Below the pieces are notes generated by a model that had not been told where the DNA came from, made no database searches, and worked only from the letters and a program-made list of their open reading frames with translations. From positions 40,001-104,000 of the forward strand of contig JAOARJ010000013.1 in assembly GCA_025210615.1 (NCBI GenBank): DNA of 64,000 nucleotides. The letters are read 5' to 3'. Origin of the DNA: Candidatus Altimarinota bacterium. GTDB taxonomy: Bacteria > Patescibacteriota > Gracilibacteria > BD1-5 > UBA6164. The translations under genes were made by a program, and so were the position numbers. Shown one piece after another: positions 1 through 64,000 of the stretch (the stretch's first letter is position 1; each line of letters opens with the position of its first letter).

Positions 1-3000
1 ACTTGGCAAGTTTTGATAGATATTTTCTTGTGATATGAAGCTGAATGTGTTGAATGTAAAAATGAAAGATTTGATCTTATAACATTTATATTTGGTTTAA
101 TCTTGCCAACACCACCTATAATTAGATTTCCTAAATGGCCTGATATAATTTTAGATTTACATAATATAAAAGCTGGTCTTACTATTGTATTACCTGATTT
201 TGATTTTACATTAGAGCCTATTGTGCTTCCTGATTTACCTGAATTATATCTTCCTGAAGTACCAAATTTAAATTTGAATTTAGATTTAGAAATACCAGAA
301 ATACCGTTATTGCCAGAGTTAATTTTACCAGAATTACCAGATATACCGAGCCTTCCATTGATTCGTCTTCCTGACTTGCCACCACCTCCAACTCTTCCAG
401 ATTTATTTGCGGCATTAAAGGTAATTGCTGATTTGATAAGACTTATAACAAAAGTTATGTGTCTACTTAAGATGATACCTTTTGCTCCTGAATGGAGAGC
501 TTGAGACCAAATAGCATTCTTAACAGAAAGATCTGGATATCTTGCGATAGACTTTATGTTTGATTTAAGTTTCCCTGAATTTGCTATGTCGTTTATTGAT
601 GCTATAGAAGTAGAGGCATATGTAAATTTAGAGTATAGATTTGATCAATATGTTGAATCTATAAGACAAACTTTTGATGAGAATGTGAATACTTTCTCAA
701 CAGATTTAAAAACAAGTATGGAATGATTATTCCCTGATTTAGATTTTAGTCAAGTATTGCCTAGTGAAATAGATTTAGATGTGAAAATTAGTGAAGACTG
801 AGCAAGTGTGGAAACAAATGCTTGAGATGCTTTTACTCCTGAATCATTTGAAGTCTGAGAAATTTGAGAGATTTGAGCTGATGCTTGATTTAAGATGAAA
901 GTAGCTGAAGAAAAAGCAAAAATATTAAAGAAATATACAGAAAATTTATTAGCTTGATTAAAAGATTCTTCTGAAAAACAAATTACAACAGATGAACTTA
1001 GAGGACAACTAGAATGATTACTTGCTTCACCGGTATTTAATAGTAATCCTAGATTTGCTCCAGCGGTAGATGCTTTAAAGAAATCATTAAATTATGATTT
1101 CAAAAAAGAAGATAAATTTATAAATTCTTTAGAGAAATTTAATAGCGAAAAATATTGAACTTTAGAAAAAATTATAGAAACAGAAATTTCTATAAATAAA
1201 CAAAAAGCGAAAAATATAAAAGAAAAAATAGAAAAATTACAAAAGCAAGAAAAATTAAATAAGAACTCATGAGAATTTATTTCTAAAACAGAAGAAAATA
1301 TTTCTACAAGAGTAAGCGGGTATAATAAATTATTAGACAAATATAATAAAGATTTATTTGAATGAGAATGATATGAAGATGAATATAGTTTCAAGAGAGA
1401 AAGAGAAAGTATGAATAAAACAGTGAAAAAATTGAAAGAAAAAATAGATATAATCTCAGATAGAATGGAAAATTCTAATGGTTTATGAGAAAATAATGCT
1501 GAAAATAAATTACAAGCTACAAATTATAGTGTAAACTCTAGCGCAAGTAGTTCCGCTATAATGAGTAAAGAAAATTTAATGGCAAGTATTTCAGCTGGAG
1601 CTACGACAAGCTCTTCTTGAAGCAGTACGACAAATGGTACAGCTGTAGCGCCAGTTAAACCTACTTCATGTAGCGCTTCAGGAAATTGAAGTTCTACTTG
1701 AGCTTATTCTTCAAATTATTCTGGATTATATGTAAGTGAAAATGGAAAAAATTATAGATTATTTGAATATTTATGAGAAGTAACTTGAGATGAAGAATCT
1801 AAGGTTATAGATTTTGATAATGATTGAGATGAAGATTTACTTTATCAAATGTGAACTCAAATATTTTTAAAAGAGAATTTAAGTGTAAGAAAGAAGAAGA
1901 TAAAAACAGTGAGTTCTCCAAAAGAAATGAATTATAATTCAAATTATTTTGAAGAAGGATTATGATATGCTCCCGCAGTAAATTGATTCACAGAAGCGTT
2001 GTATACAGATTGACAAATAAATTTCTATTTTGATGCTGCGTTAGATGAATCATTAAATAATTATAGAATAGAATATTATCAATTGATTGATAGATTCTGA
2101 GTAGAAGAAAATGCTTTGACAAGCTATTGAAAAAGATGAAATATAATAGATGGTATATCAAATATAGATAAAGCCACTCTATCAGAAACAAAAGAAGAAA
2201 ATTATACTATAAGAAAAAATTTAGCGACGATAGATTTGGTTTGAAATACTGCTTGAGTTTATATAGAAACGCCTGAGTTATTGAATATAAATAATGATTT
2301 AACTTCTTGAAATGAAGTAAACGTATCTTCAAGTACAAAACTTTATTCAGGTAAAGTTGATGTACTTCTTAAATATAAAGTAGAATCAGAAGAAAGAACT
2401 ATAATTATCCCAGCGAAAAGCAATATAGAATTTGAATATTGAATAGAAGTGGTTGATATTGTTAGGGGAAATCTTTATGCTGAAGGCAGTGAGAAGAAGA
2501 AATATATTTGAAATAAAGTATTAGAATTATCATGATTACCTCTTCTTCCTTGAACAGTTATAAAGAGTATGGGGAATTATGAAAAAATATATAATGAATC
2601 TAATTATTTAAATATTAAATATTATGATAATTATGAACTGCACTTAGATTTTAGAGATTATGCGCAGTATAATCTGATAGATTTATGAGATGATAGTGAT
2701 TCATATTTTGTAATGCTTGAAGCAAAAAATGATTTATATTATGCTAGAATCAAGAATTTTGCTTATGAAAAAGAATCTACATTTAGTAATCCAGTAGTAC
2801 TTGCTCCTCAAAAAGAAAATGATAAATCAAGACCAAGTTTTAGTTTATCAAATCTAAGAGTCCCTGTTTATCAAAACTTTGAGATAGATATAACTTCTGC
2901 GATACAAGATGAATCTGGTATAGAAAGTGTGTCTGATATTTATCTTGATATAGATTTAGATAAAGATAGTGATTTAGATTGAAACAATGAAAATGATAAA

Positions 3001-3891
3001 GATATAATTTTATGAGTAAATAGTAATGAAAATTATAAGATTAAGAAAGAAGATAATAAATATATTCTGACTATATGAGATTTTGATACAATTTTTGAGA
3101 AAAATATTAAGATGTACATAGTTGATTATAATGATAATATTTGAATGAATATTATCAAGGTTACCTCTTATGCGCCAACTCCAGAGATAGAAAAAACTTG
3201 AGCCTGAGAATTAAATTGAGAAATATCAGAAGTAGTATCAGATGAACCAGTAACATTATTTAGATATAGATTATGAGCATTAGAAAAAGTAAATCCAGAA
3301 GCTATAAATACAGGAGAAGATTGAGAATTTAAATATTCATACAATATGGACAAGTGATTAGAGATAAAAATATGAGATAAAGTTATAGCATATGTAAATG
3401 AAGCGACTTGATTTATAGAATTCACATCATCAGACTATAATATTTCTGATAATATAAAGGTTGTGATGCCAAATGATGAAAATATGAATAATTATCCAAT
3501 GATAACAGTAAATATAGATTGAAAACAAATTTATGAATCATATTTTGTTCTGCCAGATACATGAGAAGTAAATCTAATAAATAATCTTGATACTGGTGCT
3601 AATCCTTGAGCTTATTTAGAGTTAGTAGACCAAAATAATTATAGCACTTATTCTATTCTATCTACAGCGAAATATAATCCTTGAGCAGTTGCTATTTATA
3701 GAAATACTGATGATAAAAAAGAACCGTTATTTATAATTTATAGAGATTGAAGAATTGAAAGAAAGAATGCTTTATATAGTATAAATGTAGAAGAGTTAGA
3801 TAAACATTTTGTTTATAAATTAAGTTATAGAAATAATGAAGTCGCTAGAGTGTTATTCAAAGTTGAAGATAATTATGTTATAAATAAATAG
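1..3891 (+). CDS. Giant surface/secreted protein, 3' part (5' end outside window)
   Basis: The reading frame is open from the first base to TAG at 3889-3891 when TGA is glycine, giving 1,296 visible residues. I do not recognise the family. Residues about 35-105 are a proline/leucine-rich low-complexity stretch made of recurring LPxLP-type units (for example LPDLPELYLPEVP). It is followed by acidic, coiled-coil-prone sequence rich in Lys, Glu and Asn, and then a Ser/Thr/Gly-rich linker around residues 510-570. The last 700 residues are rich in Asp, Asn, Tyr and Gly and look like beta-rich extracellular repeats; one segment reads DLDIDLDKDSDLD-like acidic repeats near residue 980. A hairpin terminator follows directly. 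A cell-surface or secreted role is inferred from composition and size only. Confidence 0.85.
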
Positions 3892-3896
3892 TAAAA

Positions 3897-3926
3897 TAAA
3901 ACTCCCTGTGACGGGGAGTTTTTATT
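3897..3926 (+). terminator. Rho-independent terminator of the giant gene
   Basis: The stem ACTCCC...GGGAGT, flanked by A and T runs, begins six bases after the TAG stop. It is one of the few G+C-rich hairpins nearby. Confidence 0.85.
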
Positions 3927-3952
3927 TGACAAAAAATTTCTATCAATATAAT
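3926..3952 (+). promoter_or_regulatory. Candidate sigma70-type promoter of the KilA-N gene
   Basis: A perfect -35 box TTGACA (3926-3931) is followed by a TATAAT box (3947-3952), 30 bases before the ATG. The 15-base spacer is shorter than the usual 17, so an overlapping TATATA further on may be the real -10 box. Confidence 0.5.
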
Positions 3953-3981
3953 ATATAAAAATATATTTTTATAATTTAGAT

Positions 3982-4812
3982 ATGATTAATAGAAAAGTAA
4001 GAGTTTGAGATATTCAGGTTGCTATGAATGTGACTCCTTGAAGTGAAGATTATATTTGTATTACAGATATGGCGAAATTTAAAGATTCAGAAAGAACAAA
4101 TTATATTATTCAAAACTGGATGAGAATACGCTCTACAATAGAATTTTTATCTTTGTGGGAACAAATGAATAATACTAATTTTAATAGCATCGATATCGAT
4201 GCGTTTAAAAGTGAGGCTTGAAGCAACAGTTTTTCGATGACTCCTAAAAAGTGGATAACTTCAACAAATGCAATTTGAATTTATTCTTCTTCTGGTAGAT
4301 ATGGCTGAACTTATGCTCATAAAGATATCGCTTTTGAATTTGCTTCTTGGTTATCAGCAGAATTTAAATTGTTCTTAATAACAGAGTTTCAAAGATTAAA
4401 ACAAGAGGAAATAGAAAAGAAAGAATTATGATGGGACTTAAAAAGAACACTAAGTAAAGTTAATTATTGAATTCATACTGATGCTGTAAAAGAAAATTTA
4501 ATACCAGAAAAAGTAGATTGAAAGAAAAAATGATTAATTTATGCAACTGAAGCCGATATTTTGAATAAGGCATTATTTTGATATACAGCAAAAGAATGGA
4601 GAGATAAAAATCCAGAATTAAAATGAAATGTTAGAGATAATTCAAATGCTACACAATTATTATGCTTAGCTAATTTAGAAGTATTAAATGCAAAACTTAT
4701 AGGCGATTGAATTGACCAAGCTGATAGATTAGAAATATTAAATCAGCAAGCAATAAAACAAATGACATTATTATCCAATAATACCTCTATGAAAAAATTA
4801 GAATGAAAATAA
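3982..4812 (+). CDS. KilA-N domain protein
   Basis: 276 residues with TGA as glycine, ending in TAA. Residues 1-115 match the KilA-N domain by eye: a start with VGDIQVAMN, then YICITDMAKF, NYIIQNWMR, and the conserved GGTYAHKDIAFEFASWLSAEF segment (its key residues are Tyr-Ala-His and Phe-Ala-x-Trp-Leu-Ser). KilA-N is a DNA-binding domain common in phages and large DNA viruses and also found in bacterial chromosomal genes. The C-terminal half is a helical region of unknown role. The gene has its own promoter and terminator and no phage genes beside it, so it looks like a single-gene acquisition or an old domesticated gene. A DNA-binding role is inferred from the family only. Confidence 0.85.
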
Positions 4813-4841
4813 AAACACTAGAAATTAATCTAGTGTTTTTT
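4811..4841. terminator. Bidirectional terminator between KilA-N gene and typA
   Basis: Hairpin AAACACTAGA-AATTAA-TCTAGTGTTT with A/T runs on both sides. It lies between two convergent genes and can serve both. The CTAG-containing stem and AATTAA loop recur in other terminators of this window. Confidence 0.85.
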
Positions 4842-4846
4842 GATAA

Positions 4847-6655
4847 CTATTTATTAGCTTCTCTTTTATGTTTCTTTCTTTCATTTTCTGTTAAATATTT
4901 CTTTCTAAGTCTGATATTTTCAGGAGTGATTTCTACATATTCATCATTTCAGATATAATCAAGAGCATCTTCCAAAGTCATAAGTCTAGGAGCAGTTAGT
5001 TTTAATGCTTCATCAGCTCAAGAACTTCTAACATTTGTTAGTTGTTTATTTTTAGTAGCGTTTACTACTAAATCACCTCATTTAAGATGTTCTCAAATAA
5101 TCATTCATTCATAAATCTCGATAGCAGGATTCACAAATAATGGTCATCTCTCTTGTAATTTCCATAACGAGTAAGCCATAGTAGAGCCTTTTTCTCAACT
5201 TATCATACTTCATACTTCTCTCTTTTCAATAGGTCCTTTATACTGAGCATATTCTTCAAAACTAGAAGAGATAATTCATTCTCATTTAGTAAGAGTTGTA
5301 AATTCAGATTTGAAACCTAATAATCATCTAGTAGGCACTAAAAATTCTATATTTGTGATACCGTTTTCATCAGTCATCATATTTGTCATTTCACCTTTTC
5401 TTTTACCTAATTGTTCAATAACAGCTCAAGCAAATTCTTCAGGAAGATTTATAGCAACCTTTTCAATAGGTTCTAATTTTACTCCGTTTTCTTCTTTGAA
5501 GATAACTTGTGGAGCTCATACTTGAAGTTCATACCCTTCTCTTCTCATTGTTTCGATAAGTACAGATAAATGAAGTTCTCATCTACCAGCAACCATATAA
5601 CCACTTTCATTATCAAAATCAACACTCATTCAAACATTAGTTTCAAGTTCTTTTTCAAGTCTATCTCTGATATGTCTAGAAGTTAAATATTTACCTTCTT
5701 TTCAGGCAAATGGAGAATCATTAACTAAAAATTCCATTTTCAAAGTAGGTTCATCAATAGTGATAGCAGGCATAGCTTCAACAGTGTCATCAAAAGCAAT
5801 AGTTTCACCTACGAAGATATCAGGGATTCAGGCAATAGTTACGATATCACCAGCAACAGCTTCATTTACTTCTACTTTTTTAAGTCCTTCATTAGTTAAA
5901 ATTTTACTGATTTTTCATTGTCTTTTTTCTCAAGTATTACTTACAACAGTAACATTTTGACCAACTTTTATTTTACCATCATAGATTCTTCAAATAGCAA
6001 GTCTACCTAAGAAATTATCATAACCTAAGTTAGCTACTTGCATTTTTAAAGGTTTAGAATCATCATTTTCAGCTCATTCAACTTTATCCATAATCATATC
6101 AAATAATGGAGTTAAGTCTGAACTTTCGTCAGTCATTTCAAGTTTCGCTATACCATCTCTAGCGATAGATAAACAATGAGCAAAATCTAGTTGTTCATCA
6201 GTTGCTCCTAGTTGTACGAATAAATCAAATAACATATCAACAACTTCTTCAGGTCTAGCCGTAGGTTTATCAATTTTATTGATTACTACGATAGGTTTTA
6301 ACCCTAGTTCTAGTGATTTTTTAAGTACGAATTTAGTTTGAGGCATAGGTCCTTCATAAGCATCAACTACTAAAAGTACACTATCAACCATTCTTAAAAC
6401 TCTCTCTACTTCCGAACCAAAATCGGCATGTCCAGGAGTATCTACGATATTGATTTTTTGGTCATTATAAAAAATTGAAGTATTTTTTGAATAAATAGTG
6501 ATACCTCTTTCTTTTTCTTGGTCATTAGAGTCCATAACTCTCTCTTCTACTTTTTCGTTTTCTCTGTATGTCCCGCTTTGCGCTAACATCGCATCAACTA
6601 AAGTAGTTTTCCCGTGATCTACATGGGCAATAATGGCAATATTTCTAAATTTCAT
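4847..6655 (-). CDS. typA: Ribosome-associated translational GTPase TypA/BipA
   Basis: 602 residues, the normal length for the family. The G domain is at the N terminus: AHVDHGKT (residues 10-17), GITI at 51-54 in switch I, DTPGHADF (72-79) and NKID (126-129). Elongation-factor-like domains II, III and V and the BipA-specific C-terminal domain follow, ending in a basic tail. BipA is an EF-G-like GTPase that binds the ribosome and assists assembly and translation under stress or cold; this is family knowledge. The stop is TAG at 4847-4849, overlapping the AT-rich end of a shared terminator. TGA glycine codons interrupt the reading frame from residue 194 onwards. The ATG start sits directly upstream of AHVDHGKT at the usual distance. 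Confidence 0.97.
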
Positions 6656-6827
6656 TTGAAAAATATTTTTAAAATAATAAGACTGCTAGATTATATTGAA
6701 AAAGCGTAAAATTCCAAATTTAAATTTTATTTAAAAATAAAAATCTTTTTTAGTAAAGAGAAAAGATTATTAGTGGTAAAAAATAAACATATTGACTTTT
6801 GTTAATATTTTTAAGGAGGATAAAGAT
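6656..6827. other. AT-rich divergent intergenic region
   Basis: 172 bases between typA (minus) and the short plus-strand gene at 6828. It must hold the typA promoter and leader, but I could not pick convincing boxes in such AT-rich sequence. A strong AAGGAGGA ribosome-binding site at 6813-6820 belongs to the plus-strand gene. No gene is seen. Confidence 0.5.
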
Positions 6828-7172
6828 ATGTGTATACGAGAAAAACTTGTATCTAATCGAAGTGGAGGTACCCACATTGAGAAAGATTACGAGTTAGTAG
6901 TCGATGGAGTTACTGCTCCTTATATTATGGAAGAGGTTGGGACAGTAGATGGTAGAAGGATTTTGGGAGTAAATATTACAACCCAGGCATGCCGATTCAC
7001 TCATGAAACAGGAGATGTTATTGCGGACTGGGGAGAATACGATGATGCATCGGATTTCCTTATGAGCCGAGGCTGGCTCCCACCGAAACTTCGGTTTTGG
7101 CGATGGTGGAGAAGACATAATATCCTTATTGTCCACTATTCCAGAAAAAATTCTTGGAACATGTGGACTTAA
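6828..7172 (+). CDS. Short foreign-looking gene (island A), unknown function
   Basis: 114 residues, no family recognised. The start at 6828 is chosen because AAGGAGGA lies 7 bases upstream; a longer frame back to a TTG at 6792 would put that ribosome-binding site inside the gene. The protein has an acidic middle and a strongly basic, Trp-rich C-terminal part (key residues FWRWWRR). Unlike neighbours it has no TGA codon, uses GGA, GGT, GGG and GGC for glycine, and has several CGA codons and one CGG, which are almost absent elsewhere in the window. Base composition is visibly richer in G+C. A G+C-rich terminator follows. These features suggest recent capture from a standard-code bacterium. If CGA and CGG mean Trp here, as reported for Absconditabacterales, the protein would be misread at those sites. 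Confidence 0.7.
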   Translation: MCIREKLVSNRSGGTHIEKDYELVVDGVTAPYIMEEVGTVDGRRILGVNITTQACRFTHETGDVIADWGEYDDASDFLMSRGWLPPKLRFWRWWRRHNILIVHYSRKNSWNMWT

Positions 7173-7174
7173 TA

Positions 7175-7207
7175 AACCGTCGGGGGTAACCTCGGCGGTT
7201 AAATTTT
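7175..7207 (+). terminator. Terminator of the island A gene
   Basis: AACCGTCGGGG...CCTCGGCGGTT hairpin (two G-T pairs) followed by AAATTTTTG, two bases after the TAA stop region. It is much richer in G+C than native terminators in this window. Confidence 0.8.
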
Positions 7208-7223
7208 TGTAAATTCTAGTAAA

Positions 7224-7303
7224 AATAAGGTTGTTTTATTGATGTGTGGCGCGCACAGCGCGCCACACTAAAGCCCCGCGCATAGCGCGGGGCTTATCAA
7301 TAG
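7224..7303 (+). repeat. Two-hairpin intergenic element, copy 1
   Basis: The left flank AATAAGGTTGTTTTATTGAT is followed by arm 1 (7244-7268, GTGTGGCGCG paired with CGCGCCACAC), a TA spacer, arm 2 (7271-7295, AAGCCCCGCG paired with CGCGGGGCTT) and the closing ATCAA (7296-7300). TTGAT (7239-7243) pairs with ATCAA, so the whole can fold into a three-way junction. Three more copies with the same architecture and different arm sequences occur at 20477, 25148 and 38177. Confidence 0.8.
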
Positions 7304-7339
7304 TCATTCCATCTAAAAAAACTCTTGCATAAAAAATAA

Positions 7340-7524
7340 ATTTAAATACAATAATAAAGCTAAAAATATTTGAATAGATGTAAGCTTGGGCAATCCCCCT
7401 GCTTGCTTAATTTTGTCTATTCAAGATTTTTAGCAGAGCAAGATTTGGGTGGTTGCCCTTTTTGCTTTGCTAAATTTCTTGAAATTTTTTGGCTATTAAT
7501 TTATTTGTTAATAGTTATTTTTTT
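7340..7524 (+). other. Structured leader-like intergenic region
   Basis: The region before the gene at 7525 contains nested inverted repeats. TTGAATAG at about 7369 can pair with CTATTCAA at about 7427; TTAGCAGAGCAA can pair with TTGCTTTGCTAA; and GGGCAA near 7386 can pair with TTGCCC near 7458. The pairings are partly mutually exclusive, which is what one sees in regulatory leaders, but no known riboswitch family is recognised. A 61-codon frame from 7370 runs through it and is thought not to be real. Confidence 0.4.
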
Positions 7525-7707
7525 ATGGAAAAACTTTTTAATAAAAAAACGATAGAGTGAATTTTTGAAGCTCTATGAAAAGATGTTTATGACGAGATTA
7601 ATATAGCTCTTGTGAATAATATGTATGAAAATCAGTGACGATTTATAAAATATTTAAATGATAGTTTTGAAACAGGGATTAATATATTTGATTTTAGAGA
7701 AAAATAA
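7525..7707 (+). CDS. Small protein of unknown function
   Basis: 60 residues from ATG 7525 to TAA, with three TGA glycines and one rare CGA codon (residue 39, following a Gln-Gly pair). No transmembrane segment or known motif is seen; the composition is acidic and soluble, with a C-terminal FDFREK. It is preceded by a structured AT/GC mixed leader and followed by a strong terminator, so it appears to be an independent transcription unit. The in-frame use of TGA marks it as a native gene, unlike the upstream gene at 6828. Function unknown. Confidence 0.6.
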
Positions 7708-7735
7708 AGAGCCTTAATTAAGGCTCTTTTATAGT
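7704..7735. terminator. Bidirectional terminator (small gene / rpsR)
   Basis: AAAGAGCC-TTAATTAA-GGCTCTTTT: a stem of about 9 pairs with flanking A and T runs between convergent genes. Confidence 0.85.
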
Positions 7736-7745
7736 AGAAATTTAT

Positions 7746-8003
7746 TTATGCAGCTTCAGCTACTTCTTCTTTATCAGCTAAGTTAGATAAAGATAAATCT
7801 TTATCATATTTGATAACGAATGGTAATAAAGCCATCATTCTAGCTCTTTTTATAGCTTGAGCTAATTTCTTTTGGTTTTTTACTGATACACCAGTGTAGT
7901 ATCTAGGAGTAATTTTACCAAATTTTGTGATATATTTTTTTAATAAATCAATATTTTTGTAATCAATTTCAATTCCATCTAATGGACAAACTTTTGAACT
8001 CAT
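7746..8003 (-). CDS. rpsR: 30S ribosomal protein S18
   Basis: 85 residues. The S18 signature is clear: [18 protein letters not shown] near the N terminus (with a Cys at residue 6), then [20 protein letters not shown] and [14 protein letters not shown]18 binds S6 in the platform of the small subunit. It is the last gene of the classic rpsF-ssb-rpsR order and lies 21 bases downstream of ssb. The acidic C-terminal tail (KEEVAEAA) is longer than in many homologues. Confidence 0.96.
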
Positions 8004-8024
8004 TTTTTAAATTAAGTTTAATGA

Positions 8025-8420
8025 TTAAAATTTATCATCATCATCAATGCTAAGACCGTGGTCTTCTGTTTCAGCATCATCAAAATCAGATTTTTTATTT
8101 AAGAAGATTAAACTTGTAGTAACAACTTCTGTTTTATAAACTTTTGATTCGTCTTCTTTTTCGATAACTCTAGTTTTTAGTCTACCTTCAATGTAAACTA
8201 ATTTTCCTTTTACTAAATGCGTTTCAACTCTTTCTGCTAAATTTCCCCAAGCGATACAATTGTGAAATTCACTTTCGCTTTTTTGTTCACCTGTAGTAGT
8301 TTTATAATATCTGTTAGTAGCAATTGTAAAGATAGCTACTTTTTTTCCAGATTCAGTAGTTTTGATTAAAGGGTCTCTAGTTACATTCCCAATAAGTGTT
8401 ACTTTGTTAACAGTTCTCAT
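8025..8420 (-). CDS. ssb: Single-stranded DNA-binding protein
   Basis: 131 residues with an OB-fold: MRTVNKVTLIGNVTRDP at the start, then FTIATNRYYKT, EFHNCIAWGNLAE and KGKLVYIEGRLKTR. It binds single-stranded DNA in replication, repair and recombination. The C-terminal part is short and acidic (residues about 113-131) and ends DDDDKF rather than the usual DDDIPF, so the partner-binding tip keeps the acid run and terminal Phe but lacks Ile-Pro. It sits between rpsF and rpsR, as in most bacteria. Confidence 0.96.
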   Translation of the reverse strand: MRTVNKVTLIGNVTRDPLIKTTESGKKVAIFTIATNRYYKTTTGEQKSESEFHNCIAWGNLAERVETHLVKGKLVYIEGRLKTRVIEKEDESKVYKTEVVTTSLIFLNKKSDFDDAETEDHGLSIDDDDKF

Positions 8421-8456
8421 AATCTTCTAAAATTAAATTATTATTATATTATTTTT

Positions 8457-8744
8457 TTAAGATTCTTTTTTTACAAAGATATATCTCCAAATAGATTTTT
8501 GTAAGTTTAGGTCTTTAGAAAGTTTTTTGATGGCTTTACCATCCATTTCTAAATCAAATAGTGCGTAAAATCCTTCCGCAGATTTGTTAATTCTGTATGC
8601 TAATTTTTTTACTCACCAAATATCTTCATTAGTGATTTTAGCGCCGTGTGTTGTAAGAGTTTCTCTTACTTCTTCCATTAGTTTAGTGTTTTCTTCCTCT
8701 CTAAGAGAAGGGTCAACAATAAACATAAATTCGTATTGTGTCAT
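8457..8744 (-). CDS. rpsF: 30S ribosomal protein S6
   Basis: 95 residues, first gene of the rpsF-ssb-rpsR operon. It starts MTQYEFMFIVDPSL, as expected for S6 (the family start is typically YE..fIl.P), and contains WGVKKLAYRINKSAEGFY, where the WG pair uses TGA for glycine, matching the conserved W-G-x-R-x-L-A-Y of the family. S6 pairs with S18 on the ribosome. The stop TAA is at 8457-8459, 36 bases before ssb. The ATG is the only start giving the full first beta strand. Confidence 0.95.
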
Positions 8745-8986
8745 ACTATCTATGGGTTTAATATCTCCACTTATATAAATAAGCACTTTTTTCTGGAGAA
8801 GATATAAAATACAAAAAGCGTCTACATTGTAAGGATAACTTCTTTTTTGTCAAAAAAAATTGACTTTTTTTAAATAAAACATTTAATTTTAATAAATAAT
8901 TTAATAAAAAACATTAAAAAATTACATAAAAATTATTAAAAATAACTAGAAAATTTTATTAAAATATATTAACTAAAAAAATAATT
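8745..8986. other. AT-only divergent promoter region
   Basis: 242 bases between rpsF (minus) and era (plus). The part from about 8850 onwards is almost pure A/T with long runs of T and A, so it should be bent and easily melted. No gene or hairpin of note was seen. Confidence 0.5.
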
Positions 8987-9877
8987 ATGAAAGAATTAAA
9001 TTTATCAGATATCTTAAAAAATACTTCTTATCTAGAAGAAAAAAAAGTATGATTTGTAGCTATTATTTGAAGACCAAATGTTTGAAAATCTACTTTTCTA
9101 AACGCTCTAATATGAGAAAAAGTATCAATAGTATCTCACATTCCTCAAACTACAAGAAAAAAAGTATTATGAATACATAATGACAAAGACTCTCAAATAA
9201 TTTTCGTAGATACTCCGTGAATCCATAAAGAAAATAAAATATTTAATGAAGAAATTAATAAACAAGCAATTTCTAGTCTTAGAGATGTAGATGTAATATT
9301 ATATTTTATAGATTCTAGTAGAGAAGGTTGAGAAGAAGAAAAATATATTAAAGAAATAATTTCTAATTTTAATAAACCTGTTATAAAAATTTATACAAAG
9401 ATAGATTTAGATAGTAAAATAAATTTACCAGAAGATTGAATAAAAATTTCTTCACTAGATAATATCTGATTAGATAATGTTCTAGATGAAATAAAAAAAT
9501 ATCTAAAAACAGGACCAATGCAATATGGAGAAGATTATTATACAACTCAAGATGTTAAATTTAGAATTAGTGAATTAATTAGAGAAAAAGTTTTTAAAAA
9601 TACAAAAGAAGAATTACCTCATTCTAGTTTTATAGAAGTAGCTGATTATGAAGATAAGCCAGAGATTTTAAAGTTAGTTGCTTATATTTATGTAGAATCA
9701 GATTCACAAAAATTTATTATCATTTGAAAATGATGAAAACTAATTACAAAGATATGAAAAGAAGCGAGAATAGAATTAGAAAAAATTTATTGAAAAAAAG
9801 TATTTTTAGCACTTAGAGTTAAAGTGAAACCAAAGTGGAGAAAAAATGAAAAATTTGTAAAAAATTTATTAAAATAA
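8987..9877 (+). CDS. era: GTPase Era
   Basis: 296 residues. G1 GRPNVGKST (residues 28-36, both glycines outside GRP/GKS encoded by TGA), the Era-specific SHIPQTTR switch, G3 DTPGIH, G4 TKID, and a C-terminal KH domain with the IIIGKGGK loop near residue 245, then GKKVFLALRVKVKPKWR. Era binds the 3' end of 16S rRNA through the KH domain and helps mature the 30S subunit; this is family knowledge. The N terminus carries about 18 extra residues before the first beta strand. The start follows an AATT leader without a Shine-Dalgarno sequence, as is usual here. Confidence 0.97.
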
Positions 9878-9970
9878 TTAAAAGTATATTTTTGATTTTT
9901 TTTTAATATTATGATAATATAAAAATGTGATTTATTAGTCAATAAAAAAAGTAAAGTCTAGGAGGCAAAA

Positions 9971-10327
9971 ATGGCATATAAAGTGATAGGCAAAATCATA
10001 GAAGAGGAAGACAATCTTGTGAAAATTCAGACTTCTTTGGGGGTTATTACCGCCAGTTATGAAGTATTGAGAAAGGTTGATGCTGATGGCAATAACCTCA
10101 AAGGCCCCATTTTTATAAAATTTGATTTAGAAAGGGGGACTCCTGTCCTTTATAAAGAAGGTGAGAGTATTTATGAATTTCCTATTAAATGTCGTAATGC
10201 AATTCAAAATCTTTGTAGGGTTGAAAAACGGGACGAAAACATGAAGGACATGTGCCTTTATGTTCTAGAAAAGTTTTTCCCTGGCGAAGGAGTTAATCTT
10301 TTCAATAATTACTATATTGATGGTTAG
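9971..10327 (+). CDS. Short foreign-looking gene (island B), unknown function
   Basis: 118 residues, family not recognised. It begins MAYKVIGKIIEEEDNLVKI and looks like a small beta-rich soluble protein in its first 70 residues, then helical with three cysteines. AGGAGG at 9960-9965, five bases before ATG, is a textbook ribosome-binding site, in contrast to native genes. It has no TGA codon. Glycine uses GGC (four), GGG, GGT and GGA, and there is one CGG and several AGG arginines, so codon choice differs from neighbours such as era. It sits between era and the exonuclease gene. A second AAGGAG-like site and a possible 22-codon frame (10359-10427) follow. Probable recent acquisition; function unknown. 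Confidence 0.7.
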   Translation: MAYKVIGKIIEEEDNLVKIQTSLGVITASYEVLRKVDADGNNLKGPIFIKFDLERGTPVLYKEGESIYEFPIKCRNAIQNLCRVEKRDENMKDMCLYVLEKFFPGEGVNLFNNYYIDG

Positions 10328-10344
10328 AAAAATAAATCACGTAA

Positions 10345-10427
10345 AAAAAGGAGCTGCTATGCAGAAAAAAGCAGGGTCACGAAATTGAATAATTTTGTGG
10401 CTCTTTGCTATTGTAAAAAATTTATAA
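10345..10427 (+). other. Structured tail of island B with possible micro-ORF
   Basis: AAGGAGCTGCT precedes an ATG at 10359 that opens a 22-codon frame ending in TAA at 10425-10427, containing one TGA. The same bases can also fold: GAGC (10351) with GCTC, enclosing TGCT...AGCA and CACGAAATT...AATTTTGTG hairpins. I cannot decide between a degenerate gene remnant and a terminator-like structure. Confidence 0.3.
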
Positions 10428-10495
10428 TAAATATTGTTTTTTTATAAAAAATCCATAATATAAAAAAAGTTAATTTATAAGATTATTTGAAAAAG

Positions 10496-11107
10496 ATGAA
10501 AGTATTTGTATTTGATACAGAAACAACAGGTTTTATGAATAAAAAAGAAATGGATAATTTGGAAATTCAACCTTACTTAGTGCAATTCGCTGGAATATTA
10601 TGAGAAATAGATAGTAAAGGAGATTATAGTGAATTAAAAAGAATAAATCAACTTGTTAAGCCTAAAATACCTATTCCTTATGACTCTTCACAAGTACATC
10701 ATATTTATGATATTGATGTAAAAAATGAGCCAGATATAAGCGAAGTTATAGATGATTTTTTAAAAATACTTAATGAAGCTGATATTATAGTCTGACACAA
10801 TATTGAATATGATGAGTTTATTATCAATACTGAACTAAAAAGATTAAATAAATTTTGAGAATATAAACCAAATCAAGTTATTTGTACGATGAGAAATACG
10901 GTTGACTTCTGTGCTATAAAATGAAATTGAGAAAGATTTAAATTTCCAAAATTATGAGAATTATATAAAAAATTATTTTGAGAATATTTCATCGGAGCAC
11001 ATGACGCGATGGTCGATGTAGAAGCTACTGTAAAAGCTTTTGTAGAGCTAGTAAAACTTAAACAAATCATAATAGAAAAAAAGGAAAAACCACTTAGTTT
11101 ATTTTAA
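10496..11107 (+). CDS. DnaQ-like 3'-5' exonuclease (DEDD family)
   Basis: 203 residues. Motif ExoI FDTET (residues 6-10, Asp7 and Glu9), ExoII GHNIEYDEF (about 100-108) and ExoIII HDAMVDVEAT (about 169-178, His then Asp five residues later) give the DEDDh set of metal-binding residues. This fits a proofreading-type or PolC-like epsilon exonuclease. The extreme C terminus, KPLSLF, resembles a beta-clamp-binding peptide of the QLxLF type, although Gln is replaced by Lys; clamp association is an inference. The next gene, 12 bases downstream, encodes a zinc ribbon protein, and recA follows. Confidence 0.85.
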
Positions 11108-11119
11108 AAAAATAATATT

Positions 11120-11347
11120 ATGGCAACATATAATGAATTAATAAATGTAGAAGAATTTTGAGATAAAAAAAATGAATTTAATATGGAAAGATGACAAGTC
11201 TCTTTTTATTGTAAAGATTGCGAAGAAATGGTTATCGCTGAAAGACCAAATCCAAGAGGTTATACTTTTGTATGTCCAAAATGTAAATGAAAAAATGTCT
11301 CTATTTGAACATGTGAATGAATAAAAGATAATTATAGAATAAACTAG
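11120..11347 (+). CDS. Small zinc ribbon protein
   Basis: 75 residues. Two CxxC pairs are seen: CKDC around residue 32 and CPKC around residue 54, a spacing typical of a zinc ribbon. The N-terminal 25 residues are charged; the C terminus contains a further Cys (GTCEG). It resembles small single-domain zinc ribbons of CPR genomes (CxxC-x(n)-CxxC). It is 12 bases after the exonuclease gene and upstream of recA, so it could belong to the same transcript. No specific function can be assigned. Confidence 0.75.
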
Positions 11348-11468
11348 ATATTTTTTATTATTTTTACTATAAATAAAGGAAAAAGTATAAAATAAAATTA
11401 TTATTTGGAGTAATAAAAAAAATAGTTATAATTACTCTTGTGTATTTTTTAATATAAATTATATAATT

Positions 11469-12470
11469 ATGAACGAAAATAGAAATGCAGCTCTAAAACA
11501 AGCAATGGATATGATTGAAAAACAATTCGGTAAAGGAGCTTTAATGAGATTATGAGATAAAGAAGCTATTGAGGTACCAAAATGGCCATCAGGTTCTTTG
11601 GCTTTGGATATAGCTTTATGAGGAGGATACTGAAAAGGAAGAATTGTAGAAATTTATGGTCCAGAATCATCATGAAAAACAACTTTAACCCTTCATGCGA
11701 TAGCTGAAGTACAAAAATGAGGTTGAACTTGTGCATTTATAGATGCAGAACACGCTTTTGATCCAGAATATGCTAAAAAAATCTGAGTGGACGTAGAAAA
11801 TTTATTAATTTCTCAACCAGATTATGGTGAACAAGCTCTAGAAATAGTTGATTCTTTAGCTAGAAGTGCTGCTATTGATTTAATTATTGTCGATTCAGTT
11901 GCTGCTCTTACGCCTAAAGCTGAACTTGAATGAAGTATGTGAGATTCTCATATGTGATTACAAGCTAGACTTATGTCACAAGCTTTAAGAAAAGTTACTG
12001 GTCCTATTTCTAAATCAGGTTGTACAGTGATTTTTATTAACCAAATAAGAATGAAAATTGGTGTTATGTTCTGAAGTCCTGAAACTACTACTTGAGGTAA
12101 CGCTCTTAAATTCTACTCTTCTCAAAGATTAGATATCAGAAGAAAAGAAAAAATCGATGTCTGAACAGGTTCTGATAAAGAAATTTTATGAAACAAAACA
12201 AAAGTTAAAGTAGTAAAAAATAAAATCGCTCCTCCATTTAGAGAAGCAGAGTTTGACATTATTTATAACGAATGAATCTCAAAAGTATGAGAAATACTTG
12301 ATATTTGAGCTAGTATTTGAGTAGTTAAAAAAGCATGAGCATTTTATAGTTATGGTGATATTAAATTATGACAATGAAGAGAAAAAGCTAAATTATTCTT
12401 GAAAGAAGAAGAAAATCAAGTGTTAGCAGAAGAAATAGAACAAGCAATTAAAGACTCATTATGAGTATAG
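11469..12470 (+). CDS. recA: Recombinase RecA
   Basis: 333 residues, TAG stop. Walker A GPESSGKTT (residues about 64-72, one Gly by TGA), [18 protein letters not shown], Walker [11 protein letters not shown] (about 137-146), the L1/L2 region [17 protein letters not shown] and [18 protein letters not shown], then [17 protein letters not shown]. RecA forms filaments on single-stranded DNA and drives strand exchange. The C-terminal acidic tail is short. An A/T leader precedes ATG; no LexA-type operator was recognised in the 120-base upstream gap. A strong terminator follows. Confidence 0.98.
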
Positions 12471-12480
12471 TAAACTAAAA

Positions 12481-12516
12481 ATAAAAACTCTAGATTAATT
12501 TCTAGAGTTTATTTTT
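12481..12516. terminator. Bidirectional terminator (recA / transporter)
   Basis: AAAACTCTAGA-TTAATTT-CTAGAGTTT hairpin with T and A runs. It overlaps the last codons of the minus-strand transporter gene (stop at 12509-12511). Confidence 0.85.
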
Positions 12517-13141
12517 TCTCTCATTTTCTAAGCCAGTTTACTCATAAATATACTAGAGGAGTATCTAAAAAGGCAAATAAAATTTTAAAAGCATAATATG
12601 GCAACGCTAGACTTATTATAAATCATAATGTGAATTTTGGAGTCAGTCAATAAAACGCTATCATCATAAAAACGAAAGTATCAATAGCTTGTGATAACAT
12701 TGTAGAGATATTATTTCTAAGCCAAAGTGCTTTTCATTTTGTCTTTTCTCTTAATGCTTCAAAAGTTAACATATCATTGACTTGAGCTAGTCAGAAAGCT
12801 ACAATACTAGCTAAAACCATTCTCATAGAATTTCAAAAAATAATTCAATATTCATTATTAAATTCAAAACGAGAATGTGGTTCTAAAGCTACAAAAATAG
12901 CAGTATAAACAAAAATTATAACTAAAGTTAAAATTCATCAAATGACGAAATTTTTTACGATATTTTTTCAGTGAACTTCTTCTACAATATCTGTTATTAA
13001 AAAAGTTAAAGGAGCCATAAAAATTCCAACAGAAACAGAAATTCAAAACAAACTTACTATCTTTCATCAAAGTAAATTCATTCAAACTAAAAGTCCTATA
13101 AACAGAGCAAATAAAATGCTTAATTTTGTATTATTTATCAT
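12509..13141 (-). CDS. Queuosine-precursor transporter, YhhQ/VUT family (COG1738)
   Basis: 210 residues with about six hydrophobic helices. The family core is visible: GISVSVGIFMAPLTFLITD (first acidic TM signature), MRMVLASIVAFGLAQVND, LRNNISTMLSQAIDTFVF and GFIISLALPYYAFKI. In E. coli the homologue takes up queuosine precursors (preQ0/preQ1). A queA gene lies elsewhere in this window (51473-52498), consistent with salvage followed by tRNA modification. The ATG overlaps the end of the upstream cofE-like gene by 11 bases, so the two are translationally coupled. Several membrane glycines are TGA. Confidence 0.9.
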
Positions 13142-13868
13142 TATGAAATTGTTTTATTAAAGGATAATATATATCTTCCTCAAGAGGAATATTTAGCTCA
13201 TTATAAGCTGGCTTGTTAGTAAATTCAGCGTATTCACAATCACTTATAATAGCAATAGGAGTTTGTTCCGCTCATTCTCACATAGCAAGTACTGCGCTTA
13301 CTGACAAACTGTCTACGATATTAACTCTAGACATTTGTAGTTCTCTTCAGAAAATATCTTCAGTTCAAATATAACTTTTAAATGGTTTCATTCCATAAAA
13401 TCACATACTAATTCATATAACTCAATAACGAAGAGGAGTAGTATGGCTATCTGTTATTAAAACAGCTAAATCTTTTATATTAAATTTATCTTTTAAATAT
13501 TTACAGATTTTTTCAGCTTCTTTTTCAGGATTCTCTGGCCATAAAACATAATATCCATTAGAATTACTTTCATCTATTCAAGCATTTGGAATAAGGGTAT
13601 TATATTTTATAGTTAAATTAACACTATGCTCTACATAACTTTGTCTAGGAATAAATAATTCGGCTTCTTTTTTTACTAATTCATCTTTTTCTTCAATGTT
13701 ATCTAATTCCTTTATCTCTTGACATTTTCACTGATGAATAGCAAGAATTTTTGAAGTTATAAATATAATATCTTTTTCTTTTAAGTCTTCTCATAATTTA
13801 TCTAAAATATCATAAATATTATCTTGAGGAGGATTTATTACTCTTGTTTTTATCGCTTTTATTTTCAT
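13131..13868 (-). CDS. F420-0:gamma-glutamyl ligase-like (CofE family) protein
   Basis: 245 residues. CofE-like features: start KIKAIKTRVINPPQDNIY, the KDIIFITSKILAIHQGK segment, NAGIDESNSNGYYVLWPE with the conserved N-A-G-I-D-E-S-N, and LITDSHTTPLRYGVIGISMGF. Classical CofE adds glutamate to coenzyme F420. CPR genomes carry such proteins without an F420 pathway, so the real substrate is unknown, and I would not call it cofE. The gene overlaps the transporter start by 11 bases and lies 37 bases after the fibrinogen-like gene. Confidence 0.85.
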
Positions 13869-13905
13869 TATCTTTTTAGTTTTTATTAATTATAAATTAT
13901 TGTTT

Positions 13906-14769
13906 TTATCTTAAAAATGCGTATCAAGGTCAAGTTTCAGTTGATTTATGTAAAGTTGAAGAAGGCCGAGTTCAGTAGTTTGGAGGAGTATATCACAAAG
14001 AATAATCATAAATTCAACTATGATTGCTTGTTCAAAAGAATAATGTAATCCGTCTATGTTTTGTTCAAGAAAAAACTGAAAAATTATCTGCAGAACATCA
14101 TCATCAAGACCGACATCAAAAAGCGGTATTATCATTTATTTGTACATTTGATATTTGTATTGCCTCATCTGTTTGAGGGTGTTTAAATCTTAATTGAGTA
14201 GAAGTGTCTACAAACTCATTTACTAATGTTCAAGTAGGAGTTATAGCTGATAAATCTTTAAATTTAATTAATTCAGTACTACTTGTAGGAGTATTTCTAG
14301 TTGAAATTTTATCATGAGCATGTCAAATTTTAGCTACTAAAGTCCAACCTCATCAGTCAACAGTCATATCACAATATACCTGAAAAATATTTCAAGATTT
14401 TCATTTTAAATAATATGTTCAATCTCATTTATTTTTTGGAGTACCCAAAATATTTTTACAACTTGTTCCATCAATAATTTCTTTACAAGTTTTTGTTATA
14501 TTATCCCATTCTTTTCATTCGTCACAACTTCATAAACATTTTTTTTCTCATCAAATCACGCTACATAATTCTCAAGTTACGTATAACTTTCAATTTAATT
14601 TTATATCACTTTCAGATACATCTATTTTATCTGTTAAACTAGATATATTATTCCAAGTAGAATTATCTAATACTTCTCAAGAGTTTTTAGTAACAGTAAT
14701 AGCACTAATAAAATTAGATAAATATATTCAGCTTAATAATATTGATATAAGTAGTATAATTTTTTTCAT
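13906..14769 (-). CDS. Modular surface protein with fibrinogen-like C-terminal domain
   Basis: 287 residues. An N-terminal signal peptide is followed by a module (residues about 20-72) that is nearly identical to the one in the protein at 46696-47943: TKNSGEVLDNSTW, NISSLTDKIDV, IKLNGKLYVTGELC. A Cys-rich joint (GEKKCLGSC) leads to a domain with the fibrinogen C-terminal pattern: CKNILGTP, GTYYLKGKSGNIFQVYCDM, TVDGGGWTLVAKIGH. That domain usually binds glycans or proteins, so an adhesin role is inferred. Three rare CGG codons lie in the last 80 residues (reading C-x-SGGGC, KHR-x-ITLFF and GT-x-PSS). Secreted or anchored by its single N-terminal hydrophobic segment. Confidence 0.8.
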
Positions 14770-14786
14770 AAAATTTTTTTAAATAA

Positions 14787-15974
14787 TTATTTTATTATTT
14801 CTCTTGGCAATGTAAAACTATCAGCTTCAACAGTTCTAGCAGGATAAATACTGTTATGAATTCATATCTTACAATTATCTCCTATAATAACTCATAATTT
14901 TCTAAGTCAAGTATCAATTAATTTTCCTTTACATAAGGCTCTTAAATTTTCTCAGTCATGACGCAGATTAGCTGTTATACAACCTCATCAAATATTTACA
15001 TTATCTCATAAAACACTATCTCAAATATATGACAGATGAGCCACATTCGTATTATCTCCTATATAAGAATTCTTTATTTCAACAGCATTTCATATTTTAC
15101 AATTATTTCAAATACTTGTTCATCATCTGATATAAGTATTAGGTCAAATAACAGTATTTTCTCAAATAATTACATTTCATTCTATATAAACTCAAGATTT
15201 AATTATACTATTTTTTCATAAGATAATTCTTCATTTTATAGTAGCTCATTCTTCTATTTCTCATTCTACTTCAATAGAGTTTAATAAATCTAAAAATTTA
15301 TTATTAGCATGCAGTAAATCCCAAGGATAAGTTATATCTATAAAATCATTTTTCGCAGTTATTAATTCAAATTTTTCTTCTTTTATGAATAAATTAATAG
15401 CATCTGTAATTTCATATTCTTTTCTTTTAGATAATTCTATTTCATTAGCGAATTTTATTATTTTATTATTGAATTTATATACTCATAAATTTGCTAAATT
15501 TCATACATTTTCTTCAGGTTTTTCTATAATTTCTAAAGCTAAATTAGAATTACTTTCTTGTCTAAAAATTCCATATTTTTCAGGATTATTTACGCCTTTT
15601 ACTAAAACTCAATAATTTTTTAAACTAATTATATTTACAATATCCTGTTCACTAAAAATAGTATCTCAGTTTATTAGTATAAAATCTCCAGAAATTTCTA
15701 AATCAGAAATAGCTGCAGCTGTTCAAGGTTTATCTCATTGAATTTCTACAGTTATTTTTACACTATAAATTTTATTTAATTTATTCACTTCTTCTATAAT
15801 TTTTTCGCTTTTATATTTGGCTATTACTATAATTTTTTCAACATGATTTCCTAATAATTCAATGTTATGATGCAAAATAGTTTTTCAGAATATTTTTACT
15901 AAACTTTTTGGTTTATACTTTGTTAAAGGGCGAAGACGACTTCATTCTCAAGCACATAAGATAACAGCTTTCAT
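14787..15974 (-). CDS. GlmU-like bifunctional sugar nucleotidyltransferase / left-handed beta-helix protein
   Basis: 395 residues. The N-terminal nucleotidyltransferase domain has GEGSRLRPLT (residues about 9-18), the KPKSLVKIFGKT lysine motif, GDKPGTAAAISDLEIS and INGDTIF. From about residue 245 hexapeptide repeats form a left-handed beta-helix (IGENTVIGPNTYI, IGNNCKIGNAVEI, IGDNTNVAHLSYIGD), with IGIHNSIYPART near the end. This is the layout of GlmU and archaeal-type GlmU/Sugar-1-P nucleotidyltransferases that make UDP-GlcNAc or a related nucleotide sugar for the envelope. It is shorter than E. coli GlmU (456), so the acetyltransferase function is uncertain. First gene of a four-gene minus-strand run. 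Confidence 0.85.
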
Positions 15975-16038
15975 AATTTTATAGTTATGTATTATTTTGT
16001 TATATAATAAGAATTTTATTTTTTTTATCAATTTTATT

Positions 16039-16065
16039 TTGAAATATACAAATTTATGATATAAT
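16039..16065 (+). promoter_or_regulatory. Candidate promoter of the pseudopilin gene
   Basis: TTGAAA (16039-16044) and TATAAT (16060-16065) with a 15-base gap, in a divergent region 34 bases before the pilin ATG. A short G+C patch GGCGCGG follows the -10 box. Confidence 0.5.
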
Positions 16066-16098
16066 AGGCGCGGAATTTATTTTTAATAACATAATTAT

Positions 16099-16719
16099 AT
16101 GAAATTACAAAGAAAAAACAATAAGTGATTTACTCTTATAGAATTGCTAGTAGTAATAACTATTATTGGTATTTTAGCAACTTGAGGAACAGCAATTTAT
16201 ACTTCTCAAATTCAAAGATCAAGAGATGCAACTAGATTACAAGACATTAATGTACTAAAATCATGAGTAGAAATGATTTATCAAGATGAAGCAGAGTATC
16301 CTACTACTGACTCAGAATTTGGAACTTTGATTGCTCAATATGTTCAAAAAATTCCAATTGATCCAAAAAATGGTGCGACTTGTAATCAAAATGGTACAGC
16401 AACAACAGTAGCTTGTGCTTACGCTTATAGAGTAGCTCCAGATACAAACGGAATTGACAACTGAGCTTATGAAATTTCTACAGCCTTTGAAAATACATGA
16501 AATATTAATTCAAAAGGTGAAAATGATGGTTGAGAAGATGATTTAAGACAAGAAATTTGATTACTTAAAACAGGTATTGCAAAAAATGATATTGTAACTG
16601 TTTTAGCTTCTGATGATGTTTGATCTGATGATAAAGGACTTTGTATATCAAACAATATCCTTGTAGTATCAGGAAATCCTGAAGATGCAGCAGTAGATCC
16701 TAGTGCTTGTGGAGGATAA
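16099..16719 (+). CDS. Type IV pilin / pseudopilin-like protein
   Basis: 206 residues. The class III prepilin signal is KGFTLIELLVVITIIGILA at residues 9-27: cleavage is expected after Gly10 (a TGA codon), leaving N-terminal Phe, with the conserved Glu at +5. A long amphipathic helix follows (TSQIQRSRDATRLQDINVLK), then a globular domain with a type II secretion pseudopilin-like region (YPTTDSEFGTLIAQYVQKIP, DPKN) and two Cys pairs. Such proteins form pili or secretion pseudopili; in predatory or epibiotic Absconditabacteria, type IV pili are thought to mediate attachment. It stands alone with its own promoter and terminator; no assembly genes are in the window. Confidence 0.92.
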
Positions 16720-16730
16720 AAATACATAAA

Positions 16731-16763
16731 AATTAAAACTCTAGAATTTCTAGAGTTTTTTTG
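16731..16763. terminator. Bidirectional terminator (pilin / pyruvyltransferase)
   Basis: AAAACTCTAGAA-TTTCTAGAGTTTTTTT hairpin, nearly the same stem as the recA terminator. The stop of the minus-strand gene (16750-16752) lies inside it. Confidence 0.85.
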
Positions 16764-17754
16764 TTATTTCATCAGTTTTTTTAGAATAACTAATCGCAAT
16801 ATAATCTATTTCATATACATGCGACAAAATAATAGAATGTAATCTCATTGCAAAATTTATATCAATTTCATTATTTAAATAAATTTCATAACTTTCTTGC
16901 ATATTTTTAGTAATTTTTAAATTATATTTATCACTAAAATATTTCAAAAAAACATAATCATTAGCTAATTTATCACTGTTATGAAAACTATGTGGAATAC
17001 AAATAATTTCAGCCTTTTTTTCTAATAAATATTCTATAATTTTTTCTATTTCAATAATTTCATTATTAATATATTTACTTCTTAACGCAATTCAAACCTT
17101 TTTATTTTTAAAATTATAGTCTGATTTTTTTATATCTTCTAAATTAAAATTACTAGCTTGAAATTTATTTACTAAACTAGATTTACTAGTTAATTTAAAA
17201 TTATTATCATAAAAAACAGGATCCCAAATAATTTCACTTTTTATATCTAATTTTTTCAGTAAATTATGTGAAAATTCATCTCTTACATAAATTTTTTTGG
17301 CTTTTTTGAATATTTTTTCTATAAATTTTAAATTTTTATTATTTTTAATATTTATTCAAACTGCCCAAAAAATAATATCTTTTCTAAATAATGATGCGAT
17401 ATTTACTCTAAAAAGCCATTGTAAGAGAGGATTTTTTACACTTTGAACCTCATTATCATAAATAATTCCTCCTCATCAAATAATAATTTTTCTACTTGAA
17501 ATAACCTCACGAATAAAAACAAAATAATTTTTTATATTTCTAAATAAATTTTTTGGATTTTTTATATTTATAGGAAAATATTCTTTATATTTTACATTAA
17601 TTGTCTTATAAAAAGGATTTTTGTAATCATAACTAAAAACTATGAACTGCGTATCCTTTCAATATTTTTTTTCAAGTAATTTTATTTCATTTTTTAAAAT
17701 CAACTCATCTCATAAATTTTGAGCTCAAATCGACATTAAAATTGATATTTTCAT
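16750..17754 (-). CDS. Polysaccharide pyruvyl transferase family protein (CsaB-like)
   Basis: 334 residues. Hallmarks of the family: MKISILMSIGAQNLGDELIL at the start (G-x-x-N-x-G-D-E), GGGIIYDN around residue 100, WAVGINI, IYVRDEFSHNLLKKL with IWDPVF (R-D-x-x-S and D-P pattern), and NFAMRLHSIILSHVYE near the C terminus (conserved R-x-H). CsaB adds pyruvate to wall polysaccharide that anchors S-layer proteins; related enzymes modify other glycans. This suits an envelope with a surface layer, but the substrate is not known. Last gene of the gmk-trmD cluster, 18 bases after ruvA. Confidence 0.85.
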
Positions 17755-17772
17755 AATATTTTTATTAAAATT

Positions 17773-18363
17773 TTATGATAAATGCTTGATAGCATAAGGA
17801 ATAATTTTTTCAGCTCACTCTATTTCATCAGGTAAATTTCATAATACTTCAGCTACTTTTTTTGCGTTAAATCACATATTTACTAATGTTTCATAAATTT
17901 CTCTGTCGTATTGTTTTATCACTACTTTTTCTCCAGAGTTAGAATTTATTACTCAAACATTTTGAATAATTTCTTTATCTTGCAGTTCTAAAATAATTTT
18001 GGAAGCTCATTTTTTTCAGATTCAATTTACACTTTCAATAGTTTTGTTATCATTATTTATAACCGCTTCACTAAGTCTATTTATTCCCAATGATAAAATA
18101 TTTAAAGCAACTTTTCATCATACTCCTGAAATTTTTATAAGCTCTAAAAATACTTCTTTTTCTTGTTTTTTCAGAAATCAAAATAATAAATTTGAATTTT
18201 CTGTAATATGATTATAAATATGCAATTCTATTTCTTTTTGTCCTCATAAATCAGCGAAAGTTATACTAGAAATAAAAACTTCATATCATATTCAACTACC
18301 AGTTAAAATAACAACATTATTTTCATTTAAATCAATAATTTGTCCCTTTAAATAAGCTATCAT
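17773..18363 (-). CDS. ruvA: Holliday junction branch migration protein RuvA
   Basis: 196 residues. Domain I OB-fold MIAYLKGQIIDLNENNVVIL, the GIGYEVFIS loop and FGFLKKQEKEVFLELIKISGVGGKVALNILS, which contains the first HhH motif; the second is VNGIGKKGASKIILEL. A flexible linker follows, then domain III (EIYETLVNMGFNAKKVAEVL) that contacts RuvB. RuvA holds four-way junctions for RuvB-driven branch migration. ruvB and ruvC are not in the window. TGA glycines occupy the HhH hairpins, strong support for the recoding. Confidence 0.96.
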
Positions 18364-18380
18364 AATATAATAATTAATTT

Positions 18381-19199
18381 TTATTTTTCTAAAACTTCTC
18401 CTGTTTTATTTTTTACTTCTTCTGTAATATTGTCTGATTTAGAGTTATTTTCTACTGTTTCATCTCAAGAAATTTTTTCTTCTAATTTTTTATCATTATC
18501 TTCTTTTCATTTTTCAGTAATATCTTCAATATTTTCTGTTTCGTCTTCAGATTTTTTATTATCTTTTTTCTTTGTAAATAATCTAAAAGATTTTAGGTCT
18601 TTTTTTTCTTCTTCTTTATTTTCTCAAATTTCTAATTCTAATTGTTCTTTGTTTTTTTCTTCTTCTCATTGGAAACTACCACAATAAGGACAATTTTCCC
18701 AATCTGGTTCTATCATTTTTTTACATACATTACATTCTCTATTTAATTCAACTCTACATTTCGGACAAAATTTAAAATCTTTTTGAACCGAATATCAACA
18801 ATTATGACATTTTACTTCTTCGTTATTGTTTTCGCTTGATAATACTTCTTTCATCATAACTTCTCTATATTCTTCCTCATCTAATTCTGATTCTTCATAA
18901 TGTTTTTCAAAAAGAGTTTTAGATGGTCTAATAAGCAAATAAACAGGTATTCAAAGCGGAGTTAAAATTAAAACAGACAAAATAGAAATAACTTGATAAA
19001 AAATATTATTTGTTCTATTAATAATATCTTTTGTTACCCAAATAATTATAGCTACCCATAAAATCAAAATATATCAAATTATAATTTTGATAAACATATC
19101 AAAAGTCAATAAATCTGACAAATTTTTTATAAGTCAGGCATAATCAAATGTTTGAATCATAGTAATTAAATCGTTCCACCAAGCCATTATAGCATCCAT
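18381..19199 (-). CDS. Membrane protein with double zinc ribbon
   Basis: 272 residues. The N-terminal 100 residues contain two hydrophobic helices (FIKIIIGYILILWVAIIIW and IFYQVISILSVLILTPLGI). A double zinc ribbon follows: CHNCG and CPKC, then CNVCKK and CPYCG at about residues 138-185. The final 85 residues are a highly charged Glu/Lys low-complexity tail. Double zinc ribbons usually mediate protein or nucleic acid contacts at the cytoplasmic face. The gene lies 11 bases after trmD and 17 before ruvA. Specific function unknown. Confidence 0.8.
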
Positions 19200-19210
19200 T
19201 TTTATAAAAA

Positions 19211-19867
19211 TTATTTATTTAAATTATCTTGTTTCCATTCCTCTATTTTTTTGTGATTTCCAGATAATAAAACTGAAGGTACACTTAGTCATTTATAGTT
19301 TTCTGGTCTAGTATACACGGGATACTCTTTTTGCCAAAACAATTTTTCTGAAAAACTATCTTCTTCGCGAGAGGCAGAGTTTCATAAAACTCATTCCTGT
19401 AATCTAACAATAGCATCTGTAAAGACCATAGCAGCTAATTCTCAGGAAGAAATAACATATTCTCAAATGCTGATATGATAATCCACATAAAGTTCTATAA
19501 TTCTTTCATCTATCCCTTCATAATGTCCACAAATTATAATAAACTCGCTTCAAAAAACATTTGACTTTTCTTGCAAATATTTTTGATGTAATAATTCTCA
19601 TCTAGGCGATAAATATATTACTGGAATTTTTTTTTCCGACTTTTCAAAAATATATTCAATCGCTTTTCATAAAATTTCTGGCGATAAAACTTGTCCATGT
19701 GTTCAATAAGCTTTTGTATCTACTCTTTTTTGAGGTTTATCAGAAAAATCATTTAACTTATGAAAAACAGGTTCAAAAATATTTTTATTTATAGCATTTT
19801 TTATAATACTAGAGCCGAAATAAGATTCAAAACTTTCAGGAAATATAGTAATAAAATGAATTTTCAT
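19211..19867 (-). CDS. trmD: tRNA (guanine-N1)-methyltransferase TrmD
   Basis: 218 residues, starting MKIHFITIFPESFESYF. Knot-fold motifs are complete: TKAYGTHGQVLSPEIL, VIYLSPRGELL, IIICGHYEGIDERII, ISIGEYVISSGELAAMV and YTRPENYKGLSVPSVLLSGNH. TrmD methylates G37 next to the anticodon and prevents frameshifting. It is slightly shorter than E. coli TrmD (255), having lost part of the C-terminal helices. Located 3 bases after gmk, 11 before the zinc ribbon gene. Confidence 0.96.
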
Positions 19868-19870
19868 AAA

Positions 19871-20449
19871 TTATTTATTTATAATTTTTAAAGCTTTTTC
19901 TAAAACCTCCTCAGGAGTAATATTACTTGTATTAATAATATAATCAGCATTTTGCCGAAATTTTCTTTCTTTTTCCGCGCTATTTAATCTATTTTGAATT
20001 TCTTTTTCGCTTATTGTATTATCCCTTGATTTCATCCTTTCTACCATTATTTCATCAGGAATATTTAGAAAAATTGTTGTAATATATTGCATTAAATCAG
20101 GGTGATTTTTTTTAATTTCAATAACTCATTGATAATCTAATTCTTTTATTATTTTTTTTTCTTTTTTTATTCAGTCTTCCAAAATATCTGTTGCACTTGT
20201 CCCATAATAATCAAGATTATGTACAAAAGCATATTCTAAAAAATCATTATTATCAACTGCTTTTTTAAATTCTTCAATTGTTACAAAATGTCAATCAACT
20301 CAATTTATTTCTCACGGTCTTTTCGGTCTAGTTTTATAACTAAGTGGGAAATAAAAATCTTCTCTATCTAATTTTCTTAGGTTTCAAGTAAGCGTTCATT
20401 TACCCGCTCCAGCAACTCATCAGATTATAAAAAAATGTCCTTTTTTCAT
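19871..20449 (-). CDS. gmk: Guanylate kinase
   Basis: 192 residues. P-loop GGVAGAGKGTL (residues 10-20), LSYKTRPKRPGEINGVDGHFV with the GMP-binding T-R-x-x-R-P-G-E, and FLEYAFVHNLDYYGTS. It phosphorylates GMP to GDP. The P-loop carries Gly (TGA) where guanylate kinases normally have Ser (GKST), so it reads GKGT as in adenylate kinases. One rare CGG codon is present (following KERKF). A Gmk of normal length; its stop is 3 bases before trmD. Confidence 0.92.
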
Positions 20450-20476
20450 ATTTATTAAATTATTTTTATAAAAAAA

Positions 20477-20562
20477 TAAAGATTTTCTTTTGATGGAGCG
20501 ACGAACAAAGTTCATCGCTCCTAGTGGAGTCTTGCTTTTGGCAAGACTCCACATTAAATAGT
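20477..20562 (+). repeat. Two-hairpin intergenic element, copy 2
   Basis: Left flank AAAGATTTTCTTTTGAT, arm 1 at 20495-20521 (GGAGCGACGAAC / GTTCATCGCTCC, one mismatch), TA, arm 2 at 20524-20552 (GTGGAGTCTTGC / GCAAGACTCCAC), then ATTAA. TTGAT pairs with ATTAA through one G-U pair when read as RNA of this strand. It sits between trpS and gmk. Confidence 0.85.
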
Positions 20563-20569
20563 ATTTTCA

Positions 20570-21544
20570 TTATTTATCAAGCCCAACTATTTTCATAAGC
20601 TGCGCGTATTTTTTATCTGCCATTTCGTTAGCTTTCTTATTTCAATATTCTAATTTTTGCTTAATTATTTCTGGATTATTTCTTAAAAATTCTTTTCTTT
20701 CTCTAAAAGGCGCAACATAAGCATCTAGTATGTCAAGAAGTTCTAATTTTGCATGCCCATATCCATAATTTCCAGCTAAATATTTTTGTCTAATTTCTTC
20801 TATTTGCTCAGGTGTTCCAAAGAATTTAATTAATGCAAAAACATTACAGGTATCAGGATTTTTTGGTTCTTCTAGTCATTTATCATCTGTTTTTATAGCC
20901 ATTATTAATTTTTTTAATTCAGCTTTAGTCGCAAATAATGGAATAAAATTATTATAACTTTTACTCATCTTTCTACCGTCTATTCAAGGAATAGTTTTTA
21001 CTTCTTCTTGAATATATTCTTCAGGTAATTTGAAAACTTCGCTATTATAATTTCTATTAAAATATCAAGCTATATCACGAGCAAATTCAATATGTTGTTT
21101 TTGGTCTTTTCAAACAGGAACTAAATCTATATCATAAGTTATAATATCACTTGTCATTAAAACAGGATAATTAAATAATGCCATATTCACTTCTTTATTC
21201 TTATTTTGAGAATCTTTAAAAGCATGAGCTCTAAGCATCATAGAATAAGGTGTCATACTTGAAATTAACCAAGTTATATCGTTTATTCTTCTTACTTTTG
21301 ATTGTTCAAATACTATAACATTACTATCATCTGGAATAAGAGCGAAATATTCAAGGAGCATATTTTCTTTATTACTTCTCAATGTATTACCGTTATGAAC
21401 ACTTGTTAAAGAGTGATAATCAGCGATAAAAATATAACTTTCTTTATCTTTTGATATATCTAAAAAAGGTTTAAAAGCTCATAAATAATTTCAAATGTGA
21501 AGTCCGCTTCAGGTAGGTTTTAATCAGGTTATAATTTTCTTCAT
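20570..21544 (-). CDS. trpS: Tryptophanyl-tRNA synthetase
   Basis: 324 residues. Class I signatures: GLKPTGSGLHIGNYLGA (HIGN at residues 16-19, both Gly contexts using TGA) and GRKMSKSYNNFIPLF (KMSKS near 190). TrpRS-specific segments ADYHSLTS, YPVLMTSDIITYDIDLVPVG and KDQKQHIEFARDIA are present. It charges tRNA-Trp. In a genome that has shifted UGA to Gly, UGG is the standard Trp codon. The start is the ATG just before KKIITGLKP; a second upstream ATG would add only two residues. Confidence 0.97.
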
Positions 21545-21629
21545 AGGTACATTTTTTATTAATTTTTATTTTATCAAAGCTATTTTATATATTTTTTTTA
21601 TTTTAGCAATTTTATAAATTAGTTTTTTA

Positions 21630-21662
21630 TAAAAAAACACCCTAATTTTAAGGTGTTTTAAT
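21630..21662 (-). terminator. Terminator of the beta-propeller gene
   Basis: AAAACACC-CTAATTTTA-AGGTGTTTT hairpin with flanking A and T runs, 14 bases downstream of the minus-strand stop. Confidence 0.8.
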
Positions 21663-21675
21663 ATTTTATTATAAA

Positions 21676-23937
21676 CTATTTTTCTTCTGGATTAATTCTC
21701 TTTTCATCTTTTTCTTTTTGGTCTTCGTTTCTAATATCTAATTTATCAGCTTCTTTATTATTAGAGAAATAATTTGATTGAACATAAGAATCAGAAATAG
21801 AATAATATTTATCTCCTATCCATAGTGCTCTCTTAATAAATTCATCTCTAAATTGCCAGCTTCTAGAAGCCATATATTCACCAAGAGTAGAATCAGCATA
21901 ACAATATTCTGGTACATATCTATAATTTAAACTCTTACAATATTCTGTTCCATCTATAAGTTTTCTACATTCTGGTTCTTCTTTTTCTTTCTTAATATAT
22001 TTACTACAGTCGTTTTTTCTCATTTGTTCAAGTCCTGTCGTATCAATATGAGTTATTCTTGCTTTTTCTTTTATTCAACTATCTTTATTAATATCTACAA
22101 CAACTAATCAATTAAAGTAATCTTTTCTATTATACATATCATCATCATCGTTTTTATATAATGTAGCAGGTAATAATAAAGTATTTTTAGCTGCATTCCA
22201 CATAAACATTCTAGGATTATTTAATGCTTCTGAATAACTTCCGTTTTGTCATAAAGTTAGAGAATGTTTTTGTTTTGGATTTTCAAAGTCAGATACGTCA
22301 TATAAATCTATTTTTAGACCGTTATTTACTGTTCCTCCCCATTTATTTTCTTTTGTATCATATCCTAATCAGATAATATGATTTTCATCATATGGGTGAA
22401 GATATGTTGAATATCCTGGGATTTTAAGTTCTCATAATACTTTTGGTTTACTCGCATCTGCTAAATCTATTACAAAGAATGGATCAATTTGTTTAAATGT
22501 CACTAAATATAATTTATCTCATACATATCTAGATGATTTAAAATCTTCTGTTTTCCCTAATCCTGTAAGACTTCATTTTAATTTTAAGTTTTTGTCTAAA
22601 ATATAAACTCCTGTACTTCTTTCTGGATTCCATTTTTTAGTTATAATTCTAAAATTATCATCTTTTTCATCCATAGAATATTGAGTTAATGGCTCTCAAG
22701 GAATTATTCCAGAATCTTGATAATTAGCTTTTTGCCCGTCAATATTTATTTTGTGAATCAAAGTATTATTTCCACTTCTAAAATATGGCATTATACAATA
22801 ACTTCCTCTAGGACAAGAAAAATCATAACTAGTATGCATTCTATTTGTGATATATAAGTTTTTTGTACTCATATAAATTTCAGATACATCTCATACTAAA
22901 ACTTTTGATTTAACTTCTGCTTCAGGATTTTTTAAATCAACAATAGAAACAGTTGCAAAACTAGGAGAAAAATCAAATTTTTTCGCAGATTCATCAGAAG
23001 GTAATACATATTCTATTTCATTACAACCAACACTGTTTCCTGATTTAATTTTATAAGGAAAAGTTTTTCATTGAACTTTTAAGTTTTGTTCTTCCTTATT
23101 CTCTGTTAGAGAAATTTCAGTTTTTTGTGGTATAAATTTTTCAGCTTTGAAATCTGCTTTAGCAAAATCAAATCCATAAGGAAAATACATATTGCTTGTA
23201 GAAATTACATATAAATAATCTCCAATTCTTCTAGATTTACTTAGATTTCAATCTGCTGTATAAATTTTTTCTAGTTTTAAATTTTCTAAATCACTTACAT
23301 CATAATTTATCATATAAGTTTTTGTTCCTCTATCAAAATAGTAACTAGTGTCAGGTTTATTACTATAATAATTAGCTAAAATAGATAATTTATTATCAGC
23401 TAAATACATTTGAGTTCCCCAAAATCATTCAGGTAATTTAATTTTTTTAGCTAATTTTAAATCAGTATTTTTAGTATCAGTTACATAAACTGTTTTATCT
23501 GTATCTTTATAATAATAAATGTATTTTCAATCTGTTTTTATAATATCAGCTTCATCTACTCCAGAAACTTGAGTATTAGTTTCAGAAAAATCACTTTCTC
23601 CATCTCAAGCAATAGAACTAGTAGGAGCTTCTGCTTTTACCTCGGCACTAGCGTCTACAGAGTCTTCCATAACCATTCATTTTTCAAGCATTAATGGTCC
23701 ATTTCTATAATAAGGATAGAAAGGTCTATTTTTATAATAATTTTTTAAGTAATCTCACATAACTTTTGACATATCCTCACAAGAATTAAAACTTTTCATT
23801 TTAATGTCAAAGTTAAGTTCTTTTACTTCATCTTTATTTATAGCATCTATAATTTGTGTATCAGTATCATCAGCACTAGCTAGACTAAAAGCTGATAAAC
23901 TAATAACAAGAGCACTACATAATTTTTTATAGTTCAT
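21676..23937 (-). CDS. Secreted beta-propeller domain protein (PF09826-type)
   Basis: 753 residues. A signal peptide (MNYKKLCSALVISLSAFSLASA) precedes a domain whose signature, SGVDEADIIKTDGKYIYYY at about residues 120-138, is that of the bacterial 'beta propeller domain' family. Propeller-like blades follow with repeated SKSRRIGDYLYVIS, STKNLYITNRM, SSRYVGDKLYLVTF and DENHIIGLGYD elements. Six or more Cys suggest disulfides outside the cell. Residues 660-753 are charged. An alternative start 23 codons upstream (24006) would lie before the signal peptide and is less likely. Known members are exported, with no defined function. Confidence 0.88.
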
Positions 23938-24079
23938 AATAACAAAATTAATAAATAATATTTTCTTGTCAGTGTTTAAAACACATTTTTTATAAAAAAG
24001 TGACAAAAAATTTTTACTTATTCATATTATACATATAATACAAATTAAATAAAGTTTATTTTTTTATTAATATATATAT

Positions 24080-25138
24080 ATGAATTTAAGAGAAATTAAA
24101 AAATTAAAAATTACTTTTTTTATTACAAGTTTATTATTGTTAGCTAGTTGTGGATGATGAGCAAGCAAAATAGATATAGAAGATGCAAAAAAAGATTTAT
24201 TATGAGATAATTATAATGCTTCTCAAAATAATACAGAAGATAATTCTGATACTTCTAATAATAAAATTGATGATAATAAATCTAACTTAACAGCTCCTGA
24301 AATTCCAGAAAGAAAAGAGTTTGTAACTATTGATAATATTTGAGGTGTAGATGCTTATACGCAGGAAGTGAAAATAACTTGAAATGTAGAAACCTCAGTA
24401 GATAAAATTGTTGTAAAATTTAGTAATAGCACTTCTGATTTTCCAGATGATGAATTTCAATTAACAAAATTTAAACCAGGAGATAAAACTTTTGAATATA
24501 ATGCGTATAAAAGATTTCAAGTATTAGATACTGGAGAAAATAATTATGAAATTATTGCTTATAAATGAGAACAAAAAGCTAGTAGTTTCATAACAATTAC
24601 CATTCCTGAAAAACAAGAATCAATTTCTGAACTAGATACAGATAATGAAAATACAAGCACTACAACTTCAGAATGATTCTGAACAGAAGACGATTATCTA
24701 GCAATAGATTTACCTGAAAATGAAAATATCTGAAACGTATTAAAATTATCAAATACTAATTTTACTTATTCAAAAATAGATGATTTTGAAGTAAAAAAAT
24801 TAGATAAACCTTTAGATTTATCTTGTACTTCTGACGAAGTAACAAACTATTTAATAAATAATTATGGTTGGACTTACTGGAATACTTGTAGACCATTTGA
24901 TAATAGCGATGATTCTAAATGAGTTAGTTTCTTTGTGCTAAGATTATCAGGAGATAAATATTTTTATGAAAAACATTATTATGATAAAAAACACGGTTTA
25001 TATGGTATAAAAACTTTAGAAACTGGAGAATGAATAGACAAAAATAATATTTGAGAAAAAAATAAAGAATTTAAGACAAAAGATTTTGATAACGATATAG
25101 AATGAAGTGATGAAGTTTTCAAAATAATTACTAAATAA
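24080..25138 (+). CDS. Lipoprotein of unknown function
   Basis: 352 residues. The signal peptide ends in the lipobox LLASC with Cys at about residue 26, followed by GGG (two by TGA) and an Asn/Asp-rich linker. Residues 80-185 look like an immunoglobulin-like beta domain (VTIDNIGGVDAYTQEVKITG, NNYEIIAYKGEQ). After a Ser/Thr linker, a second domain (residues about 215-350) contains two Cys and SFFVLRLSGDKYFYEKHYYD. It is transcribed divergently from the beta-propeller gene. Exposed at the membrane surface by lipidation; function unknown. Confidence 0.8.
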
Positions 25139-25147
25139 AGAAAAACT

Positions 25148-25234
25148 ATTTAATGACGGAGCCTCGCTTCCGCCAGGCTCCGCTTATATGTGGCGAGCAA
25201 ATGCTTGCCACACTATCAAAAGAAAATCCTTATT
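25148..25234 (-). repeat. Two-hairpin intergenic element, copy 3 (reverse orientation)
   Basis: On the minus strand: AATAAGGATTTTCTTTTGAT, arm 1 (25189-25212, TGTGGCAAGC / GCTCGCCACA), short spacer, arm 2 (25157-25182, CGGAGCCT / AGGCTCCG) and closing ATTAA. Located between the lipoprotein gene and pyrH. Confidence 0.85.
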
Positions 25235-25250
25235 ATTAAAAAAATAATTT

Positions 25251-25952
25251 ATGAAAAAAAGAGTTTTACTAAAAATATCTTGAGAAGCATTAATGGGAAA
25301 TCTAGAATACTGAATTGACCAAAATTATATGGATGATTTAGTTAAAAAAATTATTGATATAAAAAATTCTTGAGTAGAAGTTGCTGTTGTATTAGGTTGA
25401 TGAAATATTTTTAGATGAGTAAAATGAATCTCAGCTTGAATGGATGCAGTATCTGCTCATCATATGTGAATGCTTGCAATACATATAAACTGAGTTGCTT
25501 TTACAGAAGCTATTAGAAGAGCTTGATGAAAAACTGTTATGTTTTCTCCTTTTGATATACCTATGGTGTCAGAAAAATTAAATAAATACAAAGCCTTAGA
25601 GTATTTGCAAGATAATAAAATTTTAGTTTTCGTTTGAGGGGCTTGAATTCCTTACTTTACAAGTGATACTAGTTGAGTTTTATCTGCTTTAGAAATAGAA
25701 GCTGATATGATTATAAAAGCAACTCAAGTAGATGGACTTTATGACAAAGACCCAAATAAATATGACGATGCACAAATGATAGAAGAAGCTACTTATGAAG
25801 AAGTTATTTCTGAAAACTTAAAAGTTATGGATACTTCAGCGTTTGCTATGGCAAGGGATAATAATTTGGAAATTAGAATAGTTTCTTTGAATAAAGATTG
25901 AGCTATTTTAAGAGCTATTAATTGAGAAAAAGAGTGAAGCGTTATCAGATAA
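25251..25952 (+). CDS. pyrH: UMP kinase
   Basis: 233 residues, amino-acid kinase fold: KRVLLKISGEALMG at the start, VAVVLGGGNIFRG, GMDAVSAHHMGMLA, FVGGAGIPYFTSDT and KATQVDGLYDKDPNKY. It phosphorylates UMP to UDP. Nearly all loop glycines (SGEA, LGGGN, VGGAG) include TGA. Preceded by intergenic element copy 3 and an A/T leader. The next unit starts with rpmH after about 110 bases. Confidence 0.96.
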
Positions 25953-25974
25953 TATAAAAAAGGTGAAAATAATT

Positions 25975-26000
25975 TTGACTTTTTAAGGTTTTTGTATAAA
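25975..26000 (+). promoter_or_regulatory. Candidate promoter of rpmH-rnpA-yidC
   Basis: TTGACT (25975-25980) with TATAAA (25995-26000), or a shifted extended -10 box (TG at 25993) three bases on, about 65 bases before the rpmH ATG. Confidence 0.45.
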
Positions 26001-26064
26001 CTCTAGCAAGTAAATTTTCCCTAAAAATTTTAAATTAAAATAATAAAATATAATAAATCAAATT

Positions 26065-26310
26065 ATGTTAGGTAAATTAAAGAAAAGAAAAAGACTTAGA
26101 GTACACGGTTTTTTAAGTAGAAGTGCTACTGCTAGCGGAAGAAAAGTTCTAAAATCTAGAAGAAGAAAAGGAAGACACGAATTAACTGTATCTTACCCTA
26201 AAAGATTTCAAGAAATTAACGGTAAAGCTAGACTTCATATTGTTGCTGGAGGTAAAGCTAAAAAGACTCCTTTTGATGGTAAAGGAAATTATATTGTTAG
26301 AAAAAAATAA
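26065..26310 (+). CDS. rpmH: 50S ribosomal protein L34 with C-terminal extension
   Basis: 81 residues. The L34 core is [20 protein letters not shown] then [17 protein letters not shown], residues about 6-43. Bacterial L34 normally stops here at 44-47 residues. This protein runs on for about 38 more ([20 protein letters not shown] and [16 protein letters not shown]), still basic. The first part lacks the usual KRTxQPS start. rnpA follows after 15 bases, the conserved rpmH-rnpA order, which confirms the identity. It contains no TGA. Confidence 0.92.
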
Positions 26311-26325
26311 TAACAGTTTTTTCTT

Positions 26326-26700
26326 ATGATTTCAAAGAAATTTAGACTAAAAGAAAGAGAAGTAAAGAGGGCTTTGCAAAAAGGAAAGCCTTTTTTTGCG
26401 TATAATCTTGTTCTAAATTATTGTGCAAACAAACTGCCTCATAATAGATTCGCGATTGTCATATCAAAAAAATCTAGCAAAAAAGCAGTGGATAGAAATT
26501 TTTTTAGAAGAAGATTTTATGATAAAACTCAAAAATTTATTGGCAAAAATAAAGAAAATAAATATTATGACTTTGTTTTTGTGATAAAAACTAAATATAA
26601 AATAGATAAAAAAAATACAAAAATAATTGAAGAATTTAATAGAGATATAGATTTTCTATTTAAAAAAATATTTAATAATTATAAAAAGAATGAAAGATAA
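26326..26700 (+). CDS. rnpA: Ribonuclease P protein component
   Basis: 124 residues. The family core is FAIVISKKSSKKAVDRNFFR followed by RR, matching the RNR signature (here VDRNFFRRR), with a basic helix and KYYDFVFVIKTKY. It is the protein subunit that helps RNase P RNA cut tRNA precursors. It overlaps yidC by 11 bases. The RNase P RNA gene is not in the window. Confidence 0.93.
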   Translation: MISKKFRLKEREVKRALQKGKPFFAYNLVLNYCANKLPHNRFAIVISKKSSKKAVDRNFFRRRFYDKTQKFIGKNKENKYYDFVFVIKTKYKIDKKNTKIIEEFNRDIDFLFKKIFNNYKKNER

Positions 26701-27886
26701 ATTTTTTAACTTTTTGCTAATATTCGCTATAACTTTTCTTATAGTATCTACTTTTACTAATCCAAAAAAAGGAGAAGTAAAACCTGAATTAATTTTTGAG
26801 CCAGTAAGTCAAAATTATACAATTCCAAATGCTCCTGAATTAAAAGTTATAAATAATACATCTAGTGAAGTAAATTTTAATACTTGTAAAAATATTACAT
26901 TATTTAAATGAGCTGATGAAATAAGTTTAAATAATAATGCTTGTGAAGATATAATTTTAAAAACAGGAGAAACAAAAATTATAAATTATGAAAATAGTTA
27001 TAATGATTTTTTAATTGCAGCTAATTATAATGCAAAATTAACTTGATTAGATAAAGATTATTCCACTAGCTTTAACATAGAAAATAAATGATTTATTAAT
27101 AAAATTTTCTCTTATTTGTTATACGCTCCTGTTTATAATTTGTTTGCGTTTTTAATGACTAATATGGCAATGAGTTTAGGATTTGCTATTATTGCCATAA
27201 CAATTTTGATAAGACTTGCTCTTGTTTATCCTCAACATAAAATGATGGTGAGCCAAAAGAAACTTCAAGCAATCCAACCAAAAATTAAAAAATTGCAAGA
27301 ACAGTATAAATGAAAACAACAAGAATTATGAATGAAACTTATGGAATTATATAAAAAAGAGTGAGTAAATCCAGTTGGTTCTTGTCTTCCTCTTCTTATT
27401 CAAATGCCTATTTTATTAGTTGTATATTATATAATAAAATGAGTTAGAGAACCTGAAAATTTATACTATATATATAATTTTTTCTGAAATTTTGATATAA
27501 ATGCTATTAACCATAATTTTTTCTGAGTTGATATTTTAGCTGTTAGTTCTAGTTTATGATTATTATGAATAGCTATTGCAATAGTTGTAGCGTTATTACA
27601 ATTCGCTCAAATAAAATTATCTTTTGCATTAAATAAGAATCCTGATGAGAAAAAAGATGTTGTATTAGAAAAGAAGAAAAATAGCAGTAAAGTAGAAGTA
27701 AAAGAAAATAATATGCCTGATACAACAGAAATGATGAATAAAATGATGTTATATTTTATGCCTATAATGATTTGATTTGTAACTTATACATTATTCGCTT
27801 GATTGGCTCTATATTGGGCAATAACTTCTATATTTATGATTATTCAACAACTAGTAGTTAATAAAATTTGAAATAAAAATAGTTAA
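26690..27886 (+). CDS. yidC: Membrane protein insertase YidC
   Basis: 398 residues. A first hydrophobic helix (FFNFLLIFAITFLIVSTF) is followed by a small periplasmic-type domain with two Cys (residues 65-85), then the conserved insertase core from about 143: LYAPVYNLFAFLMTNMAMSLG, ITILIRLALVYPQHKMM with its conserved Arg, KKLQAIQPKIKKLQEQYKGKQQELG, GSCLPLLIQMPILLVVYYII, and the C-terminal ALYWAITSIFMIIQQL. It inserts membrane proteins. The N-terminal domain is much smaller than in E. coli. Between TM helices lies a charged loop (residues 320-345). Confidence 0.95.
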
Positions 27887-27922
27887 AAAATTTAGAAAAT
27901 TTAAATAAAATGGTGTCATTTT

Positions 27923-27951
27923 TTGACAGCATTTTTTTTTTATGATAAGAT
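27923..27951 (+). promoter_or_regulatory. Promoter of the 1,389-residue protein gene
   Basis: Perfect TTGACA (27923-27928), 17-base spacer, TAAGAT (27946-27951), 36 bases before ATG. Confidence 0.6.
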
Positions 27952-27987
27952 AAATAGGAAAATATTTAAAAATAATTTAATTTTATT

Positions 27988-30900
27988 ATGTCTTGAACAA
28001 ATACTTTAAATGAAGGAGGAAATACAAATGCAGAGAAAAAAACTGCATTGAAATGATTAGAACCAATGTTACAACCATTAGAAAATAATAACAGAAATAT
28101 ATCTTCAAATGATTTTAAAGATATACATTATTGTATTAGAAAAATTTCTGATGTAAAAAGACAAGTTTCTTGAAGACCAGAATTAATGAAAGAAGTTAAT
28201 GTTTATGAAGTAAGACTTTTAACTGTTGTAAATAGAACAAGAGATATTCTTAAAACTTATGATGATGACTGAGTTTTAGATGATAAAGAAAAAGGAGTAT
28301 TAAAATTTCTTGAAGATTTTTTAAATTCTTTGGATAAATTATCTGCTGAAAAAACAGTAATAAGGGAAGAAATTAAACAAGAAATTGCCTCTTTAAGAGA
28401 AGCTGTAAAAGCTGGAAACAAAGTAGAATCTGTTATTAAATCACCAGAAAAAATCAGAGAAGGAGATATTATTACTCATGAAGAATATTATAGAGATCCG
28501 AAAAAATATGATAGTGATGAAACTACAGAAAGTGTAACTGAAGTGGGAGAAAGTGAAAGCGATATTAAAGTTGAGTGAAATAATATTTTTGTAAAATTTT
28601 CTGATTGAACAAAAGTTAGAATTAATTCAGCTGATAAATATTCTCATACTGGTAAAGAAGAAGCTAAATATAAAATAGATCCAGATGGATTGTTCAATTC
28701 TTATGATTTAACTCCTGAAACTTTAAATCAAAAATTATATGTTTGAGATGAATGGCAACATGCAAGAGAAGAAGATGACGATTTTTATATTCGTGCAAGA
28801 ATTCCAGTAAAATGATGAAAAGAATGAGAAATGCATTTGAAATCTATTATCAATGTAGAAAGACTAGAAGATGGGACTTTAAAAATCGAACCAACAAGAT
28901 ATTTTGATGAATTTTATAATCATGAACAAAACGCTATTAATAATGAAAGCGATGAAGTTTCTAATGCTAAAAAATTCAGTGATTTAATTAGAAAAGATCT
29001 ACCAAAAGAACAAGTATTGGTAGCATTGAAATCAAATCCTGAAGTTGCAAATAAAAATATAGTTGATGTTTTTAAAGCTGATTTAGATTTTATGAATCAT
29101 AGAGCTGTTAGTAATGTTGAAATCAATTCTGTTGAAGATATTTTTGATCTTGTTAAAAATGATGTAAATCCAGATAAGAAGGATTCATTATATGCTTTAA
29201 TTAATAAAATTTTAGAAAAAGATGAAGGAAGAATTTATGTTGAAGGTTATGGTATAGTTTGAACTTCTCCATTAAATAAATATCAATGATGAAATAAACA
29301 AGCTGGAGAAATTCAATGAGATATAGAAAGAATAAAAGAATTAGAAAAAGCTAAAGAAGAGATTAAAAAAACAGGGAAATTGGCAGTTGAAAGAGGTGAT
29401 ATATTGCCAGAAGATGAAGAAAGTTTTACAGATTATTTTTATGATAGATTTGTTAAAGATGGTTGGAATTTCTTATTTACTGCTCCCAAAGCATGAGTTT
29501 GAGCATTTAAAGAACTTTGACAATGGGTGAGTGAAGATGGAGAAAGAAAATTAGATATTGGGATTGGGTTAGCTTGAGTAGATTGAGAATGAGTAACTGG
29601 TTGACCGGTTGGTATTTGCTCATATAAACCTTTTGATAAAACTGGTTTTTGGGTAAGTGTATGATTACTTTCAGCAGGTATTTGAGTAACACATGAAACT
29701 TCAAAGTATGAAAAAGTTTCGTTTGGATTACAAGCTATATTGAGAGCTATGTTTGATGGAGAATTCTTTCTTTGAGCAACTGTAAGTAAAAAGAGGGATC
29801 TTGCTGCATTAGAAAAAGCTATAAATGAAGGAAAAAAGGTAATAGAATCTTTATCTTTTGATAATAATTGAGAGGTTAAAGATATAAAATTTTCAAAAGA
29901 ATTATGGATGTGAAATCCTCATATTAAGATTTTATTAAATAAAGAAGAAGTAAAAGAAAAACTAATTCATAAAATTAATTATGATGCAAATAGTGTTTTA
30001 GAAAAACTTACTGAAGAGGAAAAAAATGATCTTCAAATTAAAGAAAATATTTATAATGGTATTGCAAAATATATTGTTTCATGAGAAATCTCACACTTGA
30101 AGACAATAGAAAAAGACTTACCAAAAACAAGAATTAATTGATGGTTTTTGGGTGCTTGATTTGGTGCTATACCAGTTGTTGTATGAGTACATTTTGATAA
30201 ATTTGATTCTAATCGTGAAATAACTCAAGATGAAGCAAATAGAGTTGCTTTAGAAATTGCTAATGGAAGAGATATAGAAGATGGCGCATTATATGTAGAT
30301 GTAAATGAAAATGGATGAGTAGATAATTTTAATTTAGATAATATTCTAGAAAGAATTAAGAAAGAATTAGAACTAAAAAATCTTGATAATTTAGAGTTAG
30401 TTATTTATAAATCAAGAAATATTTCTTGAAAATTTGATAATGAAACTCATGAAGTTGTTATAACTGATGAAATTAAAGCTAAAGAAACTACAATTTTATG
30501 ACAAGGTAAAATGAAAGTGATATATTTTATCTATAAACAAGATGAAGATATTGCTGATGTTAGAAGATATGCTACAGCTCTACGTGTGAAATGGACTAAG
30601 AAAGATGGCTTTGTTGTTTGAGAGGATTTTAATAACGCTTGAAGAATTGGAGATGGAGAGAAAGAGGCAAATGTTAAGAGTGATAGAATAGAAAATATTG
30701 AAAATGATTTAGGTTTTAAAGAAGTATTTAATTCTGATCTATCTAAGAAAGTTGCTAAACTTAAACTGGATAAAATTGATAGAATAGATAAATATAGCTT
30801 TGACTCTGAAAAAAGAACAGATGATAAAGATTTACAATATGCTATTTCTGAGTACTTTAGTATGTTTAACGAATCAGAATTAGGAGAAACTAAATGATTA

Positions 30901-32157
30901 ATTGATAGAGAAAAATTTGAAAAGATTTTAGATATGCTTTCTAATGTAGACATATTTAAATGAATTATTTGAGAAATTAAAAAATTAAAAGAAACAGAAA
31001 AAGAAGAAGAATATGTCGAAGCATTAGTATTATTTATAAATAGAGTTTGAGATGAATTCTTAAATGTAGAGGAAATTGAAAGGGCTAAAGGATGAAACTC
31101 TATGTTTAGAACATATGGAAAAGCTTTTGATTTGAATTGGAAATGAAGTAAAAAATATGAATGAAATATTAAACATAAATTACCGGACGCTGTTGAATTA
31201 GGTATATATGCTTGACTTATAGATGATACAAATGAAAAATATTTAAAAGATGGAAGAGTTGATTGGACAAAATTAAAAGTTAAAGAAAATAGAGAAAAAG
31301 ATTCTAATTTTAATATAGAAGAGTTAGTAAGATATCTTGTTACCAGAGAATTATATGATGTACCATCTACTAAGAGAGGGAAACGTCTAGGTTCTAGGTT
31401 TGAATCAGCTATAAAACAATTCAATGAACTAGGTTTGTCTTGGAGATGAGCTTCTTTAGAAGATAAAAAAGGTTATATTGATTTAGTTAAAAATATTCAA
31501 GAACCTAAACAAGAAAATAATATTTTATGATTTACTGTAGCTGATCATGTTTCTTTAGATGAACAAGGTAAAGGTCTTATGCCAATATTTGGTTCAGCGA
31601 AATTCTTATCTACTAATAAAATTGAAAATATTAGTGAAAATGATAAAAATAAAATGCTTGAAAATTTAAGTAATAAATGAGCATTAAAAGCTGTTAATCT
31701 TATGGTGGAATGAATTTTGTGAACTACTTTTACAAGTTTGACAGATGAGGAAAGAAAAGAAGCTGTTAAAAGTATTTTAACAACAGGAAGATATGATAAT
31801 GATGAACATAATATTCATATGCAGTTAGATGCTGATTATTATGAATGATTAATGTGAATGTCAGCATCAATGTCTATTTTTATGAAAAATTTAAGAATTA
31901 CTTGAAATGTATGAGCTAAATCTTTAGGTATTATGCATATAGATGCAGTACAAGATGCTCTTATTCCTAGTAGAGTTACTAATAGAGTTAATTCTTGGAT
32001 TAGTAGTTTAGGATGAGGATATGCCCCTAATGATTCTGCTTCTGGATGAGATAGTAAATCTAATGATCCTGAAACACCTCCAAGTACTCCAAGTGGATGA
32101 AATACCTGAGGATGAAATGCTTGAAGTTGAAATACACCACCACCACCATGACCATAA
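27988..32157 (+). CDS. Very large protein of unknown function (1,389 residues)
   Basis: Continuous frame with TGA as glycine; none of the fragments gives a recognised family. The N-terminal 190 residues are helical (start MSGTNTLNEGGNTNAEKK, no signal peptide). Residues about 490-590 contain Gly-rich hydrophobic segments (GIGLAGVDGEGVTGGPVGIC; VSVGLLSAGIGVTH; FFLGATV) and another at about 715-730 (GWFLGAGFGAIPVVVGV), which could be membrane-associated strands or helices. Long Lys/Glu-rich helical stretches separate them. The C-terminal 35 residues are a Gly/Pro/Thr/Asn-rich linker ending in PPPPGP. Followed by a terminator and another large surface gene. Two other very large unrecognised genes lie at 59352-64000; the N-terminal Gly-Gly-Asn-Thr motif is shared with the first. 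Confidence 0.8.
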
Positions 32158-32164
32158 AAAATAT

Positions 32165-32200
32165 AATAAAAACTTGTGAGGTTTTTCTTGCAAGTTTTTT
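32165..32200 (+). terminator. Terminator of the 1,389-residue protein gene
   Basis: AAAAACTTG...CAAGTTTTTT hairpin with a T tail, 8 bases after TAA. Confidence 0.8.
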
Positions 32201-32246
32201 AAAATTGGTTATAATATAAAAAATATTTAGTAATAGTATAAATATT

Positions 32247-34568
32247 ATGTATAAAAAAATATTATTAATCTTTGTTCTCTCTGTTTTATTTGCATGAAGC
32301 ACTGCATTTTCTGCTGATTGGACAAATAAAGATACAAATTGAAATCATCAGTATTGGATTACTAACAACAATAGTTGTGCAATACATGTTACAGAGATAG
32401 AAAAATGTTGGAAGTTAACTTCTGTAAATCCCGTTTGAGTAAATCCGTTTTCAAATGTATCTTCTTGGGTTTTGAATTGATGAGTCTGGATTAAAGAATA
32501 TTATCCTATAACTACGTCATGGAGTTGTAAAACTTATAATGTTGATTTTAATGTTGGAGCCAATACAAAAAAGGAGACAACTGATTTAGCAGTAGATTTT
32601 CATAGAGACTATCCGAATGTTCAAATAGAGGGGTTTATTGTCGATACTAAATTTAAATATAAATCAGATGTAATTTGAAACTGTACAAGAGATTATGATA
32701 TTAATGAATTTAATGTACAATCAAGTTGAATTTGAAATCTTTGTTGAAATAATATTGCAGAAAATAATGTTGCCATGAATTGATGAACTTATACTGAACA
32801 ATGTGATGATTGAAAAGATTGAGATAACGATGGTTGTAGTGATACATGTATGTTAGAATGAGTTTCTGTAACTTTAACTTCTGATAAATATACAGCGCAA
32901 GATAGTTTAACAGCAACATTATCATCTACAAAAACAAGTTATTCTGATTATCAAACTCTTTCTCTATGAAATTGAACAATTATAAATAATCCGGTATTTC
33001 CTTATACTCAAACTTATAATTGAAAATGAAGCTATTGAGTTGTAGTAAGTGTAATAAGTAATTATTCAACACCTGCTAATCCGTGAGCTAGAAATCCAAA
33101 TTTTCCTTTACCTATCGGACATGCTAATAAAAATTTAACTGTTACTACTGATGGTTGAGGTGGTGGTTGATGATGAGGTTGAGGTGGTTGAGGTTGATGA
33201 ACAACTCCTCCTTCTTGATGAACTACAACTACTTGATGAGGAACACCTTGACAACAATGTTGAGATTGAATTCCTGAATGAACAGAAGAATGTGATACAT
33301 GACCTACGAACTGAACAAATGGTCAATGTAGTGCTAATTGTACCATTATAAACACTTGATGAAGAGTCATTGATATTGAACCTGAACCAGAAGAATTAGA
33401 ATTAGTATGATGAGGATGACCTATCACAGATAGTTTTAAAGTAAATAGAAATGTAAACTTTCCTGTTAACCTTCAAAATAAAAAATATTGTGTACAAAGA
33501 ATTTCTCAAAAAACAGATAGCTGAAGTGATTTTTCAGCTAGATGAGAATCAATAAAAACTAAAGTAATAAATTGAAGTACAGTCACTTTAGATACTCCTA
33601 TATGTTGAGAGATTTGAGTAATTTGAGATAGAATGACTTATGCTTGATTACAGGATTATGTAACAGATTGGAGATGAAGAGTAAATGATTTTACTGATGA
33701 AGAATATGTTGACAATGTTATTATTTCTTGGATAGATGATTGAGATGAGATATATGAACCTTGAGAACAAAAATCTCAAAAAATTATCAGAGTAGCTTCT
33801 CCTACTATTACAAATATTTCTAGTTGAAGCGTATTTTGAAAACTTATAAATATTTGAAATTTATCAAAAATTATAGAAAATTTATTTGATGATCAAAAAC
33901 CTAGAAATAAAAATTTCGTAACAGTTTCTATTGATAATACAAAAGATTCTTATGTAGATAATGTTTCTATTTCTAAGCCTACAATTGTAGAAAAAGCAGA
34001 AAAGTTATGAAAAGAAGATAAAGAATCAGTGCAAATAACAGAAGATATAACAACAATCAGTACGACTTGAAATTATCATATTTCAGACATGCAAAAATAT
34101 AAATGACATGAGAATATTCTAGTCTTAGATAAATGAAATCTGCTTATAGACTGACTAAATCAAGTGAATGCTCATTACACTTATATCATAGAAGAATGAG
34201 ATTTAATAATCAGTTCTAATATTAATTATACTTGAGATTACAGCGCTTTTGTTGTAAAAGAATGAAATATTCAAATTCCTAAAAATGTTACAGAGATAAA
34301 ATGAATATTTATCACAATGATAGATGGGAAATGATTCTTCTCTTATGATAGAGAATATACTACAAATAGACTTATAGTTGATGGTTCGTTATACTGAAAA
34401 GTGGATGACCTAGTAAAATATAGAACATATATTAAATATGATTTAGCGAATAATCAACTTAATGTATGAACAGTTGTTGACTTAACTTCTGAAATATTAA
34501 AAAATCCACCACCATTATTAAATAAATTTTTAAGTGAATATATAGAGCTTAGAAAAGTCGCTCGTTAA
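32247..34568 (+). CDS. Exported Cys-rich repeat (DUF4215-like) surface protein
   Basis: 773 residues. A signal peptide (MYKKILLIFVLSVLFAGSTAFSA) precedes beta-rich sequence. Two Cys-rich repeats are recognised: CDDGKDGDNDGCSDTC (about residue 183) and CGDGIPEGTEECDTG with CSANC (about 338). These match the Myxococcus-type DUF4215 repeat, which binds calcium-like acidic loops. Between them lies a run of 16 consecutive glycines (303-318) encoded by eight GGT and eight TGA codons, then TTPPSGGTTTTGGG. The C-terminal 350 residues are beta-rich (YHISDMQKYKGHENILVLDK; GDLIISSNINYTGDYSAFVV), resembling a right-handed repeat domain; no anchor is seen at the end. Likely a cell-surface or adhesion protein. 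Confidence 0.85.
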
Positions 34569-34570
34569 TC

Positions 34571-34600
34571 AAAAAACACCTTAATTAAGGTGTTTTATTT
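34571..34600. terminator. Bidirectional terminator
   Basis: AAAACACC-TTAATTAA-GGTGTTTT between convergent genes, followed by TATTTTT. Same CACC/GGTG stem as the terminator at 21630. Confidence 0.85.
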
Positions 34601-35074
34601 TTAGCTGTCTTTTATAAATTTTGAAAAAATTTCATATAATGCTTCATATGCTAATAAAACTAATTTATCATCTCTTCATCAATAAATATCTTTATCTCAA
34701 TGAAACAAATTGCATCTTATAGTATAAATTAGTTTTAAAAAGTTTTTTAATCATTTTTCTCTTTTTATATCAACTATTTTATTTTTTTTTAAATCTTTTA
34801 CTCATATTCATAATTCATCTTTACGTCCTTCAATAAGTTTAAAAAATTCTTCTACTTTAGGATTTATTCAGTCATCATCTTCAAAAAGTCTTTTTAACTC
34901 CAAATGATTTCACATTTTTGTTATAGCTTTTTCTCTATCTCATCAATTTTCAAAAAAATTAGAATAAAAACCGTTATATCAAATCCACAAAGCTATAAAT
35001 TTATCAAATGGCTTTTCTTCTAAAGCTGATTTTTTCAACCAATTTTTTATTAATTTCCTGTTTAATTCACTCAT
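34601..35074 (-). CDS. HEPN-like domain protein
   Basis: 157 residues, all helical. The motif IRCNLFHGDKDIYG (around residue 120-133) fits the HEPN R-x4-H signature (Arg-Cys-Asn-Leu-Phe-His). The N-terminal half, WIGYNGFYSNFF, is similar to Apea-like and related HEPN families that have an aromatic G-Y-N element. HEPN proteins are often RNases in toxin or defence systems, but many act alone with unknown role. No nucleotidyltransferase (MNT) partner or antitoxin is beside it. The gene ends in a bidirectional terminator and lies 64 bases upstream of nothing in its own direction. Confidence 0.65.
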
Positions 35075-35138
35075 AAAAAAATAGATTATAATATATTACA
35101 ACCTATTTTATATAAAAATACATTTTTATCAACTTTTA

Positions 35139-36833
35139 TTATTGAAAATCAAATTTATAAATTATAACTTTTGCTCATTCACTATCCTTAAAAATACTTT
35201 CTACTTTTAATCAATTTATTTTATTTTTTGTGTCTAATAAATCTTTAAACTGCGGTCTATAACTCAAAAAATCCATCGTGTCTACAATCAAGTAATCAAT
35301 ATTATTATACCTCGCGTATTCTAAAATATTATCAAAATTATCACTATACGGTGTCAAAATTCTTTTTAGCGTTCAAGAATAATATGTCACTATCGGAAAT
35401 CTTTCCATAATCTTTAATTCTTCATTATTTTCGCTATTTTTATATTTATCTTTTAGATATAATCAAGCCTGCTTTTTTAGTAAATATTTATCATTTAATT
35501 TAGTTAAATTATTGTTATAAGCAAGACATCAGTAAGCGCTTATTAATAATAAAAATCATATTAAAATTGCAGATACTATTTTACTATAAATATTTCTGAA
35601 TTTTTTTATTATATTTTCTAGTCCATATAAAAATATAGTATAAAATAATGGCAAGAATATTACAAAATATCTTAGTATTACAAAAAATATTGTGAAGAAA
35701 ATAAATGCTGTTAAAAAGGTTAAAAAATAAGGATAAAACACACTATATTTTCTATTAATAAACAATAAGATTAATCAATAAGCAAAAACTAATAAAACTA
35801 CTCAAGATAAAAATAATACTAGATATCTAAATTTATAAAGGCTTGATTTTTCATCTAAAAATCTGTTTAATCCTTCTCAAATTGTTATTCTAGGTATTGC
35901 TTCTAGCAATACTTTTTTTTGATTAGTAAACTGTCTAATTATAGTTTCTCCAGGATTATTTATAATTGATGATAAAACTCATCATTTTATATTTGGTTTA
36001 TCATAATCAAGTCCTCAAGCGAATCCTGCTATGAGATGATGATTATCTTCAGTTAGCTCTCAAACAGCCCTTTCAAATCAAATATCATCTTGTTTTTCGA
36101 TTCACCTCATCTGCGCTTGTCTAAAATTACTTGCTCATTTATTTGTTAGTCAAATTTCTCAAGTAAAGCTGTATAAATAAAAAATATATGGTGAAATAAA
36201 AACAAAAAAACCAGCGACTAATACTAATCATTTTTTAAAAATATTTGTAAAATTTATATTTTTATGATGAAAAAATATAGCGAGTAAATATAATCAAACA
36301 CTTCAAATATAAATAAACGCTTCTGCTCTTGTTAGATACAATAAAGTAAGATTAAAACTTATTAATATAATATTTTTATAATTAAAATTACTGTATAATT
36401 TTTCTAGATTTATAAGTAGCCATAAAAATAACGGAATATAAATATTTTCGCTCAACACGTGAATATTAAAATTCAATAAAAATGGCGATAAATAAAGAAA
36501 AATAATAGCTATTAAACTAAAGTTTTTACTCAATATTTTTCTAGATAATTTAAATAACAATAAAGCAGTAATAGCAAATAAAATAATATTTATTAGAAAT
36601 GCTGATATAAAATTATCTTGAAAAACTAGCTTAAATAAAGCAATAGGAAGAGAATATAAAAATCAAAACCATCAGCTTCCAAATCAAGCGATATCAAAAT
36701 CAGCCAAATGAGAAGCCATTTGCAGGTATGCAAAATCATCCGCATTATTTAAAACAAGATAATTCTGCATAACAAATAAATGCATCACACTTCATAAATA
36801 AATTATTATCCATAATAGGTAATTTTTTTTCAT
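35139..36833 (-). CDS. GT-C family membrane glycosyltransferase
   Basis: 564 residues with about 11 hydrophobic helices. The first extracytoplasmic loop has NNADDFAYLQMASHLADF, which fits the acidic D-D motif of GT-C (PMT/ArnT-like) enzymes. The C-terminal 130 residues are soluble (YLKDKYKNSENNEELKIMER, FPIVTYYSG, YNNIDYLIVDT), a typical extracytoplasmic domain. Such enzymes transfer a sugar from a lipid-linked donor to lipid, glycan or protein. It is 15 bases downstream of the O-antigen-ligase-like gene in the same direction, so the two probably act on the same surface glycan. Confidence 0.85.
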
Positions 36834-36848
36834 AATTTTTATATTATT

Positions 36849-38138
36849 TTAATATTTAGAAAATTTTAAATTTCTTGCAATAAAAGCTCAAATAAGCAAA
36901 AATAAAGTATAAGAAGTAGCAGCTTCTTCAAATGCGTGAGTTAGGTTCGCCATTATGAGTAAACTAATAAATGCAACAAAAATTCATACGCTTAAATAAT
37001 CTTTTCTTTTTTTAATTATTCTCCATAGATATACTCAAATTATACTTAAAACTCAAATGAAAAAAGCAAGTCAAACAAAACTTTGTTCAAGTAAAATTTG
37101 TATAAACCAATTTTCTGGCCAAAATCTTTGTTCTACAACACTAGCTGGTCCTGCTATTCAAAGCCCATATCAAACTGGATTATATCTCCACATATGAAAA
37201 CTATGTTCTAAGTTTTCTACTCTATTTAAAGTCGAACCAATGTGCAAAAATAAATCTCTTTTTATCCAAACTAAACTTCCTAAAGCTCCTATAAATAAAG
37301 CTCATCATCATAAATAAATTTTCTTTGGGATTTGTTTTAATTTATCTCTAAATGCTATTAAAACAAATAAAATTGCTCATAATAAGAATCATAATAAAGA
37401 TGTTTTTGTATAAGCATAGAATATAGACACTAAGTAGACAAGTGTTGGTAATCCTATATATAAGCTATAATTAATAGCTGATTTTTTATTTTTTAAGTAG
37501 TCTAAAATATATCCTAAATAGACAAAGAAAAATACTGTTAAGAATACTGAAAACCTTATTGGTCAACCTAAAGTTCATTGAAATCTAGCGTGTCCATTTA
37601 CATTTTGTGCAAAAGCAGTACAGGCATTTGCTTTATAAGTAGACACTTCACTTGAATATCAAAATAAAGTCGTCATAATTTCAATATGTCCTGACAAATA
37701 AATTGGTAAAAATATAACAATCATCAAAGCTATACTAAAAAAAACTGTTTTTAATAATAAATTAAAATTTTCTCTAGCAGATACTAAATATAGTCAAGCA
37801 ATTAATGCTAGCAAGAAAAATACATCATATTTAAATCATAAAATATTTGCTAAATTTACATCAAAATAAGGCAGAAAAATATAAGCAAAACTTATTATTA
37901 TAAAAGTCAAAGTAGTTCATACCAAATAATTATTTTTTAGTGCTTTATTAAGATTTAATTTATATCTTTTATATAGATTAAATAAAACTCATATCGTTAG
38001 CCCTATAATTATAAATTCTTTCCAAAATCTAGCGATATTCATTATATTTTCGCCAACTCAAATTTTACATTTTAAAAAATTTATCATTAAAGCATGAAAT
38101 GGCAATAATGCAGTAAAAATTATTAACAGTTTTTTCAT
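36849..38138 (-). CDS. O-antigen ligase/polymerase-like membrane protein (Wzy/WaaL family)
   Basis: 429 residues, about 12 hydrophobic helices. The family signature in a large loop is WRYNPVGYGLGIAGPASV followed by PENWFIQILLEQSFVGLAFF, i.e. the P-x-G-x-G-x-G and Glu-Asn-x-hydrophobic pattern of O-antigen ligases. The periplasmic loop with FAQNVNGHARFQGTLGGPIR (including a conserved Arg) fits too. It would join or polymerise lipid-linked oligosaccharides at the cell surface. In an organism without a classical outer membrane the acceptor is unknown. Neighbouring genes are glycosyltransferases. Confidence 0.85.
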
Positions 38139-38176
38139 ATTTATAATTAATTTTATTTATTAAACTTTATTTTTAG

Positions 38177-38263
38177 ATAAGGATTTTCTTTTGATAGGGC
38201 GACAGCCCTTTGGGCTGTCGCCCCTAGCGTAGCCTCGCTTATTGCGAGGCTACGCATCAATAA
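38177..38263 (+). repeat. Two-hairpin intergenic element, copy 4
   Basis: Left flank ATAAGGATTTTCTTTTGAT, arm 1 (about 38197-38224, GGGCGACAGCCC / GGGCTGTCGCCC), TA, arm 2 (38227-38255, GCGTAGCCTCGC / GCGAGGCTACGC), then ATCAATAAT. TTGAT (38191-38195) pairs exactly with ATCAA (38256-38260). Confidence 0.88.
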
Positions 38264-38271
38264 TAACTTCT

Positions 38272-39375
38272 TTATTTTTTATACACAATATTTTGTATTT
38301 TTTCGATAAATTTTTCTCTTGAAAAATTCTCAGCATGTTTTTGTAAATCCCCTTTATTATAAAAATCTTGTTCTACTTTTTCATCAAATTCAATAAATTT
38401 TTCTACAAAATCTTCTCAAAATTTGTCTTCAAAAAATTCTCAAGTTTTATTTTCTATAACAGTTTCAAGAAGTCATCAAGCTTTATAAGCAAAAACAGGT
38501 TTTCACGCTGACATAGCTTCTACAGGAGTTATTCAAAAATCTTCCTCTCAAGGAAAAACTAATCCTCTAGATTCTCATAAAAGTTTCACTAAATCATCTC
38601 AATATTGAGCTCATAAAAATTCTATATTATCTCAAGAAACCATTTTTTCTAATGCTTCTTTATAACTTCATCTTCATATAATTTTTAACTTTTTATCAGG
38701 CATTTTATTAAACGCTTCTATCGCTACTTCTATTTTTTTAAATTCTACTAATGCTGAAATTATAATATAATAATCTCATTTTTTTATAAATTTAAATCTA
38801 TTTGTTTCAACTGGTGGAAATAAAATATCAGCTTTTTTTCTATAATATTTAAAAACTCTGTTAGCACTATTTTCAGAATTAGCAAGATTGACATCACTTC
38901 TCATACTTGCCAAAGTGTCCCATTGTCTTAACTTATAGAACATTTTATTTAAAATCCATCATTTTATCCCAGAATTAAATCAAATATCCTTTTTATATTC
39001 ATTAGTCCAATCCCATAAATATCTTGCTGGAGAATGATAATATACGATAAATTTTGTTTCAGGTTTTGTTATCGCTCAGTGAGAAAATCCTGAAGAACTC
39101 GCTATAACAACGTCATAATCTGAAAAATCTAATTGTTCTACTCATCTTGCCATATAAGGGAGACAAAATCTTTGATTTTTTGTTATATTATAAATTCTTT
39201 GTGTTATTTTTGGTACGGCTTTTATTTTACTAGCAGGAAAAACTGTTCAAACTTTTTTCTCATCATAAATAAGAGTAAATAAATCAGCCTTAGGAAAAGC
39301 TTCAAGTAGAGCTTCTACAACCTTTTCTGCCCCTCATAATTTAACTAACATTTCATGTAAAATAGCAACTTTCAT
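38272..39375 (-). CDS. Glycosyltransferase family 4 protein
   Basis: 367 residues. GT-B fold: MKVAILHEMLVKLGGAEKVV at the N terminus (Gly-Gly-Ala-Glu loop binding the acceptor/phosphate), SSSGFSHGAITK, YYHSPARYLWDW, and the donor site GEEDFGITPVEAMSAWKPVF with the E-x7-E motif. The sequence RYLWDW-WTNEYKKD is typical of GDP-mannose-dependent mannosyl transferases of the WbaZ/PimB type, but the donor is not certain. It acts on envelope glycans; separated from the ligase-like gene by intergenic element copy 4. Confidence 0.9.
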
Positions 39376-39417
39376 TTTCTAAAATTAAAAATTATTTTCC
39401 ATATAATAACAATTTTT

Positions 39418-39445
39418 TTGTAAAAACGAAATTTTATGATACAAT
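39418..39445 (+). promoter_or_regulatory. Candidate promoter of the pilin-tail operon
   Basis: TTGTAA (39418-39423), 16-base spacer, TACAAT (39440-39445), 29 bases before the first ATG of the operon. Confidence 0.5.
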
Positions 39446-39474
39446 AAAATAAATTTATAAATAAAAAAATAAAA

Positions 39475-41322
39475 ATGAGCTCAAAAAAAGTATTTAAAAA
39501 TATTTTACTTATAATTCTAATCAGTCTAAATTTCTTTAATTTAGAATATTCTTTTGGTTTTAGTACAGATTATATGAAGGCCCAAGAAGCTGCAAGACAA
39601 CAAGCCGAAGCTGATAGACTTGCGAAAGAAAAACAAGCAGAGGCTGATAAACAAGCAGAACAAGAAAAAAAAGCTAGAGCTGATCAAGAAGCTGCAAATA
39701 AAGCTGCAGCTGATAAAGTAAAGGCAGATGCTCCAGCAAATGAGCAATTAGATACTCAAATCGGTATAGTAGATTCAGAAATAAAAGCTTTAAGAGAAAA
39801 ACATCCTGAAATTTGACAATTAGAAACACAAAAACAACAGTTAGAAGAAAAATTAAAAACTACAACTAGAGAATGAAGTGGAAAAGAAGTTATTAAATCT
39901 CAAATTGAAGAAGTTAATAATAAAATTAATAAAGTCCCTAGATTATGACAATTAGAGGAAAGAAAAAAAACTTTAGAGACAACAAAGCAAGAACTTGCTG
40001 ATTGAAAAAAAACACCAACTGAAGCTCAAATTACTGCAAAGAAAGTACAAAATGAAGTTGTAAAAGAACAAAAGGCTGTTAGTGATATAAATACTGCTAT
40101 AGTAAATGCTCAAAATGCACAAAATAAATTAGTTGCTTGAGGAAATGTAACTGTTAATGCAGATTGAACAATAAACGATCCTACTGGACAATATGCAGCA
40201 TCACAAGAATTAATTCAAAATTTACAAGCTAAAGCTGATTGATTTTCTGATGGTACAGTTACTTGAGAAAGTGTAATAACAGAAGCTACATCTTGAACAG
40301 CAAAAGCAGAAAATATAGCTAAGACTGAATCAAAACCTCTTATAAGTCCCAAAAACGCATCTGAAGCTCAAGCATGAAATTCAGAAGGAGTATCAAAATG
40401 AATGGCAGAGGTTCAAGGAGTTGTAGATGCAGCTGAAGCAGCAGTAAAAAATTTGAAAACATCAAAAGAAAATAATGAAAAAACTTTGAGTGAATTACAA
40501 GATACAGTTACAGAGACAGAAAGACAATATCAAGAAAATTTAGAAGCATATTGAGCAGGTGATCCAAGAACGGTACAATCTAAGAGTGCAGCGGAAGATG
40601 CTAAAGCAAACTTAAAAAATTTAGGAAAACCGTTACAAGATTCTATAAGGAAGACGGATACTGAACTAAAACAGGCTGAACAACTTCTTGAGGTTGCTAA
40701 GGATAGGAAACAAAAAACTGAAAAAAAATTTCAAGAAGATTCTCCAGAAGCATATGCTGAACATAAAATAAAAGAAAAATATAATGAACAAAGACAAGCA
40801 ATTATAGATGCAGATAAAAATTGAGAATTAGAGCCAGGACAAAAAGAAGATTTGTTAGGAAAATTAGAAAATGCATATGATGCAGTAGATAACTGAGAAG
40901 ACTGAGCTCAAGAAAAATTTAATAATGCGTTAAATGAGTTACAAAGACAAAAAATAGAAAATTATAAAGCAAAATGTAAAGAAAATTGAGATTGTCTTAC
41001 AGAAAGCTCTTTCATGATGAACACTAAATCTACTTTTTGACTTTGAAGTAAAACAGCTTGAAATAAATCAAGAACTACAGATGCAAAAGCGACAATTAAT
41101 TCTGTAATATGAAGAATTATCCAAAATTTAATGATAGCATTATGAAGTTTATCATTACTTATAATGACAGTTTGAGCTGGTTATATGATTCTTTATCATG
41201 GACAAGATGAATACTTGAGTAAATGAAAATGAATTTTTATGGCAGGTATAACTTCTCTTGTTATAGCACTTAGTTCATATATTTTGGTGGACCTAGTAAG
41301 ATATGTTTTATATTGAGGTTAA
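39475..41322 (+). CDS. Exported coiled-coil protein with C-terminal T4SS-pilin-like two-helix tail
   Basis: 615 residues. An N-terminal hydrophobic signal (NILLIILISLNFFNLEYSFG) leads into a long Ala/Lys/Glu/Gln-rich coiled coil (residues about 30-530), with a break of Gly/Thr-rich sequence near 220-300. The C-terminal 70 residues hold two hydrophobic helices around a short polar loop: IALGSLSLLIMTVGAGYMIL, HGQDEYLSKGK, ITSLVIALSSYILVDLVRYV. This matches the T4SS_pilin (VirB2-like) pattern common in CPR genomes, where a G-x-x-Y-x(4)-G-x-x-E-x(3)-KGK core lies between helices. The next three genes carry the same tail. A long fibre or stalk anchored in the membrane is inferred. Confidence 0.8.
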
Positions 41323-41348
41323 AATTTTATTTAAAAAATTAAGTTTTT

Positions 41349-42608
41349 ATGAAAAAAATTATAAAGAATATTAGTTTGTTATTTATTGGATTATATTTTA
41401 TATTATTTTCTAGTTTTGTTTTGGCGGAATATACTGCTAAAGAAAATATGCAATGGTATAATGAAAATGAAGCTAAATTTGATTCAAAAACTTTAGATAA
41501 TATTGCGGATTGATTAGTTGATACTCAGAAAATAACTTTAGGTCAAAAAAGTGAAATAAATAGTAAACAAAATCAATATGATACTTCTTGAGAAGTGACT
41601 TCTCATTGGTCTACTTATACAGCAGAAGTTAGAAAAACAATTGATTCGTCTAATACTGATTCATCATCTCCTTGAATGTATACCTGATGAGACTCGGATA
41701 GTAGTTCTTCTTGATGAAGTAATGGAGGATCTAGTAGTGGTTCTTCAGTAGATTTATCAAGTTGAAAAAAATCTTGAGATAATGAAAATGAATGAGAAAA
41801 AAAATGAAGTTCTTGAATTGGTAAAGACAGTTCAACAAATTGAGGTTGAAATGATACTTGAAATTCTGCGTGAAAATGAGATACCACACCTTGATGATGA
41901 GCTTGAAAAGATTGACAACAAAAATGAAGTGAGCAAACAAATGGTAATACTAAAGATTGACAAACTTCTGGAAACTGATGAAAAGAATGAGAAGAACAAG
42001 GAAAAGACTGATGAACAACTCCTTGAAAATCAAATTGAGATAGTGGAGATTGATGAGCTGGTTGATGAGATGCTACACCTTGAGATTGAACAACACAATG
42101 AGATTCTCAAAATGGACAAAACTGAGCAAGTTGAAATACGGGTAGTAGCTTGTCTTGAAGTTGAACATCAGGAAGTGCCTGAGCTAATGGTGGTAATTCT
42201 TGATGATGAAACTGAAATTGAGATTCAAGTTGAGGTTGAAATTGAATAAAAACAGAAGAAGGAAATCCAAATGTACCAGAAATAAATTGTTTCTGACTTC
42301 CTGGTTGTGAAATCACCGAAGGAACAGATTCTTCAAGCACTAATAAAGTTACATGATTTTTATGAAATCTAGTTTCAAAATTAATTTCATATGCTATAGC
42401 TATTTGAGTTATTGCTATAATGATAGCTTGATGAATGTATATGACCTCTGCTTGAGATGATGAAAAAGCGAATAAAGCGAGAAAATGGATAACTTGGATT
42501 CTAACTTGAGTAGTAGCCTCAATGCTAGCATTTGCTGTTATTAATATGATAGATAACTTGGTTATTAATCTAGATTGAAATTCTCCACCAATAGAAAATG
42601 AAAGATAA
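41349..42608 (+). CDS. Exported Gly-rich protein with T4SS-pilin-like tail
   Basis: 419 residues. A signal peptide (LLFIGLYFILFSSFVLA) is followed by about 90 ordinary residues and a low-complexity Gly/Ser/Asp/Asn/Lys region (about 113-297), in which most glycines are TGA; by hand count the gene has about 60 TGA and about 21 GGN glycine codons. A Cys-containing joint (NCFGLPGCEIT) leads to the two-helix tail: IGVIAIMIAGGMYMTSAGDD, EKANKARKWITWILTGVV, ASMLAFAVINMIDNLV. The tail fits the CPR T4SS pilin consensus very well. A flexible, hydrophilic surface filament or spacer is inferred. Ordinary-code reading would break the gene into dozens of pieces. Confidence 0.82.
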
Positions 42609-42628
42609 TATAAACTTAATTAAAAATT

Positions 42629-43015
42629 ATGAAAAAATTATATTTATACATAATAGTTTTTATAAGCTCTTTTTATAGCTTAGTTAGTTTTGCTAAAAAT
42701 GGGGATACAAGTCTTATTGAAAAAATGAGTCCTAAATGAAAATCTATTGTGAAAGTAACACCCTCTACAACATGAGAAGATTGACTTAGTGCGTTAGATA
42801 ATTTGCTAAATATTATTAGAGATATCATGTTTGGTATATTACCAACTTTTGCAGTACTTGTTTTTCTTTTTATCTGAGCAAAATTATTTATGGCTAGATG
42901 AAATCAAGAAGAATTTAAAAAATCGCTTATGTGGTTTGTATATGCGGCTGTTTGAATGGCTATTATTCCACTTGCTTGGTGAGTTATAAAATTATTAACA
43001 ACTATTACTCTTTAG
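42629..43015 (+). CDS. T4SS-pilin-like small membrane protein
   Basis: 128 residues: signal peptide (YIIVFISSFYSLVSFA), a short linker, and the two-helix module GILPTFAVLVFLFIGAKLFM, ARGNQEEFKKSLMW, FVYAAVGMAIIPLAWGVIK. This is close to a bare VirB2/TrbC-type pilin. It lies 20 bases after the Gly-rich gene and 18 before the next pilin-like gene. Confidence 0.8.
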
Positions 43016-43033
43016 TTATCTAAATATAAAATT

Positions 43034-43465
43034 ATGAAAAAATTTTTGATTTTAATTACATTATTTTTAATATTATTATGAGGATTCTTTAGTTTTTTTA
43101 ATAATAATGTTTTGGCAGCTAGTAAATTAGATAAAGATTTAGAAAAATCTGTCTCAGAATTATTAAAAGACTATACTCCAAATAAAGTAGTAAAAACAGA
43201 AAAAGATGATACAACTGTAAATGTATGACTAAAAGACCTTATTTCAACTTTAGTTACAAATTTATCTTTGTTATTATGAATCGCTGCTATTTGAGCAGTT
43301 GCTTATTGAGGTATAACAATAATAATAAGTGCTTGAGAAGATGAATGAGTTACTAAATGAAAAAGCATTATAAAATGGGCTGTATTATGATTTGTTTGAT
43401 TAGTATCAGCTTCAGGACTTATAACTCTAGTTATAAATATTATGTATTGATTAGCCTCGACTTAA
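43034..43465 (+). CDS. T4SS-pilin-like small membrane protein
   Basis: 143 residues: signal peptide (LILITLFLILLGGFFSFF with cleavage after LAA), a 45-residue polar segment, then LGIAAIGAVAYGGITIIISA, GEDEGVTKGKSIIKW and AVLGFVGLVSASGLITLVI. It is the clearest VirB2-like member of the four, with the Y-G-G...S-A-G-x-x-E...KGK pattern. It is 10 bases upstream of the metalloprotease gene, so the five genes from 39475 probably form one transcript. Confidence 0.82.
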
Positions 43466-43475
43466 TTAGAAAAAT

Positions 43476-44450
43476 ATGATGAAAAAACTAAAATTATTTA
43501 TTTCACTTGTGATTATTTTTACTGCCATAATTTTTTATGCGGATTTATTCCTGTCAGAAAAACAAGAACAAACAGATTTTGATACTAATGTGGAAAAAAT
43601 AAAAAAAGTATCTTCTCCAATTTCAGAAGAAAGGCTTAATAAAGCTAGAGAAAAAATGAGAGAAAGACTAGCTCAAATTAGGGAAGAAGAAAAAAATACT
43701 CCAAATTTAGACTCAGCGAATCAAAATAATAATCAAGAAGATATAAAAAATACAAAAAATAATAGTGAAAATATTAAAAAAACAGAAGAAAAAGTAGAAA
43801 AAACAGAACAAAAAAGCCATAATTTTGAAATAAATTATATTTTAGAAGATTATGAAAATACATTAAGTAATCTAAGGAAATTTTCCCTAGAAAGTATTCT
43901 AATAAGCCATTTATTTAATAATAAAGTCAATAATTTAATCACTGATTTAATAGAAGCAAAAGAAGAGGTTAGATGAAAAATGAAAAATTGAGCGATATTA
44001 ATGTTTGCTCCACATTTGCTTAAAAATGAGGAATTTATCAGCGTTTTTATTCATGAATTAGGGCATTTTGTTGATTTATATTATTTAAGAAAATGATATT
44101 TTTGAGACGCTAGTAATAAATTTTATGACATAAGTTGGAAATCTACAAAAATTTTAAAGTCATGAAATGGACAAAAAGATTTTGTATCAGGATACGCTAT
44201 GACAAATAAATATGAAGATTTTGCTGAAAGTTTTGAATTTTTTATTTTGCATAATAAAGATTTTCTAAAAAAAGCTCAAAACAGCAGTAAATTAATGAAA
44301 AAGTATGAATTTTTTGAAGAACATATTTTTGTTTCTGGAGAATTTAAAAATTCTAATTTTTGAGAAAATGAATTTAAAGAAGATATTTGGGATACTACAA
44401 AATTAGAAATAAGTGAAAAAAAGTTTTTGAATTATATAAAAAATAATTAA
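43476..44450 (+). CDS. Membrane-anchored HExxH zinc metalloprotease-like protein
   Basis: 324 residues. An N-terminal signal anchor (LFISLVIIFTAIIFYADLF) is followed by a coiled, charged linker (residues 30-120) and a peptidase-like domain. VFIHELGHFVDLYYLRKGYF contains HELGH at residues 193-197, the gluzincin-type zinc site; YEDFAESFEFFILHN about 50 residues later offers the third ligand (Glu in FAES). The layout resembles anthrax-toxin lethal-factor-like or other small secreted zincins. The active site would be outside the cell. Placed directly after four pilin-like genes, it may process or degrade surface proteins of its own system or of a host; this is inference. Confidence 0.78.
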
Positions 44451-44658
44451 TATACTATCAGCTTTATAAAAAATAAATATTTTTCTTCACTATAATTTAA
44501 AATAAAAATAACAAGGAGATTTTTCATATTAAATCAATAATTATAAATAAAAATTATATTTAAATCACAAGTTTTATTTTTAAAAAGTTAAATTAGCCTA
44601 AAAAGATGTATTATTTTTTTATAAAGTAAATCAATTTTATTTTATAAATTCTTATTTA
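44451..44658 (+). promoter_or_regulatory. AT-rich leader of the RNase J-like gene
   Basis: 208 bases. TATAAT at 44491-44496 is a candidate -10 box, and AAGGAG at about 44514 is not followed by a start codon. The remaining 140 bases could be a long 5' leader; no stable hairpin was seen. Confidence 0.35.
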
Positions 44659-46656
44659 ATGCAAGATTTTTTTGATGAATTAAACTCTGAATTATCAGAT
44701 AAAAACAACAACAATAATACTAATAATAATCAAGACAATACTTCTGAAAATCCTGAAATTTCTAGAGAAGAACAAAAAAAAGAAGTTCAAATTCCTTTGA
44801 CTTTTGATCCAAATAAGTCTAATCCTTATATAAAAACTAAATTTAAATTTAATCAAAATAGTAATAATAACGCCAACAATAATCAAAACACTAACTATAA
44901 AACTAATAACAATAGAAATAATTATAATTCAAGAAATAATACAAATAACGGAAATTATTCTATAAAAGACTCTATGCAAAATAATTTTCCTGAAACTAGA
45001 TTTTATTTGCCTTTATTAAGAGATGAATCGACAAGAGTTGTATTTTTATGATGAAATAATGAAGTCGGGAAAAATATGACAGTTTATCAATATGAAGATG
45101 ATTTAATAATTGTTGATGCTGGATTACAAAAAAATGAATCTGGAGTCTTACAAAAAAAATATTCTATCCCTGATATTTCTTTTTTAATCCCTATTAAACA
45201 AAAAATAAAAGGATTATTTATTACAAATGCTTTAGTAGAAAACGCTTGAGCACTTCCACAAATATTGAAACCATTATGATGTCCTGATTTATACTGAAAT
45301 AAAATCACAATAGAATTATTAAAAGTTTTAATTAAGGATAATGAAATTTTAGAAAAAACTAACTTTATAGAAATTTCTGATGGAGAGACTGTAGAATGTG
45401 GAAAATTTAAAGTAACGCCTATTGTAAGCGATGATACTAAATCGTTAACAATGTATAATATTGTTTCTCCAAAACTAAATATTATTCATACTTGAAGTTA
45501 TAAAATTACTGAAAATTTAAAACAAAAATTAGAGAATTACAGAGGAAAGACTGATTTATTAGTTAATGAATCTTCTTCTAGTTTTAAAAAAGCTCCGTTT
45601 TTTTCTAAATATAATATTGAAGAAAATTTAAAGAAAATCTTAAGAAATAAAAAATCGAGAACATTTATATTAACTCCCTATCCGCTTATAACAAGGCTTG
45701 CTCCTATTGTAGAAGAAGCCGAAAAATTATGAAAAACTATTTTGGTTTTATGAAAAGATTTAGGAGATATTGTTTCAGCAGGAGAAAGATTATGACTATT
45801 TCCTGAATGAAAAGTGAAAAAATATAATCCAAATATTACAGAAAATTTAGAAGATAATGAACAAGTTATTCTAGTTTGATGAAATATTGATGATAAATTT
45901 TCTCAAATAAATAAAATTATAGATTGAACTAATTATAATATTGCTTTTGAAAGATGAGATAGTTTGGTTGTACCTCCTTATGAATTACAAAATGATGCTA
46001 GTTTAAGAGTATTAAATAGATTATTCTTTGAAGGAGTGAATATTATAACAAATACTTTCTTAGATCCTAGGCAAGCGAGTATAGCTTGAAAAGAAGAACA
46101 ACAAGAGCTTATAAAGGTTTTAGAACCAAAAAATATAGCGCCTTATGGTACACATTCTTTACATAGAAATGTAGCTCAAGTATGAATTTTAGAAACAGGA
46201 TTTGCTAAAGAAAATATAGTGCAAAATAACGATTGAGAAATTATAGATGTAGATAATACTGCGAGTGTTTTTAAATCTAGAATTAGAGTTCCTGTACAAG
46301 AAATTTTAGTAGATTGATTTGGTATTTGATTAGCAACAAGTCATATTATCAAAGCAAGAGAAAATATGATGGACGGATGAGTTTTAGTTGCTATTTTCCC
46401 AGTAGACTCAAATACTAGAACAATAGTTTGACCTATAAGACTTGAAACTAGATGATTTGTTTATCTTGATGAAGTTCGTCTTATGCATAAAGTTTTGATT
46501 AAAAAAGCTAGAAATGTTTTTGAAAATACACTTCAAGATGTACCTGAAATAGAAGATAAAGATTTAATAAAAATTATAAAGACAGATTTAGAATCTTATG
46601 TCTTAAAAACTGTTAATAGGGAGCCTATGGTAATTCCTGTTATAGTAAATATGTAA
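44659..46656 (+). CDS. Catalytically inactive RNase J family protein
   Basis: 665 residues. An Asn-rich low-complexity tail (residues 17-100) precedes a full RNase J fold: FLGGNNEVGKNMTVYQYEDD, IVDAGL, SIPDISFL, GKFKVTP, then the beta-CASP part (RTFILTPYPLITRLAPIVEE, ERLGLFPEG) and C-terminal domain (GLATSHIIKARENMMDGGVL, GFVYLDEVRLMHKVLIKKAR). Every metal-binding motif is lost. The HGHEDH loop reads ITNALVENAGALP (residues about 187-199); the next His motif (THSIPDS in active enzymes) reads IVSDDTK; TGDFK reads TGSYK (about 278); the Asp of LLSDST is Asn/Glu (LVNESS); the C-terminal GHAS/HGE histidines are also replaced (PYGTHSLHR). It should not cut RNA by this site. RNA binding or a scaffold role with an active partner is possible. 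Confidence 0.88.
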
Positions 46657-46657
46657 A

Positions 46658-46694
46658 AATAAAACTACTTGTTAATTCAAAGTAGTTTTTTATT
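46658..46694. terminator. Bidirectional terminator
   Basis: AAAACTACTT...AAGTAGTTTTTT hairpin between the RNase J-like gene and the minus-strand surface protein gene. Confidence 0.8.
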
Positions 46695-46695
46695 T

Positions 46696-47943
46696 TTATG
46701 GGCGGACTATAAACCTTGCTGAATAATAACCATTACGACCACCTGTGCTATATCCCCATTGTTCTGAACAGCCTCCACCATTCATAGTACGAGCTCCCCG
46801 TCACCATTTAGTTCCATCAACATAACCAACTGCAGAAAGCCATATTTTTTCAGCATTAGTTTTATCATTTGAATCAGTTAGAAAAGGAGTATTTTTATCT
46901 TCTCATTCACAAGCCATTTGATATTCTCATCTAGTATTTCATGTTAAATTATTTCAATCTGAAATATAACTAAATGCACTTGGGAGATGACTTCAAGGTT
47001 TTTGGGTCCAAGCTGTTAGATATTTTTGTCTATTTTGATAAGTAATATTATTAAAATCTTTTGTATCTGTATTAGCAGTAACATCTGTCTTGTATTGTTC
47101 ATAAGAGATTGTTTCATTTTTAGTTTTATCTGGATGATGTTTATATTCCATATCCTCTCATAAATCTTTTACTCAATCTATACAGTCAGCTATATAAATG
47201 GCTGGAATAGCGTGTCAATTTACCGTTGTCAATAATGTGTTTGTATCATTTACTGTTATCCAATTTATACTTTTAGCTTGAGTGTAATTATTTCAAGTTC
47301 ATGCTAACCATTGCATTCTTCAGGTTATAGTATCTTCAGCATTAGAATCATTATTTTTTGATGTTCACAATGGCCTGCAAGAATATGGTATTGGACTATT
47401 TGCTACATGTGTTAGATTTTTGGTTTGTCACATGTCTGGACGAGAATTTCATGTATCATCTATTGTTTTAGAGTCTAATAAAACTGATGGATTCCATCCA
47501 TTTACATAAGTTGCAGTATTATTTCACCAACCATTCCAAGAAATTCATCAGGTTCAATTTGTGGCGTCACTATTCCAATCTCAAAATCTAGGGGAAATAC
47601 AGAATCAATCTCATTTAGCACTTCAAATATAAACGTCATTATCTTTATCTACCCACATCCATCAGGCTTCATTTTCACAAGAATTTTTGTCTATTATTTT
47701 TTTTCTTAAACATTTTTTTTCTCATCAAACCTCACTACATAGTTCTCAAGTCACATATAATTTTCAATTTAATTTTATATCAGTTCAAGATACATCTATT
47801 TTATTAGTTAAACTAGAAATATTACTCCAAGTAGTATTATCTAAAACTTCTCAAGAGTTTTTAGTTATGGAAATCGCTCAAATAAAATTCACTAAATATA
47901 TTCAGCTAAAAATTAGGCTTAAAAATAATATAAATTTCTTCAT
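46696..47943 (-). CDS. Modular surface protein sharing its N-terminal module with 13906-14769
   Basis: 415 residues. Signal peptide, then the shared module (TKNSGEVLDNTTW, NISSLTNKIDV, IKLNGKLYVTGELC, GEKKCL), after which it diverges from its paralogue. Residues about 85-415 are Trp/Gly/Asn-rich with many Cys and end in GGGCSEQWGYSTGGRNGYYS-type sequence and ARFIVRP. This part resembles exported sulfatase-modifying-like or Fibrobacter-type 'major paralogous' domains (C-terminal R-F-x-V-R-P), but the family is not certain. One CGG codon occurs in KWG-x-GARTMNG. An adhesin or ligand-binding protein of the cell surface is inferred. Confidence 0.75.
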
Positions 47944-48082
47944 AATTTTCAAAAAATTATTTAATAATTAAAGCGATTATAATATTTTTTATATATAAAA
48001 TCAAGTTTTAATTTTTTATTTTATTGCTAAATCTTAAAAAATAATTAAAATCTGAATAATTAAATACTATAAACAAAACTTT

Positions 48083-50002
48083 ATGTGAAAAATAATTAGA
48101 TTGGACAAAAACTTAGCTAATCAAATCGCTGCTTGAGAAGTAGTAGAAAGGCCTATTTCTATTGTAAAAGAACTTATAGAAAATTCAATAGATGCTGGCT
48201 CTGATTCTATAAAAATCGAAATTAAAAATGGATGAAAAAGTGAAATAATCATCACAGACAATGGTTATTGAATAGATAAAAATGACCTAAATTTAGCAGT
48301 GGAAAAATATTCTACTTCAAAAATAAAAAATCTTGATGATCTATACAACATAATGACTTTTTGATTTAGATGAGAAGCATTAGCGTCTATTACTTCAGTA
48401 TCTAAAACTACAATTATATCAAAGACAAAAGATAGTGAAAGTGCTTATAAATTAGAAATAATATGATGAGAGTCAGGTGAAATTATAAAAGAAATGTGAG
48501 AAACAGGGACAAAAATAATTATTAGAGATTTATTTTATAACACTCCTGCAAGGTTAAATTATCTTAAAAAAGATAAGACAGAGTATGCTCATATATTTGA
48601 TTTTTTGCAAAATATTTCGCTTAGTTATCCGCATATTTGATTTGAGTTTATTAGTGATAATAGACAAGTTTTTAAATATAATATTTGAGATAATCTCCAA
48701 ACTAGAATTTATCATATTTATGGAGAAGAGGTTAGCGATAATCTGATAGACGTAAATTTTAATTTATGATGAATAGAGATTAGTTGATTTATCACAAATC
48801 CTAATATAAGTTTTGGGAATAAAAATAGACAAAATCTTTTTGTAAATAATAGAGTTATTAAAAGTCCGCTTATTTATAAAGCGATTACGAACGCTTATAA
48901 TAGATTTATTCCGCATAATAGATTTCCTGCTTATATTTTAAATCTTGAAATTGATCCTACTCAAGTGGATGTAAATGTTCATCCGCGTAAACTAGAGGTA
49001 AGATTTGCCAATGAGAGCCAAATTTTTAAGAGTTTTTATAATGCTATTTATGATAAATTAAATAGTTTTTCAGTTGTTTCTATTCATAATCAAGTCAATA
49101 ATAATCAAGAAAATAATATAAATAATACAGAAAATCTAGAATGAAATAATGATAACATTAGGCAAGAATTTTTAAATCTAAATAATAATTTTTCTAGTGC
49201 TAATACGAGTAGTGTGCAAAATAATTTAGATAAAAATAATAATTTTTATACTTGAAGTGGAAATAAATTTAAGTCTTATTCACCATATAAAGAAATAAAA
49301 TTTAATCCAAATCAAAGTCGCATAACAAGAGATTTTAATCCTTTTGATAATCCTGAGTGAAGTTCTTGAAATAATAATTTAAATAATATTGAAGAAGGAA
49401 GTTTAGAAACATCTACGGATTTACATGATACACCGCTTTGAAAAATCATTGGACAAGCCTTTAATAGTTATATAATAGTTGAAACAAATAATTCTATTCA
49501 AGTGTTGGACCAGCACGCTTTGGCTGAAAGAGTTATTTATGAAAGATTAGTAAATAGTAAACAGAAAGCTATTTCTCAAGGATTATTAGTATGAGAAAGT
49601 GTGAATCTTACGCCAAAAGAATTTAATATTTTGGAGCATCGCAAGGCAGTTTTTGAAGAGATGTGATTTGAAGTAGAATTATTAAGTAATAATATTGTGA
49701 TGATAAACGCTGTTCCTTCGTTTATAAAACAGCATGATATAAAGGATGTTTTCTTATGAGTTTTAGAAGATATTTGAGAAGAAGCTGATAGTAAATCAAA
49801 AACTTTAGATGAAATAAGAAATAAAATTTATGCTTTTACTGCTTGTAGAAGTGCGATAAAATTCGGGAATAAATTAAACTTATTTGAGATGAATAAACTT
49901 TTGAAAGATAGTACGCTTGATTATTCTTCAACTTGTCCGCATGGTCGTCCAGTGAGTTTTGAGATAGATTTACATGAATTAAAAAATAAGTATGAGAGGT
50001 AA
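48083..50002 (+). CDS. mutL: DNA mismatch repair protein MutL
   Basis: 639 residues. GHKL ATPase motifs: [39 protein letters not shown], and [34 protein letters not shown] closes the N-terminal domain. An Asn-rich linker (residues 335-430) follows. The C-terminal domain has [13 protein letters not shown] (about residue 475), the metal-binding D-Q-H-A-x2-E-x4-E endonuclease motif, with [10 protein letters not shown] and CPHGRP. This is therefore the nicking type of MutL. No mutS is in the window. The start ATG is followed by a TGA glycine (MGKIIRLD). Confidence 0.95.
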
Positions 50003-50045
50003 ATAAAAATAATAAATTAAATTAATATTTAATAACTATAAAACT

Positions 50046-50633
50046 ATGACAGAAAAAAAGAATGTCAATAATGATAGAGTTATAATTCTAAAATGAGAAA
50101 AAGTAGCTCTAGTTGTCCCAGAAAAAAGTGATTTAGACTTATGGTATAAATGAATAAATAATCAAGAGATTAATAAATTTTTAATTATTTGAAATACTAT
50201 AATAACAAGAGAAGCACAAGAAAAATGGTATAATGAAGAGGCAAATAATGAAACAAGAAAAGTATTATGTATAATGAGCCTGGAGACTGGAAATATCATT
50301 TGAAATGTATGAATTCACGATATAGATAATTTTCATAGAATTGCTGAAGTTTGAATAATTATTTTTAAAAGTGATGAACATTCAAAATGATTTGGAACAG
50401 AAAGCGTAAAACTAATAACTCATTATTGATTTCATAGATTAAATTTGAGAAAAATAAAAATAGAATATTTTGGAAATAATAAATGAGGAGAAATTGCTTA
50501 TAAAAGAGTATGATTTAAAGAAATTTGAAGATATACTAAGGAGTATTATGCTAATTGAAAATATGAAGATAGAGTAATGATGGAAATATTTAAAGAAGAA
50601 TTTTATGAAAAATATCCAGAATTTTTAAAATAA
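50046..50633 (+). CDS. GNAT family N-acetyltransferase (RimJ/RimL-like)
   Basis: 195 residues. It begins with an acceptor-side segment (KGEKVALVVPEKSDLDLWYK) and has the acetyl-CoA-binding region HRIAEVGIIIFKSDEHSKGF-G-TES, with Gly residues encoded by TGA, plus RLNLRKIKIEYFGNNKGGEI and AYKRVGFKEIGRYTKEYY. RimJ/RimL-like enzymes acetylate protein N termini or small molecules; the substrate is unknown. 43 bases downstream of mutL, followed by a terminator-like hairpin. Confidence 0.88.
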
Positions 50634-50667
50634 AAAAAGTACTAGAAATTAATATAGTGTTTTTATT
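50634..50667. terminator. Weak bidirectional terminator
   Basis: AAAGTACTAGA-AATTAA-TATAGTGTTTTTA: an imperfect version of the hairpin at 4811. It overlaps the end of the minus-strand radical SAM gene. Confidence 0.6.
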
Positions 50668-51451
50668 TAAAATAAACTTTTATTTTTTTGTTATATTGTT
50701 TACTTAATTTTAATAGTTTTTTATTCTCTTCTTGCCAATAATTAAAATCATCTTTATTATAAATTTCTTGATATAAAGGAAATAACTTAGGAAAATATTT
50801 TTTTATCAAATCAAAAATTATTTTTTTATTATTAAATTTTAACCTTAAATTATCTGCCATATAATAGTCAACAAAATTATGCGTTAATTCTACAATTCTA
50901 TCTGTATTACTTATTCAAGGCCATAATGGCGCCATAAAAATATAAGTTTTTATTCAATTTTCTTTTAAAATTTTTAATGCATCAATTCTATCTTCAATAT
51001 TGCTAGTTCAAGGTTCTATATGCTTTTTAAGTCAATTACTCAAATGAGAAATAGAAAATCATACTTCAATATTTTTTATTTGCTTAATTAAATCAATATC
51101 ACGCAAAACTAAATCAGACTTTGTTAATATACTGATTTTAGCTTTAGAATCTTTAAATGCTCATAATATTCATCTCATTTTTTTATACTTTTTTTCAACT
51201 GGTTGATAACTATCAGTCACAGAAGATATAAAAATACTTCTATTATCATACTTTTTTCATATTTCAGGAATTTTAAAATCTTTTGGATAAACAAAAGTTC
51301 CCCATTTTTCATTGATTTCATAAAATTTTTTCATAAAATCAGCATAACAATAAATACATCAATGTCAGCATCAAACATACGGATTTATAACAAAATCAAC
51401 TCAAGGTAAATCACTTTTTGTAATAATATTTTTCGCAACTATTTTTTTCAC
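50663..51451 (-). CDS. Radical SAM protein, SplB-like
   Basis: 262 residues. NPYVGCGHGCIYCYADFM (residues about 21-38) carries the C-x3-C-x2-C iron-sulfur motif. The remaining TIM-barrel elements (IFISSVTDSYQPVEKKYKKM; ISILTKSDLVLRDIDLI; GFSISHL, IEPGTSNIEDRIDALKILKE; TYIFMAPLWPGISNT) are those of the spore-photoproduct-lyase-like/rSAM DNA repair branch. I place the start at GTG 51449-51451 because an in-frame TAA lies 15 codons or fewer upstream with no ATG. Reaction unknown. 21 bases downstream of queA. Confidence 0.85.
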
Positions 51452-51472
51452 TAACCAAAAAATTATTTAATA

Positions 51473-52498
51473 TTATTTTATCAGCATAGCATCTCAAAAA
51501 CTAAAAAATCTATAATTATTTTCAACAGCGTGATTATAACTTTCTAACATAAATTCTCTTCAAGCAAAACTACTTACAAGCATCAAAAGTGTAGACTTTG
51601 GCAAATGAAAATTCGTCACCATAGCATCTACAAATTTCCATTTATATCACGGATAAATAAAAATATCTGTATTTCTTTGTCAAAATTTTAACTCTCAATT
51701 TTCATCACTAAAACTTTCTAAAACCCTTATAGAAGTCGTTCCTACTGCGATAATTCTTTTTCACTCTTTTTTATATTTATTCAATTTTTCAGATGTTTCT
51801 CTTTCTAATTCTATATATTCAGAGTGCATCTTGTGTTCCAAAATATTATCCGTCTGAACAGGCTTGAAAGTCCCCGCTCCAACATGTAATAAAACCTTCT
51901 CTATTTTAACTCATTTTTTCTCTAATTTTTCAAGCAATTCAGGAGTAAAATGCAATCAAGCAGTCGGCGCTGCTACACTTCATAACTTTTCATTATAAAC
52001 AGTTTGATACCTCTCATTATTTTCTAATTTTTCCTTTATATAAGGTGGTAAAGGTATCTCTCAAATTTTTTCTATAATATCTAAAAAAACCTCTCAAGAA
52101 ATATTAAATTTTATTTTCCTTCATAAATCAGTAACCTTTATAACTTCTCATTCAAGCTCTGGAAATTCTGGAAATTTTATTTTTTTTCAAGGTTTTAATT
52201 TTTTTCAAGGAAAAACAATACAATCCCAAATTCAAGCCTCCAATTCATTATGTAAAAATACCTCTACTTCTCTTCCAGATTCAAGTTCTCAAGATAACCT
52301 TGCATTCATAACTCTAGTTTTATTCACAACCAAAACATCATTTTCTCAAAGCTCATCTACAATATCACTAAAAATTTTATCTTCTCTAGTTTTCTCATTT
52401 TTATCTAATACTAATAATCTTGAAGTATCTCTTTTTTCAAGCGGAGTTTGAGCGATTAATTTCTCTGGTAAGTTATAATCAAAATCTGATAAATTCAT
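51473..52498 (-). CDS. queA: S-adenosylmethionine:tRNA ribosyltransferase-isomerase
   Basis: 341 residues. [20 protein letters not shown] at the start, [66 protein letters not shown] and [19 protein letters not shown] are hallmark QueA segments. It builds epoxyqueuosine on tRNA from preQ1-tRNA. The only other queuosine-related gene seen is the precursor transporter at 12509. The TGA glycines match LGENDVL, VGAGTFK and AGLHF. Likely cotranscribed with the radical SAM gene. Confidence 0.96.
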
Positions 52499-52654
52499 TT
52501 AACTTTCTTATTAATTTTTATAATTTTTTACTAAAAAACAGCAATATTTTATTAATTATTTTAAATAAATCAAAACAAAAAACAGTAAATAAAAAAGTTG
52601 ATAAATATATATTTTTGAATAAACTGATTAAAATTACTTTCTAAATTATTTTTT

Positions 52655-53359
52655 ATGAGAAATCATTCTGCCTTAAATAAATACTGGTGGCATAGATTAA
52701 TAAAAGTTATTTTTTATATTATAACAATAATTATTTTTTTAGTTTCATTTTTAATTTTTTATAGCCAAACTTCTTTTGCTTGAAGTTTTGAGTGAATTTT
52801 AGAAAAATTGCAAGAAAAAAAGTTGAATGAGATTCTAACTAAAGAACAAGTTCCAGAAAAAGTAATAGAATGATATAAAGAATGGTGAATGTCTGATTAT
52901 GAAATAAACCAATTATTTAAAAAAGAATATACGAGATGAGATTTTTATAACTTAAACGATGAAATAAAACTCAAAATTAAAAACTGAAAAACAATCAATG
53001 ATGATATATTAACAAAATATTCTGTAGAACCAAAAACTATTAATTTAATGTATGAATATTGATTAACGGGAAAAGAAATAAATGCTTTTTTCGATTGAAA
53101 GTATACAAGGTGAGAATTTGAAAAATATATTGATAAAATTACAAAAGAAATAAGTGATAAGAAACAAAAAAAACTAGAAAAAGAGTTAAATGAAAAAAAA
53201 TTTTGGAATTGAATAAAAAATTTCTTTTTAAATATTTTAAATTTAATTATTATTTTACTAAAAAGTTTCTTAATAACTTGAATATGGATAATTTTATCAT
53301 TACTATTCTATTATAAGTGAATCATCTACATCATCTTCTGAGATAAAGAAATTAAATAA
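52655..53359 (+). CDS. Membrane protein of unknown function
   Basis: 234 residues. N-terminal hydrophobic helix (VIFYIITIIIFLVSFLIFYS) followed by a signal-like FAG, a charged helical middle (residues 45-180) with two similar segments (KKEYTRGDFYNLNDEIK and DGKYTRGEFEKYIDKI), and two closely spaced C-terminal helices (FFLNILNLIIILLKSFL and GIWIILSLLFYYKGII). The repeated YTRG-(D/E)-F element suggests an internal duplication. No known family recognised. Ends in a terminator facing rplS. Confidence 0.7.
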
Positions 53360-53396
53360 AATAAAAAACTCCTGAAATTTTCAAGAGTTTTATTTT
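53359..53396. terminator. Bidirectional terminator
   Basis: AAAACTC-CTGAAATTTTCAAG-AGTTTT hairpin between convergent genes. Confidence 0.75.
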
Positions 53397-53409
53397 TATT
53401 ATGAAAAAA

Positions 53410-53760
53410 TTATTTAACTTCTTTAAGTCTAGCAGCTTTACCAGTAAGTTCTCTGATAAATTTAATATTTTTTCTTCTAACTTTAAATTGTCTTAGAATT
53501 TCTATTTTCTCAATTGTTGGAGAATGAACTGTAAAAATTCTTTCAACAGCATAAGAACCAGTTACTCTTCTTACAGTAATTGTTTTTTCTAAAGGAGTTT
53601 TACCAGCAGTATCAATAACTAATCCTCTAAATCTTTGTACTCTAGTTTTGTTACCTTCATCTATTCTTTGATAGATTTCAACTTCCATTCAAGTTCTAAT
53701 TTCTTTTCTATCTTCTTTTAGAAAAGCAGCTTGAATTTTTTTAATTAATTCGGAATTCAT
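53410..53760 (-). CDS. rplS: 50S ribosomal protein L19
   Basis: 116 residues. It starts MNSELIKKIQAAFLKEDRKE and has the family core RTGMEVEIYQRIDEG, RVQRFRGLVIDT, TITVRRVTGSYAVERIFTVH, SPTIEKIEILRQFKVRRK. The Gly in RTGMEV is TGA, which would otherwise truncate the first 24 residues. L19 sits at the interface of the two subunits. It is a single-gene transcript here; trmD, its usual neighbour, is at 19211. Confidence 0.96.
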
Positions 53761-54050
53761 GATTTTTAATTATTTTATAATTTATAAATAGACTTGCATT
53801 ATTTTATCGATTTTTTTGAAAAAGCAAGTTTTTTTTCGCCTTTTTTGGTGTTTTTTAATATTAAAAATTGCTTTTTGGGTACTTTTTAGTACTAAAAAGT
53901 ACTATTTTGGCATATCCTAAACAAAGGAAATTATACTAAATTTATATAAAATTACAAATTTTTTATAAAAAATAATTTTATAGTTTGATTTTTATAAAAA
54001 TGCGATTATAATCCCTTTATACTTTACAAATATATATTAAATTTTAAATT
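53761..54050. promoter_or_regulatory. Divergent promoter region with 24-base perfect palindrome
   Basis: 290 bases between rplS (minus) and the thioredoxin-fold gene (plus). A perfect 24-base palindrome lies at 53879-53902 (half-site GTACTTTTTAGT, mirrored). A candidate plus-strand promoter is TTGATT (53985-53990) with TATAAT (54007-54012) and 16-base spacing. T runs (53824-53850) precede the palindrome. No gene seen. Confidence 0.55.
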
Positions 54051-54650
54051 ATGGATTTTAAGGCTTTCACTGAAAAAGCAAAACAAATGGCACAAGATGC
54101 AGCAAATAAAGTAAAAAAAGTCGCAGACCAAGCAGTAGAAAAGACAGCTCAATCTTTTGCTAAGACTGGGATCTTTATAAAAGAAAATGAAGAGCAAACA
54201 AAGCAAGAACAATTAGCTGAGTTAATTAAAAATAATAAAAAAATCATAATTATTTTTTGAAAACAAGAAAGCGAATTTTTTAGAAAAGCATTAGTAATGT
54301 TTCCTGTTTTATTTACAAAATGATGGGCGCATAATTTTAAATTAAAACTATACCCATTAGACGAAGAAGAATCAGTATCAAAAGACTATAAAGTAGAGGA
54401 TTTACCAGCTTTGATTATTTTTAAAGAAGGAGAAGTATCTGAAACAGTAGAATGAGCAGAAGAAGTTATGAAAATAGTAAAGAAATTATCTCTAGAAGTA
54501 GAATGAGTAGCTAATAATATTCAAGAAAAAGAAGAAAATAGTGATAAGACTAAAAATAATTCTAAAACAGAAAACAATATAGAAGAAAAAGAAGAAACTA
54601 AAGAGGTTAATGAAGAAAAAACAGAAGATAAAAAATCTGAAAATAAATAA
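54051..54650 (+). CDS. Thioredoxin-fold protein lacking the CxxC site
   Basis: 199 residues. The N-terminal 45 residues are an amphipathic helix rich in Lys/Ala (TEKAKQMAQDAANKVKKVAD). Residues 60-145 have a thioredoxin-like pattern: KKIIIIFGKQESEFFRKALV, then YPLDEEE and VEDLPALIIFKEGE with the cis-Pro, but no Cys pair where CxxC is expected (GKQES). So it cannot be a redox thioredoxin; a chaperone or binding role is possible. The final 50 residues are a Glu/Lys/Asn tail. Located 20 bases upstream of a small membrane protein and mfd. Confidence 0.65.
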
Positions 54651-54670
54651 TATTTATTAAAAAATAAATT

Positions 54671-54889
54671 ATGGAAATTATAGAAATTTTATATATAGTA
54701 TTAATCGTTTTTATAACTATAATCTGAACTTTATCAGCAATAGCACTAATAAAATTAATACGAATTTTAAGAGCTGTTGAAGATGCTGTTGATATGTATG
54801 AAAAATTTAAACTTATAGCAAGCTATTACGAAAGCCTGCCATGAGTTTTTATAGACAAAATAAAAAGTTTTATATTTAGAGGAAAATAA
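54671..54889 (+). CDS. Small membrane protein
   Basis: 72 residues. One long hydrophobic segment (ILYIVLIVFITIIGTLSAIA) followed by a basic amphipathic region. Two bases separate its TAA from the mfd ATG, so the two are translationally coupled. Unknown function; the size and layout resemble small CPR membrane proteins. Confidence 0.65.
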
Positions 54890-54891
54890 AA

Positions 54892-57800
54892 ATGCAAAAT
54901 CCAGAAATTATTGCACTAAAAAGTTGAACAAGTTATACAAATATTTGAAATATTTTTTCAAAAAGTCTTATTATAAATAATAGTTTTGATTTCAATAACA
55001 GGGGCGTTATTTTATTTTGCGATAACAATAAAAATCTTAAAAACTATCAAAAATTTTTTAATTTTCATAATATAAAACCTGTTTTAATAAGTAGTGAAGC
55101 TGAAATTTTTAATATAAAAAATAACTTGCCAAACTTATATCTAGTCGACGTGAATATTTTTTATAGCAAAAATAATGCTTATTATATAGAAAATAATGCT
55201 ATAAAATTAGAAAAAAATCAAAATTATAATATAGATGAGATTATAAAACGCTTAGCTGATTTTTGATACCAAGCGAATGATTTTTTAGAACCTTGAAGTT
55301 ATAATAAAAAGTGAGATATCATTAATATAATGCCTTTTGGGCAAGATAAATATAGTTATAATATCAGTTTTTGGTGAGAAACTTTAGAAGAAATAACTCT
55401 GTTAAATAATTTTGAGAATACTAGTGAAAAAATAGAAAAAGTAGAACTTGGAGAAGATAAAAGATTTATTATTCCAGAAGATATTAATACTATAAATAGG
55501 CATAAATTTAATAGTGGGCTTTTTGACTTATTTAAGAGCTTTAATAATACTGAAATTATTTTGGATAATTTAGATTTATTCAGTGATTTAGATAAATTAG
55601 ACTTTGAAAATAAAATAAGTTTAGATTTATTTTCTCATCCTGAAAAAACTCAAACTAATCTGGATATTACAGATTTATACATCAAAAATATTGAAGATTT
55701 TAGGGAGTTATTAAATTCTACAAATAAAGTAAATATTTATACAAAAAATATTAAAAATATAGAAAATTTTCTTGATTATAATAAAATTTCTGGGATTAAT
55801 TTAGTTGAATCTAATTTGAATTTTCTAAAAAGTTTTAGATGGGAGAATAATTATTTTATAGCAGATGATAATCTAAACAGAATCTTTGTAAAAAAGAGAG
55901 TGAAAAAGTCAGTAAGTGATGCGATGGATTTGCTTCTTACTATTAGAGAAGAAGATTATGTTGTGCATATCGACCATTGAATTGGTATTTATAAAGGAAT
56001 TATCAAGAAAAAATTAATCAATATAGAAAAAGAATACTTGCAAATAAATTATGAAAATGATGAAAAATTATTCGTACCGATTGAACAAACTAGTAGAATT
56101 TCTAAATATGTTTGAGCGGATAATCCAAAACTAACGCCGTTACATAAACAAAAATGGCAAAGAGATATTGCTAAAGCAACAAAAGACGCAAAAGAATACG
56201 CGCAGGAGCTAATGAAAATATACAGTGAAAGAAAAGCTTCTTCTTGATTTAGTTTTGTTCTAGATAAAGAGAAAATTCAAAACTTTCAAGATAGTTTTCC
56301 ATATATCTATACTGGTGACCAAAGTGCTGCTATAAATGAAATTTTGTGAGATATGGCGAAAGATAAACCAATGGATAGATTATTATCGTGAGATGTTTGA
56401 TTTGGTAAAACAGAAGTTGCATTTAATGCTATTTATAACGCTATAACTAATAAAAAACAAGCCGTTTTAGTGTCTCCTTTAGTAATCCTTGCTTATGAGC
56501 ATTATGAAAGTGCGATAGAGAGATTTAGAGAGTTTTGATTTAAAATAGAAATTTTAACAAGATTTCAGACTCAATCTAGAACAAAAACTATTTTGGAAAG
56601 ATTAAAAAAATGAGATTTAGACTTAGTTGTTTGAACTCATAGACTACTCAGCGATAAAATAATTTATAAAGATTTGTGATTATTAGTCGTTGATGAAGAA
56701 CATAAATTCTGAGTTAAAGATAAGGAAAAAATCAAGGCGATGAAAACAAATATTGATGTCTTGTCAATGTCAGCAACACCTATCCCAAGGTCATTAAATA
56801 TGGCTTTGGCTAGCGTACGTGAGTTGTCAGTTTTGAAAACTCCACCAATAGGTAGACAGTCTATTTCAACAATAGTTTCTGATTTTAATGAGAAAATAGT
56901 CGTTGAAGCTTGTAAACGTGAATTCAAAAGATGATGACAAATATTTTTTGTCCATAATAGAATAACTTGAATAGAAAGACTAGAAAAAAAATTACAAGAA
57001 TTATTTCCCAAAAAGAAAATTATTATCACTCATTCTAGACTGCCTTGAGAAGAATTAGAAGATAGAATTCTCGCTTTTAAGAGAAAGGAGTATGATATTT
57101 TGTTGACTACAACGGTTATTGAAAACTGAGTTGATTTTGAAAATGTAAATACGATTTTTATAAACGATGCTTATAAAATGTGATTAGCTCAAATTCATCA
57201 ACTTAGATGAAGAGTCGGCCGTAGAAGCGAAAAATGATACTGTTATTTATTATATGATAAAAAGAAATTAAAAGAAGACGGGGCGAATAGACTGAGAACT
57301 TTAGTTGATTATTCTTATTTATGAGCTGGATTTGAACTTGCTATGAAAGACTTAGAGGTCAGGTGATGATGAGATATTTTATGATTAAAACAAAGTGGAC
57401 ATACAAGTCAAATTTGAGTGTCTACTTATATCAAAATCTTAGAACAAGAAGTCGCTATATTAAAAGAAAAAATGTGAGAAACTGACAAGAATAAATGACA
57501 TAAAATCAATACTATTGTCGACATAAATATTTCAGCATTTTTAGATGATAATTTCTTTAGTAGTGAAATGGATAAAATTCATTTTTATAGAGAAATCCAA
57601 ACAATAAATAATCTGCCTGATTTAGAAAATATTATCTCAGATTTACAAGAATTAAATAATAACGAGCTTAATATAGAAGCTAAAAATTTCTTTGATTTAT
57701 TAAAAATCAGGATTCTAGCTGATAAATATGGTATAGAAAATATCCGCTCAAAATGAATTCATTATGAAATAAATTTTAGCAATAAAAATAATAAATCTCT

Positions 57801-57984
57801 AGAAAATATAAGAAGTTTTCTTGATTTAGACAAAAAAGTTTATTTTTCTGTATTTGACGCTACTAAAATAAGAACAAAAAAGAATAATTTTAAAGGAGAA
57901 AGAGATTTTTTAGATTTTTTATTAAACATATTTTCTTGAAAAACTAAAGTTAAACCAAAAATAAGAAAAAAAATAATAAAATAA
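54892..57984 (+). CDS. mfd: Transcription-repair coupling factor
   Basis: 1,030 residues. The N-terminal UvrB-like part is poorly conserved. The RNA-polymerase-interacting domain has YVVHIDHGIGIYKG (about 357-370). The RecG-type helicase has DRLLSGDVGFGKTEVA (Walker A near 499), VGTHRLL, LLVVDEEHKFGVKDKEK, MSATPIPRSLNMALA, VHNRITGIERL, THSRLPGEELEDRILAF, LLTTTVIENGVDF and LRGRVGRRSEKGYCYLLYD. C-terminal TRCF domain is recognisable but short. Mfd removes RNA polymerase stalled at damage and recruits UvrA. No uvr genes are in the window. Length is somewhat below the E. coli protein (1,148). Confidence 0.95.
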
Positions 57985-58060
57985 ACATTATATAAAAAAA
58001 TAGTTTGAAAAATAATTTATATAAATATAATTAGTGGGCTTTAAAATTTAAAAAAATATT

Positions 58061-59308
58061 ATGAATAAAAAAATTTTAGCGATTTTATCACTAAGTTTTG
58101 TATTATTAACTTCTTGTAATCAAGAAACTGACAATAAAAATAATACTGAAAATAATATAGATAATAATCAAGAACAAAATATAATAAAAAATAATTATTC
58201 TACTGAAAATGTAGAGGAAGAAAATAATAATTTAGAAACTAATATTAATAAAGATATGACAGAATTTAATCAAACAGATAAACCTCAAAATGGTGATTTA
58301 GTCGCTATTATGAAAACTACTAACGGGACAATGAAATTTAGATTATTCCCAGAATTAGCTCCAAAAACAGTAATGAATTTTGTATGACTAGCTCAAAAAT
58401 GATATTATAAAGATATTATTTTTCATAGAGTTATAAATAACTTTATGATACAAGGTGGTGACCCAACTGGTACTGGAATGTGAGGAGAAAGTTTTTGGTG
58501 AAGTGAATTTGAAGATGAATTTAATGATAATTTAACAAATATAAGATGAGCTTTATCAATGGCTAATGCTGGAGCTAATACAAACGGAAGTCAATTTTTC
58601 GTAGTACAAAAAGATTATCCATCATTAAATAATAGACACTCTGTATTTGGACAAGTTTATGAATGACTAGATACTGTTGATAAAATAGCTAAGACAAAAA
58701 CAGAAGGAGGAGATAAACCTAAAAAAGACATAAAAATAATTTCAGTTGACATAAAGAAATATAATTCTTGAAAACTAGAAGACATTAAAATAGATGTTGA
58801 TGAAGAATTAAAAAAATATCAAGAACTAAAAACAAAAAAAGAAGAAGAAGCTAAAAAAGCTAAACAAGAAGCTGATAAAGATAGAGTTGTAAAAGCTGGT
58901 GATATCATTGCAGTTCACTATACTTGAACTTTAGAAGATGGAGAAAAATTTGATTCTTCGTTAGATAGAGGTAAACCTATTGAATTTGGAGTATGAGCTG
59001 GAAGTATGATAAAAGGCTTTGATGCTGGAGTTGTATGAATGAAAATCTGAGATAAGAAAAAAATGACTTTATCGCCAGAGGAAGCGTACGGAGAATATAG
59101 TGAAGAAAATATCCAAGAAGTACCTGATATTCAATTAGTTCAAGCTGGAATCCCTTTAGAAGAATGACAAGAAGTTCCTACTCAATTCGGAGTATTTAAG
59201 ATACTTTCAGTTGATTCTAAAAAGAAAACAGTAAAAATAGATTTTAATCATAAACTAGCCGGAAAAACTTTGATTTTTGATGTTGAAATGATTGAATTTA
59301 AAAATTAA
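58061..59308 (+). CDS. Lipoprotein with cyclophilin and FKBP domains
   Basis: 415 residues. A signal peptide ends in lipobox LLTSC (Cys 20), followed by an Asn-rich linker (22-78). Residues about 80-225 are a cyclophilin: [60 protein letters not shown] and [13 protein letters not shown]. Residues about 280-415 are an SlyD/FKBP-type domain: [50 protein letters not shown] with an insert-in-flap (about 340-390). Two distinct prolyl isomerase folds in one surface lipoprotein would help fold exported proteins. A charged helix (240-275) separates them. Confidence 0.93.
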
Positions 59309-59317
59309 AAATATTAA

Positions 59318-59352
59318 ATAAAAACTCTAATTAATTTTAGAGTTTTTATTTT
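59318..59352. terminator. Bidirectional terminator
   Basis: AAAACTCTAA-TTAATT-TTAGAGTTTTT between the PPIase gene and the minus-strand gene whose stop codon adjoins it. Confidence 0.8.
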
Positions 59353-62189
59353 TATACGATTTCTATATTATTATATCATAATCTTGAGGCTATAGTTTCG
59401 AATTCTGAAGATACACTGTTTCAAGTTGCATCTAAAGTTCTTTTTCAAGGATGTAGTTTTAGATATTTATCTTGATAAAGAGCTATTTGTAAAGTCTTAT
59501 TCTCTTCATCAAATTCAACTTTTTTAATGTCTCTCATTCCAATTCACCAACCTTCTCACATAGTTTTTACATATTGTCATTTTATGTATTTTTTTAAGGC
59601 TGCTTTATTTTCTTTTAATTCAGCTAAACTTATATTTGCTTTATCTGGATCTTTTAGGTTTCCGTCTTCATCAGCAAGATCATATTTTAAAAGGTCCTCA
59701 TGTTCTTTACTTCATTTAGCTACAAGAGTAATTCAAGTTGCTAATATTAATGTAGCAGCAATAGCTAGTCATACTTTTTCTTTTGGTTTTAATCTTCTAA
59801 TTTGGTGAATTATTGTTTTAACAACAGTCATTGGCTTTGTTTTTAAAATTCATTTTCATACAGTTTGCCCAAATTCAATTCAAGTAGTAAGTACATTTTT
59901 TGCACTTCTTATAGGAGCAGTTATTGGAGTCCTATTAGCCAAATCTAGTCATAACCACATTGCTGATTCTCATAAGGCAGCGTAATTTCAAGTAAATTTT
60001 ATTTCTCAATCTTTCCAATTACTCCAATCAACTCATGATGTTAGAGCAACTCAGATAGGTCATAAAATAGGAATTAATGGTGCTAATTGTATAGCCCAAT
60101 CTTTAGGATTATTATAAATTCAACCTGCTACACAAAGGATAGGTCATACTCTAAATATTTTTTTAACTAAGTCAGGACTATGCCTTCATAATTCTATCAT
60201 ATTTCTTTTAAATGCTTCTATTCATTTTGCATCATCTAATTTGAAAACAAGTCTTTCTCACATCCTTCAAACTCTAGAAGATTCTAATGCTCTCCATGGT
60301 TTTAAGAATCTTTTTAAATCAATATTTTTAGTTGCCAATTTTTTTTGTACATCAACAGTATCAGCTAAACTTTTATTAAATTGATGTATAGTAGAGCCTG
60401 TATCAATTCCCCAAAGAGTACTTTTTATTCATCTTAAAGCTCATCCTTTTTGTGCAAACTGTTCTCATCCTCTGAAATTATTAGCTAAAATATTTCTTGC
60501 TTCAGATAGACTTCCTGCAGATTTTAAACCTTTAGGAATTTCTATTCATTGTGTATCTAGCGCTTGTATTAATGATTTTGTATCTTTTATTAATGCTCAT
60601 GCTTTTTTTGTTTTTCAGTCGTCTAGTCTATCTAAGATGTCTAATGTTTTATAATTATCTCTTACATTTTGTAAACCGTGAAGAGCTTCTCTTAGGACTT
60701 CTCCTCATTTAGCTGTTTTGCTTCCTTGCAATAATTTTTCTATTTTTTCAAATTCTTTAATTTGTGCTTTGTAATCATTAAGCATGAAGTTTTTTTTCAT
60801 TCTTAGAGAATTTGCTGTTTGAGGAGTTAATCTATCAGTGAGAAGTGAAGTTGCGAAACTTCACATATGTCATAAAATATTGAAAAGGAATCATCATTTT
60901 CTATATAATAATCAAAGCATTGCGGCTTTTTCTACATCAGACATACTTTCTACATGTTCTGCGAAAGTATGTGAATCAACATATTCTTTTGCTCAAGATT
61001 TAGAAAATCAAACTTCTATGATATCTCATCATGTTTTACCAAAGCTAAAAGCGACATCTGACATAGTAATTATTCACTCAGAGAATAAAGCGAAGATTAT
61101 TCCAATACCGTTTCATGTAAATTTTCAAATAAAATCTCATCAAATTATAGCAAGATCTAAACCAGTAGCACCTTGTTTTTCTTTTATATTAGATATTGTA
61201 TCTTTAGAAGAATCTGAAAGGTTTATCTTTGTATTAAATACTTTTTTTAAAATATATCTTTTAGCAGGAGAATCTATTTTATCTTCTCAGAAGTTTGTTA
61301 CAACCCAGTGTTCAAATTTTTTATAAGCTAAATCTTTTCATTTTTCTATAAATTCGTCTAATTCTTCTTGAGTAAAGACTTTTTCTTTTGTTCTATTAAC
61401 AAATTTTGCTAAATCTTCTATAGTTATGCCAGTTTTAGACATTCTAACTAGGTCTTCTTTTGTTACAATATCAGGATTTTCTAATAATTCTTTTAATAAT
61501 TTTTTCTTTTTTTCATCCTTTATTCCTAGTTTTTCGACTAATTTATTTTCTACTTTAGTTCTCATTTCAGTGATTTTTGCTTGACTTATTTTTTCAAATT
61601 CTTCTTCTATATAAGTTTTTGGTTTTTCAAGAATTTCTCAATTCATAACACTATCAGCCATTCATTTAGCTTTTTCAGCGGTATCAAAGAATTTATCCAT
61701 TCAAAATAATCCTAAAATTCAATTAATTCATTTTTTTATCCATTTCCATATTCAACCGAAAAACTCTCAGATTTTATTAGGTAAACTTTTGAAAAATGAT
61801 TCTTCACTAAAAGATTTAATTGTGGCAGTTCATTTTTCTTTTGTTTCTTTCGCCCAAGTCTTAGCTTGTTCTACTGGTGAAGTTGGAATTAATTTTTCCA
61901 TACTTTCTCTAAAAGCTTCTGTTGCTTTTGAAGTATGTTCTATTTCTTTTCTTGTTTCTTTCATTAATTTAATAAAAGAATCAACTCTATTTTCAGCGTC
62001 AACTGTTTTCATATGCTTTTTCATTTCAAGTAATTTTGATTTACTTACTTTCAGGTTTTCAATTTTTGCTGCGGTAGTATCTAAATCAAAATGTTTTTTT
62101 ATTGTATCAACTGTTAAAGTTATATGTTCTTCTTTAGGCACATTTATTCAAGTGTTTCATCATCATATTTCTGGATTTTTTTTATTCAT
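59352..62189 (-). CDS. Large protein of unknown function (945 residues)
   Basis: Starts MNKKNPEIGGGNTGINVPKE, no signal peptide, then a charged helical region (residues 20-115). A small hydrophobic block (FFGGIWKWIKKGINGILGLF) near 130-150 and several further Gly-rich hydrophobic segments (GIGIIFALFSEGIITMS about 365; GWFLFNILGHMGSFATSLL about 430; IFRVGPILCVAGGIY about 690; LAPLIPILGPIGVAL; VGLAIAATLILATGITLV about 830) punctuate long Lys/Glu-rich helices. No catalytic motif is recognised. The last 110 residues look folded (GKGGIGMRDIKKVEF-like, YQDKYLKL). It is preceded by another large gene in the same direction and a terminator. Confidence 0.78.
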
Positions 62190-62246
62190 ATTTTTTTCGT
62201 AAATATATATTTTCTATATTTTATCATATTTTTATTTTAAACGCAA

Positions 62247-62276
62247 AAAAAGATAACTTTTTTAGTTATCTTTATT
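62247..62276 (-). terminator. Terminator downstream of the partial large gene
   Basis: AAAGATAAC-TTTTTTT-AGTTATCTTT hairpin, a few bases after the minus-strand stop at 62275-62277. Confidence 0.7.
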
Positions 62277-64000
62277 AAGGTAGAGAATCTATAAATTCAT
62301 CACTTACTCATGGTATTTGTTTTAAAAGCGTGTAAATAACTTCTCTATTTTCACCTGCTTGTATAGCTGTAGCAGCCATCCAATGTAAATATCTAAAAGT
62401 TATAAAATTTGTGAACATTTCAGAACTAAATTTAGAAGCGAATGTATTGAACTGTTTATCTGAATCTTCTCCCCAAGCGGCCATAACAGCTTCAGGAAGT
62501 GCAAATCCCGCAGCCCAAGCACCTTGTTTAAGGGCAGGTCATACTATAGAATCTCAAACTCATAAAATTCACTTTAATCACATTTTGAATCTATCTCATG
62601 TTTTAGTTCAAGAAGCAAAAACTCATTTGAAATTGTCTCTTGTATGTTTTTGGAAAATATTTGCTAGCTTACCAAATCATTTACTTTTTAAAGAGTCAAT
62701 AACTTCTTTTCAAACTTCTCATACAGTTTTTCAAACACGCATTTGGAATATTTTCTCTGGATGTCTATCAATAAGTTGGTCGATTTCTGTTTTACTTAAC
62801 ACTCTACCCTTATTTCTAAACTCAGGAGCGTTTGTTTGTTTGTTAAATGTATAAGTGTATTTTTGATCTCAAACGAAGAACACTTGTCCTTTTTTAGGGT
62901 TTAGAGCTGCAATATGATCGTTTGCTTTTTCATTTATATATTTTTTTGCATTAGATCAATTAAAGTTTACATCTTGTTCTACAAGATTTTTTACGCTGTA
63001 TCTTCTTTGAGCTGTTCATCCTTGAGGAGTTACATCCCACTTAAGCGCACCAACTCTATGAACTGTTGTTCAGTCTGGAAGAGTCATTGTATCTCAAACT
63101 TCCATAGCCTTTATTTCAGATTTTAATAAGGCATGGGCACTATCGATATTAGGTTTTTCTTTAAGTCTATCAATTTCTTTGTTTACATCATCTAAATCTT
63201 TTTGAGTTTTCGCTAATTCTGCTTTTGCTTTCGCAATTTCAGGATCATTTGTAGCTTTTATTGTATCACGTTCAGCTATTTTTGTAGCTGTTTGTGCTTC
63301 ATTAACTCTAATTCAATTTTCTAATTTACTTATTGATTTTTTAGTAGCAGTTATTTCAGTTTCAACTCTTGTTAATTCATCCGCTGTTTTAGCTGGATTA
63401 ATTGTTTTTCAGTTTATTTGTTTACCTGTTAATATTCTCTCTAAATCTGTTTTTCTAGTTCTAAGTGCCGAGACACTATCTCAAAGAATAGGAAATTTAT
63501 TTTTCAAATTATCAAAAAATTTACTCCATCCATTCAAGCCTCTTGCTGTTTTATTTAAAGTATCATTTATAGCCTCAAGTTCTGTTAATTCTTTATGAGT
63601 TACATTTAATTCATTAAGTTCAGTTTCTCTTTGGATTTTCTTTCTTTCTAATTTAGTCTTACCATCCTCTAATCTTTTTACTTTTTTTTCTGCTACATTT
63701 ATTTCATCTTCCCATTTTGCCTTATTATCTTCGTGTGTTTTTCTGCTAGCTTCTATTCTATCTCTCTTGGCTTCTTCTACTCTAAGCTGTTTAGCTTGTT
63801 TTGATTTAAACATTTGAAATTTCTTGAATTTTCATCTAATCGAGTCGTATGACTTACCAGCTTTTCTTACAGCACCTAGGAATAATAAACCTTGTATAAC
63901 ACCTTCTAAACTGTATTCAGTATGTTCATCAAAAAGTTTTTCATCTATCGCTACACGAACTGCTTCTGCACTAAATGCTTCAGCAATATATCAGACAGCA
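62275..64000 (-). CDS. Large coiled-coil protein of unknown function, 3' part
   Basis: About 575 visible residues; the 5' end lies beyond the window. The visible start (reading inward from 64000) is IAEAFSAEAVRVAIDEKLFD, followed by a highly charged coiled coil (FKSKQAKQLRVEEAKRDRIE..., about residues 50-250), a beta-like region (GDTMTLPDGTTVHRVGALKW; KKGQVFFVGDQKYTYTFNKQ) and a helical C-terminal part with GKLANIFQKHTRDNFKG, GAWAAGFALPEAVMAAWGED and FRYLHWMAATAIQAGENRE. No known family is recognised. It shares with the downstream gene (59352) the alternation of charged helices and Gly/Ala-rich hydrophobic blocks. Confidence 0.78.

Follow-up and report, generated by a model that had tools for sequence, protein, structure and literature searches.

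An RNase J homolog without catalytic residues, kept beside a second, intact RNase J in a Gracilibacteria genome: a probable noncatalytic subunit

The stretch of DNA analyzed here (64,000 nucleotides, hereafter the window) carries a gene for a homolog of ribonuclease J (RNase J) in which the motifs of the active site are replaced. This raises the question of what such a protein, here called P0001, could still be doing in the cell, and of why its lineage would keep it.

Gene, fold, and active site of P0001

The host genome (G000; 1.25 Mb in 16 contigs) has genes whose reading frames stay open only when TGA codes for glycine, which is the code of Gracilibacteria and SR1, and orthologs of its native RNase J in public records come from Candidatus Gracilibacteria metagenome-assembled genomes. 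Under the standard code the P0001 gene appears broken, but this is an artefact, as reading TGA as glycine restores the frame. The features of the gene and its surroundings, in window coordinates, are as follows.

44659..46656, + strand: P0001, a native RNase J that is now a pseudoenzyme (665 aa in code 25, with 22 in-frame TGA codons read as glycine)
44659..44706, + strand: N-terminal helix motif MQDFFDELNSEL, residues 1-16 (consensus MxDF[FL]xELDxEL; predicted helix 2-16)
44707..44979, + strand: Asn-rich disordered linker, residues 17-107 (pLDDT <50)
45016..45648, + strand: metallo-beta-lactamase (MBL) part 1, residues 120-330, fold kept without the ligands (32/66 invariant positions kept)
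45226..45243, + strand: NALVEN replacing HxHxDH, residues 190-195 (ortholog alignment)
45433..45435, + strand: D259 replacing ligand H142 (ortholog alignment)
45490..45504, + strand: TGSYK replacing TGDFK, D164 to S280 (ortholog alignment)
45559..45576, + strand: LVNESS replacing L(L/M)SDST, D195 to E304 (ortholog alignment)
45649..46023, + strand: beta-CASP domain, residues 331-455, the most diverged part (12/39 invariant positions kept; branch of 5.4 substitutions per site)
46063..46089, + strand: DPRQASIAG replacing (D/E)xHTxGHA, with H364 and H368 lost (ortholog alignment)
46315..46653, + strand: RNase J C-terminal domain (CTD), residues 553-665, with TRGFVYL and MVIPVI conserved (PF17770, 46.7 bits; 35/38 invariant positions kept)
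39475..44450, + strand: upstream block marking the ancestral native locus, with T4SS-pilin-like ORFs and a putative metallopeptidase (homologs at the native loci of families f1 and f2, defined below)

Elsewhere in the window, a 126-aa ORF at 6792-7172 (+) is open in the standard code, has a G+C content of 40% compared with 26% for the window, and is rich in tryptophan (TGG is rare elsewhere); it may be a foreign insert, and no Rfam match was found in this interval.

The preliminary description of this locus had claimed a complete fold from the MBL domain to the CTD, and family searches and modeling back this. TIGR00649 matches residues 127-662 of P0001 with 246 bits, under its 400-bit cut-off; the CTD match to PF17770 (RNase_J_C) clears a cut-off of 23.8 bits; and the top sequence match in the PDB is Bacillus subtilis RNase J1 (3zq4, E value of 3e-54, residues 120-664). 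An AlphaFold2 model built from a 43-sequence alignment has a pTM of 0.67, with most of the core at a pLDDT of 80 to 95, a helix at residues 2-16, and a disordered tail extending to residue 107. Among solved structures, the B. subtilis J1-J2 model 9a5v and RNase J1 3zq4 come nearest to this model (E values of 1e-43 to 2e-48), and CPSF73 and the IntS4-9-11 cleavage module are also among the fold matches. P0001 is therefore predicted to have the complete MBL, beta-CASP, and CTD fold, with homology to RNase J along its whole length.

The claim that all catalytic motifs and ligands are replaced was confirmed by an ortholog alignment and by mapping residues onto B. subtilis J1, and each motif (NALVEN, TGSYK, LVNESS, the lost second His motif, and the lost C-terminal histidines) proved to be changed as described. 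H74, H76, D78, and H79 of J1 correspond to N190, L192, E194, and N195 of P0001; H142, D164, and D195 to D259, S280, and E304; and H364 and H368 to R471 and I475, with H390 opposite G497. The metal ligands (HxHxDH, H142, D164, and H390) are thus all replaced, placing P0001 outside the definition of a catalytic RNase J, and the 5'-phosphate pocket and substrate loops (SSSPIPGN, GSQGE, the FAS loop, H364, and H368) are gone as well. The change at H390 is not special, because most otherwise intact native enzymes of P0001's own family have Tyr or Phe at this position; enzymes of the second type described below have Tyr. Ligands shifted elsewhere in the alignment were also sought, and with at least 35 orthologs aligned no alternative HxHxDH, His, or Asp was found at neighboring positions. 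Judged from these alignments, P0001 has lost the residues essential for catalysis.

A second RNase J and the fate of the native gene

A second, intact RNase J gene, which the preliminary description had suggested looking for, is present on contig C7 (G000:C7:16199-18223). Its product, P0002 (675 aa, 30 TGA codons), is the only other RNase J homolog of the genome, shares 25% identity with P0001, and has the motifs HGHIDH, DHSIP, TGDWK, LLSDST, and IHAGGH intact. The genes for P0001 and P0002 are on separate contigs and are not paired. We considered contamination of the bin by C7 and found it unlikely, as this contig and the window are alike in their use of TGA for glycine, G+C content, and gene families. 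In a class-wide RNase J tree, enzymes of the P0002 type group with those of f19 and f16 (both from other orders) and native ones with those of f13, at full or near-full support, and P0002 branches outside all members of its type from f2, the sister family; a BipA tree places G000 itself within its own family, f1 (support of 94). P0002 thus comes from a separate deep lineage, and P0001, by the gene order described below, is the original housekeeping RNase J at its ancestral locus, which sets aside the model of a duplicate pair of the J1/J2 kind. On these sequence relationships the second enzyme was most likely gained by horizontal transfer, possibly in one older acquisition with later losses.

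One secreted protein family has a copy adjoining the dead RNase J and another adjoining the active one. Its members (window 13906-14769 [-] and 46696-47952 [-]; L099 7214-8089 [-]) have an N-terminal segment in common, TVTKNSGEVLDN(S/T)TW.NISSLT.KIDVS..DIKLNGKLYVTG, and differ in their C-terminal parts; two carry a fibrinogen-like DGGGWT motif.

We compared 77 genomes of the order from three families, f1 (that of G000), f2 (its sister), and f3. G000 is the sole genome with a second RNase J among the 48 of f1; the other 47 have the native enzyme alone, with all motifs seen intact in 45, a partly assembled gene in G024, and a split gene in G025. The native gene is intact in both f3 genomes and in three f2 genomes (G041, G054, and G063). 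A second enzyme about 50 to 55% identical to P0002 is present in 23 of the 27 f2 genomes, and in 22 of these the native gene is trimmed and lacks the catalytic motifs. The remaining genome, G062, has the P0002-type gene at the very start of a contig, and its sister G038 has the trimmed gene exactly there. Across the order, a second enzyme accompanies a motif-less native gene in 23 genomes (G000 and 22 of f2), and a motif-intact native gene occurs without a second enzyme in 52 (50 full length, G024 partial, and G025 split); in G042 (f2, 93% complete) neither RNase J type was found. A search of GTDB contigs recovered no close relatives of P0001.

Two native loci show irregularities of their own. 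The RNase J of G025 (L098 4711-6671) occupies two overlapping frames, reflecting either a real frameshift or an assembly error, in a genome with no second enzyme, and G039 of f3 has two similar RNase J copies (L091 1-1317 and L090 4220-6322) with their visible motifs intact, the second of which runs off its contig.

The trimmed native genes of f2, which we call D, encode proteins whose length from the probable start is about 165 to 520 aa. Those of genus g24 consist of the N-terminal motif (MNDFFTELDSDL), a linker, and a CTD 47 to 52% identical to that of P0001; most others retain an MBL remnant but no recognizable beta-CASP domain, and Pfam searches of three D proteins matched RNase_J_C alone. 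Homologs of the block at 39475-44450 immediately precede P0001, the f1 and f2 native genes, and the D genes, and because of this shared upstream block we treat all of these RNase J genes as positional orthologs; by this evidence both P0001 and D represent the native RNase J, eroded to different degrees. D immediately precedes the second RNase J gene, in the same orientation, in 15 of 15 contigs carrying both, which represent most f2 genera, and in g24 and G000 the second gene is unlinked to the native locus. In the CTD tree P0001 falls among the native genes of f1, and a common origin with all D proteins was weakly rejected (AU test, P = 0.046 against a clade of P0001 and D; P = 0.088 against a clade of P0001 and g24 D). 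Tree and tests therefore favor, but do not prove, two inactivations.

What is conserved, and a probable role

Invariant positions were defined as those conserved in at least 97% of 35 native orthologs of the order. P0001 keeps 35 of 38 such positions in the CTD (92%) and 3 of 3 in the N-terminal motif, whereas the core keeps 56 of 129 (43%; 32/66 in the N-terminal MBL part, 12/39 in beta-CASP, and 12/24 in the C-terminal MBL part), a difference between CTD and core with a Fisher P value of 3e-8. In leave-one-out controls, active orthologs keep at least 84% of the core-invariant positions, compared with 31 to 50% by region in P0001. With the topology fixed, the P0001 branch has a length of 3.04 (core), 5.4 (beta-CASP), and 0.53 (CTD) substitutions per site; the next-longest tips are 0.27 and 0.30. 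Identity to the native orthologs of f1 and f2 is 54 to 65% in the CTD and 32 to 39% in the core. The loss at invariant positions is far above chance, and the distribution of these changes indicates that P0001 has not diverged by random decay. Selection for a noncatalytic role, as proposed in the preliminary description, is supported by the conserved CTD and N-terminal motif, where selection is read from long-term conservation rather than from dN/dS, P0001's genus being represented by one genome.

The motif MxDF[FL]xELDxEL occurs in nearly all native enzymes with a visible start, in P0001, and in the D proteins of g24 and g29; it is altered to IFGDSDDITFG in other D proteins and absent from P0002-type enzymes, and within G000 its DNA match is to P0001 only. 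The Asn-rich N-terminal tail had been taken for an addition, but the tails of active orthologs are about as long and begin with the same helix motif. P0002 is also Asn-rich, and the richness in Asn fits the local G+C content of about 20%.

We propose, with a probability of roughly 0.6, that the acquired RNase J replaced the native enzyme in catalysis and that the native protein was kept as a noncatalytic subunit, probably acting as an adaptor or in a heteromer. G000 would have obtained P0002, a catalytically intact enzyme from another deep RNase J lineage, after which the vertically inherited P0001 would have lost catalysis and substrate binding and persisted through its CTD and N-terminal helix. 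Through these parts the native protein would link the acquired nuclease to partners recognized by the lineage's own RNase J, by forming a heteromer with P0002, by serving as an adaptor to a degradosome protein (RNase Y is a candidate), or both; an RNase Y gene is located on the same contig as P0001 (G000:C6:10943-12442). We infer both the physical interaction between P0001 and P0002 and the adaptor function from sequence comparisons, in which nearly all sequences come from metagenome-assembled genomes. A broader formulation, which we advance tentatively and at somewhat less than even odds, is that a horizontally acquired homolog made the resident enzyme an obligate noncatalytic subunit, probably at least twice in the order, which was then whittled down to helix and CTD. 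Our literature search found no published account of such an RNase J pair in Gracilibacteria.

The native protein might instead not be a partner of the second RNase J at all, its CTD and helix keeping an older, separate function such as membrane or ribosome scaffolding. The single f19 genome examined has an RNase J of the P0002 lineage with an already degenerate CTD signature and no D protein; this lineage therefore has no intrinsic need of a partner. An independent scaffold function is thus conceivable, and the lack of linkage between the two genes in g24 and G000 points the same way. The CTD of Streptococcus mutans J2 binds RNase Y, DnaJ, and FtsZ (PMC6759994). We nonetheless regard a separate function as unlikely, since catalytic loss is confined to genomes with the second enzyme and D adjoins that enzyme in most f2 genera. 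The f19 relative, whose CTD is equally degenerate without D, also weakens a strict complementary degeneration, in which P0001 supplies the CTD signature that P0002 has lost.

Lineage-specific decay, in which a redundant gene with no present function is being lost, appears improbable. The f2 homologs are progressively shorter, and the intact motifs of close relatives, which the preliminary description had named as a possible sign of local decay, are indeed found in the other f1 genomes. Simple decay does not follow, however, because the CTD and N-terminal motif are conserved nearly as well as in active enzymes and because the same fate befell the gene in most of f2. The frame of 665 codons is moreover open despite a core divergence of about 3 substitutions per site, and D is kept in 22 of 23 f2 genomes, the exception being the contig break in G062. 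About equally improbable is a regulatory decoy that lowers RNase J activity through inactive mixed dimers: P0001 retains the full fold and the CTD, but it no longer has the residues for binding RNA and the 5'-phosphate, and in f2 most of the MBL/beta-CASP core has been deleted, so that the core is not the selected part.

Under the proposed displacement, catalysis was deleted, and in relatives the catalytic domains too, while CTD and helix were kept; these parts would therefore matter alone or for another nuclease. What the RNase J CTD does beyond dimerization is the question that this series addresses, and its members (intact native, full-length dead, trimmed, and CTD only) are a ready set of constructs for it. 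If the reading is correct, the series is a natural experiment separating RNase J catalysis from scaffolding, and shows that horizontal displacement can leave the resident enzyme in place, apparently in a scaffolding role, instead of eliminating it.

Comparison with known systems

An inactive MBL/beta-CASP homolog is paired with an active one in CPSF100 with CPSF73 and in IntS9 with IntS11. Those pairs are eukaryotic, derive from duplication, and keep their catalytic domains, whereas the lineage of P0001 and D sheds them. P0001 is like RNase J1 (TIGR00649) in domain order, alignment along the whole length, and predicted fold, and unlike it in having no catalytic motif and in scoring below the family cut-off. 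The CTD of RNase J1 governs oligomerization or dimerization and the balance of exo- and endonuclease activity, and RNase J2 has no HxHxDH but still possesses the monophosphate site, depends on metal, and shows residual activity (PMC7864078). J1 and J2 form stable heterodimers, and in S. mutans other proteins bind to the CTD of J2 (PMC6759994). P0001 resembles the RNase J2 of Firmicutes in being without the HxHxDH signature beside an active RNase J in the same genome; unlike RNase J2, it has lost its phosphate-site residues and all ligands, it and P0002 come from separate deep lineages and are not a pair of paralogs, and its relatives have lost most or all of their catalytic domains. The preliminary description's characterization of P0001 as J2-like but more extreme therefore stands, with an intact second RNase J present and both the ligands and the phosphate pocket of P0001 lost.
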